A stretch of 64,000 bases of DNA from Pasteurellaceae bacterium RH1A (GTDB lineage Bacteria; Pseudomonadota; Gammaproteobacteria; Enterobacterales; Pasteurellaceae): contig CP015195.1 of NCBI GenBank assembly GCA_012221805.1, positions 1,287,771 through 1,351,770 on the forward strand, in the 5' to 3' direction. The translations under genes and the position numbers were made by a program. Position 1 is the first letter of the stretch. Each line of letters starts with the position of its first letter. The notes under the pieces were generated by a model. The model made no database searches. It was not told the DNA's origin and saw only the letters and a list, made by a program, of their open reading frames with translations. Below, one piece after another: positions 1-64,000 of the stretch.

Positions 1-506
1 AAAATTTTTGCTTTTTCTTGTACCGATGTTTCAGGAGATCGAAATACCTCATATAGTTGATGCAGTCTGCCATTTTTGAGTTCAAAGCTTTCTTGGGTAT
101 GGTATTGCAGTTCAAAAATAATATTATCTTTCTTAAGCAGAACATTTACAAAAGTGTTAATACCTTTATAGCTTGAGCCATCTTGCCAAGTGTTTTTGAT
201 AATAAGGGTCTTATATCCTTGTTCAATAAGTTGAATCTGCATTTGTTGGTATTGCTCAACAAAGGTGTGAGGATCAAAAATAGCTGTATAACGGATCAGG
301 TCTTTAATACTTTCTACGGCTTTTTCCTCTGAAAGCCCCGCTAACATTTCTGTTTTGATTTTACGCTCTAAGGATTCAACCGATTTTAGGCGATATTCAA
401 GTCCTGCTGTTTTACCTCCCACGGAAGAAATGATTTTAGTTACATCACGGGTAATCTGAGGTTCAAGCTCTTTGGCCTTTTCCCATAAAAGTTTAGCGCT
501 TTGCAT
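1..506 (-). CDS. RelA/SpoT-fold nucleotidyltransferase-like protein, C-terminus off the left edge
   Basis: Reading leftward from an ATG at 504-506, an open frame runs without a stop to the window edge, giving about 168 residues. An in-frame TAG lies 27 bases upstream, so the start is close to this ATG. Three blocks match the order and spacing of the synthetase core of RelA/SpoT enzymes: KDLIRYT (cf. D-L-x-G-x-R), SYKGINTF (cf. Y-[RKQ]-S-[IL]-H) and FELQYHT (cf. E-[IV]-Q-[IL]-R-T). The Mg-binding Asp, the stacking Tyr and the catalytic Glu of that fold all have a counterpart. There is no HD hydrolase, TGS or ACT domain in the visible part, so it is not a housekeeping RelA or SpoT. Proteins with this isolated fold include small alarmone synthetases, toxSAS toxins and toxin domains of polymorphic systems; which of these applies cannot be told here. 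No partner gene is visible; its 3' neighbour lies outside the window. Confidence 0.7.
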
Positions 507-655
507 TATTAGCTTTTTCTCTGTTAAATACTATCAATAATAATATATCAATCAGCATTTGTTATCAATTCAATAGTTTGCCCGCTTCCTCTCACCAACC
601 TATAATCCCTCTTGATTTATTTCTGTTTTATTTTTACCCAGTAGGAGAGATTACC

Positions 656-2101
656 ATGTCAAAATGTCCATTTGATCACAAAAGCCTAACCACAGCCGCT
701 GGTAGCCCTGTTGTTGATAACGACAACACCATGTCAGCCGGCCCGAAAGGCCCTTTGCTTTTGCAAGATGTTTGGTTCCAAGAAAAATTAGCCCACTTCG
801 CCCGTGAGCGTATTCCTGAGCGTGTGGTGCATGCCAAGGGTTCTGCGGCCTTTGGTACCTTCACTGTTACCCACGACATCAGCAAATACACCAAGGCTGC
901 CCTTTTCAACCAAGTTGGCAAGCAAACCGAAGTCCTCTTGCGTTTCTCAACCGTAGCGGGTGAACGTGGTGCGGCCGATGCCGAGCGTGATGTACGTGGT
1001 TTCTCCCTCAAATTCTACACCGAGCAAGGCAACTGGGATTTAGTGGGCAACAACACGCCGGTCTTCTTTATCCGTGATCCGCTCAAGTTCCCAGACTTCA
1101 TTCACACCCAAAAACGCAACCCACAAACCAACCTGCGTGATGCCAATGCGGCTTGGGATTTCTGGGCTCGTCACCCTGAATCCATGCATCAAGTGATGAT
1201 CCTTCACTCAGACCGTGGTATTCCAGCCACCCTTCGCCACATGAACGGTTACGGCAGCCACACCTTCAGCTTTGTGAACGAAGCCAATGAGCGTTTCTGG
1301 GTTAAATTCCACTTTAAAACCCAGCAAGGCCACAAGCACTTCACCAATGAAGAAGCGGCTAAAGTGGTGGGTCAAGACCGTGAATCCAGCCAGCGTGATC
1401 TCTTTGAAGCCATTGAACGTGGCGACTTCCCACGTTGGACAGTGCAAGTACAAATTATGCCAGAGGCCGATGCCCACAAGCACAACTATGCCTTCGACTT
1501 AACCAAAGTATGGCCACACGCTGACTACCCAGTGATGGATGTAGGTGTACTTGAGCTTAACCGCAACCCAGCCAACTACTTTGCTGAAGTAGAGCAGGCT
1601 GCCTTTGCACCGAGCAATATCGTCTCAGGCATCGGTTTCTCGCCAGACCGTATGCTCCAAGGCCGCTTGTTCTCTTACCAAGATGCACAGCGTTACCGCT
1701 TGGGCGTAAACCACCACCAAATCCCAGTGAACGCACCAAAATGCCCATACCACACCACTCACCGTGATGGGGCAATGCGGGTGGACAACAACGGCGGTGC
1801 CAACCCGAATTACGCACCAAACCGTTTCAACACCTATGTGCCAAGCCACGATCAGCAACCTGAATTGGCTTTAGAGCGCGGTGCTGCCCACTTTGATTTC
1901 CGTGGCTACGATGAGGATTACTACTCACAGCCAGCCGCCCTTTACGCCCTTTTCTCTCAAGAAGAAAAAGACCGTCTAGCGGCCAACTACGCAGCGAGCT
2001 TGTCAGGTGTCGAGCAATCTATTTTAGATATGCAAATGGTTCACTTTGAGAAGATCAACCCAGAATTAGCAAACGCCATTCGCCAACATCTGGCCAAATA
2101 A
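656..2101 (+). CDS. katA: Monofunctional haem catalase
   Basis: 481-residue small-subunit catalase that converts hydrogen peroxide to water and oxygen in the cytoplasm. The start at 656 is chosen because GGAGAG at 644-649 is a good ribosome site and the protein then begins [10 protein letters not shown], as in other Pasteurellaceae catalases (H. influenzae HktE); the frame is open further upstream to 578 but that part looks non-coding. Visible signatures are the active-site His in [11 protein letters not shown] (about residue 59), the distal Asn in [12 protein letters not shown], and the proximal haem-ligand Tyr in [12 protein letters not shown] (about residue 340). It is monocistronic and ends at a strong hairpin shared with the convergent yoeB. 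The upstream 150 bases are AT-rich and hold three TATCAAT copies but no clear OxyR site. Confidence 0.97.
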
Positions 2102-2147
2102 GCCGATGGAGGCAAAAAATCCTCCTATACACATTGTTTGCTAAAAC

Positions 2148-2176
2148 TAAATCCCCACCGAAAGGTGGGGATTTTT
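2148..2176. terminator. Bidirectional terminator between katA and yoeB
   Basis: A nine-pair stem (ATCCCCACC / GGTGGGGAT) with a GAAA loop is flanked by an A-run on one side and a T-run on the other, so it can stop transcription from both convergent genes. Confidence 0.9.
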
Positions 2177-2179
2177 TGT

Positions 2180-2440
2180 TTATTCTCCATAATGATAACG
2201 ACAAGATGCTATCAAAATAGCATCATTTTCTACGCTATAAACCAGGCGATGCTCATCATTAATACGACGGGACCAAAAGCCACTTAAGTTATATCGCAAA
2301 GGTTCAGGCTTACCAATACCCGCAAAAGGTTCACGGCGAATATCTTTGATAAGCGTGTTTATTCGCTTTAGCAAGGTCTTATCATATTGCTGCCAGTAAA
2401 GGTAATCATCCCAAGCCTCATTAGAAAAAATCAGCTTCAT
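2180..2440 (-). CDS. yoeB: YoeB mRNA interferase toxin
   Basis: An 86-residue toxin of the RelE/YoeB superfamily that cleaves mRNA in the ribosomal A site. Over its whole length it reads as a YoeB: the N-terminus [15 protein letters not shown], the middle [18 protein letters not shown], and the C-terminal catalytic segment EHRLVY...CRYHY. Catalytic residues known from E. coli YoeB (Glu46, Arg65, His83, Tyr84) have counterparts here. It is the second gene of a toxin-antitoxin pair: its ATG overlaps the antitoxin's TGA by four bases (ATGA), so translation is coupled. Confidence 0.97.
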
Positions 2441-2688
2441 TCAATCAGCTCTCTCTCAAGACCTTGGTTTTCACGTAATTGTTCAATGCTGGCCATTAAG
2501 CGTTTGGCATTTGCGGGGGAGCGTAAAAGATAGGCCGTCTCCTCTAAGGAACGGAACTGTTCATAAGACATGAGCACGCAATTTTCGCCCTTGGTGCGAG
2601 TAATCAACATCGGTTCAACATTTTTCACTACGTTTGCCATTGTTTGAGCAAGGTTTTGCCGTGCTTCTGAATAAGTAATTGTTTGCAT
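2437..2688 (-). CDS. yefM: YefM antitoxin
   Basis: An 83-residue Phd/YefM-family antitoxin that binds and neutralises YoeB and represses its own promoter. The start at 2688 is chosen because AGAGGAG lies just upstream and the protein begins [14 protein letters not shown], the classic YefM N-terminal DNA-binding segment; a longer frame to 2724 runs into the operator and is rejected. The C-terminal half (from about residue 45) is the toxin-wrapping part. The stop overlaps the yoeB start by four bases. Confidence 0.97.
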
Positions 2689-2713
2689 AAAAGCTCCTCT
2701 ATTGTTGTCCAAT

Positions 2714-2727
2714 TTATTGTACAATAA
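2714..2727 (-). promoter_or_regulatory. YefM-YoeB operator palindrome
   Basis: TTATTGTACAATAA is a perfect 14-base palindrome with a TGTACA core, 26 bases upstream of the yefM start. In E. coli, YefM recognises palindromes with this same TGTACA core, so this is very probably the autoregulatory site of the pair. Confidence 0.8.
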
Positions 2728-2798
2728 CTTCCCTTAGTAGCGCAAATACAAGCGGTCTAAAAATGGCAAAATGTTGCTAATCTTGATTTTATGTCTCT

Positions 2799-4132
2799 TT
2801 AACTATCAACCAAACCCTGCACCACACTCACCACCTTCCCCCTCTCCAAGCGGGTGATAAGCCTGTCGCCCACTTGGACTTGGCCGGCTTTGGTTAGCAC
2901 TTGGCCTGTTGCTTCTTGCTGGGTCAGGCTATAACCCCGCCCCAGAACCTTGAGCGGGCTTAAACTTTCAAGCTGCACACAAAGCTGCTTGAATTTTTGC
3001 TGATCAGCCGTTAATTTTTTCTCTAGGGCATAATTTAGGCGTTGCTGTAATTGAATCTGTTGCTGCTTGAGTTTGACCACTTGATAGGGCAGAGGGTTAC
3101 GCTTGAGCCTGTCGGCCAAGCCTTGCCAGGTTCGGGTTTTATGGGCTAACAGGGCAGCCATTTGTTGATAGAGGGCTTGTTCCACGGCCTTGAGCTGCTC
3201 CTGCTGGCGGGCTAAAGAACGCTTAGGATCTTGAGCCTTGAGGCGGAGCTTGAGCTGCTCAAAACGGTGGAGTTTCCTGGCCCACAAGCGGTCGAAGGCC
3301 AGGTTAATTTTGTCAAATTGATGCGTGAGCTGGCGAACCAATTCCTGCCTGTCACGGCTAACCAACTCCGCTGCCGCAGATGGTGTTGGCGCCCGCAGGT
3401 CTGCCACAAAATCGGCAATGGTCACATCGGTTTCGTGGCCCACGGCACTGATAATCGGAATCTGTGAATTGAAAATGGCATAGGCCACCCTTTCCTCATT
3501 AAAGCACCACAAGTCCTCCAAGGAACCACCCCCACGGCCGACAATCAAGACATCACATTCTTGCCGCTGATTGGCCAGTTCAATGGTTGCCGCAATATCC
3601 TGCACCGCCTCCTTGCCCTGCACCAAGGTAGGGTAAATAATCAGGTGAAGGGAAGGATCCCGCCGCTGCAAAATTTGCAAAATATCCTGCAACGCCGCCC
3701 CGCTTGATGAGGTGATAATCCCAATGGTTTTGGCAAAGGGGGGAATGGGTTTCTTGTGTTCTTGGGCAAAGAGGCCAAGGCCTGCCAGCTTGAGCTTGAG
3801 GGCTTCAAACTGCTGTTGCAAAAGGCCATCACCCGCAGGCTGCATACTGTCGATAATAAGCTGATAATCCCCCGAGGCTCATAAAGGCTAACGCTGGCCC
3901 GCACCAAAACCTGCATCCCATTTTGCGGCCTAAAGGCCACCCGCTGGTTTTTCATCCTAAACATGGCACAACGCACCTGGGCTTGTTCATCCTTGAGGGT
4001 CAAATACCAATGGCCCGACACAGGCTGGCTAAAGTTAGAAATTTCCCCCGTCAGCCAAATGGCGCCGAGTTCCATCTCCAGCAGGTTGCGGACGGTGTAG
4101 TTAAGTTGGGTAACAGTGAGGATCTTGTTCAT
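2799..4132 (-). pseudogene. xseA: Exodeoxyribonuclease VII large subunit, frameshifted
   Basis: XseA, the catalytic subunit of exonuclease VII, degrades single-stranded DNA. The N-terminal OB-fold domain starts at [19 protein letters not shown] (4132) and includes [12 protein letters not shown] and HWYLTLKD. The catalytic domain ([43 protein letters not shown]) and the coiled-coil C-terminus follow in another frame down to 2799. The break is at a run of five C (3869-3873; five G in the coding strand). One more G would restore the expected [13 protein letters not shown]. Restored length is about 444 residues, normal for the family (E. coli 456). No other damage is visible, which fits a very recent mutation or a sequencing indel. 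No clear ribosome site precedes the ATG. Confidence 0.93.
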
Positions 4133-4320
4133 ATATAGAGGACTAAGTTTTTTTGCACAGTTTACGTGGAATGGAACAAGAAGGGAAGTGTTTGCTGGAA
4201 TTGGAGAGGAGCTTGATAAATAAAGCAAAAATTCTTCTTTTTACAAGCTTAAAAGTGATTTTTTCGTTTTGGATCGTAAGAGTGCTATTTTAGCCATATT
4301 AATAATATTCCAAGTGTAAA

Positions 4321-4352
4321 ACAAAAGCCCGAATTACTTCGGGCTTTTGTTT
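4321..4352 (-). terminator. serS terminator
   Basis: A thirteen-pair stem (ACAAAAGCCCGAA / TTCGGGCTTTTGT) with a TTAC loop lies just beyond the serS stop. Its A- and T-rich outer stem gives the T-run in either direction, so serS and xseA are probably separate transcripts. Confidence 0.85.
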
Positions 4353-4381
4353 GCAAAAAATTCAGCTTTTCTAGCCGCTTG

Positions 4382-5698
<1,317 letters not shown>

Positions 5699-5705
5699 TT
5701 ATCAA

Positions 5706-6188
5706 TTAGCCACGTTTGGCATTTTTCATAATCCGATCTTTGGCGATTTTCCATTCACGGTCTTTGATATCATCACGTTTGTCGTGCTGTTTTTTCCCCT
5801 TGGCCAGGCCGATTTTGACCTTGGCCCAGGCCGATTTCCAGTACATGGTGGTGGCCACAACCGTATAACCATCACGGCTGACCTTGCCATAAAGCGAATC
5901 CAACTCCCGCTTATTTAAGAGGAGTTTACGGGTGCGAGTTGGGTCGCACACAATATGGCTGGAGGCCACACTCAAAGGCGTGATTTGTGCCCCAAAGAGG
6001 TAGGCCTCACCATTTTTAAAAATCACATAGGAGTCGCCGATATTGGCCTTGCCTGCCCGCAGGGATTTGACTTCCCAGCCTTGCAGCTCCAGCCCTGCCT
6101 CAATTTCATCTTCAATGAAATAATCGTGGCGGGCCCGCTTGTTAAGGGCAATGGTATTGGAGGCGACCTTGGCTTTTTTCTTGGTCAT
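5706..6188 (-). CDS. smpB: SsrA-binding protein SmpB
   Basis: 160-residue partner of tmRNA in trans-translation, which rescues stalled ribosomes. The OB-fold core is visible in [32 protein letters not shown] and GDSYV, and the basic C-terminal tail ([17 protein letters not shown]) is the part that enters the mRNA channel. The tmRNA gene itself is not in the window. It probably shares a transcript with serS, 20 bases downstream. Confidence 0.98.
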
Positions 6189-6431
6189 AATCTTAGTCCA
6201 TTATTCAAATAGGCAAGATTTTACCTAATCTCCCTCCTAATGCAAATTACAAGCGGTCATATTTAGCAAATTTTTTGCAAATTTTCAGGATTTCTCCCCT
6301 TTTCTTGATCAAAGCCGCCAAAAGTCCTATTTTTCATTCCACTTATTGAAATAAGATGTACAAGGCCTTGCCCTTTTAGGGTAAAATACGCACAATTTTT
6401 CCCTTTTTATTTATCTTTCAGGAGTATCACG

Positions 6432-8939
6432 ATGGATAAGCGTTTGTCTCAAACCAGCCTTAGCCCAGAAAATATTGACCGCATTAAGCGGGCCATTCTA
6501 CAAAAAATGATCTATGCCCTGGGCGTTGAACCCCAAGAGGCCAGCCGCCGCAACTGGCTCAATGCTGCCATTCGGGTGGTGCGTGACCTTTCTACCGAAA
6601 CCTGGCTCCAAACCCGCCGCAGCCAGGCCGCTAACGTAAACCGCCGGGTTTACTACCTCTCTATGGAATTTTTGATGGGCCGTACCTTCAGCAATGCCAT
6701 GATTTCTGAAAACGTGTATGAACTGATGAAGGCCGCTCTTGAAGAGCTGGGCCAGGACTTTGATGAAATCATCAATGAAGAAGGCGATCCAGGCCTGGGC
6801 AACGGCGGTTTAGGCCGCTTGGCTGCTTGTTATATGGACAGCCTAGCTGCCATGAAGATCCCAGCCATTGGCTATGGTATCCGCTATGAGTACGGTATGT
6901 TCCGCCAAGAAATCAAAGATGGCGAGCAAATCGAACACCCAGACCACTGGTTAGACAAGGAATTTGCCTGGTCTTACCTGCGTTCCAGCAAACGCTTCCC
7001 CGTCCGTTTCGGTGGCCAAGCCTGGAAAGAGGGCGACAAGGCCTTCTGGAACCCAGCCGAAGAAATTTTAGCCGTGGGCCACGATGATCTAATCCCAGGC
7101 TACAATGTGAACGTGACCAACAGCCTGCGTTTGTGGTCTGCCCACGCTGGTAACAAGGCCTTTGGCTTGGCCGACTTCAACCGTGGCGACTACTTCTCTG
7201 CCATCAGCCAACAAACCAGCTCGGAAAACGTTTCCCGTGTCCTCTATCCAGACGACTCCACCTACAACGGCCGTGAGCTACGTTTACGCCAAGAATACTT
7301 CCTCTGCTCGGCCTCAGTGCAAGACATCGTCCGTCGCCACGAAGCCGAAGCCGGTTCTTGCCGTAACCTGGCTGATAAAGTCGCTATTCATCTTAACGAC
7401 ACCCACCCAACCCTGGCCATTCCAGAGTTAATGCGGATCTTAATTGATGAGAAGGGCTACAGCTGGGAGTTGGCCTGGAACATGACCCGCAAGATCTTCT
7501 TCTACACCAACCACACCCTGATGAGCGAGGCCTTGGAAACCTGGCCAGTTGAGATGATCGGTCGCATTTTGCCACGCCACCTGCAAATCATCCTCGAAAT
7601 CAACGAATGGTTCTTAAAAGAAGTGCGTGAGAAATTCCAGGATGAAGAGCTCGTCCGCCGAGTTTCCATTATTGATGAAAGCGGCGAACGCCGTGTACGG
7701 ATGGCCTGGTTGGCCGTGATTGCCTCTGGCAAGGTCAATGGCGTGGCCAAGATCCACTCTGATCTCATGGTTGATTCCATCTTTGCCGACTTTGCCCGTA
7801 TCTATCCAGACCGCTTCACCAACGTGACCAATGGTGTTACCCCTCGCCGCTGGATTGCCATTGCCAACCCAGGCCTGGCCGAAATTCTAGACAAACATAT
7901 CGGCAGCGGCTGGCGGGCAGATCTGGAGCAACTCAGCAAGTTCAACGACTTTGTGGACAACGAAGATGTTCAGGCTGAAATCGCTGCCGTTAAAGTGGAA
8001 AACAAACGCCGCCTAGCCGACTATGTGGAACGCACCCAGGGCATCAAGCTCAACCCTGAAGCCATCTTCGATGTGCAGATCAAGCGTATTCACAAGTACA
8101 AACGCCAACAGATGAATGTGCTCAACATCATCACCCACTACAACCGCATCCTCAAAAACCCTGAGGGCAACTGGCAACCACGCGTCTTTATCTTCGCAGG
8201 TAAGGCCGCCAGTGCCTACTATGCGGCCAAGAAGATCATCCGCCTCATCAACGATGTGGCCAAGGTCATCAACAACGACAGCCGAGTACGTGATTTAATT
8301 AAAGTAGTCTTTATCCCGAACTACAGCGTAACGCTTGCTCAAATGATCATCCCAGCGGCCGATGTATCTGAGCAAATTTCCCTAGCAGGCACCGAGGCTT
8401 CAGGTACCTCTAATATGAAATTTGCCCTCAATGGTGCCTTGACTGTGGGAACGCTTGACGGGGCCAACGTGGAAATTCTAGACCGGGTGGGCAGCGAAAA
8501 CATCTTTATCTTCGGTAACACCGTAGAACAGGTGGAAGAGATCCGCCGCCAGGGCTACAACCCGCAAGACTACCTCAACCAGGATGAAGAACTGCGTGAA
8601 GCCATCTCCCAAATCCACAACGGCTTCTTTAGCCCAGAAGATCCATACCGCTACCACGACATTCTACAACCGTGGGGCGACTACTATCAGGCCTTCGCCG
8701 ACTACCGCAGCTATGTGGACACCCAGGTAGCCGTGGCCAATGCCTTTAAGGACAAAAAAGCCTGGACAAGATCTGCCATCATCAACATCGCCAACATGGG
8801 CTACTTCTCCTCCGACCGCTCGGTCATGGACTATGCCCGTGACATCTGGAAGATTGAGCCGATGAGTGATATTGCCCTCAAGCAGTCTATGATCCAAGAG
8901 GTCTTGGAAGATTCTGCGGCTGAAGTGAAGGTGGGGTAA
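6432..8939 (+). CDS. glgP: Glycogen/maltodextrin phosphorylase
   Basis: 835-residue PLP-dependent alpha-glucan phosphorylase (GT35) that releases glucose-1-phosphate from glycogen or maltodextrin. Signatures include [19 protein letters not shown] near the N-terminus, [36 protein letters not shown], and the PLP-lysine segment [14 protein letters not shown] (about residue 660-675). A good ribosome site (CAGGAGT) precedes the ATG. It is slightly longer than E. coli GlgP (815). It stands alone: no glgB, glgX, glgC or glgA adjoins it, so the glycogen operon order of H. influenzae is not kept. GlgP and MalP are hard to separate by eye; residue-level similarity to GlgP looks better. Confidence 0.95.
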
Positions 8940-8946
8940 AGACCAA

Positions 8947-8973
8947 GATAGCGCCAGCCTCTAGGCTGGTGCT
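8947..8973. repeat. Palindromic repeat, family A, single lobe
   Basis: Begins GATAGCGCCAGCC and folds into a hairpin (GCCAGCCT / AGGCTGGT). It is one of five copies of a family found at 10359, 40439, 48576 and 53747. Only the left lobe is present here. It follows glgP directly and may help terminate its transcript. Confidence 0.8.
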
Positions 8974-9024
8974 TCTAATCCATTGATCTATAGTGTTAGC
9001 CTGGAGTGAACTGTCTCCTAGTGC

Positions 9025-10337
9025 TTATACCTGCTCAGCACTCGGCTTTCTCCGCTTACCAATGTTTTTGGTGTCCTTATGGCGAACCTTGGCCTTTTTC
9101 TTGGCTGCCTCTTTTTTCTCTTCCTTTTTCTTCTTGATTCGGGCCTTTTCCTTCTTGGAAATCGTGGCTACCTCGCCATCTTTAGGTGCCTTGGTGCGGG
9201 GTTCTAAGCCCTCTAAAACCCGTGGTTTTAGCTCTTCTTGTAGGTAACGCTTGATCTTGCCCAAGAGCTTGTAGTCGTGGGCTTCCACCAAGGACACTGC
9301 TGAGCCCTTTTTACCCGCCCGAGCCGTGCGACCAATTCTGTGCAGGTAGGTATCAGCACTGTAGGGCAGATCGAAGTTGATGACAAAATCCACATCTTCA
9401 ATATCAATCCCCGAGCAGCGACATCCGTAGCCACCAAGACATTAACCACACCCTCTTTGAGGCGATCAATAGCCTGGTTACGCTGGGTTTGGGCCATTTC
9501 CCCCTCTAGGTAGGTGGAGCGCAGACCTCTTTTACGCAGGGTTTCACTGAGTTCCCGCACGGTTTCACGACGGCGGACAAAGACAATGGCTCGCTCCACT
9601 TCAAACTGACTGATAACCCGAGCTAGGAGCTTGGTCTTGTGCTCAAGATTGTCGGCATGGTAGTACCACTGCTGAATTTTCTTGCGTTCCCGGCGGCTGG
9701 GTTCGGCATCCACTTGAACAGGATCGTTTAGGATTCGCTGGGCAAAATCGACCAGGAGTTCGCCCTCAAGGGTGGCCGAAAAGAGCCAGGTATGCTTACG
9801 CCAGCGGGTTTCGGCGGCAATTTGTTCAGCGTCCTGGCCAAAGCCCATTTGGAGCATGCGGTCGGCTTCATCAAAAATTAAGACCTCTACTGCCCGGCAA
9901 TCGAAATTTTCTTCCTTGATATATTGAAGCAAGCGGCCAGGGGTGGCAACCACGATATCTTGGTTGGAGTTGAAGATTTCACCGTGGTTTTGATAGGCCA
10001 CGCCCCCTGTGATGGTGGTGATGTCTAATTGGGTGAACTGGGCCAGTTCTTCGGCCTGTTCTGCCACCTGCATGGCCAGCTCACGGGTTGGGGTCAAAAT
10101 CAGCACCCGAGGGGCGCCTGCCTTACGGCGGGGATAGTCCAAGAGGTGTTGAATGGCTGGCAGGAGGAAGGCTGCCGTCTTGCCCGTACCGGTTGGGGCA
10201 GAGCCTAATAAATCCCGCCCTTCTAGGGCCAGGGGAATGGTCTGCTCCTGAATGGCGGTTGGGCGGGTGTAGCCCTTTTTATGTAAGGCCCTAAGAAGCT
10301 CAGGGCTGAGATCGAGGGATTCAAAGTTTGGGATCAT
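9025..10337 (-). pseudogene. srmB: ATP-dependent RNA helicase SrmB, frameshifted
   Basis: SrmB is a DEAD-box helicase that acts early in 50S ribosome assembly. The first reading frame (start 10337, MIPNFESLDLSPELL, with AGGAA upstream) holds motif Q (TRPTAIQEQTIP), Walker A (APTGTGKT), DEAD (IFDEADRM) and SAT (LFSATLEGE). Motif V (VATDVAARG) is cut at a run of four C (9409-9412). After it the expected DFVINFDLP, motif VI ([10 protein letters not shown]) and the lysine-rich tail resume in another frame to 9025. One extra G restores R-G-I-D-I-E-D-V-D. No other lesion is seen. As written, motif VI and the tail would be lost; a sequencing indel is the obvious alternative. Confidence 0.93.
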
Positions 10338-10358
10338 TATGTTTCCTAATCTAAAATG

Positions 10359-10424
10359 GATAGCGCCAGCCTCCAGGCTGGTGCTGATAAGCATAAAGGC
10401 ACAAGCGTGGACGCTTGCGCCATC
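10359..10424. repeat. Palindromic repeat, family A, two lobes
   Basis: The left lobe begins GATAGCGCCAGCCTCCAGG and the right lobe ends GCGCCATC, with a short spacer, forming a 66-base BIME-like unit between srmB and rimI. It is closely related to the copies at 48576 and 53747. Confidence 0.85.
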
Positions 10425-10432
10425 AGTTCTAA

Positions 10433-10870
10433 TTACAAATACAAGGCCATCACCACCGCATTTTCCCGCCCGCCGTCTGGGGTAGGGTAGTAGTTCTTGC
10501 GGATGGTCACTTCATTAAAGCCTAGCCTGTCATAAAGAGCCTGGGCGGCCTGGTTGGAGGCTCGAACTTCCAGCCAGAGGGTGGCAATTCCCTTCTCTTT
10601 CAGTTGCAAAATCAACTCATTTAAGAGCTGCTTGCCATAGCCCTGGCCCTGAAAGGCAGGATGGACGGCGATATTAAAGAGGGTCGCCTCATCGAGCACG
10701 GTCTGGCAGATGGCAAAGGCAACAATGTGCCCTCCTTCCACCAGTTTTAGGTTGAGGTACTTGGCGCCCTGGTTATTGAGCAAGGTTCCCTTAGACCAGG
10801 GGACCAAATGGGCGGCTTGTTCAATCTCAAAGAGGCGCTCAAAGTCTTGGGAAGTAACCGTTTCAATCAT
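10433..10870 (-). CDS. rimI: Ribosomal protein S18 alanine N-acetyltransferase RimI
   Basis: 145-residue GNAT acetyltransferase that acetylates the N-terminal alanine of ribosomal protein S18. The acetyl-CoA pyrophosphate loop reads QGQGYGKQLL (about residues 76-85). The C-terminal LWLEVRASNQAAQALYDRLGF is a family hallmark. The start overlaps the 3' end of holD by eight bases, the same holD-rimI order as in E. coli. Confidence 0.96.
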   Translation of the reverse strand: MIETVTSQDFERLFEIEQAAHLVPWSKGTLLNNQGAKYLNLKLVEGGHIVAFAICQTVLDEATLFNIAVHPAFQGQGYGKQLLNELILQLKEKGIATLWLEVRASNQAAQALYDRLGFNEVTIRKNYYPTPDGGRENAVVMALYL

Positions 10871-11282
10871 CAGTAAAAAGACCTAAAAAGGGTTGAAGAG
10901 CCTGCCAAAAGCGGCGTTTATCTTGTGGATGCTGGAGATCCTGCCACTGGTTTTGCCGGATACAAGCGGGCTGATTTGCAAATTTTTTCACAAATTGCCC
11001 CGCTTGTTCTTCCTTTTGAAGCAGCCAAAATAGGGGCTGGTGGCTAATATGCAATCGCAAGGACTGCTCCAGATTGAGCCATTGGTATTGGTGAGGCTTA
11101 AGCCCCAGGCAGTGCAAGATATCCTGAAAGAGGGGGCTTTTTTGCCCATCTTCCTCACAGACCACCACCAATTTGACCTCTGGGCTCAGGCGAATTTGGG
11201 CATCCCCCTTGAGCACCTGGGGTTTCACCAGTTCCCATTGGGTGATCTTCATTTCATGCAGGAGGAGGTCGCGGCGGTTCAT
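10863..11282 (-). CDS. holD: DNA polymerase III psi subunit HolD
   Basis: About 139 residues. HolD links the clamp loader to SSB through the chi subunit. The N-terminus MNRRDLLLHEMKITQWELVKP matches the conserved psi start (RRD...L...GITQW), and the rest is weakly conserved, as usual. I chose the ATG at 11282; an ATG two codons upstream (11288) is equally possible since neither has a clear ribosome site. It is divergent from rsmC and overlaps rimI by eight bases, and the rsmC / holD-rimI arrangement is shared with E. coli. Confidence 0.88.
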   Translation of the reverse strand: MNRRDLLLHEMKITQWELVKPQVLKGDAQIRLSPEVKLVVVCEEDGQKSPLFQDILHCLGLKPHQYQWLNLEQSLRLHISHQPLFWLLQKEEQAGQFVKKFANQPACIRQNQWQDLQHPQDKRRFWQALQPFLGLFTDD

Positions 11283-11314
11283 TTTCATCTAAACAATATC
11301 ATTGAGCATGATTG

Positions 11315-11390
11315 GTAGGGACGCAGACATGCGTCCGCAAACTACATCATTGTATCAATATCGCACGGACGCACGCAGTGCGTCCCTACA
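11315..11390. repeat. Palindromic repeat, family B (GTAGGGACGC)
   Basis: The outer arms GTAGGGACGCA and GTGCGTCCCTAC are inverted, and each arm contains its own hairpin (GACGCA...TGCGTC). This 76-base unit lies between the divergent holD and rsmC genes. Confidence 0.75.
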
Positions 11391-11476
11391 ATACTTTTTC
11401 CATTAAAATATTTTGGGAATGGTAGCAAAACTCGCTACAATGGGGAAATGATTTATTCTTCGTTATTAGGAATTTT

Positions 11477-12454
11477 ATGTTATCTGTCGAAAGTGAAGTC
11501 TTAAGCCGCCATTTAAACTTCTTTGAAGGCAAGTCCTGCCTCTTTTTTGGGGATGTACGGGATGATTTTCGCCCATCTGCCCAGTCTATTCAGGTTTTCT
11601 CCAGCTATTTTGATTTTGCCCGTAGCCGCCAGCAGGTGGAATTTGGCTTCAACTGCCAAGCTCAGGCAGATCTGGCCGTGTTTTACTGGACAAAGAACAA
11701 GCAGGAGTGCCTCTTTCAACTCCTCCAATGGCTTTCAACTGCTCCCCTTGGGCAAAAAATGCTGATCGTGGGGGAAAATCGTGCCGGGGTGCGGTCTGTC
11801 GAAAAACTGCTAGAACCTTACGGGGACATCAGCAAAATAGACTCCGCCCGCCGCTGTGGCCTTTATCTCTTTGAGCTGAAAGAGGCGGCCAGTTTCGATT
11901 GCAAGAAATTCTGGAAATCCTACCGCTTGCAGGACTTAGATATTTTTGCCCTGCCGGCTGTTTTTAGCTCGGCAGAGTTAGACGGAGGCACAAAATTGCT
12001 GCTTTCCACCTTCGACAAGGCCGACCGCCTCAAGGGCAAGGTTCTAGATCTGGGCTGCGGGGCCGGGGTGATTGGGGCCAGCCTCAAGCAGGCCTTCCCT
12101 AAAATCAAGCTGACCATGAGTGATATTCACGCCATGGCCCTGGAATCCAGCCGCTGCACCCTGGCGGAAAACCAACTTGAAGGGGAGGTTCTGGCCAGTG
12201 ATGTTTTCTCCCACATTTCAGATCGTTTCGACCTGATTGTCTCCAACCCTCCCTTCCATGATGGGATTGACACGGCCTACCAGGCGGTCGAAAGCCTGAT
12301 TGCCCAGGCCAAGCAGCATCTGACCAAGGGGGGAGAGCTACGGATTGTGGCCAATGCCTTCTTGCCCTATCCCGATCTGCTTGACCAAGCCTTTGGATCG
12401 CATCAGGTTTTAGCTAAAACGGGGAAATTTAAGGTCTATTCGGCTAGGTCTTAA
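11477..12454 (+). CDS. rsmC: 16S rRNA (guanine-1207-N2)-methyltransferase RsmC
   Basis: 325-residue SAM-dependent methyltransferase modifying G1207 of 16S rRNA in the small subunit. The C-terminal half is the catalytic domain: the SAM loop LDLGCGAGVIGA (about residue 190-202) and the catalytic VSNPPFHDG (about 255-263). The N-terminal half is the degenerate methyltransferase-like domain of this family. TACAAT upstream is a plausible -10. It is divergent from holD-rimI. Confidence 0.95.
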   Translation: MLSVESEVLSRHLNFFEGKSCLFFGDVRDDFRPSAQSIQVFSSYFDFARSRQQVEFGFNCQAQADLAVFYWTKNKQECLFQLLQWLSTAPLGQKMLIVGENRAGVRSVEKLLEPYGDISKIDSARRCGLYLFELKEAASFDCKKFWKSYRLQDLDIFALPAVFSSAELDGGTKLLLSTFDKADRLKGKVLDLGCGAGVIGASLKQAFPKIKLTMSDIHAMALESSRCTLAENQLEGEVLASDVFSHISDRFDLIVSNPPFHDGIDTAYQAVESLIAQAKQHLTKGGELRIVANAFLPYPDLLDQAFGSHQVLAKTGKFKVYSARS

Positions 12455-12565
12455 AAAGAATGTGATCTCCCGCACAAATTTACAAAAAACTTGTTGCGAT
12501 AATGTTAATTCGGAGTAACTTGTCGTCCGTTTTTGACAAAGATTATAAAACATAAGGAGACAAGC

Positions 12566-14065
12566 ATGTTTGATAACCCTACCAATATAACATTTGCAAT
12601 TTATATCGTTGCAATGTTATCCATTGGCTTTATCGCCTACCGTTTTACCAAAAACTTTTCTGACTATATTTTAGGTGGTCGAAGCCTGGGTAGTTTTGTG
12701 ACAGGTTTGTCTGCTGGGGCATCAGATATGTCGGGTTGGCTCTTGATGGGCCTGCCTGGGGCGGTTTATGCTGCGGGCTTGGTGGAGGGCTGGATTGCCA
12801 TCGGCCTAACCATCGGAGCCTATCTCAACTGGCTCTTTGTGGCAGGTCGCTTGCGGGTGCATACCGAATTTAGCGGTAATGCCCTGACCCTGCCAGAATA
12901 TTTCCACCACCGTTTTAACGATAACTCCAAGATCTTAAAGATCGTTTCTGCCACCATTATCCTCTTCTTCTTCGCCATCTACTGTGCCTCAGGCGTAGTG
13001 GCAGGGGCCAGACTTTTTGAAAACCTTTTTGGCGTGCCTTATGATATTGCCCTTTGGTATGGGGCCTTGGCCACCATTGCCTACACCTTTATCGGTGGTT
13101 TCTTGGCTGTAAGCTGGACGGATACCATCCAGGCCACACTTATGCTCTTTGCCCTTTTCTTAACCCCGATTTTCGTGCTTATTCACCTAGGTGGCTTTGA
13201 AGAAACCCATACCGTGATTGTCAATGCTGGCCAAGCCGCTGGTAAGGACTTTACCGATCTCTTTACCGGCACTAGCTTGATTGGCCTTTTGAGCTTATCT
13301 GCCTGGGGGCTAGGTTACTTCGGCCAACCCCATATTCTAGCCCGCTTTATGGCGGCCAAAGATGCCAAATCTCTGGTTAATGCCCGCCGCATTAGTATTA
13401 TGTGGATGATCATCTGCCTCTTCGGTGCGGTCGGTATCGGCTTCTTCGGCCAGGCCTACTTCTTCGCCAATCCACAAGTAGCTGGCACAGTAAACGCCAA
13501 CCATGAACAGGTCTTTATCGAACTTTCCAAACTGCTTTTTAACCCATGGATTGCCGGTATTCTACTTTCCGCTATTTTAGCTGCGGTTATGAGTACCTTG
13601 AGCTGCCAGTTGCTTATTTGTTCTAGTGCCATTACGGAAGACTTCTACAAGGGCTTTATCCGTCCTAATGCTTCACAAAAAGAGCTGGTCTGGTTGGGTC
13701 GTCTTATGGTCTTGATTATTTCCGTGATTGCGATTTTACTGGCCCAAGACCCGAATAGTAAGGTGCTAGGCCTGGTGTCCTACGCCTGGGCTGGCTTCGG
13801 CTGTGCCTTCGGCCCGGTGGTCATTCTTTCCCTCTTCTGGAAACGTATGAACACAGCAGGCGCCTTGGCCGGTATGCTGGTGGGGGCTTTAGTCGTGGTC
13901 TTCTGGAACGACCTTGTGCCGAATAGTGGGATTTATGAAATGATCCCAGGCTTTATCTTGGCCATGGTGGCCATTGTGGTTGTGTCCTTGATTACACCTG
14001 CGCCAGTGGCTCAAGTGGTGGAAACCTTTGAGGCGGCGGATAGGGCTTATGAGGAGCAGAAATAA
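12566..14065 (+). CDS. putP: Sodium/proline symporter PutP
   Basis: 499-residue SSS-family inner-membrane transporter with about 13 hydrophobic segments, importing proline with Na+. The start at 12566 follows AAGGAGA and gives MFDNPTNITFAIYIV. Family motifs are visible: DYILGGRSLGSFVTGLSAGASDMSGW near the N-terminus (with the Na+-site Asp of TM2), the SSS signature GYFGQPHILARFMA, and the C-terminal AWAGFGCAFGPVVILSLFW. It belongs with putA 2.5 kb downstream, from which an IS element and an exporter gene now separate it. Confidence 0.97.
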   Translation: MFDNPTNITFAIYIVAMLSIGFIAYRFTKNFSDYILGGRSLGSFVTGLSAGASDMSGWLLMGLPGAVYAAGLVEGWIAIGLTIGAYLNWLFVAGRLRVHTEFSGNALTLPEYFHHRFNDNSKILKIVSATIILFFFAIYCASGVVAGARLFENLFGVPYDIALWYGALATIAYTFIGGFLAVSWTDTIQATLMLFALFLTPIFVLIHLGGFEETHTVIVNAGQAAGKDFTDLFTGTSLIGLLSLSAWGLGYFGQPHILARFMAAKDAKSLVNARRISIMWMIICLFGAVGIGFFGQAYFFANPQVAGTVNANHEQVFIELSKLLFNPWIAGILLSAILAAVMSTLSCQLLICSSAITEDFYKGFIRPNASQKELVWLGRLMVLIISVIAILLAQDPNSKVLGLVSYAWAGFGCAFGPVVILSLFWKRMNTAGALAGMLVGALVVVFWNDLVPNSGIYEMIPGFILAMVAIVVVSLITPAPVAQVVETFEAADRAYEEQK

Positions 14066-14087
14066 AAATCTCTATGGAAAATCCCCA

Positions 14088-14245
14088 CCCCCGTTTACGG
14101 GGGAGGGTTAGGGAGGGGGGATTGCCGTCAGGCAAGAAAGCGGTAGGATTTTGGTAAATATTTGCAAAATATTTAAGAAAAATACCCGCTTGTTAAGGTT
14201 AGTCCCCCCACCCCCGCCCTCCCCCGCAAGCGGGGGAGGGAGTAG
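14088..14245. repeat. GC-rich palindromic repeat pair, family C
   Basis: Two blocks with runs such as CCCCCACCCCCG and CCCCCGCAAGCGGGGG stand in opposite orientation around an uptake-like segment (GCAAAATATT ... CCCGCTTGTT). The right block contains a perfect hairpin, CTCCCCCGC / GCGGGGGAG. It sits between putP and the left end of the IS element. Confidence 0.7.
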
Positions 14246-14247
14246 GG

Positions 14248-15586
14248 TACAACCTGATAACATCCTTTACATCATAACCCAAGGACATCGTTTACATTCT
14301 TTGCCGTAAAATCGCACCAAACATCTTATCTTTGGTGAAGAAAATGGCTTGGAAACAAACGAATCCTATGGAACAAAAAACGTTATTTATCAAGGCTTGG
14401 TTGTCCCAACGCTTTACAAAATCCGACCTGTGTGAACAGTTCGGAATCAGTCGTCCAACAGCCAATAAATGGATTGAACGCTTTAAACAAGGCGGCTTTC
14501 CTGGTTTGCAAGAGCTATCCAGAAAGCCACATTATTCGCCCAATGCCACGCCACAATGGATTGTTGAGTGGCTGGTCAGTGAGCGACGCAAACGCCCCGA
14601 TTGGGGGGCAAAAAAGCTGCTTGACCTGTTTGAGCAACGCTTTCCTGAAGCCAAGAAACCGGCTGATAGCACAGGCGATTTAATCTTGGCTCGAGCAGGA
14701 CTGGTCAAGCCCCGCAAGGTTCGCCGTCACACGCCAGCAGACAGCTTGCCCTTTGCCGAATGTGACGCCCCTAATACAACCTGGTGCGTGGATTTCAAGG
14801 GGCAATTCCAGCTAGGTGACCAGAAATGGTGCTACCCGCTAACGGTGAGCGACCAGTTTTGCCGTTACTTATTGCTTTGTCAGGCCCTGCCCAATACCTT
14901 GGGTGACCCTGTAAAAGCCCAGTTTGAACGACTTTTTTACGAGTTCGGGCTGCCTTGGAATATTCGTAGCGACAATGGCTCGCCCTTTGCCTCAACTGCC
15001 CTGGGTGGCTTAAGCAAGCTGGCCAAATGGTGGATTGACCTGGGCATTCGGCCCGAGCGTATTCGCCCCGCCCACCCCGAACAAAATGGGCATCATGAGC
15101 GAATGCACCGTAGCCTCAAGGCTTGTTTACTCAAGCGTGAGGCCATTGCAGGGAATCTTGCAGACCAACAGGCCATGTTCGATGCTTTTGTGCACGAATA
15201 TAACCATGAGCGTAGCCACGAAAGCCTGCTTGATGATGACAAAAAACGTCAGACGCCAGCAAGTCTTTATCAGCCCTCAAGTCGTATTTATACCGGCAAG
15301 ATTGAAGACTATGACTACGGTCAAGGTGTTGAACTTCGTCGAGTTAAACCCAGTGGCGAACTCTGTTGGCAAGGTGAAATTTACTACCTGAGCCAAATTT
15401 TAAAGCAAGAAACCGTTGCTTTTGTGCCTTACGCCGATGGTATTTGGCACATTTATTACCGTTTTCATTTTCTGGGTCAAATGGATGACCGAGAGAAGAA
15501 AATTACTCCAGCAAGTAGCTGGCATATTAACCATACAATGTAAACGATGTCCTTAGAGAAAAATGTAAAGGATGTTTATGTTGTAC
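14248..15586 (+). mobile_element. IS481-family insertion sequence, apparently complete
   Basis: A single transposase gene is bounded by imperfect inverted ends. Each end contains two sub-repeats: an outer ACATCCTTTACAT (14260-14272 and its complement near 15563-15575) and an inner AAGGACATCGTTTACATT (14281-14298 and its complement near 15537-15554). The sub-repeats share the core ACATC[CG]TTTACAT and look like paired transposase-binding sites. The outermost bases (TACAAC...) also match. No clear target duplication was found, so the exact ends are uncertain by about ten bases. Confidence 0.85.
14344..15543 (+). CDS. IS481-family transposase
   Basis: 399-residue DDE transposase. Residues 1-130 form helix-turn-helix domains (LCEQFGISRPTANKWIERF). 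The rve-type catalytic core follows, with the first Asp in WCVDFKGQF, the second in IRSDNGSPF and the Glu in NGHHERMHRS. The C-terminal part is the conserved tail of this IS481 subgroup. The ATG at 14344 gives MAWKQTNPMEQK, which matches related transposases; a TTG twelve bases upstream is possible. The frame is intact, so the element may still be active. Confidence 0.95.
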   Translation: MAWKQTNPMEQKTLFIKAWLSQRFTKSDLCEQFGISRPTANKWIERFKQGGFPGLQELSRKPHYSPNATPQWIVEWLVSERRKRPDWGAKKLLDLFEQRFPEAKKPADSTGDLILARAGLVKPRKVRRHTPADSLPFAECDAPNTTWCVDFKGQFQLGDQKWCYPLTVSDQFCRYLLLCQALPNTLGDPVKAQFERLFYEFGLPWNIRSDNGSPFASTALGGLSKLAKWWIDLGIRPERIRPAHPEQNGHHERMHRSLKACLLKREAIAGNLADQQAMFDAFVHEYNHERSHESLLDDDKKRQTPASLYQPSSRIYTGKIEDYDYGQGVELRRVKPSGELCWQGEIYYLSQILKQETVAFVPYADGIWHIYYRFHFLGQMDDREKKITPASSWHINHTM

Positions 15587-15619
15587 AGTAGTTCGTTTAG
15601 CATCGGAAAAGGAACCCCA

Positions 15620-16528
15620 ATGAACCCCTTCAAAAACACCTACCTCCTAGGTCTAAGCTACATTATCCTAATGGGCTTTGGGTTCCCCTTGATGCGATAT
15701 ATGGCCATCCAGTTTAACACCCTCAACAACAATGCCGTGCGATTCTTATCGGGCGGTTTGGTCTTTATTGGCATTTGCCTTTGGAAATTTAGGCCTACCC
15801 TTAAACAGATTTTTCATTCGCCTAAACTGCTGCTTACCCTCCTAACAGTTGGCGGCTTTATGACGGCCAATATGTATTTTTTTATCCGTGGCCTGGAGCA
15901 AACCTCAGCCTTATCAGGCAGTATTTTTAGCATTCTAGCCATGCCTTTGGCTATTTTTGTGGCGGCTCTGGTTTATCCTGATGAACGATCTAAAATCAAG
16001 CACTGGGGCTTCTATCTGGGCAGTGGGCTGGCTATTGTCGGTTCGCTTATCTTTGTTTTAAACAAGTCAGGTGGGGAGCTGGGGCAGGTTAGTTTAAGAG
16101 GTAGCCTTTACCTCCTTATCGCCATTTGTATTCAAGCGGTGCAGAATTTAGTGGTTAAAACCCTGGCCAAGCAGGTTAATGTGATTGTGATTTCCGCCTT
16201 TACGGCCAGTATTTCAGGCTTGATTTATCTGCTTTGGGCTTGGCAAACCGATATTTTAAGCCAGCTAACTCATGTAAGCTCACCTATGTTGCTGGCCTTA
16301 GGATTGGCTGGTGTTTATGGCATGCTAACCGGTATGCTCCTGGCCTTTTTTATCGTGCAGCAAAAGGGCATTGTGGCCTTTAACATTATTCAACTCTTAA
16401 TTCCCCTTTCCACCGCTTTGGTGGCTTATGTCAGTTTGGGAGAAAGCATTTCTATACAACAAATCTTCGGTGCAATTTTTATTATTGGCGGCTGCGGCTT
16501 GGTTTTGCAAAAAATCCAGCAAAAATGA
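15620..16528 (+). CDS. EamA/DMT-family transporter
   Basis: 302-residue inner-membrane protein with ten hydrophobic segments in two EamA repeats, the second starting about residue 150. The family exports amino acids, nucleobases or other metabolites; the substrate cannot be read from sequence. I start at 15620 (MNPFKNTYLLGLSY) because the longer frame to 15572 begins inside the IS element. The IS end lies only about 35 bases upstream, so the gene may have lost its native promoter or gained one from the element. It ends 37 bases before putA. Confidence 0.9.
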   Translation: MNPFKNTYLLGLSYIILMGFGFPLMRYMAIQFNTLNNNAVRFLSGGLVFIGICLWKFRPTLKQIFHSPKLLLTLLTVGGFMTANMYFFIRGLEQTSALSGSIFSILAMPLAIFVAALVYPDERSKIKHWGFYLGSGLAIVGSLIFVLNKSGGELGQVSLRGSLYLLIAICIQAVQNLVVKTLAKQVNVIVISAFTASISGLIYLLWAWQTDILSQLTHVSSPMLLALGLAGVYGMLTGMLLAFFIVQQKGIVAFNIIQLLIPLSTALVAYVSLGESISIQQIFGAIFIIGGCGLVLQKIQQK

Positions 16529-16565
16529 CCGCTTGTAAGTATATACCTAACCATTAGAGGCAATT

Positions 16566-19500
16566 ATGACTTATCAACTCCTTCCACAAAATACAACAAT
16601 TCGTGAAACCCTCAGCCAGCACTACCGTGTTGATGAGCAAACCCTGATGCAGCAACTGATTGCTGAAGCCAAAATTGATCAGGCAGACCAGGCCGCCATT
16701 ACTCAACTGGCCAAAAATTTGGTGGGCAAGGTGCGGGATTCTCGTAAAAAATCCAGCGGGGTAGATGCCCTGATGTTGGAGTTTTCCCTCTCCAGTGAGG
16801 AGGGCGTGGCACTGATGTGCTTGGCTGAAGCCTTGCTCCGTATTCCAGATAGCATCACGGCCGACAAACTGATTCGGGATAAGATCTCTCGTGGCGACTG
16901 GAAATCCCATTTAGGCAACAGCCCCTCTCTCTTTGTGAATGCCGCCGCCTGGGGGCTTTTAGTGACAGGAAAGGTCATTTCGCCTAAACAGGAAAAGGGC
17001 TTGGTTTCTAGCCTAGGCAAGGCCATTCAGAAGGGGGGAGAGCCGCTTATTCGTAAGAGTGTAGAGCTGGCCATGCAGATGTTGGGCAAGCAGTTTGTAA
17101 CTGGCGAAACCATTGAAGCGGCCATTAAAAACGGCGAAAAACGCTTCGAGCAGGGCTTCCGCTACAGCTACGATATGTTGGGCGAAGCGGCGCTGACTGA
17201 AGCCGATGCCGACCGCTACTACCAAGACTATGTCAATTCCATTCACGCCATGGGCAAGCTCTCCGCCGGCCTTGGGGTCTATAAGTCCTCGGGGATTTCC
17301 ATCAAATTATCGGCTATCCACCCACGCTATAGCCTGTCGCAACACCAACGTGTGCTAGATGAACTCTATCCAAAACTCAAAGATCTCTTCCTCCTGGCCA
17401 AGCAATACGATATTGGCCTGAATATTGATGCCGAAGAAGCCGCTCGCCTAGAGCTTTCCTTTGACTTGGTTGACAGACTTATTCAAGATCCAGACTTGGC
17501 CGATTTCAAGGGCATTGGCTTGGTGGTTCAAGCCTACCAAAAACGCTGCCGTTTTGCGGTGGATTATTTGATTGAACAAGCCCGCAAGCACGGCCGCCGC
17601 CTTATGGTGCGTTTAGTGAAAGGGGCCTATTGGGATGCTGAAATCAAGCTGGCTCAGGCCGAAGGGGCAGACAATTACCCAGTCTTCTCCCGCAAGGTGC
17701 ATACTGATGTGTCCTACATCGCCTGTGCCAAACGCTTGCTAGATGCCCAAGATGCCATCTACCCACAATTCGCCACCCACAATGCTCGCTCACTGGCCAC
17801 CATTTACCACCTGGCCAAGGGCAAGGATTTCGAGTTCCAATGTCTGCACGGCATGGGCGAAACCCTCTACGATCAAATTGTGGGCAAGGACAACTTGGGC
17901 GTGCAATGCCGGATTTATGCCCCAGTGGGATCGTATAAGACCTTGCTGGCCTACTTGGTTCGCCGCTTGCTTGAAAACGGGGCCAACAGCTCCTTTGTAA
18001 ACCAAATCGTGGATGAAAATGTGTCCATTGATTCCTTGGTGGGCGACCAAGTGGCCAAGGCTGAACAGACCTCGGGCACGATGCACCCGAAAATTCCTTT
18101 CCCTCGTGAGCTTTTCGGCGACAAGCGAGCCAACTCCAAAGGCTATGATTTAACCGATGCGGTGCAACTCAAGGCCTTGGAAGAAGCCCTAGAATTTGCA
18201 AAAAATCAGACTAATTTGACCGCTTACCCACTCCTAGGCAATGGCGCCAAACCAGCGGGCGAGAGCCGTGCCGTGCTTAACCCTGCCGAGCAGTCTATGG
18301 TGGTTGGCCAGGTCTTTGATGCCACAGCTGATGATGTGGCTACGGCCTTTGCCGAAGCTGAAAAAGTGCGGGAAAGCTGGGCGGCGACACCAAAAGCCCA
18401 GCGGGCTGAATGCCTAGACAAGATGGCAGACTTAATGGAATACAACCTGCCAATCCTCTTTGATTTGGCCGTCCGTGAGGCGGGCAAGACCCTCAATAAT
18501 GCCATCGCCGAGGTGCGGGAAGCGGTGGATTTCTGCCGTTATTATGCAGAAGAGAGCCGCAACCAGCCAGAACAGGCCGAAAGCCCACGGGGTATTGTGG
18601 TGGCCATTAGCCCTTGGAACTTCCCGCTGGCCATTTTTGTGGGCGAGGTGTCTTCTGCACTCGTGGCAGGTAATGTGGTGCTGGCCAAACCAGCCGAACA
18701 AACCTCCCTTATGGCTCATTTTGCGGTGGAACTCTTCCACCAGGCTGGCATTCCACAAGGTGTGCTCCAATGCTTGCCGGGCAGCGGTAAGGTGATTGGT
18801 TCGGCTTTGGTTTCAGATCCAAGAGTGGCTGGCGTCATCTTCACCGGTTCAACTGACACTGCTAAAAACATCAATCGCAATCTGGCCAAACAAGATCGCA
18901 TTGTGCCGCTGATTGCTGAAACTGGCGGCCAAAATGCCATGATTGTGGATAGCTCCGCCCTGCCTGAGCAGGTGGTCTTAGATGTGCTTAACTCCGCCTT
19001 CGACTCGGCCGGCCAACGCTGTTCGGCCCTGCGGGTGCTCTACCTCCAAAACGATGTGGCCCCGCATATGCTAGATATGCTCAAGGGTGCCATGGCCCAA
19101 CTCAAGGTCGGCAAGCCAGAAAACCTGACCACTGATGTAGGCCCAGTCATCGACAAAACCGCCCAGGCCCGCTTGCTGGCCCATATTGAGGACATGAGCA
19201 AGATCGCCAAGGACAAGTATCAGGTCAGCATTGATCCTGAAGTCAATGCTAACGGCATCTTTGTGCCACCGACCATGTTTGAAATCGACTCCATCAGCCG
19301 CCTCAAACACGAGGTCTTTGGCCCAGTCCTGCACGTTATTCGCTATGAGGCCAAGGATCTAGCCAAGGTCATGGCCGAAATCAACTCCAGTGGCTTTGGT
19401 TTAACCTCGGGCATTCATAGCCGAATTGATGAAACCATCGATTCTTGGCTCAACACCATCAATGCCGGTAACCTTTATGTCAATCGTAATACGGTGGGGG

Positions 19501-20153
19501 CGGTTGTGGGTGTGCAACCATTTGGCGGCATGGGCCTGTCAGGCACTGGCCCGAAAGCGGGTGGCCCACTCTATCTGCAACGTTTGGTCAATCGTCAAGC
19601 CTGGCAGCTGCCAAACTTGACAGGAGGCAAGGCCCTGGATGTCAGCCGCTTGAGCGACCTTATCCGCAGCATTCCAACCACCGGCCAAGAGCAGGAAGAA
19701 ATCCTAGCTCTCTTGCAAAAATCGGCCCAAAATTCCCCGCTTGGCAAGATCTTTAATATGCAGGGCATTACCGGTGAAACCAACTATATGGAGCTGGTCG
19801 CCCGCCACTATATCGCCATCGGCCAGGGTTCTCTGGTTGAGCAACTTAAGGCCTTAGCCCTGATTGCCAGCGTTGGAGCCAAGGCCGTGGTGGAAAGCAG
19901 TGCACCATTGGCTCATTACGCTAAGCTTTTAGGGGATTATCTCTTGGTGGCTGAGCTAAACAGCGTGGAAGGCTTGAGCCTCATGATCGTGCTTGACCCG
20001 CTCACAGCTGAGCAAAAGGCTCATTATGCAGAACGTGCTGGTGCCATTCTCACCTATGTGGAAAGTTTTGAGCTGGCCAGCTCCTTGCTGCCGCTTATCC
20101 ATGAAAAATCGGTTAGCATTAACACCACCGCAGCGGGGGTAATGCTAGCTTGA
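16566..20153 (+). CDS. putA: Bifunctional proline dehydrogenase / glutamate-semialdehyde dehydrogenase
   Basis: 1195 residues oxidising proline to glutamate in two steps with FAD and NAD. The proline dehydrogenase barrel spans roughly residues 170-480 (GINIDAEEAARLEL, RLMVRLVKGAYWD, ATHNARS, and VRRLLENGANSSFV near its end). The aldehyde dehydrogenase domain spans about 560-1020, with AETGGQNAMIV carrying the catalytic Glu and SAGQRCSALRVL the catalytic Cys. A C-terminal ALDH-like domain follows. There is no N-terminal ribbon-helix-helix, so unlike E. coli PutA (1320 aa) it should not repress its own operon. It pairs functionally with putP upstream. Confidence 0.97.
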   Translation: MTYQLLPQNTTIRETLSQHYRVDEQTLMQQLIAEAKIDQADQAAITQLAKNLVGKVRDSRKKSSGVDALMLEFSLSSEEGVALMCLAEALLRIPDSITADKLIRDKISRGDWKSHLGNSPSLFVNAAAWGLLVTGKVISPKQEKGLVSSLGKAIQKGGEPLIRKSVELAMQMLGKQFVTGETIEAAIKNGEKRFEQGFRYSYDMLGEAALTEADADRYYQDYVNSIHAMGKLSAGLGVYKSSGISIKLSAIHPRYSLSQHQRVLDELYPKLKDLFLLAKQYDIGLNIDAEEAARLELSFDLVDRLIQDPDLADFKGIGLVVQAYQKRCRFAVDYLIEQARKHGRRLMVRLVKGAYWDAEIKLAQAEGADNYPVFSRKVHTDVSYIACAKRLLDAQDAIYPQFATHNARSLATIYHLAKGKDFEFQCLHGMGETLYDQIVGKDNLGVQCRIYAPVGSYKTLLAYLVRRLLENGANSSFVNQIVDENVSIDSLVGDQVAKAEQTSGTMHPKIPFPRELFGDKRANSKGYDLTDAVQLKALEEALEFAKNQTNLTAYPLLGNGAKPAGESRAVLNPAEQSMVVGQVFDATADDVATAFAEAEKVRESWAATPKAQRAECLDKMADLMEYNLPILFDLAVREAGKTLNNAIAEVREAVDFCRYYAEESRNQPEQAESPRGIVVAISPWNFPLAIFVGEVSSALVAGNVVLAKPAEQTSLMAHFAVELFHQAGIPQGVLQCLPGSGKVIGSALVSDPRVAGVIFTGSTDTAKNINRNLAKQDRIVPLIAETGGQNAMIVDSSALPEQVVLDVLNSAFDSAGQRCSALRVLYLQNDVAPHMLDMLKGAMAQLKVGKPENLTTDVGPVIDKTAQARLLAHIEDMSKIAKDKYQVSIDPEVNANGIFVPPTMFEIDSISRLKHEVFGPVLHVIRYEAKDLAKVMAEINSSGFGLTSGIHSRIDETIDSWLNTINAGNLYVNRNTVGAVVGVQPFGGMGLSGTGPKAGGPLYLQRLVNRQAWQLPNLTGGKALDVSRLSDLIRSIPTTGQEQEEILALLQKSAQNSPLGKIFNMQGITGETNYMELVARHYIAIGQGSLVEQLKALALIASVGAKAVVESSAPLAHYAKLLGDYLLVAELNSVEGLSLMIVLDPLTAEQKAHYAERAGAILTYVESFELASSLLPLIHEKSVSINTTAAGVMLA

Positions 20154-20191
20154 TGGCGGAGATGGATTAAGACAGGATAGGGGGAACGGTT

Positions 20192-20245
20192 GCTGAGCCG
20201 GTTGGTGAGCTTGTCGAACCATTAGGCGAAGCATAAGTCGAGCCC
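20192..20245. repeat. Palindromic repeat, family D (GGTTGCTGAGC...GCTTGTCGAA)
   Basis: Carries GGTTGCTGAGC, GAGCTTGTCGAACC and GAAGCATAAGT, the same words as the copy at 54722-54752 between hpt and slt. It follows the putA stop. Confidence 0.65.
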
Positions 20246-20256
20246 ATTTTTCATGT

Positions 20257-20286
20257 AAAAACAGGGAGCTTAGCTCCCTGTTTTTA
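20257..20286. terminator. Bidirectional terminator between putA and prfB
   Basis: AAAAACAGGGAGC / GCTCCCTGTTTTT with a TTA loop: a thirteen-pair stem ending in A- and T-runs, placed between the convergent putA and prfB. Confidence 0.9.
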
Positions 20287-20289
20287 TGG

Positions 20290-21387
20290 TTACAAACCCG
20301 CTTTTAGGCTGGCTTCGATAAACTTATCTAAGTCGCCATCCAGTACCGCCTGGGTATTGCGGTTTTCCACACCAGTGCGGAGATCTTTAATACGGGCATC
20401 ATCCAACACATAGGAACGGATTTGGCTACCCCAGCCGATGTCTGACTTGCTTTCTTCCAGGGCCTGCTTTTCTGCATTCTTTTTCATCATTTCCAACTCA
20501 AAGAGCTTGGCCTTGAGCTGCTTCATGGCCTGATCCTTGTTTTGGTGCTGGGAACGGCCGTTCTGGCACTGAACCACAATGCCCGATGGCATATGAGTGA
20601 TCCGCACAGCAGACTCGGTTTTATTGACGTGCTGGCCGCCCGCCCCTGAAGCCCGGTAAACGTCAATCCGCAGGTCAGCCGGGTTGATTTCGATGTCAAT
20701 ATCCTCATCCACTTCAGGATAGATAAAGACCGCAGCAAAGGAGGTGTGGCGGCGGTTGTTGGAGTCGAAGGGGCTTTTCCGCACCAGGCGATGGATGCCG
20801 GTTTCTGTCCGCAACCAACCAAAGGCATAGTCTCCTGAGACCTTAACTGTCGCAGACTTAAGGCCGGCCACATCGCCGTCAGACACTTCCATCAGTTCAC
20901 ACTTAAAGCCCTTGCTTTCAGCCCAACGCAGGTACATCCGCAGGAGCATTTCCGTCCAGTCTTGGGCCTCTGTTCCACCAGATCCCGCTTGGAGATCCAC
21001 ATAACAATCGGCCGCATCATGCTGGCCGCTAAACATACGGCGGAACTCTAACAGGGCCAATTTTTCTTCCAGTTGGGCGGCCTCAGCCACAGCTTCATTG
21101 AAGGTTTCTTCATCCTCCGCTTCAAGGGCCAGCTCAATTAAACCTTCTGCATCTTCAATGCCCTGATCAAGGGCCTTGATGGTATCTACCACGGCCTCTA
21201 GAGCCGCCCGCTCCTTGCCTAGGGCCTGGGCCTTTTCGGGTTCATTCCAAATATCAGGCTGTTCTAATTCGGCATTAACCTCTTCTAAGCGTTCGACCTT
21301 GTGGTCAAAGTCAAAGATACCCCGAAGCACATTGGTGCGTTGGAGCAGATCAGCGAGTTGGTTTTTTAAGGGGTTGATTTCAAACAT
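20290..21387 (-). CDS. prfB: Peptide chain release factor 2, continuous frame
   Basis: 365-residue RF2, which recognises UGA and UAA and triggers peptide release. The anticodon-like SPF motif is in [12 protein letters not shown], and the catalytic GGQ is in [15 protein letters not shown] (about residue 250). In most bacteria prfB contains an in-frame UGA near codon 26 read by programmed +1 frameshifting at AGGGGGTATCTTTGAC. Here the stretch reads CTTCGGGGTATCTTTGAC: both the slippery CTTTGAC and the SD-like G-run persist, but one G is missing, so the frame is open throughout. See findings. No lysS follows it. Confidence 0.95.
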
Positions 21388-21489
21388 ATTTTTTCCTTCT
21401 TATTGAAAGGGCGGATTATAGCAAAAAATAAGCGGTTCAATCTGCAAGATTTTTTGCAAATTGAACCGCTTGTGAAAGAAGTTAAGCTA

Positions 21490-21649
21490 GGGCGTGTCCT
21501 CAATTTGCTCACGGCGGTATTTTCAGCAAAAACTCGCCATCTACTTCGTCAAAAATACTCGCCAAATGTCTATTTGGCTGCGTTTTTTTCCTCGTATCTG
21601 TCGTTTTTTGCTCGAAAAACCGACTCGTTTTCAAATTGAGGACACGCCC
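21490..21649. mobile_element. 160-bp MITE with TA target duplication
   Basis: Perfect 18-base terminal inverted repeats (GGGCGTGTCCTCAATTTG at the left, its complement at the right) are flanked by TA on both sides (21488-21489 and 21650-21651). The inside has no open frame but carries imperfect subterminal inverted words (GGCGAGTTTTTGC-like and TTTTTTGCTCGAAAAA). This is the structure of a non-autonomous DNA transposon. It sits between prfB and lysC, ten bases from the lysC stop. An inverted uptake-sequence pair (about 21430-21475) lies beside it. Confidence 0.85.
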
Positions 21650-21658
21650 TAAAAAGGC

Positions 21659-23011
21659 TTATTCAAAAAGAGCCAAATGCAGGCCACGCACCACTTCATC
21701 GGCTTCATCATTACGTACTAGGGTGCAAACATTGTTGGTGCTGGCCCCGTAGCTGATTAAGCGGATATTGTGGTTTTCCAGGGTTTGGAAGAGCTGCTTG
21801 GCCACGCCGGATTGGGTGTGGAGGTTGTTGCCGATAATAGCAACTAAGGCCAAGTCCTGTTCCACTTGCACGTTGCAGTGGTTGCTTAACTCGTCCAAGA
21901 GTTCACGAGAAAGCATTTCTGCCCCAGAAGAGGCAGAACCTGTCTTGTCTAGGGTGAGGGCAACGCTGACTTCTGATGTGGTAATCACATCCACTGAAAT
22001 CTTGTGTTTGGCCAAGATATTGAACACGTTAGCCAAGAAGCCTTGAGCATGCAACATGCTGAGGCTAGAAAGCGTGACCAAAATTTGGTTACGACGTAAC
22101 GCAATGGCTCGGAAGGTTGGGCGAGGTTGTGGATCACGGGTTACCCAGGTGCCGCCTTGTTCTGGGGCCTTACTTGAGCCAACATAAACAGGAATATTGC
22201 TGCGAACGGCAGGTAAAAGTGTAGCAGGGTGTAGCACTTTTGCCCCGAAGGTAGCCATTTCAGCGGCTTCGTTAAAGCTCATGGTGTCAATGCGTTGGGC
22301 CTTTGGTGCAATGCGTGGGTCGGTGGTGTAGATGCCGGCTACGTCTGTCCAAATTAAGACATCGTTGGCATTGAGGACTTCCGCTAAAAGGGCGGCAGAA
22401 TAGTCACTGCCTCCCCGGCCTAGGGTGGTGGTTTTGCCCTCATCATCACGGCCGATAAAGCCTTGGGTAATGACGATCTTGCCTTCTGCAATCAAAGGCT
22501 TAATAAGGGCATCAGATTGGGCCTGGGTTTTCTCATCATTAGGGGCTGCCTTGCCGAAGTTGCTGTCAGTGGCTACGACTTCACGCACATCCACCCAAAC
22601 GGCAGGGTAGTCACGCTCTTTTAAGAGCTGGGTGAAGATCTTGGTGGACATCATTTCGCCGTGGCAGATAAGTTCATCGGTTAAGGCATTGGAGGTGGCC
22701 AGGCTGGCAGATTCGGCCAGGGCTTCGATATGGTCTAAAAAGGCATCCACATCGGCCGCAACGGCTTGCGGGTTCTGCAATTTTTCAATGATATTGTATT
22801 GAATGGTGCGAACGCTTTGTAAGATTTCCTCACGGCGAGGCTTGTCGCAGCCGTTGGCTAGCTCCACCAAAAAGTTGGTAACACCGGCAGAGGCGGATAA
22901 GACCACCACCTTGGTGTTAGGATCTGCTGTTACGATATTTGCACACAGGGACATTGCATCAAAATTAGCAACGCTTGTACCACCAAATTTAGCCACAGAA
23001 AGATGAGACAT
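21659..23011 (-). CDS. lysC: Lysine-sensitive aspartokinase III
   Basis: 450-residue aspartate kinase, the first step of lysine (and threonine/methionine) synthesis. The kinase domain opens with SVAKFGGTSV (about residues 4-13) and contains TTLGRGGSDYSAAL. Two C-terminal ACT domains carry feedback control (SMLHAQGFLANVFNIL; VALVAIIGNNLH region). The start at 23011 (MSHLSVAKFGG, AGGAAG upstream) is preferred to the longer frame, which runs into the leader. It is controlled by the lysine riboswitch just upstream. Length equals E. coli LysC (449). Confidence 0.97.
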   Translation of the reverse strand: MSHLSVAKFGGTSVANFDAMSLCANIVTADPNTKVVVLSASAGVTNFLVELANGCDKPRREEILQSVRTIQYNIIEKLQNPQAVAADVDAFLDHIEALAESASLATSNALTDELICHGEMMSTKIFTQLLKERDYPAVWVDVREVVATDSNFGKAAPNDEKTQAQSDALIKPLIAEGKIVITQGFIGRDDEGKTTTLGRGGSDYSAALLAEVLNANDVLIWTDVAGIYTTDPRIAPKAQRIDTMSFNEAAEMATFGAKVLHPATLLPAVRSNIPVYVGSSKAPEQGGTWVTRDPQPRPTFRAIALRRNQILVTLSSLSMLHAQGFLANVFNILAKHKISVDVITTSEVSVALTLDKTGSASSGAEMLSRELLDELSNHCNVQVEQDLALVAIIGNNLHTQSGVAKQLFQTLENHNIRLISYGASTNNVCTLVRNDEADEVVRGLHLALFE

Positions 23012-23111
23012 AATAAAAAACTTCCTATAAAAAAATAAACTAAAATTTGAGTGAAATCGGGGAAAGGAAACCTTGAGCAAGGTTCAATGGGGCATGACTG
23101 CCTTGCGGAAC

Positions 23112-23278
23112 GTAGAGCTCTCCATTTGTTTTCACAAATGACAGCTGATAGGATTCAACCTGCTCAGCCGATGATCAAACCAATCTAGTGAAATCACACC
23201 TCGGCAAGCACGCCCCTCATTTTTGCTTCAAACGGCCTAGTCACCTCACAAAAACTACCTGCGTGTTGCACCTCTCTT
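23112..23278 (-). promoter_or_regulatory. Lysine riboswitch (L box) of lysC
   Basis: The RNA read from the minus strand shows the conserved lysine-aptamer words in order: AGAGGTGC, then GGTAGTTTTTGTGAGG, GCCGAGGTG, GATCATCGGCTGAG, GGTTGAATCC, CTGTCATTTGTG / ACAAATGGAGAGCTCT. GAGG...GCCGAGGTG...ATCATCGGCTGAG and GAATCC...TGTCA closely follow the E. coli lysC leader. P1 forms from AGAG near 23276 and CTCT near 23113. A TTGACA box lies at 23325-23330. A short hairpin (AACCTTG / CAAGGTT, about 23073-23088) between aptamer and start may be part of the expression platform. Confidence 0.92.
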
Positions 23279-23358
23279 TTCGTAAACGAAAAACCTGTAT
23301 AGAAATACTCTTTTATTGGTCCTCTGTCAAATAAAAATTGCCTGTTTAGGCTAGATGG

Positions 23359-25343
23359 CTAAATATTATTCTGCTTTCCCATCAACCCCTTTTCCAGCAA
23401 AAGAATTAAGCCCATCATTAAAATAATCAGGCTAGACCCGTAGGCCACGGCTAGGCCGTAGTCGCCGTCTTCAACACGGTTGAGGATAAAGGTGGTGGCC
23501 ACTCGGGTGTCTGGGGTGACGAGGAAAATAATGGCGCTGATGGTGGTCATGGAGCGGACGAAGCTGGTAACCAGGGCCGAAAAAAAGGCGGGCTTGATAA
23601 GGGGATAGACCACAAAATACAAGGTCTTGAGGCTATCGGCTCGCAGGGAGAGGGAGGCTTGGTCGAGATGCTGATCGATTTGCTTGAGGCTGGCAATGGT
23701 GGCCCGCATGCCGATGGGCATATTGCGCATAACCATGGAAATCACAATGATGATGCCCGTGCCAGTCAGGTAAATCGGTGAGTGATTAAAGGCCAGCACA
23801 TAGGCGATACCTGCCACCGTGCCGGGCAGGGCAAAGGAGAGCAGGGCCAAAAACTCAAAGCTCTGTTTCCCCTTGAAATCTTGGCGAACCATAATATAGC
23901 CCAGTATTAGCCCATAAGCGCAGTAATAGGCGCAGCCAGGGCGGAGAAAATCAGGGTTTGGATTAGAGAGGGAAAAGCCCCTTGGGATAGGCCTTGGCCG
24001 AAAAGCTGGCGGTAATGATCCAAGGTTAGGGTGTGGTTTATACCCCAGTTTTGGGTGAAGCTGCCGTAAAAAATGCTGCCGTAAAGGCTGAGGTTGAACA
24101 AGGCCCAGAGGCTAAAAAGCAGGCTAATGAAAAAGGCCATCAAAGCAGGCAGGGGCAGGCCTAGGCTACGGCTAGATTTGCCCGATACGGTTACATACGA
24201 TCCCTTTCTGATCCAGAGGTATTGGAGCAAGAAAATCCCAAAAGAAAAGAGCAAGAGCAGAGAGCCTAGCCCGCTGGCAGCGGCATAATCGACCTGAACG
24301 CCGGCGATATAAAAATAAATTTGGGTGGCGATGACATCAAAACTGCCGCCCAAGACTATGGGCGTGCTGAAGTCAGCCAATGATTGAATGACGACCACCA
24401 AAAAGCTATTGGCCAGGGCGGGCTTGAGCAGGGGCAGGGTGATGGTAAAAAAGACCTGATAGGGGCCTGCCTTGAGGGTGTGGGCCATTTCTTCTATGCT
24501 TGCATTGAGGGATTTCAGCGCCCCTTCAATCAACATAAAGGCGATGGGGGTCAAGGCCAGGGTGTGGGCAATCACAATGCCAGTAAAGCCGTAGAGCCAG
24601 TTTTGGCTCAAGCCGCCATATTCCATCAAATAAGGGGTTAGGTAGCCCGAGCGGCCCAGCATGAGGGTTAGCCCCAGGCCAACCACAAAGGGCGGCGTGA
24701 CCAAGGGCAAGAGGGAAAATATCTTGCTGATGGCCTGGCTGCTTTTGGCTATGCGGTGGGTATAGAGGGCAAAGAGCAGGCCTAAGAAGGTGGAAAGCAG
24801 GCCGACTGTCAGGGCAACATTGAGAGAATTGAGGATAATTTTGCTTAGGTAAGCTGGGGAAAGCGAGCCGAAAAGCGCTCCTTCTTGGCCAGCAAAGGCA
24901 CTTAAAAAGAGGCTGAGAATGGGGTAAAGAATAAAGATCGTAATGGTTGCCAGCAAGGTCAGTAGGCTGGCAATCATAAAATGATCGCCCTTGAGGAGAT
25001 GACGTTTGGCCAGCTCTTGGGTGATGAGGGCCAGCAGGCTGAGGCTTAAAAAACTGATGGCATAGCCAAAACGAAATTGGTTGAAGATGGCAGAAAGCAG
25101 GATAAAGGTCACCAGGCCCAGCAAATAGGCTAGGCGAAAACGGGTGGGAATGAGGGGGTAGGCTGCCAAGAGGCCAAACCAAGACCAGCTAAGATTGACA
25201 CTTGTCCAGCCCATGGCCTGATAAATTTCCTGATCTGTTGATTTCAACAAGCCGTAATGTAGGGCTTGAGCGGGTAGGCAGGCAAAGGCAAGCAGAGCCA
25301 GCCCAATCCAAAAAATTGGGCGAGAAAGGAAAGAATAGGGCAT
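23359..25343 (-). pseudogene. AfuB/FbpB-type two-domain ABC permease, frameshifted and without partners
   Basis: The first frame (25343 to 23907, 478 residues) has an extra N-terminal block of hydrophobic segments and the first permease domain with an EAA loop (EEMAHTLKAGPYQVFFTITLPLLKPAL region). It stops in the second domain. Downstream residues including GYIMVRQDFKGKQSFEFLALLSFALPG and a second EAA-like loop resume in another frame to 23359. One G added in the GGG run at 23911-23913 gives M-G-L-I-L-G-Y-I-M and a protein of about 660 residues, normal for AfuB/FbpB-like permeases. These import ferric iron or, for AfuABC of A. pleuropneumoniae, hexose phosphates. Neither a binding protein nor an ATPase adjoins it. 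Confidence 0.85.
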
Positions 25344-25572
25344 AACAAGCGGTCTAAAAAGGGAGATTTTTTGCCATTCTACGGCAAAGTATTTTGCAAG
25401 AAAAGCCCCAATTTCTCCCGCTTGTTGGACGCTCTTGAAAAAATTTTGTGACTTGGTTCACATTACTTACAAAAATTTTGTGATCTAGTCCGAATTTTTG
25501 ACTTTTTTCTATTGTGGATTTAGGCATTTTTACTAAAATTTGCCCAGGATTAACACACAAAAGGAACAGCGT

Positions 25573-25782
25573 ATGGAACTTGGATTTGTCAAATGGTTCA
25601 ATAATGCCAAAGGGTTTGGATTTATTACCTCAGAATGCTTTGAGGGAGATATTTTTGCGCATTTTTCAGCAATTGAGGGGGAGGGATACCGTTCCTTAAA
25701 AATGGGCCAGAAGGTGCATTTCGAGTTTAACAACGGGGATAAGGGCGCCCTGGCCACACGCATTGTGCCGGTTAAAGAATAA
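25573..25782 (+). CDS. cspD: Cold-shock-like protein CspD
   Basis: 69-residue single-domain nucleic-acid-binding protein. RNP1 (KGFGFIT) and RNP2 (DIFAHF) are present. The YRSLKMGQKVHFE segment with the DKG loop resembles H. influenzae CspD more than CspA. The start at 25573 (MELGFVKWFNN) follows AAGGAA. It is monocistronic with a strong terminator. Confidence 0.93.
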   Translation: MELGFVKWFNNAKGFGFITSECFEGDIFAHFSAIEGEGYRSLKMGQKVHFEFNNGDKGALATRIVPVKE

Positions 25783-25793
25783 AACGCGCTATT

Positions 25794-25829
25794 AAAAAAC
25801 CTCTACGGGCAGTCCTGTAGAGGTTTTTT
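25794..25829. terminator. Bidirectional terminator between cspD and the purine permease
   Basis: AAAAAACCTCTAC / GTAGAGGTTTTTT, a thirteen-pair stem with a ten-base loop, serving two convergent genes. Confidence 0.93.
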
Positions 25830-25846
25830 GATGGAGAAGGGTTGGC

Positions 25847-27148
25847 TTAAGCTGCTTTTTTATCTTGAGGCAGCACCAAATTTAAGACCAAGGCCAAGAT
25901 AGCCCCCACGGTAATGCCTGAGCCAAAGACTTCTTTGAAGAAGCTTGGTAGTTTGTCCAAGAGTTCTGGGCGGGTGGTAACGGCTAAGCCACAGCCGATG
26001 GAAATGGCAATAATCAAGCCGTTGCGTTTGCTGCGTTCAATGCTGTCTAGCATTTGGATGCCTGCTGCGATGATCATGGCAAACATCATCAGGCCTGCGC
26101 CGCCTAGGACTGGGAGCGGGATAGATACAATCAAGGCACCGAAAACAGGGAAGAGGCCAGCAAGGACAAGTAGGACGCCTGTAAGTGCCACGACATAACG
26201 GCTGGCCACACCGGTGAGGGAAATCACGCCGATATTTTGTGAGAAAGAAGAAAATGGCGTGGTGGACATAACCGCTGCCAGGGCTGAACCCAAGCCATCA
26301 CAAAGCACGCCGCCCCGTAGGTGGTTGCCGGTGATTTCGGTTTTGGTGGCGTTGCCCAGGGCTAGGAAGTTACCGCTGGACTCAACAATGGTCACCAAAT
26401 AGGCAATACTCATGCCAATAATGCCTGAAATCGGGAAAGACAGGCCAAAGTGAAGGGGCTGCGGCAGGGCGAACAGTTGGGCATTTTTCACGCCATCAAA
26501 GTTTACCCAACCCAAGAAGAGGGCGACCACATACCCCACCATCATACCAATCACAATGGCAGAAGCTGCGAAAATCCCCTTGCCCCATTGGACCAAGGCG
26601 ACTACGAGGATAAGAACAAAGGTCGCCATCATGAGGTTTTCTGGGCTGGCATAGTTGGCATCACCCCGTTGGCCACCGGCGAACCAGTCCACTGCCACAG
26701 GAATGAGGCTAAGGCCAATCATCATCACTACCGTTCCCGTGACCACAGGTGGAAAGAGCTTGCGGATGTAGGGCATAAAGAAGCTGCCGATAATCATCAC
26801 GAGGGAAGCGACAAGGGAAGCCCCTAAGATCCCGCCTACTCCAGCATCGCTAAAGCCAATGGCAAGAGCGGCGGCCACGAAGGTAAAGCTGGTGCCCATC
26901 ACACTTGGCAGGCGAATACCAATGGGGCCAAGGCCACGGCATTGGATAAAGGTTACTACACCTGAAACCAGTAGGGCGGCATTGACTAAAATGATGGTGT
27001 CTTCTGTTGGAAGTTGGAGAACATTGCCCAAGACCAATGGCACGGCAATGATCCCGCCCAGGGCGGCCAGCAAGTGTTGAGCGGCAAGCAGTAAACTTAA
27101 GCCGAAGGGTGGTTTATCTTCAACCAAGTAGAGTAAATTGTTATTCAT
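25847..27148 (-). CDS. NCS2-family nucleobase permease, probably xanthine/urate/purine
   Basis: 433-residue inner-membrane permease with about 12-14 hydrophobic segments. NCS2 marks include the N-terminal QHLLAALGG, the RLPSVMGTSFTFV segment, ESSGNFLALG and the nucleobase-transporter signature SQNIGVISLTGVASR (about residue 320). The sequence resembles xanthine/uric-acid permeases more than UraA, and a PurR-like operator overlaps its promoter, which supports a purine substrate. The exact base is not determined. Confidence 0.88.
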   Translation of the reverse strand: MNNNLLYLVEDKPPFGLSLLLAAQHLLAALGGIIAVPLVLGNVLQLPTEDTIILVNAALLVSGVVTFIQCRGLGPIGIRLPSVMGTSFTFVAAALAIGFSDAGVGGILGASLVASLVMIIGSFFMPYIRKLFPPVVTGTVVMMIGLSLIPVAVDWFAGGQRGDANYASPENLMMATFVLILVVALVQWGKGIFAASAIVIGMMVGYVVALFLGWVNFDGVKNAQLFALPQPLHFGLSFPISGIIGMSIAYLVTIVESSGNFLALGNATKTEITGNHLRGGVLCDGLGSALAAVMSTTPFSSFSQNIGVISLTGVASRYVVALTGVLLVLAGLFPVFGALIVSIPLPVLGGAGLMMFAMIIAAGIQMLDSIERSKRNGLIIAISIGCGLAVTTRPELLDKLPSFFKEVFGSGITVGAILALVLNLVLPQDKKAA

Positions 27149-27192
27149 ATTGAACCTTAAGTAGGAAAAATGAAGCGTGAAAAATCACGGGG

Positions 27193-27245
27193 TAAAAAAG
27201 AGGTGCGATTATAGCGGATTTGATAATTGACGCAACCGTTTGCTT
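27193..27245 (-). promoter_or_regulatory. PurR-like operator (27230-27245) overlapping the permease promoter
   Basis: ACGCAACCGTTTGCTT matches the PurR palindrome ACGCAAACGTTTGCGT at 13 of 16 positions. On the minus strand it overlaps a TTGCGT -35-like box that is 16 bases from a perfect TATAAT. A PurR-hypoxanthine complex would block this promoter. Confidence 0.75.
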
Positions 27246-27260
27246 AAATAAAAGTAAAAA

Positions 27261-27292
27261 AGCCTGAATATTGTTTTTCCAATATTCAGGCT
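27261..27292 (-). terminator. dps terminator
   Basis: Read leftward, AGCCTGAATATT / AATATTCAGGCT with a GGAAAAAC loop is followed by a T-run, just after the dps stop. Confidence 0.9.
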
Positions 27293-27309
27293 TAAACCTA
27301 TATTAAGGA

Positions 27310-27795
27310 TTAGGCTTCACAGATGCCACAAGCAGCAGAAGCAGAGAACATCCAAACTTGTTTTTCTTGTTCTTTGATGTAGTCGCTCATTTGAGAAGCG
27401 GTACCTTCATCGCCGAACTCAGCAGCCAATTCCATGACTTCACGTTGTTGTTTAAGTAGGGCTTGGAAGCCTTCTAGTGTGCCTTGTAAGCATTCACGTG
27501 GGTTGCTGATGCCAACGTGCTCTTTAATGCGTGAAACTTTTAAGTATTCGCTGAAGGCGTTTTCAGGGCGTTGACCAAGGGTAAGAATACGCTCTGCCAC
27601 TTCATCTACTTTTACGACTAAATCATCATAGATTTCTTCAAATTTAGCGTGTAATTCAAAGAAGTTTACACCCTTAATGTTCCAGTGATAACCACGTACG
27701 TTCATATAAAATACTTGGTATGAAGCAAGTAAGTTATTTAATTCTGCGGCGACTTTATTTGAAGTTTCTACATTTAAACCAATTGCATTTGTCAT
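27310..27795 (-). CDS. dps: Dps ferritin-like DNA-protection protein
   Basis: 161-residue dodecameric mini-ferritin that stores iron and shields DNA from peroxide. The inter-subunit ferroxidase motif is visible as the His of GYHWNIKG and the F-x-x-H-x-x-F-x-x-x-Y-D-D-L stretch (FFELHAKFEEIYDDL). The C-terminus ends in an unusual Cys-containing tail (CGICEA). Together with katA it is an oxidative-stress gene, but the two are not linked. Confidence 0.95.
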   Translation of the reverse strand: MTNAIGLNVETSNKVAAELNNLLASYQVFYMNVRGYHWNIKGVNFFELHAKFEEIYDDLVVKVDEVAERILTLGQRPENAFSEYLKVSRIKEHVGISNPRECLQGTLEGFQALLKQQREVMELAAEFGDEGTASQMSDYIKEQEKQVWMFSASAACGICEA

Positions 27796-28180
27796 TTTTA
27801 AATTCCTCTTTAATTATTAAGTTAAGAAATATTCCTGTTTTGCCAAAACCACTGCATGACCAAAACAAGGGCTATTATAGGCGTTTTTTTAAAATGTGCA
27901 AGCAATTAAATTGATAGATTTATTTAATCGGCTAACTGATATTTATTGTTATTTAAGATTTATTGGGAATAATTTTTAATTAATCAACAAATAAAAACTA
28001 TTTATATTTATCACTAAATGATAAATATTTTTATTTAATAAAATTTATGTTTAAACTCAATAAAGTTAGGGGCTAATTCTTTTGGGGTAGATTACAAAAA
28101 GCCTAGAATTTTGCTACAATGAGGCCTTTCTTTCCGCCAACAAGCGGGGGATTTTTTTCGCTTTTTTGCAAGGTGTGTTT
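27796..28180. other. AT-rich intergenic region between divergent dps and sdaA
   Basis: 385 bases with no open frame of note. About 27900-28070 is almost pure A/T, and may serve as an UP element or a target for nucleoid proteins. Promoters of both genes should lie here. An uptake-like CAAGCGGGGG stands just before sdaA. Confidence 0.5.
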
Positions 28181-29560
28181 ATGATTAGTGTGTTTGATAT
28201 GTTTAAAGTGGGGATTGGGCCGTCTAGTTCCCACACGGTTGGCCCAATGAAGGCCAGTAAGCTCTTTATTGATGAACTGCGTGACAGCCAAAAATTGGCC
28301 CAGGTCAGCCGTGTCCAGGTGGATGTTTATGGATCGCTTTCCCTTACGGGCCGTGGGCATAATACTGATATTGCTATTGTCTTGGGCTTGATGGGCTATT
28401 TGCCAGATAATGTGGATGTTGAAGCCATTGAGGGTTTGATTGAGGCCGTGAAAACCAGCGGCCAAATCACGCTCGACCAAGCAGAACCAGAATTCGCCAA
28501 AACCATCGCCTTTGATTTTATGGGCGATATGCCTTTCCACCACGATTTTTTATCTTTGCATGAAAACGGTATGCGTTTAAGTGCCTTTGCAGGCGAAACC
28601 TTGCTTTTGACCCGCACCTTCTATTCTATCGGTGGCGGTTTTATTGTGGAAGAAAGCCAGTTTGGCCATGAAGCCGAAGGCGGGCAAAAAGTGCCTTTCC
28701 CTTACCAATATGCCGCTGATATGCTCCAACACTGCAAGCAACAGGGCTTGCCTATTTCCAGCATTATGCTGAAAAACGAACAGGCCTTGCGTTCCAAACA
28801 AGAGATCAGCGATTACCTGCAAAAAATCTGGCAAACCATGGATGCCTGTATCCAACGTGGCCTAAACACAGAGGGCTTACTGCCTGGCCCGCTAAAAGTG
28901 GTTCGTCGTGCCAGCCTATTGCGCCGCTCGTTGGAGGCTTCTAGCAAATTAAATAACGATCCTATGCAGATCGTGGATTGGGTCAATATGTTCGCCCTGG
29001 CGGTAAACGAAGAAAATGCCGCAGGCGGGCGAGTTGTAACCGCTCCAACCAACGGGGCTTGTGGCATTGTGCCGGCCGTCTTCGCCTATTACCGTGAATT
29101 TATCGCCCATCCAACAGCTGAAACCATTGAACGTTATTTACTGGCCACCAGTTTTATCGGCTCACTCTATAAAATGAATGCCTCAATTTCAGGAGCAGAA
29201 GTGGGCTGCCAGGGCGAGGTGGGCGTGGCCTGTTCCATGGCCGCCGCAGGCTTAACTGAAATTATGGGTGGCAGCCCGGAACAGGTTTGTATTGCAGCGG
29301 AAATCGCCATGGAACACAACCTGGGCTTAACCTGCGACCCTGTCGGCGGCCAAGTGCAAGTGCCGTGTATTGAACGCAATGCCATCGCTTCCGTAAAAGC
29401 CATCAACGCCAGCCGCATGGCCCTGAAAACCACCAATGCCCCACGGGTAAGTTTGGATAAGGTCATTGAAACCATGCTAGAAACGGGTAAGGACATGAAC
29501 GCCAAATACCGTGAAACCTCAACAGGCGGCTTGGCCATTAAGGTTGTGCCGTGTGATTAG
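28181..29560 (+). CDS. sdaA: L-serine dehydratase (iron-sulfur)
   Basis: 459-residue L-serine ammonia-lyase that turns serine into pyruvate and ammonia using a [4Fe-4S] cluster. The N-terminal beta domain has VGIGPSSSHTVGPMKA, and the alpha domain has NGACGIVPAV, GAEVGCQGEVGVACSMAAAG and CDPVGGQVQVPCIERNA, which supply the cluster cysteines. The ATG at 28181 gives MISVFDMFKVG, as in E. coli SdaA (454). A five-codon longer frame starting at 28166 lacks support. Confidence 0.96.
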   Translation: MISVFDMFKVGIGPSSSHTVGPMKASKLFIDELRDSQKLAQVSRVQVDVYGSLSLTGRGHNTDIAIVLGLMGYLPDNVDVEAIEGLIEAVKTSGQITLDQAEPEFAKTIAFDFMGDMPFHHDFLSLHENGMRLSAFAGETLLLTRTFYSIGGGFIVEESQFGHEAEGGQKVPFPYQYAADMLQHCKQQGLPISSIMLKNEQALRSKQEISDYLQKIWQTMDACIQRGLNTEGLLPGPLKVVRRASLLRRSLEASSKLNNDPMQIVDWVNMFALAVNEENAAGGRVVTAPTNGACGIVPAVFAYYREFIAHPTAETIERYLLATSFIGSLYKMNASISGAEVGCQGEVGVACSMAAAGLTEIMGGSPEQVCIAAEIAMEHNLGLTCDPVGGQVQVPCIERNAIASVKAINASRMALKTTNAPRVSLDKVIETMLETGKDMNAKYRETSTGGLAIKVVPCD

Positions 29561-29575
29561 GATGAATTAGCCTAG

Positions 29576-29610
29576 AAAAAGCGTGTGGATGTGAGTTCAC
29601 ACGCTTTTTT
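29576..29610 (+). terminator. sdaA terminator
   Basis: GCGTGTG / CACACGC with a ten-base loop, followed by six T. It is also flanked by A on the left, so it may work for hipA as well. Confidence 0.88.
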
Positions 29611-29651
29611 CTTGTAACAAGCGGGCAAAATAGGGCAAAAATTTGCAAGGG

Positions 29652-30932
29652 CTAAAGTTTGGTAAGTTGCTGGCTTAATCCTTCCAAAATCGGATCCGCA
29701 ATAAAACTCGGTAAGTGAGCCGTTTTTATACTGGAGAGCTTGGTAGAATCACGCAGGATTTCATGTAGGATTTCATCCACCGTTTCAGCCGCAATGGCTG
29801 CCAGTTTGGCGGTTGAGTAAAAATGGCGGGGCTGGATCTTATGCCATAAGTAATGCTTATTTTCGCCCTGCCAGGCCATGGCCATTTTTACTTTTTGCTT
29901 TTGTAAGGTTTTTTCGCTAATCAGGGGATAGGCCGAAATTACATCATAAAAAGGTGTTAGGCGGTAACGGTTGCCCTGTTCAAGGAAAAGGCTAAAGTTT
30001 TTGGCATGGCCATCAATGGCGCATAAGAGCCAAAAAACGATCTGAGCCTTGAGAAAATGCTTGCGATCTTCGACTGGGGTCACAGAGCCGTTTAGCACAG
30101 ATAAGATCTGCCCCATACTAGGCCCGCCATCACTCTCATATTTGCGGGCAGGGGCGATGTTAAGGGCTTGGCAGAAGTCCTCTTGTGGCAGGCGAACCAG
30201 CCAGGATTCTCTTTTAGACCAACGCCTGTCAAAGCGTTTCACCACCAGCACCGTAGTATCACCAAAGTGCATAATATCTGCTTCAGGCACAGCCAGGCCA
30301 AACATCTTCATTAATTTGAGGCAAAGCCATTCATTTTCACAGCTTTTAGAGAGATCTAGCTGGCCTTGCCCCACCATGCCAATCGGCAATTTGAAAATGT
30401 GGCTGGTGGGCGTGGTGTGCAGGGGGCGGCACCACTGATTGTTGTGTAGCAGCAAGGCTGTTTTTTCTTGGGCGCCAGCTAAGGAAATCCTAAAATCCTC
30501 ATGATTTTGCATACCAAGCGGGGAATATTGATAGTTTTTCAACAAAGATTCAATTTCAGATTCAGAGAGCGGCTCAGCATAAATCCGCCGAACAGGGCGG
30601 GATTTGCCCTCTTGATAGAGCTGAATGGCACCCACGCAATCTTGCCCGATAACCGAAAGCAGATCAAAAGGGTGTTTGGTTGAAACCTGAAAACGCTGTT
30701 GAATACGAGAACGAATAAGTTCGCTATCAGGCAAGAGATTATCAAAGAAATTATAGACCTGATCGCCCCGATAAGGCTTGCCTGAAAGGGGTAAGGACAA
30801 GGAAATAGCACGGGCTTTTTCAGAGGCAATCCAACCCTTAAAATATTGAAATTCGGTTGCTCCATTTGCCAGCTTGCGCCATTCTCCTACAGGCATACCA
30901 TTCATGGCGACAGTTAATTTCAGGTTGCTCAT
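29652..30932 (-). CDS. hipA: HipA serine/threonine-kinase toxin
   Basis: 426 residues, close to full-length E. coli HipA. HipA phosphorylates glutamyl-tRNA synthetase and drives persistence; HipB restrains it. With the start at 30932 (MSNLKLTVAMNG) the autophosphorylated serine in FRISLAGAQEKTA falls at residue 150, exactly as in E. coli. The catalytic Asp lies in AIDGHAKNFS and the Mg-binding Asp in TPFYDVISA, so the kinase looks active. The start overlaps the hipB stop by one base (TAATG). It is convergent with sdaA. Confidence 0.97.
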   Translation of the reverse strand: MSNLKLTVAMNGMPVGEWRKLANGATEFQYFKGWIASEKARAISLSLPLSGKPYRGDQVYNFFDNLLPDSELIRSRIQQRFQVSTKHPFDLLSVIGQDCVGAIQLYQEGKSRPVRRIYAEPLSESEIESLLKNYQYSPLGMQNHEDFRISLAGAQEKTALLLHNNQWCRPLHTTPTSHIFKLPIGMVGQGQLDLSKSCENEWLCLKLMKMFGLAVPEADIMHFGDTTVLVVKRFDRRWSKRESWLVRLPQEDFCQALNIAPARKYESDGGPSMGQILSVLNGSVTPVEDRKHFLKAQIVFWLLCAIDGHAKNFSLFLEQGNRYRLTPFYDVISAYPLISEKTLQKQKVKMAMAWQGENKHYLWHKIQPRHFYSTAKLAAIAAETVDEILHEILRDSTKLSSIKTAHLPSFIADPILEGLSQQLTKL

Positions 30933-31234
30933 TACCAATCCTCATCATCAATTTGGTAGTGGTTAGTGGTTGGTTCAGCCACAATCAAAGCCAGCTCATC
31001 CTGATTGGCTGCTGTATTCATTTTGGGCCTTGGCTGAACGACCAATTCTAATTCCAAGGCCATTAAGATCTTAAACAGGGTTTCAAGTTTGGTGCTTTCA
31101 GGCATATTTTCAAACACAGAAACGGTTGCCTGCTTGGTGCCTGCTAGTTTGGCAATATCGGTTTGGGATAAATTATCCTGATAGCGGTATTCCCGAATGG
31201 CATGAGCTAACATCTTGGGCGTGGTCACAATCAT
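30932..31234 (-). CDS. hipB: HipB antitoxin and repressor
   Basis: 100-residue XRE-type helix-turn-helix protein (LSQTDIAKLAGTKQATVSVFEN, about residues 22-43). It is longer than E. coli HipB (88) because of an insertion before the C-terminus, but keeps the terminal Trp (DDEDW) like the E. coli protein. Four regularly spaced operator sites lie directly upstream. It is the first gene of hipBA. Confidence 0.95.
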   Translation of the reverse strand: MIVTTPKMLAHAIREYRYQDNLSQTDIAKLAGTKQATVSVFENMPESTKLETLFKILMALELELVVQPRPKMNTAANQDELALIVAEPTTNHYQIDDEDW

Positions 31235-31245
31235 CTTATCCTCCT

Positions 31246-31347
31246 TATCATCTATAAAGGATAAAAGGCAATATATCCCCTTTAGCCTATAAAGTCAATA
31301 ATATCCCTTTTAGGGTATAAATCATTATTTAACCCTTATAGAGGATA
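31246..31347. promoter_or_regulatory. hipBA operator array: four 18-bp sites at exact 28-bp spacing
   Basis: Four imperfect palindromes of the form TATCCC-N6-GGGATA occur at 31246-31263, 31274-31291, 31302-31319 and 31330-31347. Their centres are 28 bases apart each time. E. coli HipB binds TATCC-N8-GGATA sites, so these are very probably HipB operators. See findings. Confidence 0.88.
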
Positions 31348-31370
31348 AGTTGAATGATGTTCTCCAAGAT

Positions 31371-31415
31371 CAAGCGGCTGATTTTGTAAGATTTTTTGCA
31401 AATCAGACCGCTTGT
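31371..31415. repeat. Inverted pair of uptake sequences, possible terminator
   Basis: CAAGCGGCTGATTT faces AAATCAGACCGCTTG across a TTTTTTGC-containing loop. It lies between the hipBA operators and cysS, so it probably insulates the two transcripts. Confidence 0.7.
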
Positions 31416-31458
31416 TCGCTATACTTAGGCCTAAATTTTTATTGGAAACGAGGCCGCT

Positions 31459-32838
31459 ATGCTGAAGATTTATAACACCCTAAAACGAGAAAAAGAAGAA
31501 TTTAAACCGATTAAGCCTAATCAGATCGGCATGTATGTCTGCGGTGTCACAGTTTATGACCTCTGCCACTTTGGCCACGGCCGCACTTTTGTGTCCTTTG
31601 ATGTGGTGGTGCGTTACCTCCGTTATTTGGGTTATGAGGTGAATTATGTACGTAACATCACCGATGTGGACGATAAGATCATCAAACGTGCCCTAGAGAA
31701 TAATCAGACCTGCGATGAACTGGTTGAAAATATGATCGCCGAAATGCATAAGGATTTCGATGCTCTCAATATTCTTCGCCCAGATGTAGAGCCACGGGCC
31801 ACCCAGCATATGCCTGAAATCATCGCTCTGGTTGAAAAACTGATTGAAAAAGGCCATGCCTATGTGGCGGAAGATGGCGATGTGATGTTCAATGTGGAAA
31901 GCTACAAAAACTACGGCGCCCTTTCTCGCCAAAACCTTGAGCAGTTACAGGCAGGGGCCAGGGTAGAGATCAAGAGTGTTAAACGCAACCCAATGGATTT
32001 CGTCTTGTGGAAGATGTCCAAGGCCAACGAACCAAGCTGGGATTCCCCTTGGGGCAAGGGCAGACCAGGCTGGCATATTGAATGTTCGGCCATGAACAGC
32101 AAGGTTTTGGGTAATCATTTTGATATTCACGGCGGCGGAGCGGATTTAATGTTCCCTCATCACGAAAACGAAATCGCCCAATCCTGCTGCGCCCACGGCG
32201 AGAACTACGTTAATTATTGGCTACACACAGGCATGCTGACCATTGACAAGGAGAAAATGTCCAAATCCCTAGGCAACTTCTTCTCCATTCGCTATATGCT
32301 GGAGCGTTACGATGCCGAAAGCCTGCGTTATTTCTTCTTAACCGCCCATTACCGCAGCCTCTTGGATTACAGCATTGAGAATCTAGATCTAGCCCGTTCC
32401 GCCCTAGAACGCCTATACACTGCCTTGCGTGGTTGCGATTTAAGTGCCGAGCCACAAGGCGGCCAGCAATATGTAGAGGCCTTTAAGGCAGCCATGAATG
32501 ATGATTTCAACACCCCAGGTGCCTTGGCTGTCTTGTTTGAATTGGCTCGGGAGGTCAATAAACTTAAGGCTGACAAGGCAACAGAGGCAGATGGTTTGGC
32601 AGCTCGATTGAAGGAGTTGGCTGGTGTCTTAGGCCTCTTGCAACAGGCCCCAGAAGCCTTCTTACAAGCGGGTGGAGATGACCAAGAAGTTGCAGAAATT
32701 GAAGCTCTTATCAAACAACGCAATGAAGCCCGAGCAGCCAAGAACTGGCCAGCGGCGGATGAAGCCCGCAATAAGCTCACAGCTATGGGCATTGTGTTAG
32801 AAGATGGAGCCAATGGCACGACTTGGCGTAGGGCTTAA
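31459..32838 (+). CDS. cysS: Cysteine--tRNA ligase
   Basis: 459-residue class I synthetase charging tRNA-Cys. The N-terminal zinc site begins with YVCGVTVYD (Cys28). The HIGH motif reads [15 protein letters not shown] and HHENEIAQ supply further zinc ligands, and KMSKSLGN is the KMSKS loop (about residue 266). The C-terminal helical domain binds the anticodon. Length matches E. coli (461). Confidence 0.98.
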
Positions 32839-32851
32839 AGAGAGGACACCA

Positions 32852-32950
32852 ATGGCTGCACAAAAACTCACGAAAAAGCGTTTGATCCAGCTCTTAATTG
32901 CCATGGCAATTTTGGTGGGCTTGTTTGTTTATCGAACCTACAATTACTAA
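32852..32950 (+). CDS. 32-residue single-span membrane peptide
   Basis: ATG preceded by AGAGAGGA at good spacing, fourteen bases after the cysS stop, and followed at once by a rho-independent terminator. The product has a basic N-terminus (MAAQKLTKKRLIQLL), one hydrophobic span (LLIAMAILVGLFV) and a short RTYNY tail. The position inside the cysS transcript, the clean ribosome site and the terminator argue for a real gene. Function unknown. Confidence 0.7.
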   Translation: MAAQKLTKKRLIQLLIAMAILVGLFVYRTYNY

Positions 32951-32978
32951 AAAATCGGGCCGAGGCCCGATTTTCTTT
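32951..32978 (+). terminator. cysS operon terminator
   Basis: ATCGGGC / GCCCGAT with a CGAG loop, followed by TTTTCTTTT. Confidence 0.88.
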
Positions 32979-32996
32979 TGCAAAAAACAAGGGATT

Positions 32997-34154
32997 TTAG
33001 GCCGCTTGTGGCTTGCCCCACACTTCTTCAGCAATTTCACGGATGAAGTTGAGCTTGTTCCATTGCTGCTCTTCGGTCAGGATATTGCCTTCTTCGGTTG
33101 AAGCGAAGCCGCATTGCGGGCTGAGGCAGAGTTGGTTGATGTCCACATACTGGCTGGCTTCTTGAATACGGGCGAAGATTTCTGCCTTGTCTTCTAAGTT
33201 ACCATCTTTTGAGGTAATCAAGCCTAGGACCACTTGCTGATCTTTAATAAAGCGTAGTGGCTTGAAATCGCCCGAACGTTCGCTGTCGTATTCCAAGAAG
33301 AAGCCATCTACTTGGCAGCTACCAAACAAGGTTTCGGCAACAGGTTCATAACCACCTGATGAGAACCAGGTTGAGCGGAAGTTGCCACGGCAGATGTGCA
33401 TGGTCACGGTCATATCTTGAGGGCGGCCTGCAATGGCTCGATTGACTAAGTAAACATAGTCCTTGGCTAGTTGGTCTAGGTCAAAGCCACGGGCAGCATA
33501 GGCTGCACGCTTTTCTTCAGAGCAAAGCTCGCCCCAGCTGGTGTCGTCTAATTGCAGGTTACGGCAGCCCAGGGCATAGAATTTTTCAAGAGCGGTTTTA
33601 TAGGCATCGGCGATGTCGTCTAAAAGCTGCTGGTTATTGTCTGCATAGCGGGCGATAGGCTGGTAGTTTTCTTCTCTCACGGTGCTGATCAGGTGCAGCA
33701 TGCTTGGCGATGGAATAGTGAATTTCACAGGGTGGTTGCCTGCAATGGCTTGGAGCGAGCGGTAGTGTTCCAAGAAAGGATGGCTATCGGAAAAGCCGAC
33801 TTTATCGACAATTTTCAGGGTTTTCGGCCGAACACTGTGGTGTTTAAATTGTACCGAGAATTTTTCCGCTTCAACCTCTTGCACGCCATCAAGGGCGGCT
33901 AAGAAATCCAAATGCCAAAAGGTGCGGCGGAATTCGCCATCGGTTACGGCGTGTAGGCCCACGACCTTTTGCTGTTCAACCAGCTTGGCAATTTCAGCGT
34001 CTTCAATTTGGGTTAAATCGGCACAAGATAAGTCACCACAGGCACATTGCTGGCGGGCTTGCTTGAGGGTTTCAGGGCGTAAGAAACTACCAACGATGTC
34101 AAAGCGGAAAGGGGCTTTAGTACGGGGTTGGGCTTGAGGGAAAAGTTTGGTCAT
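32997..34154 (-). CDS. MetE C-terminal-domain-like (YxjG-type) methyltransferase
   Basis: 385-residue single-barrel protein related to the catalytic half of cobalamin-independent methionine synthase. The expected zinc ligands are present: His and Cys in TMHICRGNF, Glu in FFLEYDSERSGD, and Cys in SPQCGFAST. DIVGSFLRP and AVTDGEFRR are also typical. YxjG/YxjH relatives are thought to make methionine from homocysteine with a methyl donor that is not firmly settled. The start at 34154 (MTKLFPQAQ) has AAGGA upstream; the longer open frame is not supported. It is divergent from icd. Confidence 0.85.
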   Translation of the reverse strand: MTKLFPQAQPRTKAPFRFDIVGSFLRPETLKQARQQCACGDLSCADLTQIEDAEIAKLVEQQKVVGLHAVTDGEFRRTFWHLDFLAALDGVQEVEAEKFSVQFKHHSVRPKTLKIVDKVGFSDSHPFLEHYRSLQAIAGNHPVKFTIPSPSMLHLISTVREENYQPIARYADNNQQLLDDIADAYKTALEKFYALGCRNLQLDDTSWGELCSEEKRAAYAARGFDLDQLAKDYVYLVNRAIAGRPQDMTVTMHICRGNFRSTWFSSGGYEPVAETLFGSCQVDGFFLEYDSERSGDFKPLRFIKDQQVVLGLITSKDGNLEDKAEIFARIQEASQYVDINQLCLSPQCGFASTEEGNILTEEQQWNKLNFIREIAEEVWGKPQAA

Positions 34155-34273
34155 GGGTGTCCTTAAATAAGTGAAAACAATGGCTTCAACCTTATCACAA
34201 ACCTCAAAATTTGTAAAAAATCTTGAATGAATGACCGCTTGTTTATTGGCCATTGGTGGAATTTCCTCAAAAA

Positions 34274-34289
34274 AGTGACCAAGATCACA
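34274..34289. promoter_or_regulatory. CRP-like site between the MetE-like gene and icd
   Basis: AGTGACCAAGATCACA matches the CRP palindrome TGTGA-N6-TCACA at nine of ten positions. It lies 110 bases upstream of icd and 120 upstream of the divergent gene, so either could be the target. Confidence 0.65.
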
Positions 34290-34399
34290 AAATAGCAAGA
34301 AATTCTGATCTGAAAGGTTAATTTCAGGCAAAAATTTGCTAAGATGTAAATGTAACAATTTTGTTAAAATTTATCATCCCTATTTTGAAGGAGAACCCC

Positions 34400-35635
34400 A
34401 TGCAAACACCAAAAGGCAATCGCATCAGCATCAATGAAGACGGCTCACTTAATGTGCCTAATAATCCAACCGTTCCCTTTATTGAAGGCGATGGCATTGG
34501 GGTGGATGTTACCCCAGCCATGCGTACCGTCATTGATGCGGCGGTTAAAAAAGCCTATGGCGGCGAGCGTAAGATCGAATGGCTAGAAATCTATGCAGGC
34601 GAAAAAGCCAACAAGCTCTTCGGCGAGAACACCTGGCTGCCACAGCAAACCCTAGACCTCATCAAGCACTACCATATCGCCATTAAAGGCCCGCTTATGA
34701 CCCCAGTAGGTGGCGGGATCCGCTCCCTTAATGTAACCATGCGTCAAACTCTGGATCTCTACAACTGCCTACGCCCAATCCGCTACTACCAAGGCGTGCC
34801 AAGCCCAGTAAAACGCCCGGAATTAGTGGATATGGTTATCTTCCGTGAAAACTCGGAAGACATTTACGCAGGCGTGGAATGGGCCGCTGGCACGGCCGAG
34901 GCTGACAAGGTTATCGCCTTCTTGCAAAATGAAATGGGCGTGAAAAAAATCCGCTTCCCGCAAGAGTGCGGCATTGGTATCAAGCCGGTTTCCAAAGAGG
35001 GTACACAACGCTTGGTGCGTGCGGCTCTCCAATATGTGATCGACAATGATCGGGATTCTCTCACCCTGGTTCATAAGGGCAACATTATGAAGTTCACCGA
35101 AGGGGCTTTCAAAGAATGGGGTTACCAAGTGGCCAAGGAATTTGGGGCAGAACCGCTTGATGGCGGCAGCTGGCATAAGATGACTAACCCGAAAACCGGC
35201 AAGGAAATCATCATTAAGGACTCCATTGCTGATGCCTTCTTGCAAGAAGTCTTGCTCCACCCAGCGGACTACGATGTTATAGCCACCCTCAACCTTAACG
35301 GCGACTATATTTCAGACGCCCTAGCCGCTCAAGTAGGCGGAATTGGTATCTCCCCAGGGGCTAATATTGGTTTTGAAGCCGCTATTTTTGAAGCCACCCA
35401 CGGCACGGCACCAAAAATTGCGGGCCAAAACAAGGCCAATCCAGGCTCTATTATCCTAAGTGGTGAGATGATGTTGCGCCACCTAGGCTGGCTTGAAGCG
35501 GCAGATCTAGTGGTAAAAGGTATGGAACAGGCTATTTTAAACAAAACAGTGACCTTCGATTTTGCCGAAACGCTTGAAAACGCCACATTATGCTCAACCA
35601 GCGAATTTGCCGATAAAGTGGTTGAAAATATGTAA
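34400..35635 (+). CDS. icd: NADP-type isocitrate dehydrogenase
   Basis: 411-residue TCA-cycle enzyme converting isocitrate to 2-oxoglutarate. The substrate loop [13 protein letters not shown] contains the serine that AceK phosphorylates in E. coli (Ser113). [27 protein letters not shown] and the nucleotide-binding [14 protein letters not shown] are all present. The start at 34400 follows GAAGGAGAA. H. influenzae lacks this enzyme, so its presence points to a fuller TCA cycle in this organism. Confidence 0.97.
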
Positions 35636-35652
35636 TTTTTTGCAAATGAACC

Positions 35653-35680
35653 AAACCCTGCACGTGCAGGGTTTCTTTTT
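35653..35680 (+). terminator. icd terminator
   Basis: AAACCCTGCAC / GTGCAGGGTTT, a perfect eleven-pair stem followed by CTTTTTG. Confidence 0.88.
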
Positions 35681-35694
35681 GCTTACAGAAAGAG

Positions 35695-35731
35695 TGTAAT
35701 TATTATTTTACACTGTAAAATAATTCGTGCA
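35695..35731 (+). promoter_or_regulatory. Two adjacent TyrR boxes upstream of tyrP
   Basis: The first box, TGTAATTATTATTTTACA, matches TGTAAA-N6-TTTACA at 11 of 12 fixed positions (strong). One base later stands a weaker box, TGTAAAATAATTCGTGCA. E. coli tyrP has the same arrangement of adjacent strong and weak boxes. Confidence 0.85.
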
Positions 35732-35785
35732 TTTCTGATTTTCTCTGCTAGAATGTGGCTGTTTTTTTATTAGCGAGGTCTGATT

Positions 35786-37003
35786 ATGATGAACAAAACT
35801 CTGGGCACCACCTTACTGGTGGCAGGCACCATGATCGGTGGGGGGATGCTGGCCATGCCGCTCACCTCCGCAGGCATTGGTTTTGGTTTTACCCTATTTT
35901 TACTTTTTGGCCTATGGGCCCTTTTAACCTTTAGTGCGCTCCTTTTTGTGGAAATCTACCAAACCGCAGACAAGGATGCCGGCTTTGGCACCCTGGCCCA
36001 CAAATATTACGGCACCTTTGGTCGGATTGTGGCGACAACCGTCTTGGTGATCTTCCTCTATGCCCTGGTGGCCGCCTATGTCACGGGTGGAGGTTCTATC
36101 TTGGCCAGTATTTTGCCAGTTTTAACCGATGCTGACACTCACAGCAAAATCGCCATGGTGCTCTTTACCCTTTTCTTTGGCGCCTTTATTGTTTTAGGCA
36201 CCAAAAGCGTGGACAAACTCAACCGCCTGGCCTTTGTACTTATGATTGCCGGCCTTGTCGTAGTGCTAGGTTTGATGCTGCCAGAAGTCAAACTAGATAA
36301 CCTTATGGCCATGCCGATTGACAAGGCCCTCATCATTTCCGCCAGCCCAGTCTTCTTTACCGCCTTTGGCTTCCACGGTTCTATTCCTAGCCTCAACTAC
36401 TACCTAGAAGGCAACACCAAGGCGCTCCGTTTTGCCATTATTGTTGGCTCTCTCATCACGTTAGTGGCCTACATCTTATGGCAGTTCTCCACCCATGGCA
36501 TTTTGAGCCAGGGCACTTTCTTGGCTATTTTAGAGCAAGATCCAACCCTCAACGGCCTGGTGCAGGCCACCTTAACCGTCACAGGCAGCCCGATTATTTC
36601 CACCGCTGTGAAAGTGTTCTCCGCTCTGGCCTTGATTACCTCTTTCTTGGGCGTGGCACTGGGCCTGTTTGAATGTTTAGAAGACCTGCTTAAAACCTCC
36701 TTTAAGATTGAAGCAGGCCGTTACACGCTAGGCCTAATTACCTTCTTACCACCGCTGGCCTTTGCCATCTTCTACCCAGAAGGCTTTATCTTAGCCCTAA
36801 GCTATGCCGGCCAAATGTTTGCCTTCTATGCCATCGTCCTGCCAATCGCCTTGGTTTGGAAGGTGCGTAAACAACATCCTAACCTGCCATACCGTGTTTG
36901 GGGCGGCAATGCCATCCTCTTCTTGGTTTTAGTGCTGGGCGTGATGATTGTCTCCATTCCTTTTGTTATCCAAGCCGGCTACCTGCCAAAAGTGGTGGGC
37001 TAA
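35786..37003 (+). CDS. tyrP: Tyrosine (aromatic amino acid) permease
   Basis: 405-residue member of the Mtr/TnaB/TyrP family with 11 hydrophobic segments. The N-terminus LGTTLLVAGTMIGGGMLAMPL is the family mark, and FGFHGSIPSLNYYLEGN in the middle is typical. TyrR boxes upstream favour TyrP over Mtr. GAGG stands before two successive ATG codons; I used the first. It is followed after 69 bases by fdhE. Confidence 0.93.
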   Translation: MMNKTLGTTLLVAGTMIGGGMLAMPLTSAGIGFGFTLFLLFGLWALLTFSALLFVEIYQTADKDAGFGTLAHKYYGTFGRIVATTVLVIFLYALVAAYVTGGGSILASILPVLTDADTHSKIAMVLFTLFFGAFIVLGTKSVDKLNRLAFVLMIAGLVVVLGLMLPEVKLDNLMAMPIDKALIISASPVFFTAFGFHGSIPSLNYYLEGNTKALRFAIIVGSLITLVAYILWQFSTHGILSQGTFLAILEQDPTLNGLVQATLTVTGSPIISTAVKVFSALALITSFLGVALGLFECLEDLLKTSFKIEAGRYTLGLITFLPPLAFAIFYPEGFILALSYAGQMFAFYAIVLPIALVWKVRKQHPNLPYRVWGGNAILFLVLVLGVMIVSIPFVIQAGYLPKVVG

Positions 37004-37072
37004 CAATATTTGCTTATAGGCTCTTGGACGAAATTTTGTTACAATTCCGTAAATTTTCGCTTAGGAGCCTAC

Positions 37073-38002
37073 ATGAGTATCCGAATTTTACCCCAAGAAG
37101 AAATCAAACAAGCGGCCTCGTCCTTCCACAACCCGCCGCTTCTCTTTGCTAACCCTAAAAACCTCTACCACCGCCGGGCCAAACGCTTGCGTCAGTTGTC
37201 AGAAGATCACCCCTTGGGCAACTACCTGGTTTTCGCCGCAAATTTGGTGGAAACCCAGCTAGACCTGCTAGAAAACTTCCCACTTGCAGATTTTTCTGAA
37301 AAATTGACCGCTTGTATCGCTGCCAACGAGGGCGAAAAACCGCTCAATGCCAAACACTTCCAGCGTGATCCTGTTTGGCGGGATCTGCTCTTGGTTATGG
37401 TGGACAAATTCAAACCTTATGCCTCTGAAGCGGCTCAACCAACCCTCGAATGGTTTATCAAGGCCTCCAGTTCTGAATTGGAAAACATGGCAGACAGCCT
37501 CCTGAATGAACGTTATGAAGAAGTGGGGGCAGACAAGGCCGTCTTTTTATGGGCCGCCCTTTCCCTTTATTTCACTCAACTGGCCCAGCAGCTGCCTCGT
37601 AATATTGAGGAAACCTATGGCGAAGGCCGCCACACCTGCCCAGTCTGTGATGCAGCCCCTGTGACCAGCGTGGTACATTTTGGCGACACCCAAGGCCTGC
37701 GCTATTTGCATTGTTCCTTGTGCGAAAGCGAGTGGAACATGGTGCGGGTTAAATGCTCCAACTGCGAGCAAACAGGCAAGCTAGACTATTGGAGCCTGGA
37801 CAGCGTGGACGCAGCCGTGAAGGCTGAAACCTGTGGCGACTGTGAAAGCTACCTCAAGGTGCTATATCAGGAAAAAGATCCCCATGTTGAACCTGTAGCC
37901 GATGATTTGGCCAGCCTTTTCCTTGACGATGAAATGGAGAAAAAAGGCTTTGCCCGCAGTGCGGTTAATCCTTTCTTATTTATGGATTGCAATGTGGGGT
38001 AA
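37073..38002 (+). CDS. fdhE: Formate dehydrogenase accessory protein FdhE
   Basis: 309-residue cytoplasmic factor needed for active respiratory formate dehydrogenase. The C-terminal half carries four CxxC knuckles ([34 protein letters not shown]) that bind iron in rubredoxin style. The start at 37073 ([13 protein letters not shown]) follows TTAGGAG. No structural fdh genes are next to it, unlike in many relatives. Confidence 0.95.
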
Positions 38003-38010
38003 TTCTTCTT

Positions 38011-38064
38011 GCCCCAAAGGGGCAAAATCATGCTTAACCTAGGGTAACTTGGTTACCCTAGGGA
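38011..38064. repeat. Palindromic element after fdhE, related to the 44-45 kb repeats
   Basis: Contains the hairpin GCCCC-AAA-GGGGC and a perfect eleven-pair inverted repeat CCTAGGGTAAC / GTTACCCTAGG, joined by ATCATGCTTAA. The GCCCC/GGGGC hairpin and the ATGCTTAACC word also occur in the 210-base repeats at 44473 and 45583, so it looks like a diverged copy of part of them. Confidence 0.65.
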
Positions 38065-38162
38065 ATAAATCCCCCGCTGCTCGGAACAGCAAATTTTCCA
38101 TATCACAAAGCAAGATTTTATGGCAAAATAAGCCCAATTTTCTCAACACAAAAGGTGTAACC

Positions 38163-39095
38163 ATGAGCTGGATTGAAAGAATTTTAGGAAAAAATACCTC
38201 GGCAAGCGGCAGCAAATCCAAAATCCCTGAAGGGGTCTGGACAAAATGCAGCAGCTGCGAACAGGTTTTATACAGCGAAGAACTCAAACGTAATTTGGAA
38301 GTCTGTCCAAAATGCGACCACCACATGCGGATCAACTCCCGCCTACGCCTAACCAATTTGTTAGACCCAGAAACGGCTGTCGAAATCGCCGCTGATGTCG
38401 AGCCGCAAGATATCCTCAAGTTTAAGGATCTGAAAAAATACAAGGATCGCTTAAGTGCTGCCCAAAAACAAACAGGTGAGAAGGATGCCTTTATTGTAAT
38501 GGAAGGTAAACTCTACGATATGCCGGTTGTGGTTGCGGCCTTTAACTTTGAGTTTATGGGCGGCTCTATGGGATCGGTGGTCGGTTCAAAATTTGTGCGT
38601 GCCTGTGAGCGTGCCTTGAGCCAAAATATTCCCTTTATCTGCTTCTCCGCTTCAGGCGGTGCTCGTATGCAGGAGGCACTTTTCTCGCTTATGCAAATGG
38701 CTAAAACCAGTGCCATTCTTGCCCGTATGCGTGAGCTAGGTGTGCCTTTTATTTCTGTCCTCACCGACCCAACCCTGGGCGGGGTATCGGCCAGCTTGGC
38801 CATGTTGGGCGACATCAACATTGCAGAACCTAAAGCCCTAATCGGCTTCGCTGGCCCTCGTGTTATTGAGCAAACCGTGCGGGAAAAACTGCCAGAAGGC
38901 TTCCAACGCAGTGAGTTCCTCTTGGAAAAAGGGGCCATTGATATGATCGTTCACCGTAAGGATATGCGTGATACCCTCGCCCGCATTGTGGCCAAAATCA
39001 CCAACCAAGCCTCGCCCTTTAAAACAGGCGAATTGATTGTTGAGGCCGAAGAAGCAAAAGAAGCAAAAGAAGCAGTAGAAGAAGAAAACCGCTAA
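38163..39095 (+). CDS. accD: Acetyl-CoA carboxylase carboxyltransferase beta subunit
   Basis: 310-residue subunit that with AccA makes malonyl-CoA for fatty-acid synthesis. The N-terminal zinc finger has four cysteines ([11 protein letters not shown] ... VCPKCDHH), and the crotonase-fold core includes GGSMGSVVG and [11 protein letters not shown]. The C-terminus is a low-complexity Glu/Lys/Ala tail. The start at 38163 gives MSWIERILG. The stop overlaps the folC start by one base (TAATG), as in the conserved accD-folC pair. Confidence 0.97.
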
Positions 39096-40396
39096 TGACC
39101 CACCTCATTACCCCTAAAGCCACGGATTCATTGGAAACGTGGCTTTCCTATTTGGAACAAAGCCACTTCAAACCCATTGATATGGGCTTGGAGCGGATTA
39201 AATCCGTGGCCCAAGAGCTTGATCTCCTCAAGCCTGCCCCCTATGTGATTACCGTGGCCGGCACCAACGGCAAGGGTTCCACCTGCAAAATGCTAGAAAC
39301 TGCCTTGCTCAAGGCCGGCAAGCGAGTGGGCGTCTATTCCTCGCCCCACCTGATTCGCTATAACGAACGGGTGCGGGTTCAGGGGCAAATGCTGGCTGAC
39401 CAAGCCCATATTGATTCCTTTGCCTTTATTGAGCAAAACCGCAATCAATCCCTAACCTATTTTGAGTTCAGCACCCTGTCCGCCCTCTATCTCTTTAAGC
39501 AGGCAGGCCTGGATGTAGTGATCCTCGAAGTGGGCCTAGGCGGACGTTTGGATGCCACAAATATTGTTGATCCTGACTTTGCCGTGATTACCTCTATCGA
39601 CATCGATCATGTTGAATTCCTTGGCGACAATCGAGAAGATATTGGTCGGGAAAAAGCAGGTATTTTCCGCCCCAATATTCCTGTAGTGATTGGTGAACCC
39701 GACTGCCCAAATTCTATTTTAGAAAGGGCAGATTCGTTAAACTGTCACGTTTTTAGACGAAATGTAGATTGGATATTTGAGCAAAAATCAGACCGCTTGT
39801 ACTGGCAATCAAGCAGCAAAAACTTGGTAAATTTACCCCTGCCGCAGATTCCTCTGCCCAATGCCGCCACCGCCTTGGCTGTACTGACCAATCTGCCCTT
39901 TGAAATCAGCGATGAAATTCTGCATGAGAGCCTCAGCCAAGCCCAGCTAGCCGGCCGTTTTCAAACCTTAGGTCCGCAGGATTTTGTCAATTTCGCTCAA
40001 AAAACACCGCTTGCAAGAGTGATCATTGATGTTGGCCACAACCCCCATGCTGCCCGCTACTTGGCCAGCCGCTTGGCAGAGCTGAAAGCAGCTGGGCAAA
40101 AAATCTATGCCGTCTTCAGCGTCTTAAAAGACAAGGACTTAAGTGGTATTGTTGAGCCACTAGCCCAAATTATTGATGAATGGCACTGCGTAGGCCTAGA
40201 TAATTACCGAGGCCAAAGCGGGGAAGAGGTGCTGACCAAACTCAAGATAGAACTTCCGCAGGCCAAGGCCCAAAGATACCCCAATATCGCCACCGCCACC
40301 CAGCATTTATTCGAGCAGGCTGGCTCAAATGATATTGTCTTGGTGTTTGGATCTTTTTATACCGTGGCGGATTTTTTATTGTTTTTGGAAGCCTAG
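39095..40396 (+). CDS. folC: Dihydrofolate synthase / folylpolyglutamate synthase
   Basis: 433-residue Mur-ligase-family enzyme adding glutamate to dihydropteroate and to folates. The P-loop reads VAGTNGKGST (about residues 54-63). GVYSSPHLIRYNERV, EVGLGGRLDATN and TSIDIDHVEFLG are conserved blocks, and the C-terminal domain has IDVGHNPHAA. Translation is coupled to accD. Confidence 0.96.
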   Translation: MTHLITPKATDSLETWLSYLEQSHFKPIDMGLERIKSVAQELDLLKPAPYVITVAGTNGKGSTCKMLETALLKAGKRVGVYSSPHLIRYNERVRVQGQMLADQAHIDSFAFIEQNRNQSLTYFEFSTLSALYLFKQAGLDVVILEVGLGGRLDATNIVDPDFAVITSIDIDHVEFLGDNREDIGREKAGIFRPNIPVVIGEPDCPNSILERADSLNCHVFRRNVDWIFEQKSDRLYWQSSSKNLVNLPLPQIPLPNAATALAVLTNLPFEISDEILHESLSQAQLAGRFQTLGPQDFVNFAQKTPLARVIIDVGHNPHAARYLASRLAELKAAGQKIYAVFSVLKDKDLSGIVEPLAQIIDEWHCVGLDNYRGQSGEEVLTKLKIELPQAKAQRYPNIATATQHLFEQAGSNDIVLVFGSFYTVADFLLFLEA

Positions 40397-40408
40397 AGGA
40401 AGTTATGG

Positions 40409-40590
40409 GTAGGGGCAAATCACATTTGCCTCATAGATGGCGCCAGCGTCCTCGCTGGTGCCTTTTCGATTGAGAAGTTTGCGGCACCAGCCTGGAGGCT
40501 GGCGCCATCAAAAGTAGGGGCAAATTATATTTGCCCCTAACATCACCACAAGCGGTAACATTTGCAAAAAATCTTGCAGATCTTACCGCT
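40409..40590. repeat. Nested palindromic repeats between folC and yfeD
   Basis: The outer words GTAGGGGCAAATCACATTTGCC and GTAGGGGCAAATTATATTTGCC flank a complete two-lobed family A unit (40437-40509; GATGGCGCCAGCG...CTGGCGCCATC). An inverted uptake pair follows (ACAAGCGGTAACATTTGC ... GATCTTACCGCTTGT, 40551-40589), which probably terminates the two convergent transcripts. Confidence 0.8.
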
Positions 40591-40598
40591 TGTGTTTT

Positions 40599-41420
40599 TT
40601 AAGCCCTAAACTTGCTATAAACCAGCGCTCCCATAAAAATCACGGCCTGGGTGATGATAATACAGGCCCCGGTTGAACCGTCTATATGATAGCTAATCAA
40701 AGTTCCCAAGAGAGTGGAGCTGATAGAGGAGGCCAGAGCCACAGCGATCATATGGTCGAATTTTTTGGTTAGTAGGAAGGCGGTAATGCCAGGGGAGATG
40801 AGCATAGCCACCACCAAGATAACCCCGACCACCTGCATTGCACTCACAATGGTCAAGGCCAGCAAGATCAAGAGACCGTAGTGCAAGCGTTTGACTGGCA
40901 GGCCGGCCACTCGGGCGTGGCTGGGGTCGAAGCAGTAGAGTAGCAGATCTTTTCGTTTAAGAAAGACCAGTAGGAAAATCACCACCGACATTGCCACGCT
41001 CTGCCACATATCGCTTTGGCTAATGCCTAGGAGGTTGCCGAAGAGGATGTGCATGAGGTGCTGGTTGGTTTCGATCTTGGCGAACATTACAAGCCCTAGG
41101 GCGAACATTCCAGAAAAGACAATGCCCATCACAGTGTCTTCCTTGATTCGGCTATTCTCCTTGAGGTAGCCCACGCTTAAGGCACAGAAAATGCCTGAGA
41201 CAAAGGCCCCGATGGAAAGGGGCAGGCCAACCAAAAAGGCTAGAATAATGCCCGGCAGGACGGCGTGGGAGATGGCATCACCCATCAAAGACCAGCCTTT
41301 CAGCACTAAGTAGCAGGAGAGAATGGCACAGATAATGGCCACAAAGAGGGCGGTAATCAGGGCATTCTGCATAAAGGGGTAGCTAAGCGGTTCGCTAAAC
41401 CAGTTAATGAGGCCGTCCAT
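40599..41420 (-). CDS. yfeD: Manganese/iron ABC transporter permease YfeD/SitD
   Basis: 273-residue ABC-3 family permease with about eight hydrophobic segments. KGWSLMGDAISHAVLPGI is the family signature near the N-terminus. It is the last gene of yfeABCD; its ATG overlaps the yfeC stop by one base. With YfeC it forms the membrane channel for Mn2+/Fe2+ import. Confidence 0.93.
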   Translation of the reverse strand: MDGLINWFSEPLSYPFMQNALITALFVAIICAILSCYLVLKGWSLMGDAISHAVLPGIILAFLVGLPLSIGAFVSGIFCALSVGYLKENSRIKEDTVMGIVFSGMFALGLVMFAKIETNQHLMHILFGNLLGISQSDMWQSVAMSVVIFLLVFLKRKDLLLYCFDPSHARVAGLPVKRLHYGLLILLALTIVSAMQVVGVILVVAMLISPGITAFLLTKKFDHMIAVALASSISSTLLGTLISYHIDGSTGACIIITQAVIFMGALVYSKFRA

Positions 41421-42265
41421 TATTTTTCCTCCCTGATTTTGGGCTGGCGTAGCAGGCCATATTTAGGCGAGAAGAAAAAGGCCAGCAGGAAGAGGGCGGT
41501 TTGTAGGCAGACAATCAGGCCGCCCGTTGCCCCGTCTAAAAAATAGCTCAAATAGGCCCCGCAGGCACTGGTGATAAAGCCCAGGCTGGTGGCGATGATG
41601 GCTAATTTCTTGAAATCATCAGTGAGTAGATAGGCAGTCGCCCCAGGAGTAATAACCATCGCAATCACCAAAATGGCCCCCACGGTCTGCAAGGCCCCGA
41701 CCACGCAGGCACTCAAGAGCGTAAAGAACAGCACCTTGTAGCGAGTAGGCGAAAGGCCAACGGTGGAGGCGTGGCTTTCATCAAAAAAGACCAGGAGCAG
41801 ATCCTTCCAGAAGATGAGAAGGCAGGCCAGTGAAATGCCTGAAATAATCAGCACCTGCACCACATCCTCATCGGCAATGCCTAGAATGTTGCCCAGGATA
41901 ATGGCCTGCACATCCACTGAAGTGGGGTTAAGCGACACAATCAAGAGGCCGATGGCAAAAAAAGTGGTGAAGATAAAGCCAATTACGGCATCTTCCTTGA
42001 GTTTGGTAATGGATTTGATCCAGAGAATGGCCAGCGAGGCTAAGAGGCCGGAGAAAAAGGCACCGAGAGCATAGGGTAGGGAGAGGGCATAGGCAATGGC
42101 CACACCCGGCACAACCGAGTGGGACAGGGCATCGCCAATCAGCGACCAGCCCTTGAGCATCAGATAAGAAGAAAGGAAGGCACACACGCCGCCGACTACG
42201 CTGCTGACAAAAATGGCCTTGAGCATATATTCGTAGCCAAAGGGTTCTAAGAGAAGGTCTAACAT
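41420..42265 (-). CDS. yfeC: Manganese/iron ABC transporter permease YfeC/SitC
   Basis: 281-residue ABC-3 permease, paralogous to yfeD (both begin with KGWSLIGDALSHSVVPGV-type text after about 40 residues). It overlaps both neighbours by one base, so the four genes are translationally coupled. Confidence 0.93.
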   Translation of the reverse strand: MLDLLLEPFGYEYMLKAIFVSSVVGGVCAFLSSYLMLKGWSLIGDALSHSVVPGVAIAYALSLPYALGAFFSGLLASLAILWIKSITKLKEDAVIGFIFTTFFAIGLLIVSLNPTSVDVQAIILGNILGIADEDVVQVLIISGISLACLLIFWKDLLLVFFDESHASTVGLSPTRYKVLFFTLLSACVVGALQTVGAILVIAMVITPGATAYLLTDDFKKLAIIATSLGFITSACGAYLSYFLDGATGGLIVCLQTALFLLAFFFSPKYGLLRQPKIREEK

Positions 42266-43152
42266 CAGTGCTTGCCCTCGTGGCTCTTGTCCAGTGGGGC
42301 GGGCGGGTCGTTCTTGGTCTGGCCATAGAAAACGGCCGGCCGTTCATCATCGGTCAGCACGGTGACGGCCCGGCTGTCGTCGTCATCGTGCAGGTGTTCG
42401 CCTTGAAGTTTAATATGGCGGAGCACGCCGCCGAAAACCCGTTCCAGGTTTTCCTGGTTGAAGGTGGTTTCGGTCTTGCCCACGGCCAAAACCGTGCGGT
42501 TGATCATCACCACCTGATCACAAAAATCGGGGACGGAGCCTAAATTATGGGTGGAAACCAGGATCAAATGCCCCTCATCTCGGAGCTGGCCTAAGAGTTC
42601 CACAATGGCATTTTCGGTTTTGACATCCACGCCGGTAAAAGGCTCGTCTAAGAGAATAATTTTACTCTGCTGGGCCAAAGCACGGGCCAGAAAGACCCGT
42701 TTTTTCTGCCCGCCTGACAGCTCGCCAATTTGGCGGTCGGCCAGGTGGGCAATATCGACCCGTTGCATAGCTTGTTGAACTTGAACCCTGTCGGCTTCCT
42801 TGGGAATCCGCAGGAAGTTCATATAACCATAACGCCCCATCATCACCACATCGTAAACCGACACTGGGAACTGCCAGTCCACCTCCTCGCTTTGCGGCAC
42901 ATAGGAGACCAGGTTCTGCTTGAGGGCTTCCTTAATAGGTAGGCCGCAGAGGCTAACCTTGCCCTTGATGGGCTTAACCAAACCCATAATGGCCTTAAAG
43001 AGGGTGGATTTTCCTCCCCCGTTTACGCCCACCAGGGCACAGGTCGTGCCTCCAGTCAGCGAAAAGGAGGCATCGTGCAAGGCCAGGTGGCCGTTGTTGT
43101 AGCGAACAGCAATATCCTCAACAGCAATGGAGGCGGGCAGGGGCGTGGTCAT
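42265..43152 (-). CDS. yfeB: Manganese/iron ABC transporter ATPase YfeB/SitB
   Basis: 295-residue ATPase powering the transporter. Walker A is GVNGGGKST (about residue 38-46), the ABC signature is LSGGQKKR, and Walker B is [10 protein letters not shown] with the switch His in VSTHNLG. The last 60 residues ([15 protein letters not shown]...) form an acidic, His-containing extension typical of metal transporter ATPases. It overlaps yfeA by one base. Confidence 0.95.
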
Positions 43153-44033
43153 TATTTTTCAAAGCCTTTTACAATAGTCGTGACGGTTGTATTTAACAAA
43201 TCAATATAGGTTGGTACGGGGCCGTCTTGGGTGGACAGGGAGTCCACATAGAGCACGCCGCCGTATTTGGCCTTGGTTTCTTTAGCGACTTGTTTAGCAG
43301 GTTTATCCGAAATGGTGCTTTCGCTAAAGACCACCGGGATTTTATTCGCTTTTACCGTATCGATCAACTTACGCACCTGTTGTGGCGAACCTTGTTGCTC
43401 GGCATTGATAGGCCAGAGGTAGGCTTCCTTGTAGCCATAGTCCTGAGCCAGGTAGCTAAAGGCCCCTTCACTGGTCACCAACCAACGCTGGGCTTCTGGC
43501 ACCTGCATGAGTTTGGCTCGCAGTGGTTCATCTAAACCCTTGATTTTTTGGGCATAGGCCTGGGCGTTTTTGGCATAGGCTTCCGCATTTTCAGGATCGT
43601 ACTTGGACAGGGCATTCTTGATATTCTCAATATAAATCAAGGCATTAGATGGCGACATCCAAGCGTGCGGGTTAGGGTTGTCCTTATAAGGCCCTTCATA
43701 AATGGAAATCGGTTTAATGCCCTCGGTTACAACCACGGCAGGCTTGTCCTTGACATTTTGGAAGAATTTTTCAAACCAACGCTCTAGGTTCATGCCATTC
43801 CAAAGCACCAAATCGGCCGACTGGGCCTTGACGATGTCCTTGGGAGTTGGCTCATAGTCGTGGATTTCTGCCCCCGCCTTGGTGATGGATTCCACATCCG
43901 CCTTATCGCCCGCTACATTTTGGGCAATATCTTGGATAACGGTAAAGGTGGTCACCACCTTAAATTTGGCCAAAGCTTCTTGAGAAAAAAGGCCAGCAAG
44001 TAGCATGGCGGCGACTGTCATTGTTTTACGCAT
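43152..44033 (-). CDS. yfeA: Periplasmic metal-binding protein YfeA/SitA
   Basis: 293-residue cluster A-I solute-binding protein with a signal peptide ([22 protein letters not shown]). The four metal ligands of the family are visible: His in [10 protein letters not shown], His in NPHAWMSP, Glu in [10 protein letters not shown], and Asp in YVDSLS. It is the first gene of the operon and lies behind a Fur-like box. It probably binds Mn2+ and Fe2+. Confidence 0.95.
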
Positions 44034-44114
44034 GTTTGTCTCCTCTTATTGTGATGGCTAAATAGCCTTACGAAAAACAAGGGCATTATAGGCCTCAAAA
44101 AAGGCTTGTCAATA

Positions 44115-44133
44115 GATAATAATCATTCTCAAT
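44115..44133 (-). promoter_or_regulatory. Fur box upstream of yfeABCD
   Basis: GATAATAATCATTCTCAAT on the plus strand reads ATTGAGAATGATTATTATC on the gene strand, a close match to the 19-base Fur consensus. A second, weaker GATGATAATCAAT stands at 44169. Both lie within 140 bases of the yfeA start. Confidence 0.8.
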
Positions 44134-44275
44134 AACTAAGTTTTGTTGAGAAGCAACAAAGGGATTTAGATGATAATCAATAGGCAAGAGTAAATGAGAA
44201 TAAGACTTAGCTAGGCCTCTCTTCTTCCCGTTAAAAACCTGTTACAATGCCGCCAAGAAAGAGGAGGAGCGTGAA

Positions 44276-44496
44276 ATGCAGGATTATTTGGCACAGTTCA
44301 ATCGCTGGTATCAATCAAAATGCAATGGCGTGTGGGAGCATAGTTTTGGTTTTTCCTTGAAAATATCGACAACCCAGGTTGGTGTCTGAAAATCACAGGG
44401 GAAAATCAAAAACAAACCCTAGACAACTTATGCCAAGCGGCCCTTTCTTGGCTTGAGATAGACAAGCTACTGCCTAGCACGGCAGAGCCGTACTAG
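44276..44496 (+). pseudogene. Imm53-type immunity protein, frameshifted and shortened
   Basis: After GAGGAGGAG, the frame opens MQDYLAQFNRWYQSKCNGVWEHSFGF, which has the W-Y-x-S-x-C-[ND]-G-x-W-E-H pattern of the Imm53 family. It breaks at a run of five T (44350-44354). The next frame continues LENIDNPGWCLKITGENQKQ, again the Imm53 pattern [TI]-D-N-P-G-W, and ends at TAG 44496 inside a palindromic repeat. One T added joins the two. Even then the protein is about 75 residues instead of the usual 90-100, so the 3' end looks replaced. Imm53 proteins neutralise nuclease-type toxins of polymorphic or contact-dependent systems; no toxin gene is present here. Confidence 0.75.
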
Positions 44497-44683
44497 GTTA
44501 CGTATAAATCAGCCCCTTTGGGGCTGCCAAATCAAGAGCAGCAAAGCTGCTCAATTATGCTTAACCCAGTACGGCTTTGCCGTGCTGGGAATGAGAGAAT
44601 ATAGAATGCGAGACAAGCGGTAAAAATCTGATAGTTTTTTGCAAAAAAATGGCGGATAGTTGCCGCTTGTATTGTCACCAGCC
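44473..44683. repeat. 210-bp multi-hairpin direct repeat, copy 1
   Basis: Contains in order: CCTAGCACGGC...GCCGTACTAGG, GCCCC-TTT-GGGGC, GAGCAGC-AAA-GCTGCTC, CCAGTACGGC-TTT-GCCGTGCTGG, then an inverted uptake pair (ACAAGCGGTAAAA ... GTTGCCGCTTGT). Copy 2 at 45583 is nearly identical. The hairpins can stack into a cruciform-like fold. It truncates the imm53 pseudogene. Confidence 0.9.
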
Positions 44684-44736
44684 TGGAGACTGATTATATT
44701 GAAGAGGCAGACAGCTACCTAAGGAAATAAGAGCAT

Positions 44737-45420
44737 ATGATATTAAAATACCATCGTTCATCTACAAACAACAGCAGTTATGTTTGTTTCGCTTGCCGCA
44801 TAAGCATTCGTGCCATCAAAGGTTTGGCGTTTCGCCTACCTATGCCGTCTTGCCCGGAGTGTGGTCAGCCTTGTGAAGACATCGGTGACCGTTGCCCTGT
44901 GCCACCGAAAAACAAAACCGCCCAATGGCAGGCTTTACAGCAGGATTACTGCCAATTGCAGCGGCGTATTGCTGCGGCTTATCAACAATGGCGTACCGGT
45001 TTGCAACATGCGATTGAACGCCATCTTCAACAGGCAACACATTTGGGTTTGAGCGAAATCGTTCGTCAAGACACTTTGTGGCAGGCAGCCTGCACCGCAT
45101 TGCCCAAGCTGCCGCTGGCTTATTTCATGCCATTTCATCATGATTGGCTTTATCATGCCGATGCACAGGCAGCCAATAGTTGTATTGGCACCCCCTGTGA
45201 TAAAGCTGCCAAACTGCAAGCCCTACCTGCCAACAAAGACCGCCAAAGCCGAATTGACGAGCTACTGCACGACCACAATAGTCTGCACATTTACGATATG
45301 TTCGGCCAATTGCGGTACAGCAATTGGCAAAATCCCGATAGCCCCATTGGTGGCGAGCGGTTTTTCAGACGGCATATGGAGGGTTCTTATTCGGATTTTT
45401 TTGCTAAAAGGGGGTTTTGA
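44737..45420 (+). CDS. Zinc-ribbon protein of unknown function
   Basis: 227 residues, start after AAGGAAATAAGAGC. The N-terminal 50 residues form a zinc ribbon (VCFACR ... CPECGQPC) with the tail VPPKNKTAQWQ. That resembles a small zinc-ribbon family with the pattern CFxCR-x(n)-CPxCG-x(n)-PPK. The remaining 160 residues are Gln/His-rich (QQDYCQLQRRIAAAYQQW; FMPFHHDWLYHADAQAAN; GGERFFRRHMEGSYSDFF) and I do not recognise them. No signal peptide or membrane span. A truncated second copy lies at 46331, so the gene has been duplicated within the island. Function unknown. Confidence 0.75.
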   Translation: MILKYHRSSTNNSSYVCFACRISIRAIKGLAFRLPMPSCPECGQPCEDIGDRCPVPPKNKTAQWQALQQDYCQLQRRIAAAYQQWRTGLQHAIERHLQQATHLGLSEIVRQDTLWQAACTALPKLPLAYFMPFHHDWLYHADAQAANSCIGTPCDKAAKLQALPANKDRQSRIDELLHDHNSLHIYDMFGQLRYSNWQNPDSPIGGERFFRRHMEGSYSDFFAKRGF

Positions 45421-45582
45421 AAGTTGAGTAGGGGACGCACTACGCTCTCAATAGGGCCAGCCCTCAGGCTAATGCAAGGATATTTATTCTACAAGCGGAG
45501 ACTTATGCTCAACATTTCGCAAAAAAATCTCCTTGCCCTTACCGCTTGTATAATGGACAAGTCGAATTTAAACACGCTATTG
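45421..45582. other. Degenerate intergenic sequence with an uptake-sequence pair
   Basis: Holds a decayed GTAGGGGACGCACTACG fragment (family B-like), a GGGCCAGCCCTCAGGCTAATGC fragment (family A-like) and ACAAGCGGAGAC...CCTTACCGCTTGTA facing each other. I see no convincing gene. Confidence 0.5.
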
Positions 45583-45792
45583 CCTAGCACGGCAAAGCCG
45601 TACTAGGTTACGCATAAATCAGCCCCTTTGGGGCTGCTAAATCAAGAGCAGCAAAGCTGCTCAATTATGCTTAACCCAGTACGGCTTTGCCGTGCTGGGA
45701 ATGAAAGGATATAGAATGCGAACAAGCGGTAAAAAACCGATGATTTTTTGCAAAAAAAGGCGGGATAGTTGCCGCTTGTATTTGTTACCAGT
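45583..45792. repeat. 210-bp multi-hairpin direct repeat, copy 2
   Basis: Same order of hairpins and uptake pair as copy 1 at 44473, differing by scattered single bases. It precedes the AT-rich ORF at 45856. Confidence 0.9.
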
Positions 45793-45855
45793 GAGGATGT
45801 TGGTGATATGGGGGAGCCGCTAATGGAAAAATTGTATCTGGTATTTTTATAGGAC

Positions 45856-46203
45856 ATGGAAATGGATGATGTTTTAAATTATTATGAAGATCTTAGACTA
45901 AAAACTATTGATAGCAATCATTGGTGTTATTGTGAAAAAAACAGATTGCCATATATATCTATTAATAATTATAACCACAAGTATGATAATGTTTTTTATG
46001 ATATTACAAATCTGTCGTGTGATTTAAATGAAATATCTGAAAATGTAAGAAGGTTATATTTCTCTTATCTTGATTTTTTTCTTATACCTTTACTGGATGT
46101 TGAATGCTTGTTAGATGATAACTATTTTTTTAATTTATATGTAAAAAAAGAACACACCGAGTATTTTGCAAAGCAATTATTCATTTATTTGGTTAATCAG
46201 TAG
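45856..46203 (+). CDS. AT-rich small acidic protein, possible immunity protein
   Basis: 115 residues, much richer in A/T and in codons such as ATA, AGA and TTT than its neighbours, which suggests recent transfer. AGG stands just before ATG 45856; a second ATG two codons later is possible. The protein is acidic and aromatic (VLNYYEDLRL, NHWCYCEKNRLPYISINNYN, FSYLDFFLIPLLDVECLLDDNYFF). I recognise no family. Its place between a repeat and a zinc-ribbon copy, next to Imm53 and DUF695 genes, fits an orphan immunity gene. Confidence 0.6.
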   Translation: MEMDDVLNYYEDLRLKTIDSNHWCYCEKNRLPYISINNYNHKYDNVFYDITNLSCDLNEISENVRRLYFSYLDFFLIPLLDVECLLDDNYFFNLYVKKEHTEYFAKQLFIYLVNQ

Positions 46204-46270
46204 GTTGGGCTGATAAACCCAACATTTTGAGATAACTGAACAATTTGTGTTGGGTTTTCAACCCAACCTT
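46201..46270. repeat. Palindromic repeat (TAGGTTGGGCTGATAAACCCAAC)
   Basis: Two facing arms, GGTTGGGC...AACCCAAC and GTTGGGTTTTCAACCCAACC, directly after the AT-rich ORF. Probably also acts as its terminator. Confidence 0.7.
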
Positions 46271-46330
46271 TTCTGTATGTTATCGTGGGTGTACGCATCA
46301 ATTTTAAGCTGGCTAGGGAAATAAAAACAT

Positions 46331-46480
46331 ATGACAATAAAATACCATCGTTCATCTAAAAATAACAGCAGCTATGTCTGTTTCGCTTGCTGTATAAGCG
46401 TTCGTGCAATCAAAGGCTTGGCATTTCGTCCGCCTATGCCGTCTTGTCCAGAGTGTGGCAATCCTTGCGAAGCAAGGTAG
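46331..46480 (+). pseudogene. Truncated second copy of the zinc-ribbon gene
   Basis: The first 48 codons follow the gene at 44737 almost word for word (KYHRSSKNNSSYVCFAC ... CPECGNPCEA), including the upstream GGAAATAA context. The frame ends at TAG 46478-46480 where a GTAGGGTGGG repeat begins, so the C-terminal domain is missing. Confidence 0.85.
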
Positions 46481-46574
46481 GGTGGGTGCTTGCACCCCGC
46501 AATTTCAATAATTTGATGAGTTGAGTAGAGTAAATGCAGTTTTACGGTGCGTGGGTGCAAGCACCCACCCTACG
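46477..46574. repeat. Palindromic repeat, family E (GTAGGGTGGGTGC)
   Basis: GTAGGGTGGGTGCTTGCACCC at the left and GGGTGCAAGCACCCACCCTAC at the right, inverted, with a 50-base core. Another family E unit lies at 54868. It interrupts the second zinc-ribbon copy. An uptake pair (46584-46640) follows. Confidence 0.85.
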
Positions 46575-46667
46575 CAGGCTTAACAAGCGGTAAAAACCCG
46601 ATGTTTTTTTGCAAAAAATGGCTTAATATTTACCGCTTGCATTTCAACATTGAATAAGGAAAACACT

Positions 46668-47426
46668 ATGACAAATTTACATGAATTACCACAAAATTGG
46701 CAAGCATATATGCAGGCGCTGGATGAAAAGCCTGCCTTAACCCGTGTGAATATGGCTTTAAAAGACTTGGCACCTTTTGAGGGCTATGGTTATCGCTTGC
46801 AGTTTGCGGTGTATTTTAAGCATCCGCAAGAAGATGGCCTGCCAACAGATGAAGAATACGAACACTTCATCGCTCTTCAAAATCTTATTGATGAAGTCGT
46901 CCAAGGGCTGGATGTGATTGATGCTGGGGTGCTGACCTGGAATGGCAGAATCAATTTCTTTGTTTATGCAAAAAATATCGAGGGGATTGAAGAAAAATTG
47001 GTTGCTACAACCAAGGCCTTTGGCGATTATAAAACCGATTGTTGGGTGGATGAGGATAGTGAATGGGAAGCCTATTTGGATATGCTCTATCCTAATCCCT
47101 ATGCCCTCCAGCAAATGCAAAACAACCGTATTTTGATGGCCTTGGAAGAGCAAAATGATCAGAACGACAAGCCAAGAAATATCCAACACTGGCTCTATTT
47201 CTTTGATGAGGCCAAAAGCCAAGCCTTTGCAGAGCAGGCCCAAGTACAGGGCTATGAAGTTCTTGAGTGCGAAACACTAAACGATGAAGATGGCACATTT
47301 TATTCCGTCAGCCTAATTCATTTTGTCCCCGTCACACAGATTGATGAAATCACTTGGGCCTTAATGGATTTGGCCCAGGAATTTGAGGGCGAATATGACG
47401 GCTGGGAAACCGAGATTGCACACTAA
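46668..47426 (+). CDS. DUF695-RraB domain protein
   Basis: 252 residues, ATG 46668 after TAAGGAAAA. The N-terminal 130 residues read as DUF695 (FAVYFKHPQEDGLPTDEEYE; FFVYAKNIEGIEEKL; DEDSEWEAYLDMLYP). The C-terminal 90 resemble RraB, the RNase E inhibitor (HWLYFFDEAKSQAFAEQAQ; DGTFYSVSLIHFVPV; EFEGEYDGWETEI). It is highly acidic. Domain fusions of this kind occur near toxin-immunity loci, but the function here is not known. Confidence 0.8.
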   Translation: MTNLHELPQNWQAYMQALDEKPALTRVNMALKDLAPFEGYGYRLQFAVYFKHPQEDGLPTDEEYEHFIALQNLIDEVVQGLDVIDAGVLTWNGRINFFVYAKNIEGIEEKLVATTKAFGDYKTDCWVDEDSEWEAYLDMLYPNPYALQQMQNNRILMALEEQNDQNDKPRNIQHWLYFFDEAKSQAFAEQAQVQGYEVLECETLNDEDGTFYSVSLIHFVPVTQIDEITWALMDLAQEFEGEYDGWETEIAH

Positions 47427-47512
47427 AGCCCAGCCCCTCGTCCTAAACTGGCTTCTCACTTTTGGCAAAAACCTGCTACAATAGCCCGCAAATTCATAGG
47501 CAGGAGGATGTT

Positions 47513-48562
47513 GTGGTTAAAAAGATCTTACAAGCGGTCGGTTTTGGGCTATTTTGTGCAATTCTAATTCTTTATGTTGCCCCGCTTTTTAATCGCACCT
47601 CCCTGTTTTCGTCTGAAAAAGAGATTATGAGCTACCACGATGCGGTGAAAGTCGCCTCGCCTGCGGTGGTTAATGTCTATAATCAAGCCTTTGATACCTC
47701 CTTTACCCAAGACAGCCAAGGCTCCAACGGCCTGCATGTCACCAACCTAGGCTCGGGCGTGATTATGTCTAAGGATGGTTATATCCTAACTAATAAGCAC
47801 GTTATTCAAAATGCTGATGAGATCTTAGTTGCCCTGCAAAATGGCACCTTTAGCAGTGCGACCTTGGTAGGGTCTGACACCTTGACCGATCTGGCTGTGC
47901 TGAAAATTGAGGCCGATAACCTGCCGACCATCCCACAAAACCCTAAGCGGCCTGTTCGAGTGGGGGATGTGGTGCTAGCCATTGGTAACCCTTTTAACTT
48001 AGGGCAGAGCATTACCCAGGGCATTATCAGTGCCACAGGCCGCAGTGCCTTAACCGAGGGTGGGCGGCAGAATTTTATTCAGACTGATGCTTCCATTAAC
48101 CGTGGTAATTCAGGTGGGGCCCTGGTTAATTCCTTGGGAGAGCTGATTGGCATCAGCACGTTGAGCCTGGGCAAGAACAGTGATGAAATCGCCGAGGGCC
48201 TTAATTTCGCCATTCCGATTAGCCTGGCCAACCGTGTGCTAGAGAAGATTATTCAAGACGGGCGGGTTATTCGTGGTTATTTGGGCGTGGGCAGCGATCT
48301 CTTCTATACAGCCAAGCAGCTGGGCATCGCCGATTATGGGGTAATTGTGACCAATGTGACCCCTTCTGCCCCCGCTGAACAGGCAGGCATTCAGGTGGGC
48401 GATTTGATTTTGGAAGTAGCCGGCGTGAAAGCCGAAACTCCGCAGCAGATGATGGAAACCCTGGCGGAGTTAAAACCGCAAACGCAGGTGAAGGTGCTGG
48501 TTTCTCGTAATGGTCGCTTGTTGGAGTTTATGGTGACGATAGGGGAGTATCCGGAGTCTTAA
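47513..48562 (+). CDS. degS: Site-2-pathway serine protease DegS
   Basis: 349-residue periplasmic protease anchored by one N-terminal membrane span, which starts the sigma-E envelope stress response by cutting RseA. The catalytic triad is His in TNKHVI, Asp in LTDLAV and Ser in NRGNSGGAL. One PDZ domain follows (about 255-345). I chose the GTG at 47513 because GGAGG stands six bases before it; upstream in-frame text is poor. No degP or rseA adjoins it. Confidence 0.93.
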   Translation: MVKKILQAVGFGLFCAILILYVAPLFNRTSLFSSEKEIMSYHDAVKVASPAVVNVYNQAFDTSFTQDSQGSNGLHVTNLGSGVIMSKDGYILTNKHVIQNADEILVALQNGTFSSATLVGSDTLTDLAVLKIEADNLPTIPQNPKRPVRVGDVVLAIGNPFNLGQSITQGIISATGRSALTEGGRQNFIQTDASINRGNSGGALVNSLGELIGISTLSLGKNSDEIAEGLNFAIPISLANRVLEKIIQDGRVIRGYLGVGSDLFYTAKQLGIADYGVIVTNVTPSAPAEQAGIQVGDLILEVAGVKAETPQQMMETLAELKPQTQVKVLVSRNGRLLEFMVTIGEYPES

Positions 48563-48575
48563 CGTCTCCCCCCAA

Positions 48576-48642
48576 GATAGCGCCAGCCTCCAGGCTGGTG
48601 CTGAAATGATACTTTGGCACTAGCCTGGAGGCTGGCGCCATC
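48576..48642. repeat. Palindromic repeat, family A, two lobes
   Basis: GATAGCGCCAGCCTCCAGG ... CCTGGAGGCTGGCGCCATC, 67 bases, between degS and cmk. It is the most symmetric copy of the family. Confidence 0.88.
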
Positions 48643-48704
48643 ATTTGTACAACTAACAAGCGACTAAAACCCGTCAATTTTTTGCAAATTTATAAGGAAA
48701 GATC

Positions 48705-49376
48705 ATGAACATTGTGATTACAGTCGATGGCCCAAGTGGAGCAGGTAAGGGGACCTTATGTCACGCCCTGGCCGAGAAATTAGGTTTTGATTTTTTAGAT
48801 TCAGGCGCTATTTATCGGATCTTGGGTTTGGCCGCAGTTAAAAAGGGCCTGGATTTTGCCGATGAGGATAAACTAGCCCAATTAGGCCGCCAGTTAGATG
48901 TGCAGTTTGTGCCGCAAGATGGCGAGGTGCAGGTGATTTTAGAGGGCGAAAACGTAGGCGATCAGATCCGCACAGCAGAAGCCGGGCAAAATGCCTCCAA
49001 AATTGCCGTTTTCCCTAAGGTTCGAGAGGCTCTTTTACAACGCCAGCGTGACTTTAGCACGGAAAGAGGTTTGATTGCCGATGGGCGGGATATGGGCACC
49101 ATTGTCTTTCCAGAAGCCCAAATTAAGCTCTTTTTAGACGCAAGTGCCGAAGAACGCACAAAAAGACGCGTAAAACAGTTGCAAGAAAAGGGATTTAATG
49201 CTAACTTTGACGAGATTTTAGCCGAGATAAAAGAGCGTGACTTCCGTGACCGAAATCGGGAGGTGGCGCCCCTTGTTCCGGCTAAGGATGCCTTGCTTTT
49301 AGATTCGACCCATTTGTCGATTGAAGAAGTGATTGAGCAGGCCTTAAAACATATTGCTCAAACGCTCAAAATTTAA
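48705..49376 (+). CDS. cmk: Cytidylate kinase
   Basis: 223-residue kinase phosphorylating CMP and dCMP. The P-loop is [11 protein letters not shown] (about residues 8-18), DSGAIYR binds the base, ADGRDMGT follows, and the lid contains RTKRR. It is followed by rpsA, the conserved cmk-rpsA order. AAGGAAAG precedes the ATG. Confidence 0.97.
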
Positions 49377-49469
49377 TTCAACATCAGGCCAAGGATAGCC
49401 TGATTTTAACCACAACCCCATTTAAGACGGATCTTAATTGGCTTTTATATTTATTTAGAGAATTTAATT

Positions 49470-51131
49470 ATGACTCAATCTTTTGCTCAACTCCTTGAAG
49501 AATCACTAAACGTTGCTAAATTAGGCTCAGTGGTACAAGGTACTGTCGTTGCTATCCAAAAAGGCTATGTGCTTGTGGATACTGGTTTCAAATCTGAATC
49601 TGCCATTCCAGCAGAAGAATTCACCAATGCACAAGGCGAGCTTGAAGTTCAAGTTGGCGACGTTGTTGATGTGGTTCTTAAGGCTGTTGAAGACGGTTTA
49701 GGTGAGACCATCGTTTCTCGTGGCGATGCTAAACGCAACGAAGCCTGGATCAAACTTGAGAAAGCCTTTGAAGAGCAAGCTACTGTAGTTGGTTTAGTAA
49801 ACGGTAAAGTTAAAGGTGGCTTCACTGTTGAGCTAGACGGCGTGCGTGCCTTCTTACCAGGTTCATTAGTTGATACTCGCCCAGTGCGTGACTCTTTAAA
49901 CCTTGAAGGTCAAGAGTTAGAGTTCAAAGTAATCAAACTTGATCAAAAACGCAACAACGTGGTTGTTTCACGTCGTGCTGTTATCGAATCTTCAAGCAAC
50001 CAAGACCGTGAAGAGGTTCTTGCTAACCTAGAAGAAGGTGCAGAAGTTAAAGGTACTGTTAAGAACTTAACTGAGTACGGTGCCTTCGTTGATCTTGGCG
50101 GCGTTGATGGCTTACTCCACATCACAGACATGGCTTGGAAACGTGTTAAACACCCAAGCGAAGTGGTGAACGTTGGTGATGAAGTAACTGTTAAAGTATT
50201 GAAATTCGACAAAGAGAAAACCCGTGTTTCACTCGGTCTTAAACAATTAGGCCAAGATCCATGGGCTGCTATCGCACAAAACCACCCAGTAAACAGCAAA
50301 TTGACTGGAAAAGTAACCAACTTAACAGACTACGGCTGCTTCGTTGAGATCTTAGACGGTGTTGAAGGTTTAGTTCACGTTTCCGAAATGGATTGGACTA
50401 ACAAGAACATCCACCCATCTAAAGTGGTTAATGTAGGTGATGTGGTTGAAGTTATGGTATTAGAAGTGGACGAAGAACGTCGTCGTATTTCTTTAGGCTT
50501 AAAACAATGTAAAGCCAACCCATGGGAACACTTCGCTAACACCCACAGCAAAAACGACAAAGTAACTGGTAAGATCAAGTCTATCACTGACTTCGGTATC
50601 TTCATCGGTCTTGAAGGCGGTATCGATGGTTTAGTTCACTTATCTGACATTTCTTGGAATGTTGCAGGTGAAGAAGCCGTTCGTAGCTACAAGAAAGGTG
50701 ACGAAGTATCAGCCGTTGTTTTAGCTGTTGATGCAGTGAAAGAGCGTATCTCTTTAGGTATCAAACAATTAGAATCTGACCCATTCACTAACTTCGTAGA
50801 TGGCACTAAGAAAGGTGCAATCGTGAAGGGTACTGTGGTTGAAGTTGATGCCAAAGGCGTGAAGGTTGAGTTAGAAGGTGGCGTTGAAGCCTTCATCCGT
50901 GCTAACGAAGCAACCCGTGACCGCGTTGAAGACATCACTACTGTAATCAAAGCTGGCGATGAAATCGAAGCCAAATACACTGGTGTTGACCGTAAATCAC
51001 GCGTAGTTAACCTTTCTGTTCGTGCTAAAGACGAAGCTGAAGAATCAGCTGCCCTTGCTCAAGTGAACAAACAAGAAATTGAAGTTCCAAGTGCAATGGC
51101 TGCCGCTTTTGCTCAAGCAAAAGGTGAATAA
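49470..51131 (+). CDS. rpsA: 30S ribosomal protein S1
   Basis: 553-residue S1 with six OB-fold S1 repeats (roughly residues 20-90, 105-175, 190-260, 275-350, 360-435, 450-520). The repeats show GxVxxxxxxGxFVxL patterns such as [12 protein letters not shown] and [10 protein letters not shown]. It brings mRNA to the 30S subunit. Codon use is strongly biased toward the optimal set, unlike the neighbours, as expected for a very highly expressed gene. The first two repeats bind the ribosome and the rest RNA. Confidence 0.98.
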
Positions 51132-51154
51132 TTCGTAGTCTTACGAAGCCAATC

Positions 51155-51182
51155 AAACGGATACACTGCGGTGTATCCGTTT
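51155..51182 (+). terminator. Hairpin after rpsA, partial terminator
   Basis: A perfect twelve-pair stem, AAACGGATACAC / GTGTATCCGTTT with a TGCG loop, between rpsA and ihfB. No T-run follows, so it may attenuate or protect the rpsA 3' end. Confidence 0.7.
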
Positions 51183-51203
51183 CAATCTCATAGCGAGTGA
51201 CTT

Positions 51204-51482
51204 ATGACTAAATCTGAACTGATTGAAAATTTAGCAATGAATCATCCTCATCTTCCCGTTAAAATGGTGGAAGACAGCGTGAAGGAAATTTTGGAGCAAA
51301 TTACACAATCGCTTGAACAGGGTAAGCGTGTTGAAGTACGCGGATTTGGCAGTTTTTCCTTGCATTATCGTCAGCCTCGTGTAGGGCGTAACCCGAAAAC
51401 AGGCGACAGCGTCAAATTAAACGCAAAATATGTACCCCATTTCAAAGCAGGCAAGGATCTCAAAGAGCGTGTAGATGCCTAG
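51204..51482 (+). CDS. ihfB: Integration host factor beta subunit
   Basis: 92-residue DNA-bending protein of the HU/IHF family; pairs with Ihf[12 protein letters not shown] opens the helical body and [25 protein letters not shown] is the DNA-intercalating arm with its conserved Pro. It follows rpsA, as in E. coli. Confidence 0.97.
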
Positions 51483-51493
51483 TCTGCCACAGG

Positions 51494-51514
51494 CGACACT
51501 CAGTGTCGTTTTTT
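51494..51514 (+). terminator. ihfB terminator
   Basis: CGACACT-C-AGTGTCG followed by six T. Confidence 0.8.
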
Positions 51515-51551
51515 ATTAGCAAATCTCACAATCAGAATAAGAGGAGAAGGT

Positions 51552-51836
51552 ATGAAATATATTCTAGGTTTAGTAATTGTATTGGCCATTATTCTTGTGA
51601 CTGTTACCATCGGTGCCAATAACGATCAACTGATTACGGTTAATTACATTGTAGCCAAAAGCGAACTCCGCTTATCCTCCCTTGTTGCCATTCTCTTTGG
51701 TTTTGGTCTCTTGTTGGGCTGGTTTATTACCGGTTTCTTCTATCTCAAATTAAAAGTCCAAAATATGGCCTTAAACCGCCGTGTTAAACGTCAGGCTCAA
51801 CAAATCAACGAATTATCTCTACCAAAGGTTGAGTAA
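51552..51836 (+). CDS. lapA: LapA (LPS assembly protein A, YciS)
   Basis: 94-residue inner-membrane protein with two hydrophobic spans (residues 3-22 and 40-65), DUF1049 family, and a basic cytoplasmic tail. It assists LapB in controlling LpxC turnover. Its stop overlaps the lapB start by one base (TAATG). Confidence 0.93.
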   Translation: MKYILGLVIVLAIILVTVTIGANNDQLITVNYIVAKSELRLSSLVAILFGFGLLLGWFITGFFYLKLKVQNMALNRRVKRQAQQINELSLPKVE

Positions 51837-53029
51837 TGCTTGAATTATTGTTCCTTTTACTGCCCATTGCTGCCCTTTATGGCTGGTATATGGGGCAACG
51901 CAGTGCTAAAAAGGATCAAGAAACAGTTAATAATAAATTCTCCCGTGACTATGTCACGGGCTTAAACTTTCTTTTATCTAATCAGCAGGAAAAGGCGGTT
52001 GATCTTTTCCTTTCTATGCTGCAAAAACAGGAGGCAGAAAACCAAATTGCCTCCGAATCGCAGTTTGAAGCTGAACTCACCCTGGGCAACCTCTTTCGCT
52101 CCCGTGGCGAAGTCGATAGAGCCTTACGCATTCACCAAGCCCTAGACAACAGCCCCAACTATTCCATTGAACAAAAACTCCTGGCCAAGCAACAGTTAGC
52201 CAAGGACTTTATGGCCGCTGGTTTTTATGATCGGGCAGAAAATTACTATATTTTGCTCTTGGATGAACCTGAATTTTCCGTCAATTCCCTGACCCAGCTG
52301 ATGGTGATTTACCAAAAAATGCGGGAATGGAAAAAGGCCATCAATGTAGCTGAAAAACTACTCAAGGTAGATAACCAAACTGACAAAACTCCGCTGGCCC
52401 ATTATTATTGTGAATACGCCCAAAGCCTCAAGGCTGATAATCCTCAAGGTTTTTTGGTTGCCATTCACAAGGCTCTGGCTTATCACCCTGCTTGCTCCCG
52501 TGCCTCTCTTTTATTGGGCGATTATCACCTAGAGCAGGGCCAATACCAAGAAGCCCTCAAGCACTACGAAGAGGTTTTACAGCAAGACCCTGCCTACATC
52601 AGCGAGGCCATCCCTAAAATCAAGCAGTGCTACCAAGCCCTGAACGACCCAGATAGCTTTGAGCTTTTTCTCATTCGAGCCAACCAAATACAGCACAATA
52701 GTGCAGTGGACATTGCCTTAGCCGAATTTGTGGAACAAAAAGATGGGCTGGAAGCCGCCCAATCTAAACTTTACCAACAGGTCAAGAATTACCCCAATAT
52801 GATCACCTTCCACTGCTTTATTCATTATCAGGTTAATGAAGCCGAGGAGGGCAGGGGCAAGGACAGCCTCATCCTCCTGCATAAAATGGTGGGCGAACGG
52901 ATTAAAAAAAGTTTACAATATCGCTGTTTAAACTGCGGTTATCAGAGTTACCGACTGGCCTGGCACTGTCCATCCTGCCGCCAGTGGGAAAAGGTCAAAC
53001 CCATTCAAAGCATAGATGGCATCATCTAA
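51836..53029 (+). CDS. lapB: LapB (YciM), LPS synthesis regulator
   Basis: 397 residues: an N-terminal membrane anchor ([19 protein letters not shown]), a long TPR region (about 70-330) and a C-terminal rubredoxin-type metal site ([10 protein letters not shown] ... WHCPSCRQW). LapB presents LpxC to FtsH and so balances LPS against phospholipid synthesis. E. coli LapB has 389 residues. Confidence 0.96.
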
Positions 53030-53048
53030 ACCTAAAGAGGAATATCAC

Positions 53049-53741
53049 ATGGATAACAAAATCATTGTCGCCCTAGACTATGAAACCGAAAATGAGGCCC
53101 TGGCCTTTGTTGATCAAATTGACCCTAGCCTTTGCCGGGTTAAGGTGGGCAAGGAAATGTTTACCACGCTTGGCACCAACTTTGTCAAACAGCTTCATGA
53201 GCGTAAATTTGATGTCTTCCTAGACCTCAAATACCACGATATTCCCAACACCGTTGCCCGTGCCGTGCGTTCTGCGGCTGACTTAGGCGTTTGGATGGTG
53301 GACTTACACGCATCAGGTGGCCTCACTATGATGGAAGCAGCCAAAAAAGTGCTAGAGCCTTATGGCAAGGACGCTCCACTCCTGATTGGTGTGACAGTTT
53401 TAACCAGTATGGAAGACTTAGATCTACTTCAAATCGGCATTAACGCCTCCCCAATGGAACAGGTTATTCGTTTAGCTCACTTAGCCCAGCGTGCCGGCCT
53501 AGATGGGGTAGTCTGTTCCCCACAAGAAGTGGAAGTCTTACGTTTACACTGCGGCAATGATTTCAAATTGGTTACCCCAGGTATCCGCCCAAAGGGTTCA
53601 GCCTTTGGTGATCAACGCCGAGTGATGACCCCGAAAGAGGCCATTGATACTGGTTCAGACTACTTGGTTATTGGTCGGCCGATTACCCAGGCGGAAAATC
53701 CTGTGGATGTGCTGAAAGCAATTAATCAGTCTATTGCCTAA
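53049..53741 (+). CDS. pyrF: Orotidine 5'-phosphate decarboxylase
   Basis: 230-residue TIM-barrel enzyme making UMP. The catalytic Lys-Asp tetrad is visible ([21 protein letters not shown]), and the phosphate-binding end reads PGIRP and VIGRPI. The start at 53049 follows AGAGGAATATCAC; it does not overlap lapB if this ATG is used. The lapA-lapB-pyrF-yciH order is as in E. coli. Confidence 0.97.
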
Positions 53742-53746
53742 AATAT

Positions 53747-53812
53747 GATAGCGCCAGCCCCCAGGCTGGTGCTGGTAGCAAAAAAGGCACAAGCGAGGGC
53801 GCTTGCGCCATC
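53747..53812. repeat. Palindromic repeat, family A, two lobes
   Basis: GATAGCGCCAGCCCCCAGG ... GAGGGCGCTTGCGCCATC, 66 bases, between pyrF and yciH. The right lobe has the GCACAAGCG...CGCTTGCGCC variant also seen at 10359. Confidence 0.85.
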
Positions 53813-53854
53813 ATTTTTTATTGCAAGCGGTCTAAAACATAAGGAAATTCACAA

Positions 53855-54166
53855 ATGACACTGGTCTATTCTACCGAAATCGGCAGGATTACCCCTGAAA
53901 AACCCAAGGCGGAACGCCCTAAGGGTGACGGCATTGTCCGCATTCAACGCCAAACCTCTGGCCGTAAGGGCAAGGGCGTGTGCGTGATTACAGGCTTGGA
54001 TTTGGATGATAAGGCCCTCAATTCCCTGGCCTCTGAACTCAAACGCCGCTGCGGTTGTGGCGGAGCTATGAAGGACGGCCTTATCGAAATTCAGGGCGAC
54101 AACCGTGATCAACTCAAACAAATTTTGGAACAAAAGGGCTATACCGTTAAATTGGCTGGAGGTTAA
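53855..54166 (+). CDS. yciH: SUI1/eIF1-like protein YciH
   Basis: 103-residue homologue of eukaryotic initiation factor 1. The core VRIQRQTSGRKGKGVCVITGLDL, LKRRCGCGGAMKDG and IQGDNRDQLKQIL is the full SUI1 fold. Bacterial YciH discriminates against aberrant initiation complexes. It ends immediately before the hpt ATG. Confidence 0.95.
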   Translation: MTLVYSTEIGRITPEKPKAERPKGDGIVRIQRQTSGRKGKGVCVITGLDLDDKALNSLASELKRRCGCGGAMKDGLIEIQGDNRDQLKQILEQKGYTVKLAGG

Positions 54167-54706
54167 ATGAAAAAGCACCATGTAGAAGTTATGCTCTCTG
54201 AGCAGGAAGTCAAAACCCGAATTGCCGAATTGGCCAAGGAAATCAACCACCACTACCAGCATAATCACTGTGAAAAACTGGTGGTGATCGGCCTCCTGCG
54301 TGGCTCCTTTATGTTTATGGCCGATCTGGTTCGCCTGCTAGACCTGCCTGTGGAAGTGGACTTTATGACCGCCTCCAGCTACGGCACGGGCACTGAGTCC
54401 AGCCGTGATGTTAAGATCCTCAAAGATTTGGACGGCGAAATTCAGGGCAAGGACGTGTTGATTGTAGAAGACATCATCGACACTGGCTTCACCCTCAACA
54501 AGGTGCGGGATATTCTCAACCTAAGAGAACCCCGTTCCATTGCCATTTGCACCCTCTTAGACAAGCCTTCCCGCCGTGAGGTAGACGTACCTGTTGAGTG
54601 GGTGGGCTTTAGCATTCCAGATGAATTTGTAGTGGGCTATGGCATTGACTATGCCCAACAACACCGCCAGCTGGGTTATATCGGCAAGGTTGTGATGGAT
54701 GAATAA
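54167..54706 (+). CDS. hpt: Hypoxanthine phosphoribosyltransferase
   Basis: 179-residue purine salvage enzyme making IMP (and GMP). The PRPP loop is [14 protein letters not shown] (about residues 101-114), the flexible loop contains SYGTGTES, and the C-terminal [19 protein letters not shown] contacts the base. The ATG directly follows the yciH stop, so the two are co-translated. Confidence 0.96.
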
Positions 54707-54714
54707 TGTTAAGT

Positions 54715-54935
54715 GTACAAAACGGTTGCTGAGCTTGTCGAAGCATAAGTTTTGTACGCTTTTCAGGGAAATATCTAATGGTTCGACAACAGTTCGACAA
54801 GCTCACTGATCGTCTCACCCACCGATATTTTAACCGCTTGCAGGCAACTTCAAGCGGTTTTGCACGTGTAGGGTGGGCATCCCTGCCCACCGATTTAACC
54901 GAGATCGCAGTGGTGGGCAAGGATGCCCACCCTAC
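54715..54935. repeat. Mosaic of family D and family E palindromic repeats between hpt and slt
   Basis: 54715-54760 is a family D unit (GTACAAAAC ... GCTTGTCGAAGC ... GTTTTGTAC), then TTCGACAAGCTCACTG in reverse. Two uptake-like cores (TTAACCGCTTGC, TTCAAGCGGTTTTGC) follow at 54831-54861, then a family E unit (GTAGGGTGGGCATCCC ... GGATGCCCACCCTAC, 54868-54935). Three repeat families meet in 220 bases. Confidence 0.8.
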
Positions 54936-54955
54936 ACAAATTAACAGGAAAACGA

Positions 54956-56887
54956 ATGTTCAAAAAAAGCCTTATTGCCAGTATTTTGTTTAGTTCCCTA
55001 GCTTTCGCCAATCCGCCCGCTAAAATGTGGACGGAAGCTGAGGTGCAGGCCCAGCTTACCCAGCAAAAACAGGCAAGTCAAAAGCTAGAGGCCCAACGCC
55101 AGCTCTTTGTTAAGGCCGAAGCCCTACTCAATACGGCCAATTCGCAAAACCGCCTGCCTGAGGCTACCGAAAAGCTCCTAGGTCGCATGATGAGCCAGTT
55201 GGAAACCTATCCCCTCTATGGTGATTTGCAAGCCCTGCTAACCAAGGTTAAAAGCGGCCTTGATAAGCCAAAGGCAGGCCAAACCAAACTGAGCCCAAGT
55301 GAGGCCCAGTGCCAATCTTTTGCCCAGTCCTTCCAGGAGTTAGCAGAAAAACTCCAGCCCAATCCTGAGGCAGAGCAGGCCGGTGCGCTTCCTCCGACCA
55401 AGTCTCTGGAAATGGATAGCCTACTTGACCAATTCGGCCTCTTCTGGCTCAATAGCAATGAGGTGCAAGTGCCGGAGGCCTGCCAGGGAATTGAAGCCTA
55501 CTGGCGGGATCAGGGCCTGAAAACGGAGGGCTTGGTTAAGGATAAAGCGGTCAAATTATTCACAAAATCTGCAAAAAACCTAGCAGACCTAAATGATGAA
55601 CGTATCCAGGCCTGGTTGGATGAAGTCAAAAAGCTGGCCAAGAACCCAGCCTATTTGCAAGAATTTGCCCAAAATCAACCGCTTGATGGCTGGAATAAGG
55701 CCCTAGTGGAAGGAGCCTTTAGTGCCTTTGTTCGCACCCTCAAAGAGCAAGACACCAACCCTGATTTTAGCCCTTATCAAGCCTGGATCAGCAAGTTTGA
55801 ATTAGGGCCAAAGGTGGAAAGAGCCTGGAAAATTGCCTACCTTAACCGCCTTTTTGACAATGAAAACCCGCAGTTTATAGCCTGGCGAGATGAGCAAATC
55901 GGCCAACTCAAGGCCGATAACCTAACCGAACGCCGTATCCGCATGGCTCTGTGGCAAAAGACGGACTTGCAAGGCTGGCTGGATCTGCTTTCTGATGAAG
56001 CTAAGAATAAATTAGAATGGCGCTATTGGTTGGCTAAAACCCACCCAACCGACAAGGAAAAGCTGCTAACCGCCCTTAGCCAAGAAAGGGGCTTTTACCC
56101 CATGCTGGCTGCTCAAGCCCTGGGCAATCCCTACCAATTTAAGGCTCCGCAGGTATCGGCTTCACTTGATGGCTTAGAGACAAAGCTTGCCCAAATTGAG
56201 GAATACCGGGCTTTAAAACGCTTTAGCACGGCCAAGAGCAAGTGGATCGAACTGGTCAAGGCTCAAGGCTTTGAAAGGCAGGTGGTTTTGGCTGATTATG
56301 CCAACCAAGCCGGTTGGTTTGACTTGGGAGTCGAGGCCACCATCCAGGCCAAGGCTTGGGACTATATTGATCAACGCCTGCCCAAGGCCTATCTCGACTG
56401 GTTTGCCCTCCATTTGGCTGACACAAACATCAAGCAGAGTTTTGCTATGGCCATTGCCCGCCAGGAAAGTGCCTGGAACCCGCTGGCCCGCTCCCACGCC
56501 AATGCCATGGGCCTGATGCAGATGCTGCCAACCACGGCCAAGGAAACCGCCCAAAATAGTGGCCTGCTTTACCGGGGCGAACAGGACTTATTCGAGCCTT
56601 TTAACAACATTATGCTGGGTACAGCCCACCTCAACGAACTCAACGCCAAGTACCCCAACAATCGCATTCTGGTTGCCTCGGCCTACAATGCAGGAGCCAG
56701 CAGGGCAGACCGCTGGTTGCAAAGGGCAGGCGGGCGGCTGGCCATGGACGAATTTATCGCCTCCATCCCCTTTTTAGAAACCCGGGGCTATGTGCAAAAT
56801 GTGCTGGCCTACGACTATTACTACCAAATCATTTTAGGTGAACCGGCCCCGGTTATGTTCACCCCTGAAGAATTGAGGACCTACTAA
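54956..56887 (+). CDS. slt: Soluble lytic murein transglycosylase Slt70
   Basis: 643-residue periplasmic enzyme cleaving peptidoglycan to 1,6-anhydro muropeptides. A signal peptide opens it (MFKKSLIASILFSSLAFA). The long helical U-domain covers about residues 25-470, and the catalytic domain has the Glu in IARQESAWNPLARSHANAMGLMQMLP and the AYNAGASRADRWL motif. The start at 54956 is set by the signal peptide. Its stop overlaps the lrp start by one base (TAATG). Confidence 0.95.
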   Translation: MFKKSLIASILFSSLAFANPPAKMWTEAEVQAQLTQQKQASQKLEAQRQLFVKAEALLNTANSQNRLPEATEKLLGRMMSQLETYPLYGDLQALLTKVKSGLDKPKAGQTKLSPSEAQCQSFAQSFQELAEKLQPNPEAEQAGALPPTKSLEMDSLLDQFGLFWLNSNEVQVPEACQGIEAYWRDQGLKTEGLVKDKAVKLFTKSAKNLADLNDERIQAWLDEVKKLAKNPAYLQEFAQNQPLDGWNKALVEGAFSAFVRTLKEQDTNPDFSPYQAWISKFELGPKVERAWKIAYLNRLFDNENPQFIAWRDEQIGQLKADNLTERRIRMALWQKTDLQGWLDLLSDEAKNKLEWRYWLAKTHPTDKEKLLTALSQERGFYPMLAAQALGNPYQFKAPQVSASLDGLETKLAQIEEYRALKRFSTAKSKWIELVKAQGFERQVVLADYANQAGWFDLGVEATIQAKAWDYIDQRLPKAYLDWFALHLADTNIKQSFAMAIARQESAWNPLARSHANAMGLMQMLPTTAKETAQNSGLLYRGEQDLFEPFNNIMLGTAHLNELNAKYPNNRILVASAYNAGASRADRWLQRAGGRLAMDEFIASIPFLETRGYVQNVLAYDYYYQIILGEPAPVMFTPEELRTY

Positions 56888-57366
56888 TGGAAAAGAAACT
56901 GCCCAAGGCCCTAGATGCCATTGATCTCAAAATCTTAAATGAGCTACAACGTAACGGAAAAATCTCCAATATTGAGCTGTCCAAGCGGGTTGGCCTTTCC
57001 CCAACTCCGTGTTTAGAGCGGGTCAAACGCCTAGAAAAGCAAAATGTGATCATGGGCTACCGGGCCTTGCTCAACCCAGAATTGCTGGATACGCCGCTTC
57101 TGGTTATTGTTGAAATTACCCTGGTGCGGGGCAAGCCGGATGTTTTTGAGGAATTTAATCACGCTGTCCAACAGCTAGACGAAATCCAAGAATGCCACCT
57201 GGTATCGGGCGATTTTGACTACCTCCTTAAAACCCGAGTGGCCGATATGGCTGCTTACCGTAAACTGCTGGGCACAACCTTGCTCCGCCTGCCAGGCGTG
57301 AACGACACCCGCACCTATGTGGTGATGGAGGAGGTTAAGCAGACTAATTATTTATTGTTACGCTAA
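56887..57366 (+). CDS. lrp: Leucine-responsive regulatory protein
   Basis: 159-residue AsnC/Lrp-family regulator. The helix-turn-helix lies at about residues 25-50 (ISNIELSKRVGLSPTPCLERV), followed by the RAM ligand domain (VIVEITLVRGKPDVFEEF; ECHLVSGDFDYLLK). Translation is coupled to slt. It is convergent with the helicase gene; only a few bases separate the stops. Confidence 0.95.
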   Translation: MEKKLPKALDAIDLKILNELQRNGKISNIELSKRVGLSPTPCLERVKRLEKQNVIMGYRALLNPELLDTPLLVIVEITLVRGKPDVFEEFNHAVQQLDEIQECHLVSGDFDYLLKTRVADMAAYRKLLGTTLLRLPGVNDTRTYVVMEEVKQTNYLLLR

Positions 57367-57372
57367 ACATCT

Positions 57373-60228
57373 TTAACTTATCTGCCATCTGATCGCAAAC
57401 ACCTGTTCCACAGAGGTTTTTTGTTTGAGTTTGCGATCAATTTCCGCAATTAGCTCATCTTTTTTGTCTTCGATTTCGTCTTCCAATTCCTCACGCTCAT
57501 TGCGTAGGCGGCGGATAGATCTTTCGATTACCTTTTGTGCTTCAAGACACTGTTTTTGCTCTGTCAGATCCCCTGCTAAACGTGCCGCTTTTTTCGCCTC
57601 TCGCAATTCCTCCTTGGCCTCCTCAATTTTCAGGGTGGCAGTCGCAAGGGTATCTTCTGCCCAAGCATCAATCCTCTCCATTTGGGTTTGGATCAGATCC
57701 TTATTTTGCTCGGCCAATTGAGCGATTTTGGCGTCAATACTACGTCTAGCCTGGTCATCTAGGCTAAGCGGTGGAATTTGTTGTATTTTTTGCATATCCG
57801 CCGGCAGGGAGAGGAGTTTTTGGCAGAAGTCCTGATCCAGCCATTGGCCTTGGTCGTTGCAGGCGGTAAAGATTAGCTCTTCCTGTAACTGAGCCTCTGA
57901 ACGAGTTTGCATCTTGTCTAGTCGCAACCAGCCAGATTGCCCCTTGGCCTGTTCTATCACGCTTAATTTGGCATCGTATTGATCTAACTTAAATCTTAAT
58001 TCTACAATGTCTTGGGTATTGGCAGCCAAGGCTTGAGTCAGGCACCATTCCCCTAAGGTACTATTAAGACGGTGGAGGTGGTAGGCAGTTGATACTGCCT
58101 TATCTTGAGCACTAATCAGGCGGTATCTGCCCTGAGGAATGGCCAGATCTGGGCTATGGGTAAGCAAGAACTGATGGCTCTGTTCAAAGATGGCTCGTTC
58201 GCTTAAAGCAAATTGGCTGACTGCCCAGAATTGTCGGCTCATCTTATCCAAGCGATCAGTCAGGGCGTTTTTCAGGAGGTTGAGCACATCTTCATCAAAA
58301 TGCTTAAAGAGTTCGGTGCGGGTGCGTTCCAGCTGGTCTTGGATTTGCTGGTCTAATTCTGCCTGCAAGCGGTCGAAGGCCGCCTGGATTTCTTCTGGCG
58401 TACGGCATTGGTCGTAGATGGCAGCAATTTGGCGTTCAATATCCAATCCAGACTCAATCTTGCCTAAGATCTTATCAGAAGCCCCGAATACCCCCTCAAA
58501 GAGCGCAAATTTTTGGGCCAGTAACTGTAAAACCCGTTTATCTGCTTCGTTACGGTTATTGAGGAAATTAATCACTACCACATCAAATTTTTGCCCATAA
58601 CGGTGGCAACGTCCAATCCGTTGTTCCACCCTTTGTGGGTTCCAGGGCAGGTCGTAGTTAATCAGGAGCGAGCAGAATTGCAGATTGACCCCTTCGGCTC
58701 CTGCCTCAGTGGCAATCATAATGCTGGCCTGATGTTTGAAATGGTCAATAAGGGCAGTTCGCTTGTCCACATCAATAGAGCCTGTCGCTTGTTCAAGGTT
58801 GGTTTGTAACCAATTTTGATAGATAGCTTGGCTATGAGAGCTGCTATTTGTGCCGCTAAACATCACCACTTCTTGTGCATAACCATGTTGGTTGAGAAAA
58901 TCAAAGAGATACTGTTGGGTTTTAACGGATTCAGTAAAGATAATGGCCTTTCTCTGGGCGCCCAGCTGGGCCATCTTGCCAAAGCCAACATCTAGGGCTC
59001 TTAAAAGGGCCTTGATTTTGCTGTCTTCGCCTAAATGATGGGCCTGCTCAATAAAGCCTTGAATTTCAGCAATTTCGGCTTTTAAGCGGCCTAATTTTTC
59101 ATCTTCACTCTCATTTTTTGAGATTTCTTCAAGCTCTTCAATCTGTTCAGGCTGGTTGTGACTTTCATCATCCCAATCCTCGTAATCGCTGCTTAAATCT
59201 TCCTCTTGCCAGAGATCAAGCGGGGCATTTTCTTGGAAATTTTGCAAAAGATTTTGCAGACGTGCCAAAATAGTTTGCAGGGTGGCTGCAATGGCCCTTG
59301 GGCTGGAGGCCAGGAGCTTGCGCAAAATCAAGCCGGTTAAATGGCGCTGACTCGCAGGCAGGGCAAAGGTATTGGTACGCCGTAGAAAATCAGAAATTTG
59401 CTCATAAAAGGCCAATTCTTTTTCGGTTGGCTCAAAGGTTTGCGTGACGGCCTGGCGTTTCGTGTAGCGCACATATTCCAGCACATCTGCCCGCAAGGTG
59501 CGTTTCACATAGGGGCTTAGGCGATCCTTGAGTTCCTCCAAACGGCCCTGATTAACATAGGCCTTGCGGAACTGCTTGGCCTCACCAAAGAGGTAATCAT
59601 CTAAAAAGGTTGATAGGCCATAAAGCTCCATCAGGGAATTTTGTAGCGGGGTGGCGGTAAGCAGGATCTTCTTACAGTGGGCAAAGGTGTCCCGAATGGC
59701 CTTGCCCATCTTATTGCTTTTTTGATGGGCATTACGCAATTTATGGGCCTCATCAATAGCCACCAAGTCCCAGGCCTGCAAGAGTAGCGTGCTACTTTGT
59801 TGGGCAACAAAGTGATGTGAAACAATCAAGACCTGTTTTCCAGTATGTTGATTGAAAAAGGCTTGTGGCTTTAAACCGCTCTTTTTTATCACAGTTTTAT
59901 CCACAACCAGACTAGGTAGGTTAAATTTTTCCTGCAACTCATTGGCCCATTGCTTGCGTAAACTGGCCGGGCAGACCACCATAAGCTGGCGTTTGCGTTC
60001 TGCCCAAAGCTGACAGAGGATCAAGCCTGCCTCAATGGTTTTACCCAAGCCCACCTCATCAGCCAGCAAGACCCCTTGCTGCAAGGGGTTTTTAAGGGCA
60101 AAGAGGGCAGCGTCAATTTGGTGGGGGTTGAGATCCACTTGGGCATCAAATAAGGAGCGGGAAATATCTTGGGCCCGATTAAGCGTGATGTCTAAGGCAT
60201 AGTATTTAGCGTGATAAGGGGTAATCAT
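57373..60228 (-). CDS. SNF2-family helicase, third gene of an R-M-like operon
   Basis: 951-residue Swi2/Snf2-like ATPase. Motif I is DEVGLGKT (57-64), motif II DEAH (159-162), motif III LTATPLQNS, motif V ATEAGAEGVNLQ and motif VI QRIGRCHRYGQ, all intact. There is an acidic insert (about 345-375, EEDLSSDYEDWDDESHN) between the two lobes and a long charged coiled coil at the C-terminus (about 845-940). It resembles HepA/RapA-type helicases, but lacks their N-terminal Tudor-like domains. It overlaps the res-like gene by four bases (ATGA), so it is translated with it. No nuclease motif was seen. Confidence 0.88.
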   Translation of the reverse strand: MITPYHAKYYALDITLNRAQDISRSLFDAQVDLNPHQIDAALFALKNPLQQGVLLADEVGLGKTIEAGLILCQLWAERKRQLMVVCPASLRKQWANELQEKFNLPSLVVDKTVIKKSGLKPQAFFNQHTGKQVLIVSHHFVAQQSSTLLLQAWDLVAIDEAHKLRNAHQKSNKMGKAIRDTFAHCKKILLTATPLQNSLMELYGLSTFLDDYLFGEAKQFRKAYVNQGRLEELKDRLSPYVKRTLRADVLEYVRYTKRQAVTQTFEPTEKELAFYEQISDFLRRTNTFALPASQRHLTGLILRKLLASSPRAIAATLQTILARLQNLLQNFQENAPLDLWQEEDLSSDYEDWDDESHNQPEQIEELEEISKNESEDEKLGRLKAEIAEIQGFIEQAHHLGEDSKIKALLRALDVGFGKMAQLGAQRKAIIFTESVKTQQYLFDFLNQHGYAQEVVMFSGTNSSSHSQAIYQNWLQTNLEQATGSIDVDKRTALIDHFKHQASIMIATEAGAEGVNLQFCSLLINYDLPWNPQRVEQRIGRCHRYGQKFDVVVINFLNNRNEADKRVLQLLAQKFALFEGVFGASDKILGKIESGLDIERQIAAIYDQCRTPEEIQAAFDRLQAELDQQIQDQLERTRTELFKHFDEDVLNLLKNALTDRLDKMSRQFWAVSQFALSERAIFEQSHQFLLTHSPDLAIPQGRYRLISAQDKAVSTAYHLHRLNSTLGEWCLTQALAANTQDIVELRFKLDQYDAKLSVIEQAKGQSGWLRLDKMQTRSEAQLQEELIFTACNDQGQWLDQDFCQKLLSLPADMQKIQQIPPLSLDDQARRSIDAKIAQLAEQNKDLIQTQMERIDAWAEDTLATATLKIEEAKEELREAKKAARLAGDLTEQKQCLEAQKVIERSIRRLRNEREELEDEIEDKKDELIAEIDRKLKQKTSVEQVFAIRWQIS

Positions 60229-63200
60229 AGAGTTTTCTCCAATATTTGATGGAAGAGTTGGTTTAAATAATCCTCATCTGTCATAAACAAAATATGTTTT
60301 TCAGCAAATTCATCTTCTGCCCAGTCGTCCAAATCACTACGCTTGGTAATGGCAAGAATAAAGCTGTTTAAAATTAAGTCTGGGCCTAATTGGGCCTGTA
60401 ATTTCTCCAGTTCCTGATGGAGTTGGAATTTAGGGTCGCTCTTGCCCATTCGCCCGATTCCCTTAGGATCAATAAAGGTCAGCCACTGTTTGCCGCTTTG
60501 ATGATCCACTATCCAGACCAGAAAATCCGGGTAGAAATTATCGGCACTGGCAAAGCCCAGCCCCTTGGCCCTATTGCCCGCATTACGCATTAAATAGAGG
60601 GACTTATTGGGCAAGAGCTGTTTGAGGTCTGCTTTTTGCAGATCCTGCAAGAAGTCAAATTCACTTTTCTCCTTAAGGGCGATAGGGGTTAGGGTAAAAG
60701 GTAATTGCTCTCCCTTGGCACTGTCTTGCAAAAAGAGGGGATAATACAAGTGCTCCTTGATGGTAAAGGCAATGAGCTGGTTCTGATCATCCGTCCATCG
60801 GCGCACCTGCTCCAAATCCCCTTGTTCAACCAGGGTTTTTAGCTGCTCAATTTTGACCAGGCTATCTTCATCGGTAAACCTAAATTGATAGCTGTTAAGA
60901 AGGGATAGGTTATGCTCATCCACTTCAACCACCTCATAATGCTGGCTTTCATAAAGCTGTTTAACCTTGTTATAAAAACGTTGGGTATAGATTTTAAGCA
61001 GCTCGATAAGCAGGTTTTCCAGGGCCACAAGTTTGCTCACTTGATTAACAACCAAACTTTCAGGCGGGATATAGAGCTGATACCAATCCTGCGAATGTTC
61101 GACAAAATGGCGTAATTTATCCCGGTCTAGCCGCAAATTGTAGTAGCCCTCTTGCTGCTTAAATTGCCAGAGGGCGAGATAGATCCTATCCCAGTTAAAG
61201 AGCGGCAGAATATGGCTTGGGATTTTGCCCTCAAGCCGTTGATCTTGCTTAGTGCTTACGCTGGTTTGGCTACTGATGGCCTCCACTCTTGGGTAGGCAT
61301 CCAAGACGGCCAAGAGGTTGCGGGGCTTGATTTTGCCCTCATATTCAGGCGGCATTTCATACAGATTGAGGGGCTGCACCCGCTTAAAGGCCTTGGCCCG
61401 TAGACCCCGGTATTCCTCTTTGAGCCTGAGGGTTTTAAGGCCGGGTGGAATTTGGTGTTTGACTGGGAAATCCAGAGTTAACACGGCTTCTTGCTCCAAC
61501 TCCTCTTGAATATATTTTTGGAACTCGGCCATATAGTCGGCCTTGATCCCGAAAATATTGAGGGTTTCCAGCTCCCGCAAATGTAGCGCCCTTACCTCTT
61601 TTTCAGCATAATTGGAACGTTTTAAGGAAAAATCCCGCCCCTTGAGCCGCACGCCCCGCCCGAAGAGCTGGATAATTTGTGCCCCTTCCGACCGACCCAT
61701 ATTGAGCAGGCCCATGGTGGAGACCCGCCAGCTAGACCAGCCCTCGCTAAACTTACGCGAGCCAATTAAGAGGTTAATCGAACTCTCTTTTTTATTGATC
61801 TTCTCAAAGAGCCTTTCACTAAACTCATCATTTTGGGTGGCTAGGCCCTGTTCGCCGGCCTGTTTAAAGAGGGCAGCATCATCGCCTACATTAATCACGC
61901 CAAAGACTTGTTCTCCCACTTTTAAGGCCAATTCGCCCGGGCTTTTTTTCACATTCACCAAGGTCAAATGTTGCAAAAAATCGGCCTGAAAGACCCGCTT
62001 GAGCACATCTTGGTACAAACCCTCTAGGTCCTTTTTCCACTCTGCCAAGGCCCTAAAGCGATGGAGGAAAATGCTCTTGCCCTGCTTATCTAGAAGCTGG
62101 GCAGAGTCTTCTAGGAGGGCCCTAAACCAGGCCAAAATAGCCGGCTTATTTTCAGGCTTTAAGAAGTCGTTAAGCAGGTGCAAGACCTGTAAAATATCCG
62201 AATCTTCCTTGTTGACCGTATTGCCTACAAAGACCCAGAGGGGATTTTCCAGGTTGTAAGCGGTCAAGTTTTCCCGATTTTTCTCAAAGAGATAGCGCTG
62301 CTGATAAAAGGCCAGCAAACAGGCCCAGAAATAGGTTTGAGCGTGCTGATCGTAGTATTCGGCCTTCATATTGAGAATAAGATGTTCCTTGCCGTAGCCA
62401 TCACGGTAGAAATACTTATAGGAATAATCGAACAAGATGGCCTTGGCATAGGTTTCATAGAGGCGGTTGGCCTTTTTGTAGGTCCCAACGGCTTGGCCAA
62501 AGGTGGCAGAGTATTCAAAGGCAAAGCCTGAGCCTATCATCTGCTCCCGCCGCTTGAGCCATTCTTCGCCTTTGGCTCCCCGGTGGCCTTCGTCCACCAA
62601 AATCAGCTTATTGCCGTCTGCAAAGGCTTCCACCGCCACGGTTTTGTCGCCAGACTTATCGGCCAATTTATGAATATCGATCACCTTAATATCGGCATAG
62701 TCCAGGCTGCCGTTTTTATCAAAGAGGGCAGCCTCCATATTAGAAGCCTGAAATTCCTCAATATGCTGGAGGGAGAGACCATCGTTAGGGGTGAGCAAGT
62801 AAATCTGCAACTTCTCCTTCTGGTGGGGGGCAGCATAGTGCTGGAATTGCAGAATATTGACGTGCATAAGCAGGGTCTTGCCGCTGCCGGTGGCATTCCA
62901 AAAGGCGATCTTATTTAAGTCTTGCTCGGTATAAGGTGGCAGGGCCAAGCCCTCCTTGGCCTGATTTTCCCCTAATTGCTGGTTAAGGGCAGCCAAGAGG
63001 CGGTCTTTTTGATTGAAATACCAGTCCAAATAAATTTCCGTAAAGAGGAGGGAAAGATACTGGAAGTATTTAAGGGCTAAAATATGCCCACTTTCCTGGT
63101 TACGGCCATGGGTAATCTTGGCCCAGTGCTGGACGATGTTAAAGTCATAACGGCTTAGATCCTGCTGGCTAATCAGATCCGTATGGAAAAGCTGCTGGTT

Positions 63201-63368
63201 CAGGGCCAGGAAAAAGTGGCTGTGGCCGGTGTGAGGGTCTATGCCCTCACAATCGCCCAGACGGGTTTTAAAGGCGGCCAGATCTGCCTGATTAAAGAGG
63301 GATAAGGCCCACTGGTTAAGCACCAAGTCCTGATGAAAGCTGCGTTTGGTTATGGGTTTCTTGGCCAT
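60225..63368 (-). CDS. Type III restriction enzyme Res-like helicase-nuclease
   Basis: 1047 residues. Superfamily 2 helicase motifs: I in ATGSGKT (159-165), II in DEGH (259-262), III in EYSATFG, VI in QLFGRGVRLKG. Near the C-terminus FYPDFLVWIVDHQSGKQWLTFIDPKG gives the P-D-x(n)-D-x-K nuclease pattern, as in type III Res subunits. The DEGH box is a variant of DEAD/DEAH. The gene follows the methyltransferase after one base and overlaps the SNF2 gene by four. It probably cuts DNA lacking the partner's methylation; target unknown. Confidence 0.88.
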   Translation of the reverse strand: MAKKPITKRSFHQDLVLNQWALSLFNQADLAAFKTRLGDCEGIDPHTGHSHFFLALNQQLFHTDLISQQDLSRYDFNIVQHWAKITHGRNQESGHILALKYFQYLSLLFTEIYLDWYFNQKDRLLAALNQQLGENQAKEGLALPPYTEQDLNKIAFWNATGSGKTLLMHVNILQFQHYAAPHQKEKLQIYLLTPNDGLSLQHIEEFQASNMEAALFDKNGSLDYADIKVIDIHKLADKSGDKTVAVEAFADGNKLILVDEGHRGAKGEEWLKRREQMIGSGFAFEYSATFGQAVGTYKKANRLYETYAKAILFDYSYKYFYRDGYGKEHLILNMKAEYYDQHAQTYFWACLLAFYQQRYLFEKNRENLTAYNLENPLWVFVGNTVNKEDSDILQVLHLLNDFLKPENKPAILAWFRALLEDSAQLLDKQGKSIFLHRFRALAEWKKDLEGLYQDVLKRVFQADFLQHLTLVNVKKSPGELALKVGEQVFGVINVGDDAALFKQAGEQGLATQNDEFSERLFEKINKKESSINLLIGSRKFSEGWSSWRVSTMGLLNMGRSEGAQIIQLFGRGVRLKGRDFSLKRSNYAEKEVRALHLRELETLNIFGIKADYMAEFQKYIQEELEQEAVLTLDFPVKHQIPPGLKTLRLKEEYRGLRAKAFKRVQPLNLYEMPPEYEGKIKPRNLLAVLDAYPRVEAISSQTSVSTKQDQRLEGKIPSHILPLFNWDRIYLALWQFKQQEGYYNLRLDRDKLRHFVEHSQDWYQLYIPPESLVVNQVSKLVALENLLIELLKIYTQRFYNKVKQLYESQHYEVVEVDEHNLSLLNSYQFRFTDEDSLVKIEQLKTLVEQGDLEQVRRWTDDQNQLIAFTIKEHLYYPLFLQDSAKGEQLPFTLTPIALKEKSEFDFLQDLQKADLKQLLPNKSLYLMRNAGNRAKGLGFASADNFYPDFLVWIVDHQSGKQWLTFIDPKGIGRMGKSDPKFQLHQELEKLQAQLGPDLILNSFILAITKRSDLDDWAEDEFAEKHILFMTDEDYLNQLFHQILEKTL

Positions 63369-63369
63369 T

Positions 63370-64000
63370 TTATGCTCCGAACATGAGGTTTAAAAATTCC
63401 GGTTCGAGGGCCTGGATATTAAGCATGGCCACATCACCTGCTGCATTGATTTCCCACTGATTAACCAAGCTGTGATCACCATTGAGATAGACCAGGTCAA
63501 ACTCGCTATCCTTAGGATTAAGGGCTAATTTGTCAAAGAGGGCATTCAGGTTGTCGTAATGCCAACGGCTGCAATCCCGCCAAATAACCAAGCAGCGCTG
63601 GCCATTAGCCAAACGCCCCTCCACGGCCACATAGCCCTCACTTTCTGCCCGATGGCGGATATTTTCCACCCGTAAACCTAAGAGATAATTAAAGGTTTCC
63701 ACTAGGTCGATGGCCTGCTTGCGGTAGGCCCCAGCCGAATCGGTCGCAATTTTCAGCTCATAATCAAAGGGCTGTTTGAAATCTTCCACAGAAAGCAGGC
63801 TGCCCCGGCTTTCCACATCCAGCATATAGTGGAGCAGATAATCTTTTGCAAAATCTTGGCCAAAGAGATCCGCTTGCCCGGCGGTTAATTCCAGGTTATT
63901 AAGGGTGTCTTCATAGCTTTCTAACTTAAGCACCTTAACCATTTGCGACAGGCCACCCAAACCGCCATTGGCAGACGGTAGAGGCTTGCCCTCCTTCCAA
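63370..64000 (-). CDS. Site-specific DNA methyltransferase, C-terminal part, cut by the right edge
   Basis: The frame is open from 63370 to the window edge (about 209 residues visible, no start codon needed). Text such as WKEGKPLPSANGG, QMVKVLKLESYEDTLNNL, DYLLHYMLDVESRGS and AIDLVETFNYLLGLRVE is the C-terminal region of type III/Mod-like adenine methyltransferases. The catalytic DPPY and SAM motifs would lie outside the window. The first internal ATG/TTG is only a track artefact of the truncated frame. The stop is one base from the start of the res-like gene. Confidence 0.85.
   Translation of the reverse strand, partial: WKEGKPLPSANGGLGGLSQMVKVLKLESYEDTLNNLELTAGQADLFGQDFAKDYLLHYMLDVESRGSLLSVEDFKQPFDYELKIATDSAGAYRKQAIDLVETFNYLLGLRVENIRHRAESEGYVAVEGRLANGQRCLVIWRDCSRWHYDNLNALFDKLALNPKDSEFDLVYLNGDHSLVNQWEINAAGDVAMLNIQALEPEFLNLMFGA

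What the first reader, a model, noticed from the sequence alone, without database searches (positions are those of the whole stretch)
57373..64000. Tightly coupled methyltransferase - Res-like nuclease - SNF2 helicase operon
A Mod-type methyltransferase and a PD-D-x-K helicase make a plausible type III restriction pair. Here a second, full-length SNF2-family ATPase is translated with them (one-base gap, then an ATGA overlap). Standard type III systems need only mod and res. All SF2 motifs of the third protein are intact and it has an acidic insert and a long C-terminal coiled coil, so it is probably a working part. DISARM and other known systems also use SNF2-like helicases, but their drmA/B/C partners are not seen. 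A possible role is removal of bound proteins or remodelling of stalled complexes during restriction. The 5' part of the operon is outside the window.
Basis: partly seen in the sequence, partly recalled or inferred. Interest (0 to 1): 0.8.

Follow-up and report, generated by a model that had tools for sequence, protein, structure and literature searches.

The report
Type III restriction operon with RapA-like motor
This is a complete DNA-cutting bacterial defence operon (a type III restriction-modification pair) that carries a third gene for a RapA-like DNA motor; the same motor travels with such pairs across at least a dozen bacterial phyla, so it is probably a working but so far unnamed part of the defence.

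Summary
The operon is complete just past the window edge: mod (966 aa), res (1047 aa) and a SNF2-family ATPase (951 aa), with a one-base gap and an ATGA overlap, its own promoter-like site, and a terminator-like hairpin separating it from truB. Mod and Res are a type III pair with catalytic motifs intact.

The SNF2 protein has the full RapA architecture without RapA's N-terminal domain, and no conserved nuclease residues. It is related to the DISARM helicase DrmD, but fails NCBIfam's DrmD cut-offs and has no drmA/drmB beside it.

The association is real. In 369 genomes of the class, 22 carry this SNF2. In 18, mod and/or res lie on the same contig within 10 kb; in the other 4 the contig ends first. 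A cross-phylum set gives about 59 of 62. The reverse does not hold: many type III pairs lack the SNF2, so it is an accessory. Closely similar SNF2 proteins (83%) accompany unrelated mod-res pairs, so the motor swaps partners.

Best reading: an accessory double-stranded-DNA motor that clears or remodels protein-DNA complexes for type III restriction. The association is shown; the function is inferred. I found no named system for it in the open literature searched.

The parts
57373..60228 (-). SNF2-family ATPase, 951 aa, RapA architecture without RapA's N-terminal domain; third gene of the operon
   Evidence: ORF; Pfam SNF2-rel_dom 4e-37 and Helicase_C 4e-19; AF2 model aligns end to end with RapA 122-966
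58354..60171 (-). two-lobed SWI2/SNF2 motor core of the SNF2 protein (aa 20-625)
   Evidence: motifs DEVGLGKT, DEAH, LTATP, EQRIGRxHRYGQ conserved in 14 and 44 aligned homologues
59113..59211 (-). acidic, disordered linker between the two motor lobes (about aa 340-372)
   Evidence: pLDDT about 50; net charge -9 to -23 in 44 homologues over aa 325-383
   Evidence: length 114-118 in all 44 homologues
60225..63368 (-). type III Res subunit, 1047 aa (subfamily A)
   Evidence: PADLOC REase_III PDLC03654 E 1e-281; ResIII Pfam; alignment A2
62874..62897 (-). Res Walker A, NATGSGKT (aa 158-165)
   Evidence: invariant columns A159 T160 G161 G163 K164 T165
60462..60530 (-). Res PD-(D/E)xK nuclease residues PD (aa 947-948) and DPK (aa 967-969)
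   Evidence: P947, D948 and P968 invariant, D967 and K969 nearly so, in 12 Res proteins
63370..64000 (-). 3' part of type III Mod; the complete gene is 966 aa and starts beyond the window at about 66270 (genome C1:1354040)
   Evidence: DPPY (435-438) and FAGSG (709-713) motifs in alignment A5; Pfam N6_N4_Mtase 1e-33
56887..57366 (+). flanking Lrp-family regulator, convergent; not part of the operon
   Evidence: conserved in 37 of 41 genomes of the family and order

Best explanation
The locus is a complete type III restriction-modification system (subfamily A) with a conserved accessory double-stranded-DNA motor. Mod recognises and methylates an asymmetric site; Mod-Res recognises unmethylated sites, hydrolyses ATP, moves along DNA and cuts when two complexes meet. 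The third protein is a RapA-like SWI2/SNF2 translocase with no nuclease site of its own. It most likely moves on the target DNA and clears or remodels protein-DNA complexes: proteins that block the sliding Mod-Res complex, or spent Mod-Res complexes left on DNA, the latter by analogy with RapA recycling RNA polymerase. Shown: the genes, intact motifs, operon, RapA architecture, conserved association and partner exchange. Established knowledge: the type III mechanism and RapA's role. Inferred: that the motor acts during restriction, and on what.
For: Translational coupling of all three genes. Mod/Res family and motifs. Full-length structural match to RapA, 716-728 residues aligned, Z about 21, RapA residues 122-966; sequence E 2e-53 to RapA. 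No acidic or lysine column conserved in aa 660-820, so no nuclease site in the region that corresponds to RapA's Spacer. Class census: 22 SNF2 genomes, 18 with mod and/or res on the same contig within 10 kb, 4 with contig ends. Cross-phylum set: 61 of 80 loci with mod/res, 59 of about 62 testable in the family clade, at least 12 phyla. Distances of SNF2 correlate with Res (r 0.70 A, 0.88 B, 0.96 C) and Mod (0.65, 0.66, 0.91), permutations at least as high 0-2 of 2000. Same SNF2 clade with unrelated Res families: L034 (type C) and L099 (type A) SNF2 83% identical; 9 partner changes on the tree.
Against: No experiment. The mod-res families also occur without SNF2 (A: adjacent in 3 of 9 genomes; B: 10 of 21; C: about 2 of 26), so it is not needed for restriction as such. 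Swapping between Res families with no detectable BLASTP similarity argues against one conserved SNF2-Res interface. RapA's target is RNA polymerase, so transcription could be the target instead. Correlated trees also arise from shared transfer.
Confidence: 0.55

Rival explanations
1. The SNF2 is the core of a larger, modular defence system. The motor is the constant part; type III mod-res pairs of different families and various effectors (AIPR, Abi_2, Schlafen, AAA_21+DUF4276, RhuM, YhcG nuclease, Fic) are interchangeable modules that it controls or triggers.
For: Partner swapping. 53 of 85 loci carry extra ORFs between the core genes; representatives of the recurring clusters are defence or toxin families.
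Against: The window has no cargo; mod-res loci without SNF2 also carry extra genes; mod-res occurs without SNF2 but SNF2 hardly ever without mod-res, so mod-res looks like the core.
Confidence: 0.2
2. The motor acts on RNA polymerase on invading DNA, as RapA does on host DNA, stopping phage transcription while Mod-Res cuts.
For: End-to-end RapA architecture. In RapA the motor core itself contacts the RNAP flap tip, and deleting the NTD does not abolish RNAP binding (PMC8501970).
Against: The RapA NTD that contacts the RNAP zinc-binding domain and closes the clamp (PMC8666675) is absent; sequence similarity to RapA is limited to motor motifs.
Confidence: 0.12
3. It is a DrmD acting in trans with the drmA-like and drmB-like genes found elsewhere in this genome, that is, a dispersed DISARM.
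For: DrmD is the best-scoring known family (649 bits); drmA-like and drmB-like genes lie at C1 about 1.015 Mb.
Against: Below the DrmD cut-off (649 against 950), while a true DrmD from a drmA-drmB locus scores 1414; the drmB-like gene is split; relatives of the SNF2 sit with mod-res, not drmAB.
Confidence: 0.05
4. A passenger: an independent single-gene defence that merely shares mobile defence islands with type III systems.
For: Solo or otherwise placed copies exist (L066, L089); cargo is common in these islands.
Against: ATGA overlap and coupled reading here; 18 of 18 testable loci in the class; same direction and mostly conserved order in at least 12 phyla; correlated distances.
Confidence: 0.08

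Closest known systems
Type III restriction-modification (EcoP15I, Mod2Res1/2)
   Same: mod then res, beta-class amino-methyltransferase Mod with DPPY and FxGxG, Res with SF2 motor and C-terminal PD-(D/E)xK
   Different: a third co-translated SNF2 gene; Mod is 966 aa with a long N-terminal region before the MTase domain (which starts at aa 429); Res subfamily A shows no significant BLASTP similarity to the EcoP15I-like subfamily C
DISARM, DrmD (SNF2-like helicase)
   Same: nearest named relatives of the SNF2 protein (PDLC02619 646 bits; NF038318 649 bits)
   Different: below the NCBIfam cut-off of 950; no drmA, drmB or drmC at the locus; separate clade from a DrmD of a real drmA-drmB locus
RapA (HepA), RNA polymerase recycling ATPase
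   Same: full-length fold, motor core plus C-terminal domains
   Different: lacks RapA's N-terminal domain (about 120 residues); sits in a restriction operon; 15-19% identity
ARMADA and BREX type 3 / BREX-related systems (BrxHII-like RapA helicases)
   Same: a RapA-type Swi2/Snf2 helicase beside a DNA methyltransferase (PMC12458937, PMC12839542)
   Different: ARMADA has a PglX-like methyltransferase and a YprA-like helicase, BREX has PglZ and BrxC; none is at this locus
Hma (HmaABC)
   Same: three-gene helicase + methyltransferase + ATPase system (PMC8565338)
   Different: HmaA-like score only 185 bits here; Hma has an m5C methyltransferase and no Res

Membership tests
Type III restriction-modification | Mod: beta-class amino-methyltransferase with DPPY and FxGxG | tested here: met
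   D435-P-P-Y438 and F709..G713 invariant in 11 Mods; Pfam N6_N4_Mtase; PADLOC MTase_III
Type III restriction-modification | Res: SF2 motor plus PD-(D/E)xK nuclease | tested here: met
   Walker A, DEGH, SAT, QLFGRGxRL and PD...DPK conserved; REase_III E 1e-281
Type III restriction-modification | mod and res adjacent, co-directional | tested here: met
   one-base gap
Type III restriction-modification | cutting needs two inverted unmethylated sites and ATP | not testable with these tools
   needs purified enzyme
DISARM | DrmD SNF2 helicase above the curated cut-off | tested here: not met
   649 bits against cut-off 950; a true DrmD_b scores 1414
DISARM | drmA and drmB in the locus | tested here: not met
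   flanks are truB, rbfA and Lrp, slt; drmA-like and split drmB-like genes only about 325 kb away
RapA | RapA fold, motor core and C-terminal domains | tested here: met
RapA | N-terminal domain that contacts the RNAP zinc-binding domain | tested here: not met
   model residue 1 aligns at RapA residue 122; no room for the NTD
RapA | NCBIfam RapA cut-off (576) | tested here: not met
   157 bits
BREX / ARMADA | PglX-like methyltransferase with PglZ/BrxC or YprA-like helicase in the locus | tested here: not met
   no such genes among the complete operon and flanks
Hma | HmaB m5C methyltransferase and HmaC ATPase | tested here: not met
   only mod and res accompany the SNF2; HmaA model 185 bits against DrmD 646

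The most novel reading that the evidence does not exclude
A RapA-like motor is the constant core of a broad, unnamed class of defence systems into which unrelated type III mod-res pairs and different effectors are plugged; the motor senses or creates the signal (stalled complexes on invading DNA) that turns both cutting and effectors on.
Probability: 0.15. Interest if true: 0.8.

Novelty: new variant of a known kind. Interest (0 to 1): 0.6.

Why it matters
Type III restriction is taught as a two-subunit system. A large share of subfamilies A and B carry a third, near-obligately associated DNA motor in at least a dozen phyla, including on conjugative plasmids of Klebsiella and Salmonella. If the motor works in restriction, it makes testable how sliding restriction complexes deal with roadblocks and whether they are recycled, and it links type III systems to DISARM and BREX, which use related motors. 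By the model hits seen here, annotation splits such loci into a type III hit and a stray DrmD-like hit.

Tried and rejected
Chance neighbour: rejected by the census. DISARM membership: rejected by the cut-off and gene content. A read-through operon with truB: unlikely, since a terminator-like hairpin and a promoter-like site lie between. Phase-variable mod by simple repeats: no repeat tract in the operon. Second nuclease in SNF2: no conserved acidic/lysine columns in the spacer. Viral carriage: the close-relative scan of viral contigs found nothing, and one 4.5-kb unannotated record matched in the phage collection. Empty-site proof: the Lrp gene is conserved in relatives, but neither truB nor slt lies within 1.5 kb of it there, so the insertion point could not be shown. 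RapA-RNAP contact residues could not be compared, because the sequence alignment covers only the motor motifs. Literature: ten searches and several papers gave no named mod-res-SNF2 system; PMC3632139, PMC3194920, PMC5739279 and PMC2607195 are not held, so prior mention in them is not excluded.
Full report
WHAT IS THERE. The window ends inside the operon, but the genome is one 2.31-Mb contig and the rest was read. On the - strand, in order of transcription: mod (966 aa, ATG), res (1047 aa), SNF2 (951 aa). Mod and res are separated by one base (TAA A ATG); res and SNF2 overlap as ATGA. Upstream in the same direction are rbfA and truB. Between truB and mod lie a hairpin with a U tail (-13.2 kcal/mol, z -3.3) and a sigma-70-like site with a perfect TATAAT, so the three genes look like their own transcription unit. 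Downstream the SNF2 gene converges on an Lrp-family gene. GC is 42.9% for mod, 47.6% for res and 47.2% for SNF2, against 48-50% in the flanks. No simple-repeat tract that would make mod phase-variable was found.

MOD AND RES. Mod has the beta-class order DPPY then FAGSG, invariant in 11 aligned Mods, and matches Pfam N6_N4_Mtase from residue 429, which leaves a conserved N-terminal region of about 400 residues without a Pfam match. Res matches PADLOC REase_III over most of its length (E 1e-281), with Walker A, DEGH, SAT, motif VI and the nuclease residues PD...DPK conserved in the family. No defining sequence feature of type III tested here failed; activity is untested.

THE SNF2 PROTEIN. All SF2 motifs are intact and conserved. 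The AlphaFold model (pLDDT 81) aligns from residue 1 to 951 with E. coli RapA residues 122-966 (716-728 residues, Z about 21). So it is a RapA-type motor without RapA's N-terminal domain, the part that in RapA restrains the ATPase and meets the RNA polymerase zinc-binding domain (PMC8501970, PMC8666675). Its motor core alone also matches many eukaryotic remodellers and ZorD at similar Z, so the core says only 'SNF2 motor'; the end-to-end match is what singles out RapA. The acidic insert is a linker between the two lobes, acidic in every homologue; the coiled coil is two helices of the RapA-type C-terminal domain, of near-constant length. The region that corresponds to RapA's spacer holds no conserved acidic or lysine columns, so the protein has no sign of a nuclease.

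IS THE ASSOCIATION REAL? (1) Close relatives: of 100 genomes (family and order, the window's own included) 11 have the SNF2; the ten others were fetched with flanks, and all carry mod-res. (2) Class sample: of 369 genomes, 22 carry it. Mod and/or res lies on the same contig within 10 kb in 18; in the other 4 the contig ends first. (3) Cross-phylum sample: 80 loci; 61 have mod and/or res, 10 end before it could appear, 8 have none, and 1 is not clearly of the family. Two of the 61 (a DISARM locus and its neighbour on the tree, L095 and L096) and five of the 8 fall outside the family clade on the tree. Inside the clade about 59 of 62 testable loci have mod-res; true exceptions are L066 and L089, while L085 is on a short contig. 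Phyla include Pseudomonadota, Bacillota, Bacteroidota, Planctomycetota, Verrucomicrobiota, Actinomycetota, Acidobacteriota, Spirochaetota, Synergistota, Thermodesulfobacteriota, Nitrospirota and Patescibacteria. (4) Plasmids: 50 PLSDB records, 32 of them conjugative, with SNF2, mod and res together in all six examined, one of them with a fragmented mod.

THE REVERSE. Res subfamily A occurs in 9 of the 369 genomes, with SNF2 adjacent in 3 and on another contig in 2 more; subfamily B in 21, adjacent in 10; subfamily C (EcoP15I-like, with the Pfam RE_endonuc domain) in 26, adjacent in about 2. So the SNF2 nearly always has mod-res, but mod-res often lacks the SNF2: it is an accessory, favoured by subfamilies A and B.

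PARTNER EXCHANGE. The gene order is mostly SNF2-mod-res; the window and several relatives have mod-res-SNF2. On the SNF2 tree the three mod-res subfamilies are clustered but need 9 changes (least possible 2, shuffled mean 30). The sharpest case: SNF2 of L034 and L099 are 83% identical over 974 residues, yet one sits with subfamily C and the other with subfamily A; representatives of those Res subfamilies show no significant BLASTP similarity. Within each subfamily, SNF2 distances follow Res distances (r 0.70, 0.88, 0.96) more closely than Mod distances (0.65, 0.66, 0.91); Mod target-domain swaps could explain the difference.

CARGO. 53 of 85 loci hold further ORFs between the core genes. Representatives of the recurring clusters are AIPR, Schlafen AlbA_2, AAA_21, DUF4276, RhuM, SMC-like ATPase, Abi_2, YhcG nuclease, Fic and Bro-N. 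The window has none: it is the minimal form.

HOW IT MOST LIKELY WORKS. Established: type III complexes recognise unmethylated asymmetric sites, use ATP to enter a long-lived sliding state and cut when two complexes meet (PMC4490356). RapA frees RNA polymerase trapped on DNA (PMC8666675). Inference: the RapA-like motor here acts on protein-DNA complexes during restriction, clearing blocks in front of sliding Mod-Res or removing spent complexes. Exchange among unrelated Res families suggests it acts on DNA or on a feature that all type III complexes share, not through one tailored Res interface. Steps shown: genes, motifs, fold, association, exchange. Steps not shown: any activity, any contact, any effect on phage.

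MEMBERSHIP. Type III: testable sequence features met. DISARM: not met (SNF2 below the DrmD cut-off, 649 against 950, while a DrmD from a real drmA-drmB locus scores 1414; no drmA/B at the locus). RapA: fold met, N-terminal domain and curated cut-off not met. BREX, ARMADA and Hma: partner genes absent. What it works like is a separate question: a RapA-like mode of action remains the best guess.

NOVELTY. In the open papers searched, SNF2 helicases are mentioned in general as helicase subunits of several R-M systems (PMC3710099; PMC2292703), and related motors occur in ARMADA and BREX type 3 (PMC12458937, PMC12839542), but no mod-res-SNF2 system is named. Key defence-island papers were not held, so earlier notice is possible. 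I rate it a new variant of a known kind.

Noticed in passing
L134 (genome C1:1008000-1027000), 6707-11750 +: A drmA-like helicase gene (DISARM_DrmAS 805 bits, cut-off 950) followed by a drmB-like gene split into two ORFs in different frames, then UvrD-like and NERD-helicase genes: a possibly decayed DISARM-like locus about 325 kb from the operon.
   Followed up: partly
L095, 2232-16259: A DISARM locus (drmD, drmA, drmB) of an Erysipelotrichaceae bacterium that also holds a type III-like methyltransferase (PDLC03645), a weakly Res-like helicase and an ORF that reads like a 5mC methyltransferase; a possible link between DISARM and type III systems.
   Followed up: partly
L004 11141-14041 (Mod, aa 1-428): The Mod family of this operon has a conserved N-terminal region of about 400 residues (LDFGIYRILN, FFSRYYDEGDFISQRRYKGDTY) without a Pfam match.
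   Followed up: no
E. coli plasmids, bases 8324-8621 of the L017:11763-21515 query: A 298-bp piece of the Klebsiella plasmid SNF2-mod-res locus, annotated there as a DUF1158 protein, recurs at about 100% identity in many E. coli plasmids, while the whole locus is in only 2 E. coli genomes.
   Followed up: no
L023 and L026: In two relatives the operon is damaged: a stop inside SNF2 and a split res (L023), and an interruption of res by a transposase-like ORF (L026).
   Followed up: no
L117, L129, L132: A recurring protein of about 770 aa (L117 and L129 start MxYEHLxFSRExPLT) sits next to subfamily B mod-res or SNF2; function not identified.
   Followed up: no
L066, 9980-12874: A solitary SNF2 of this family in a Desulfovibrionaceae genome, with no mod or res recognised within 10 kb.
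   Followed up: partly
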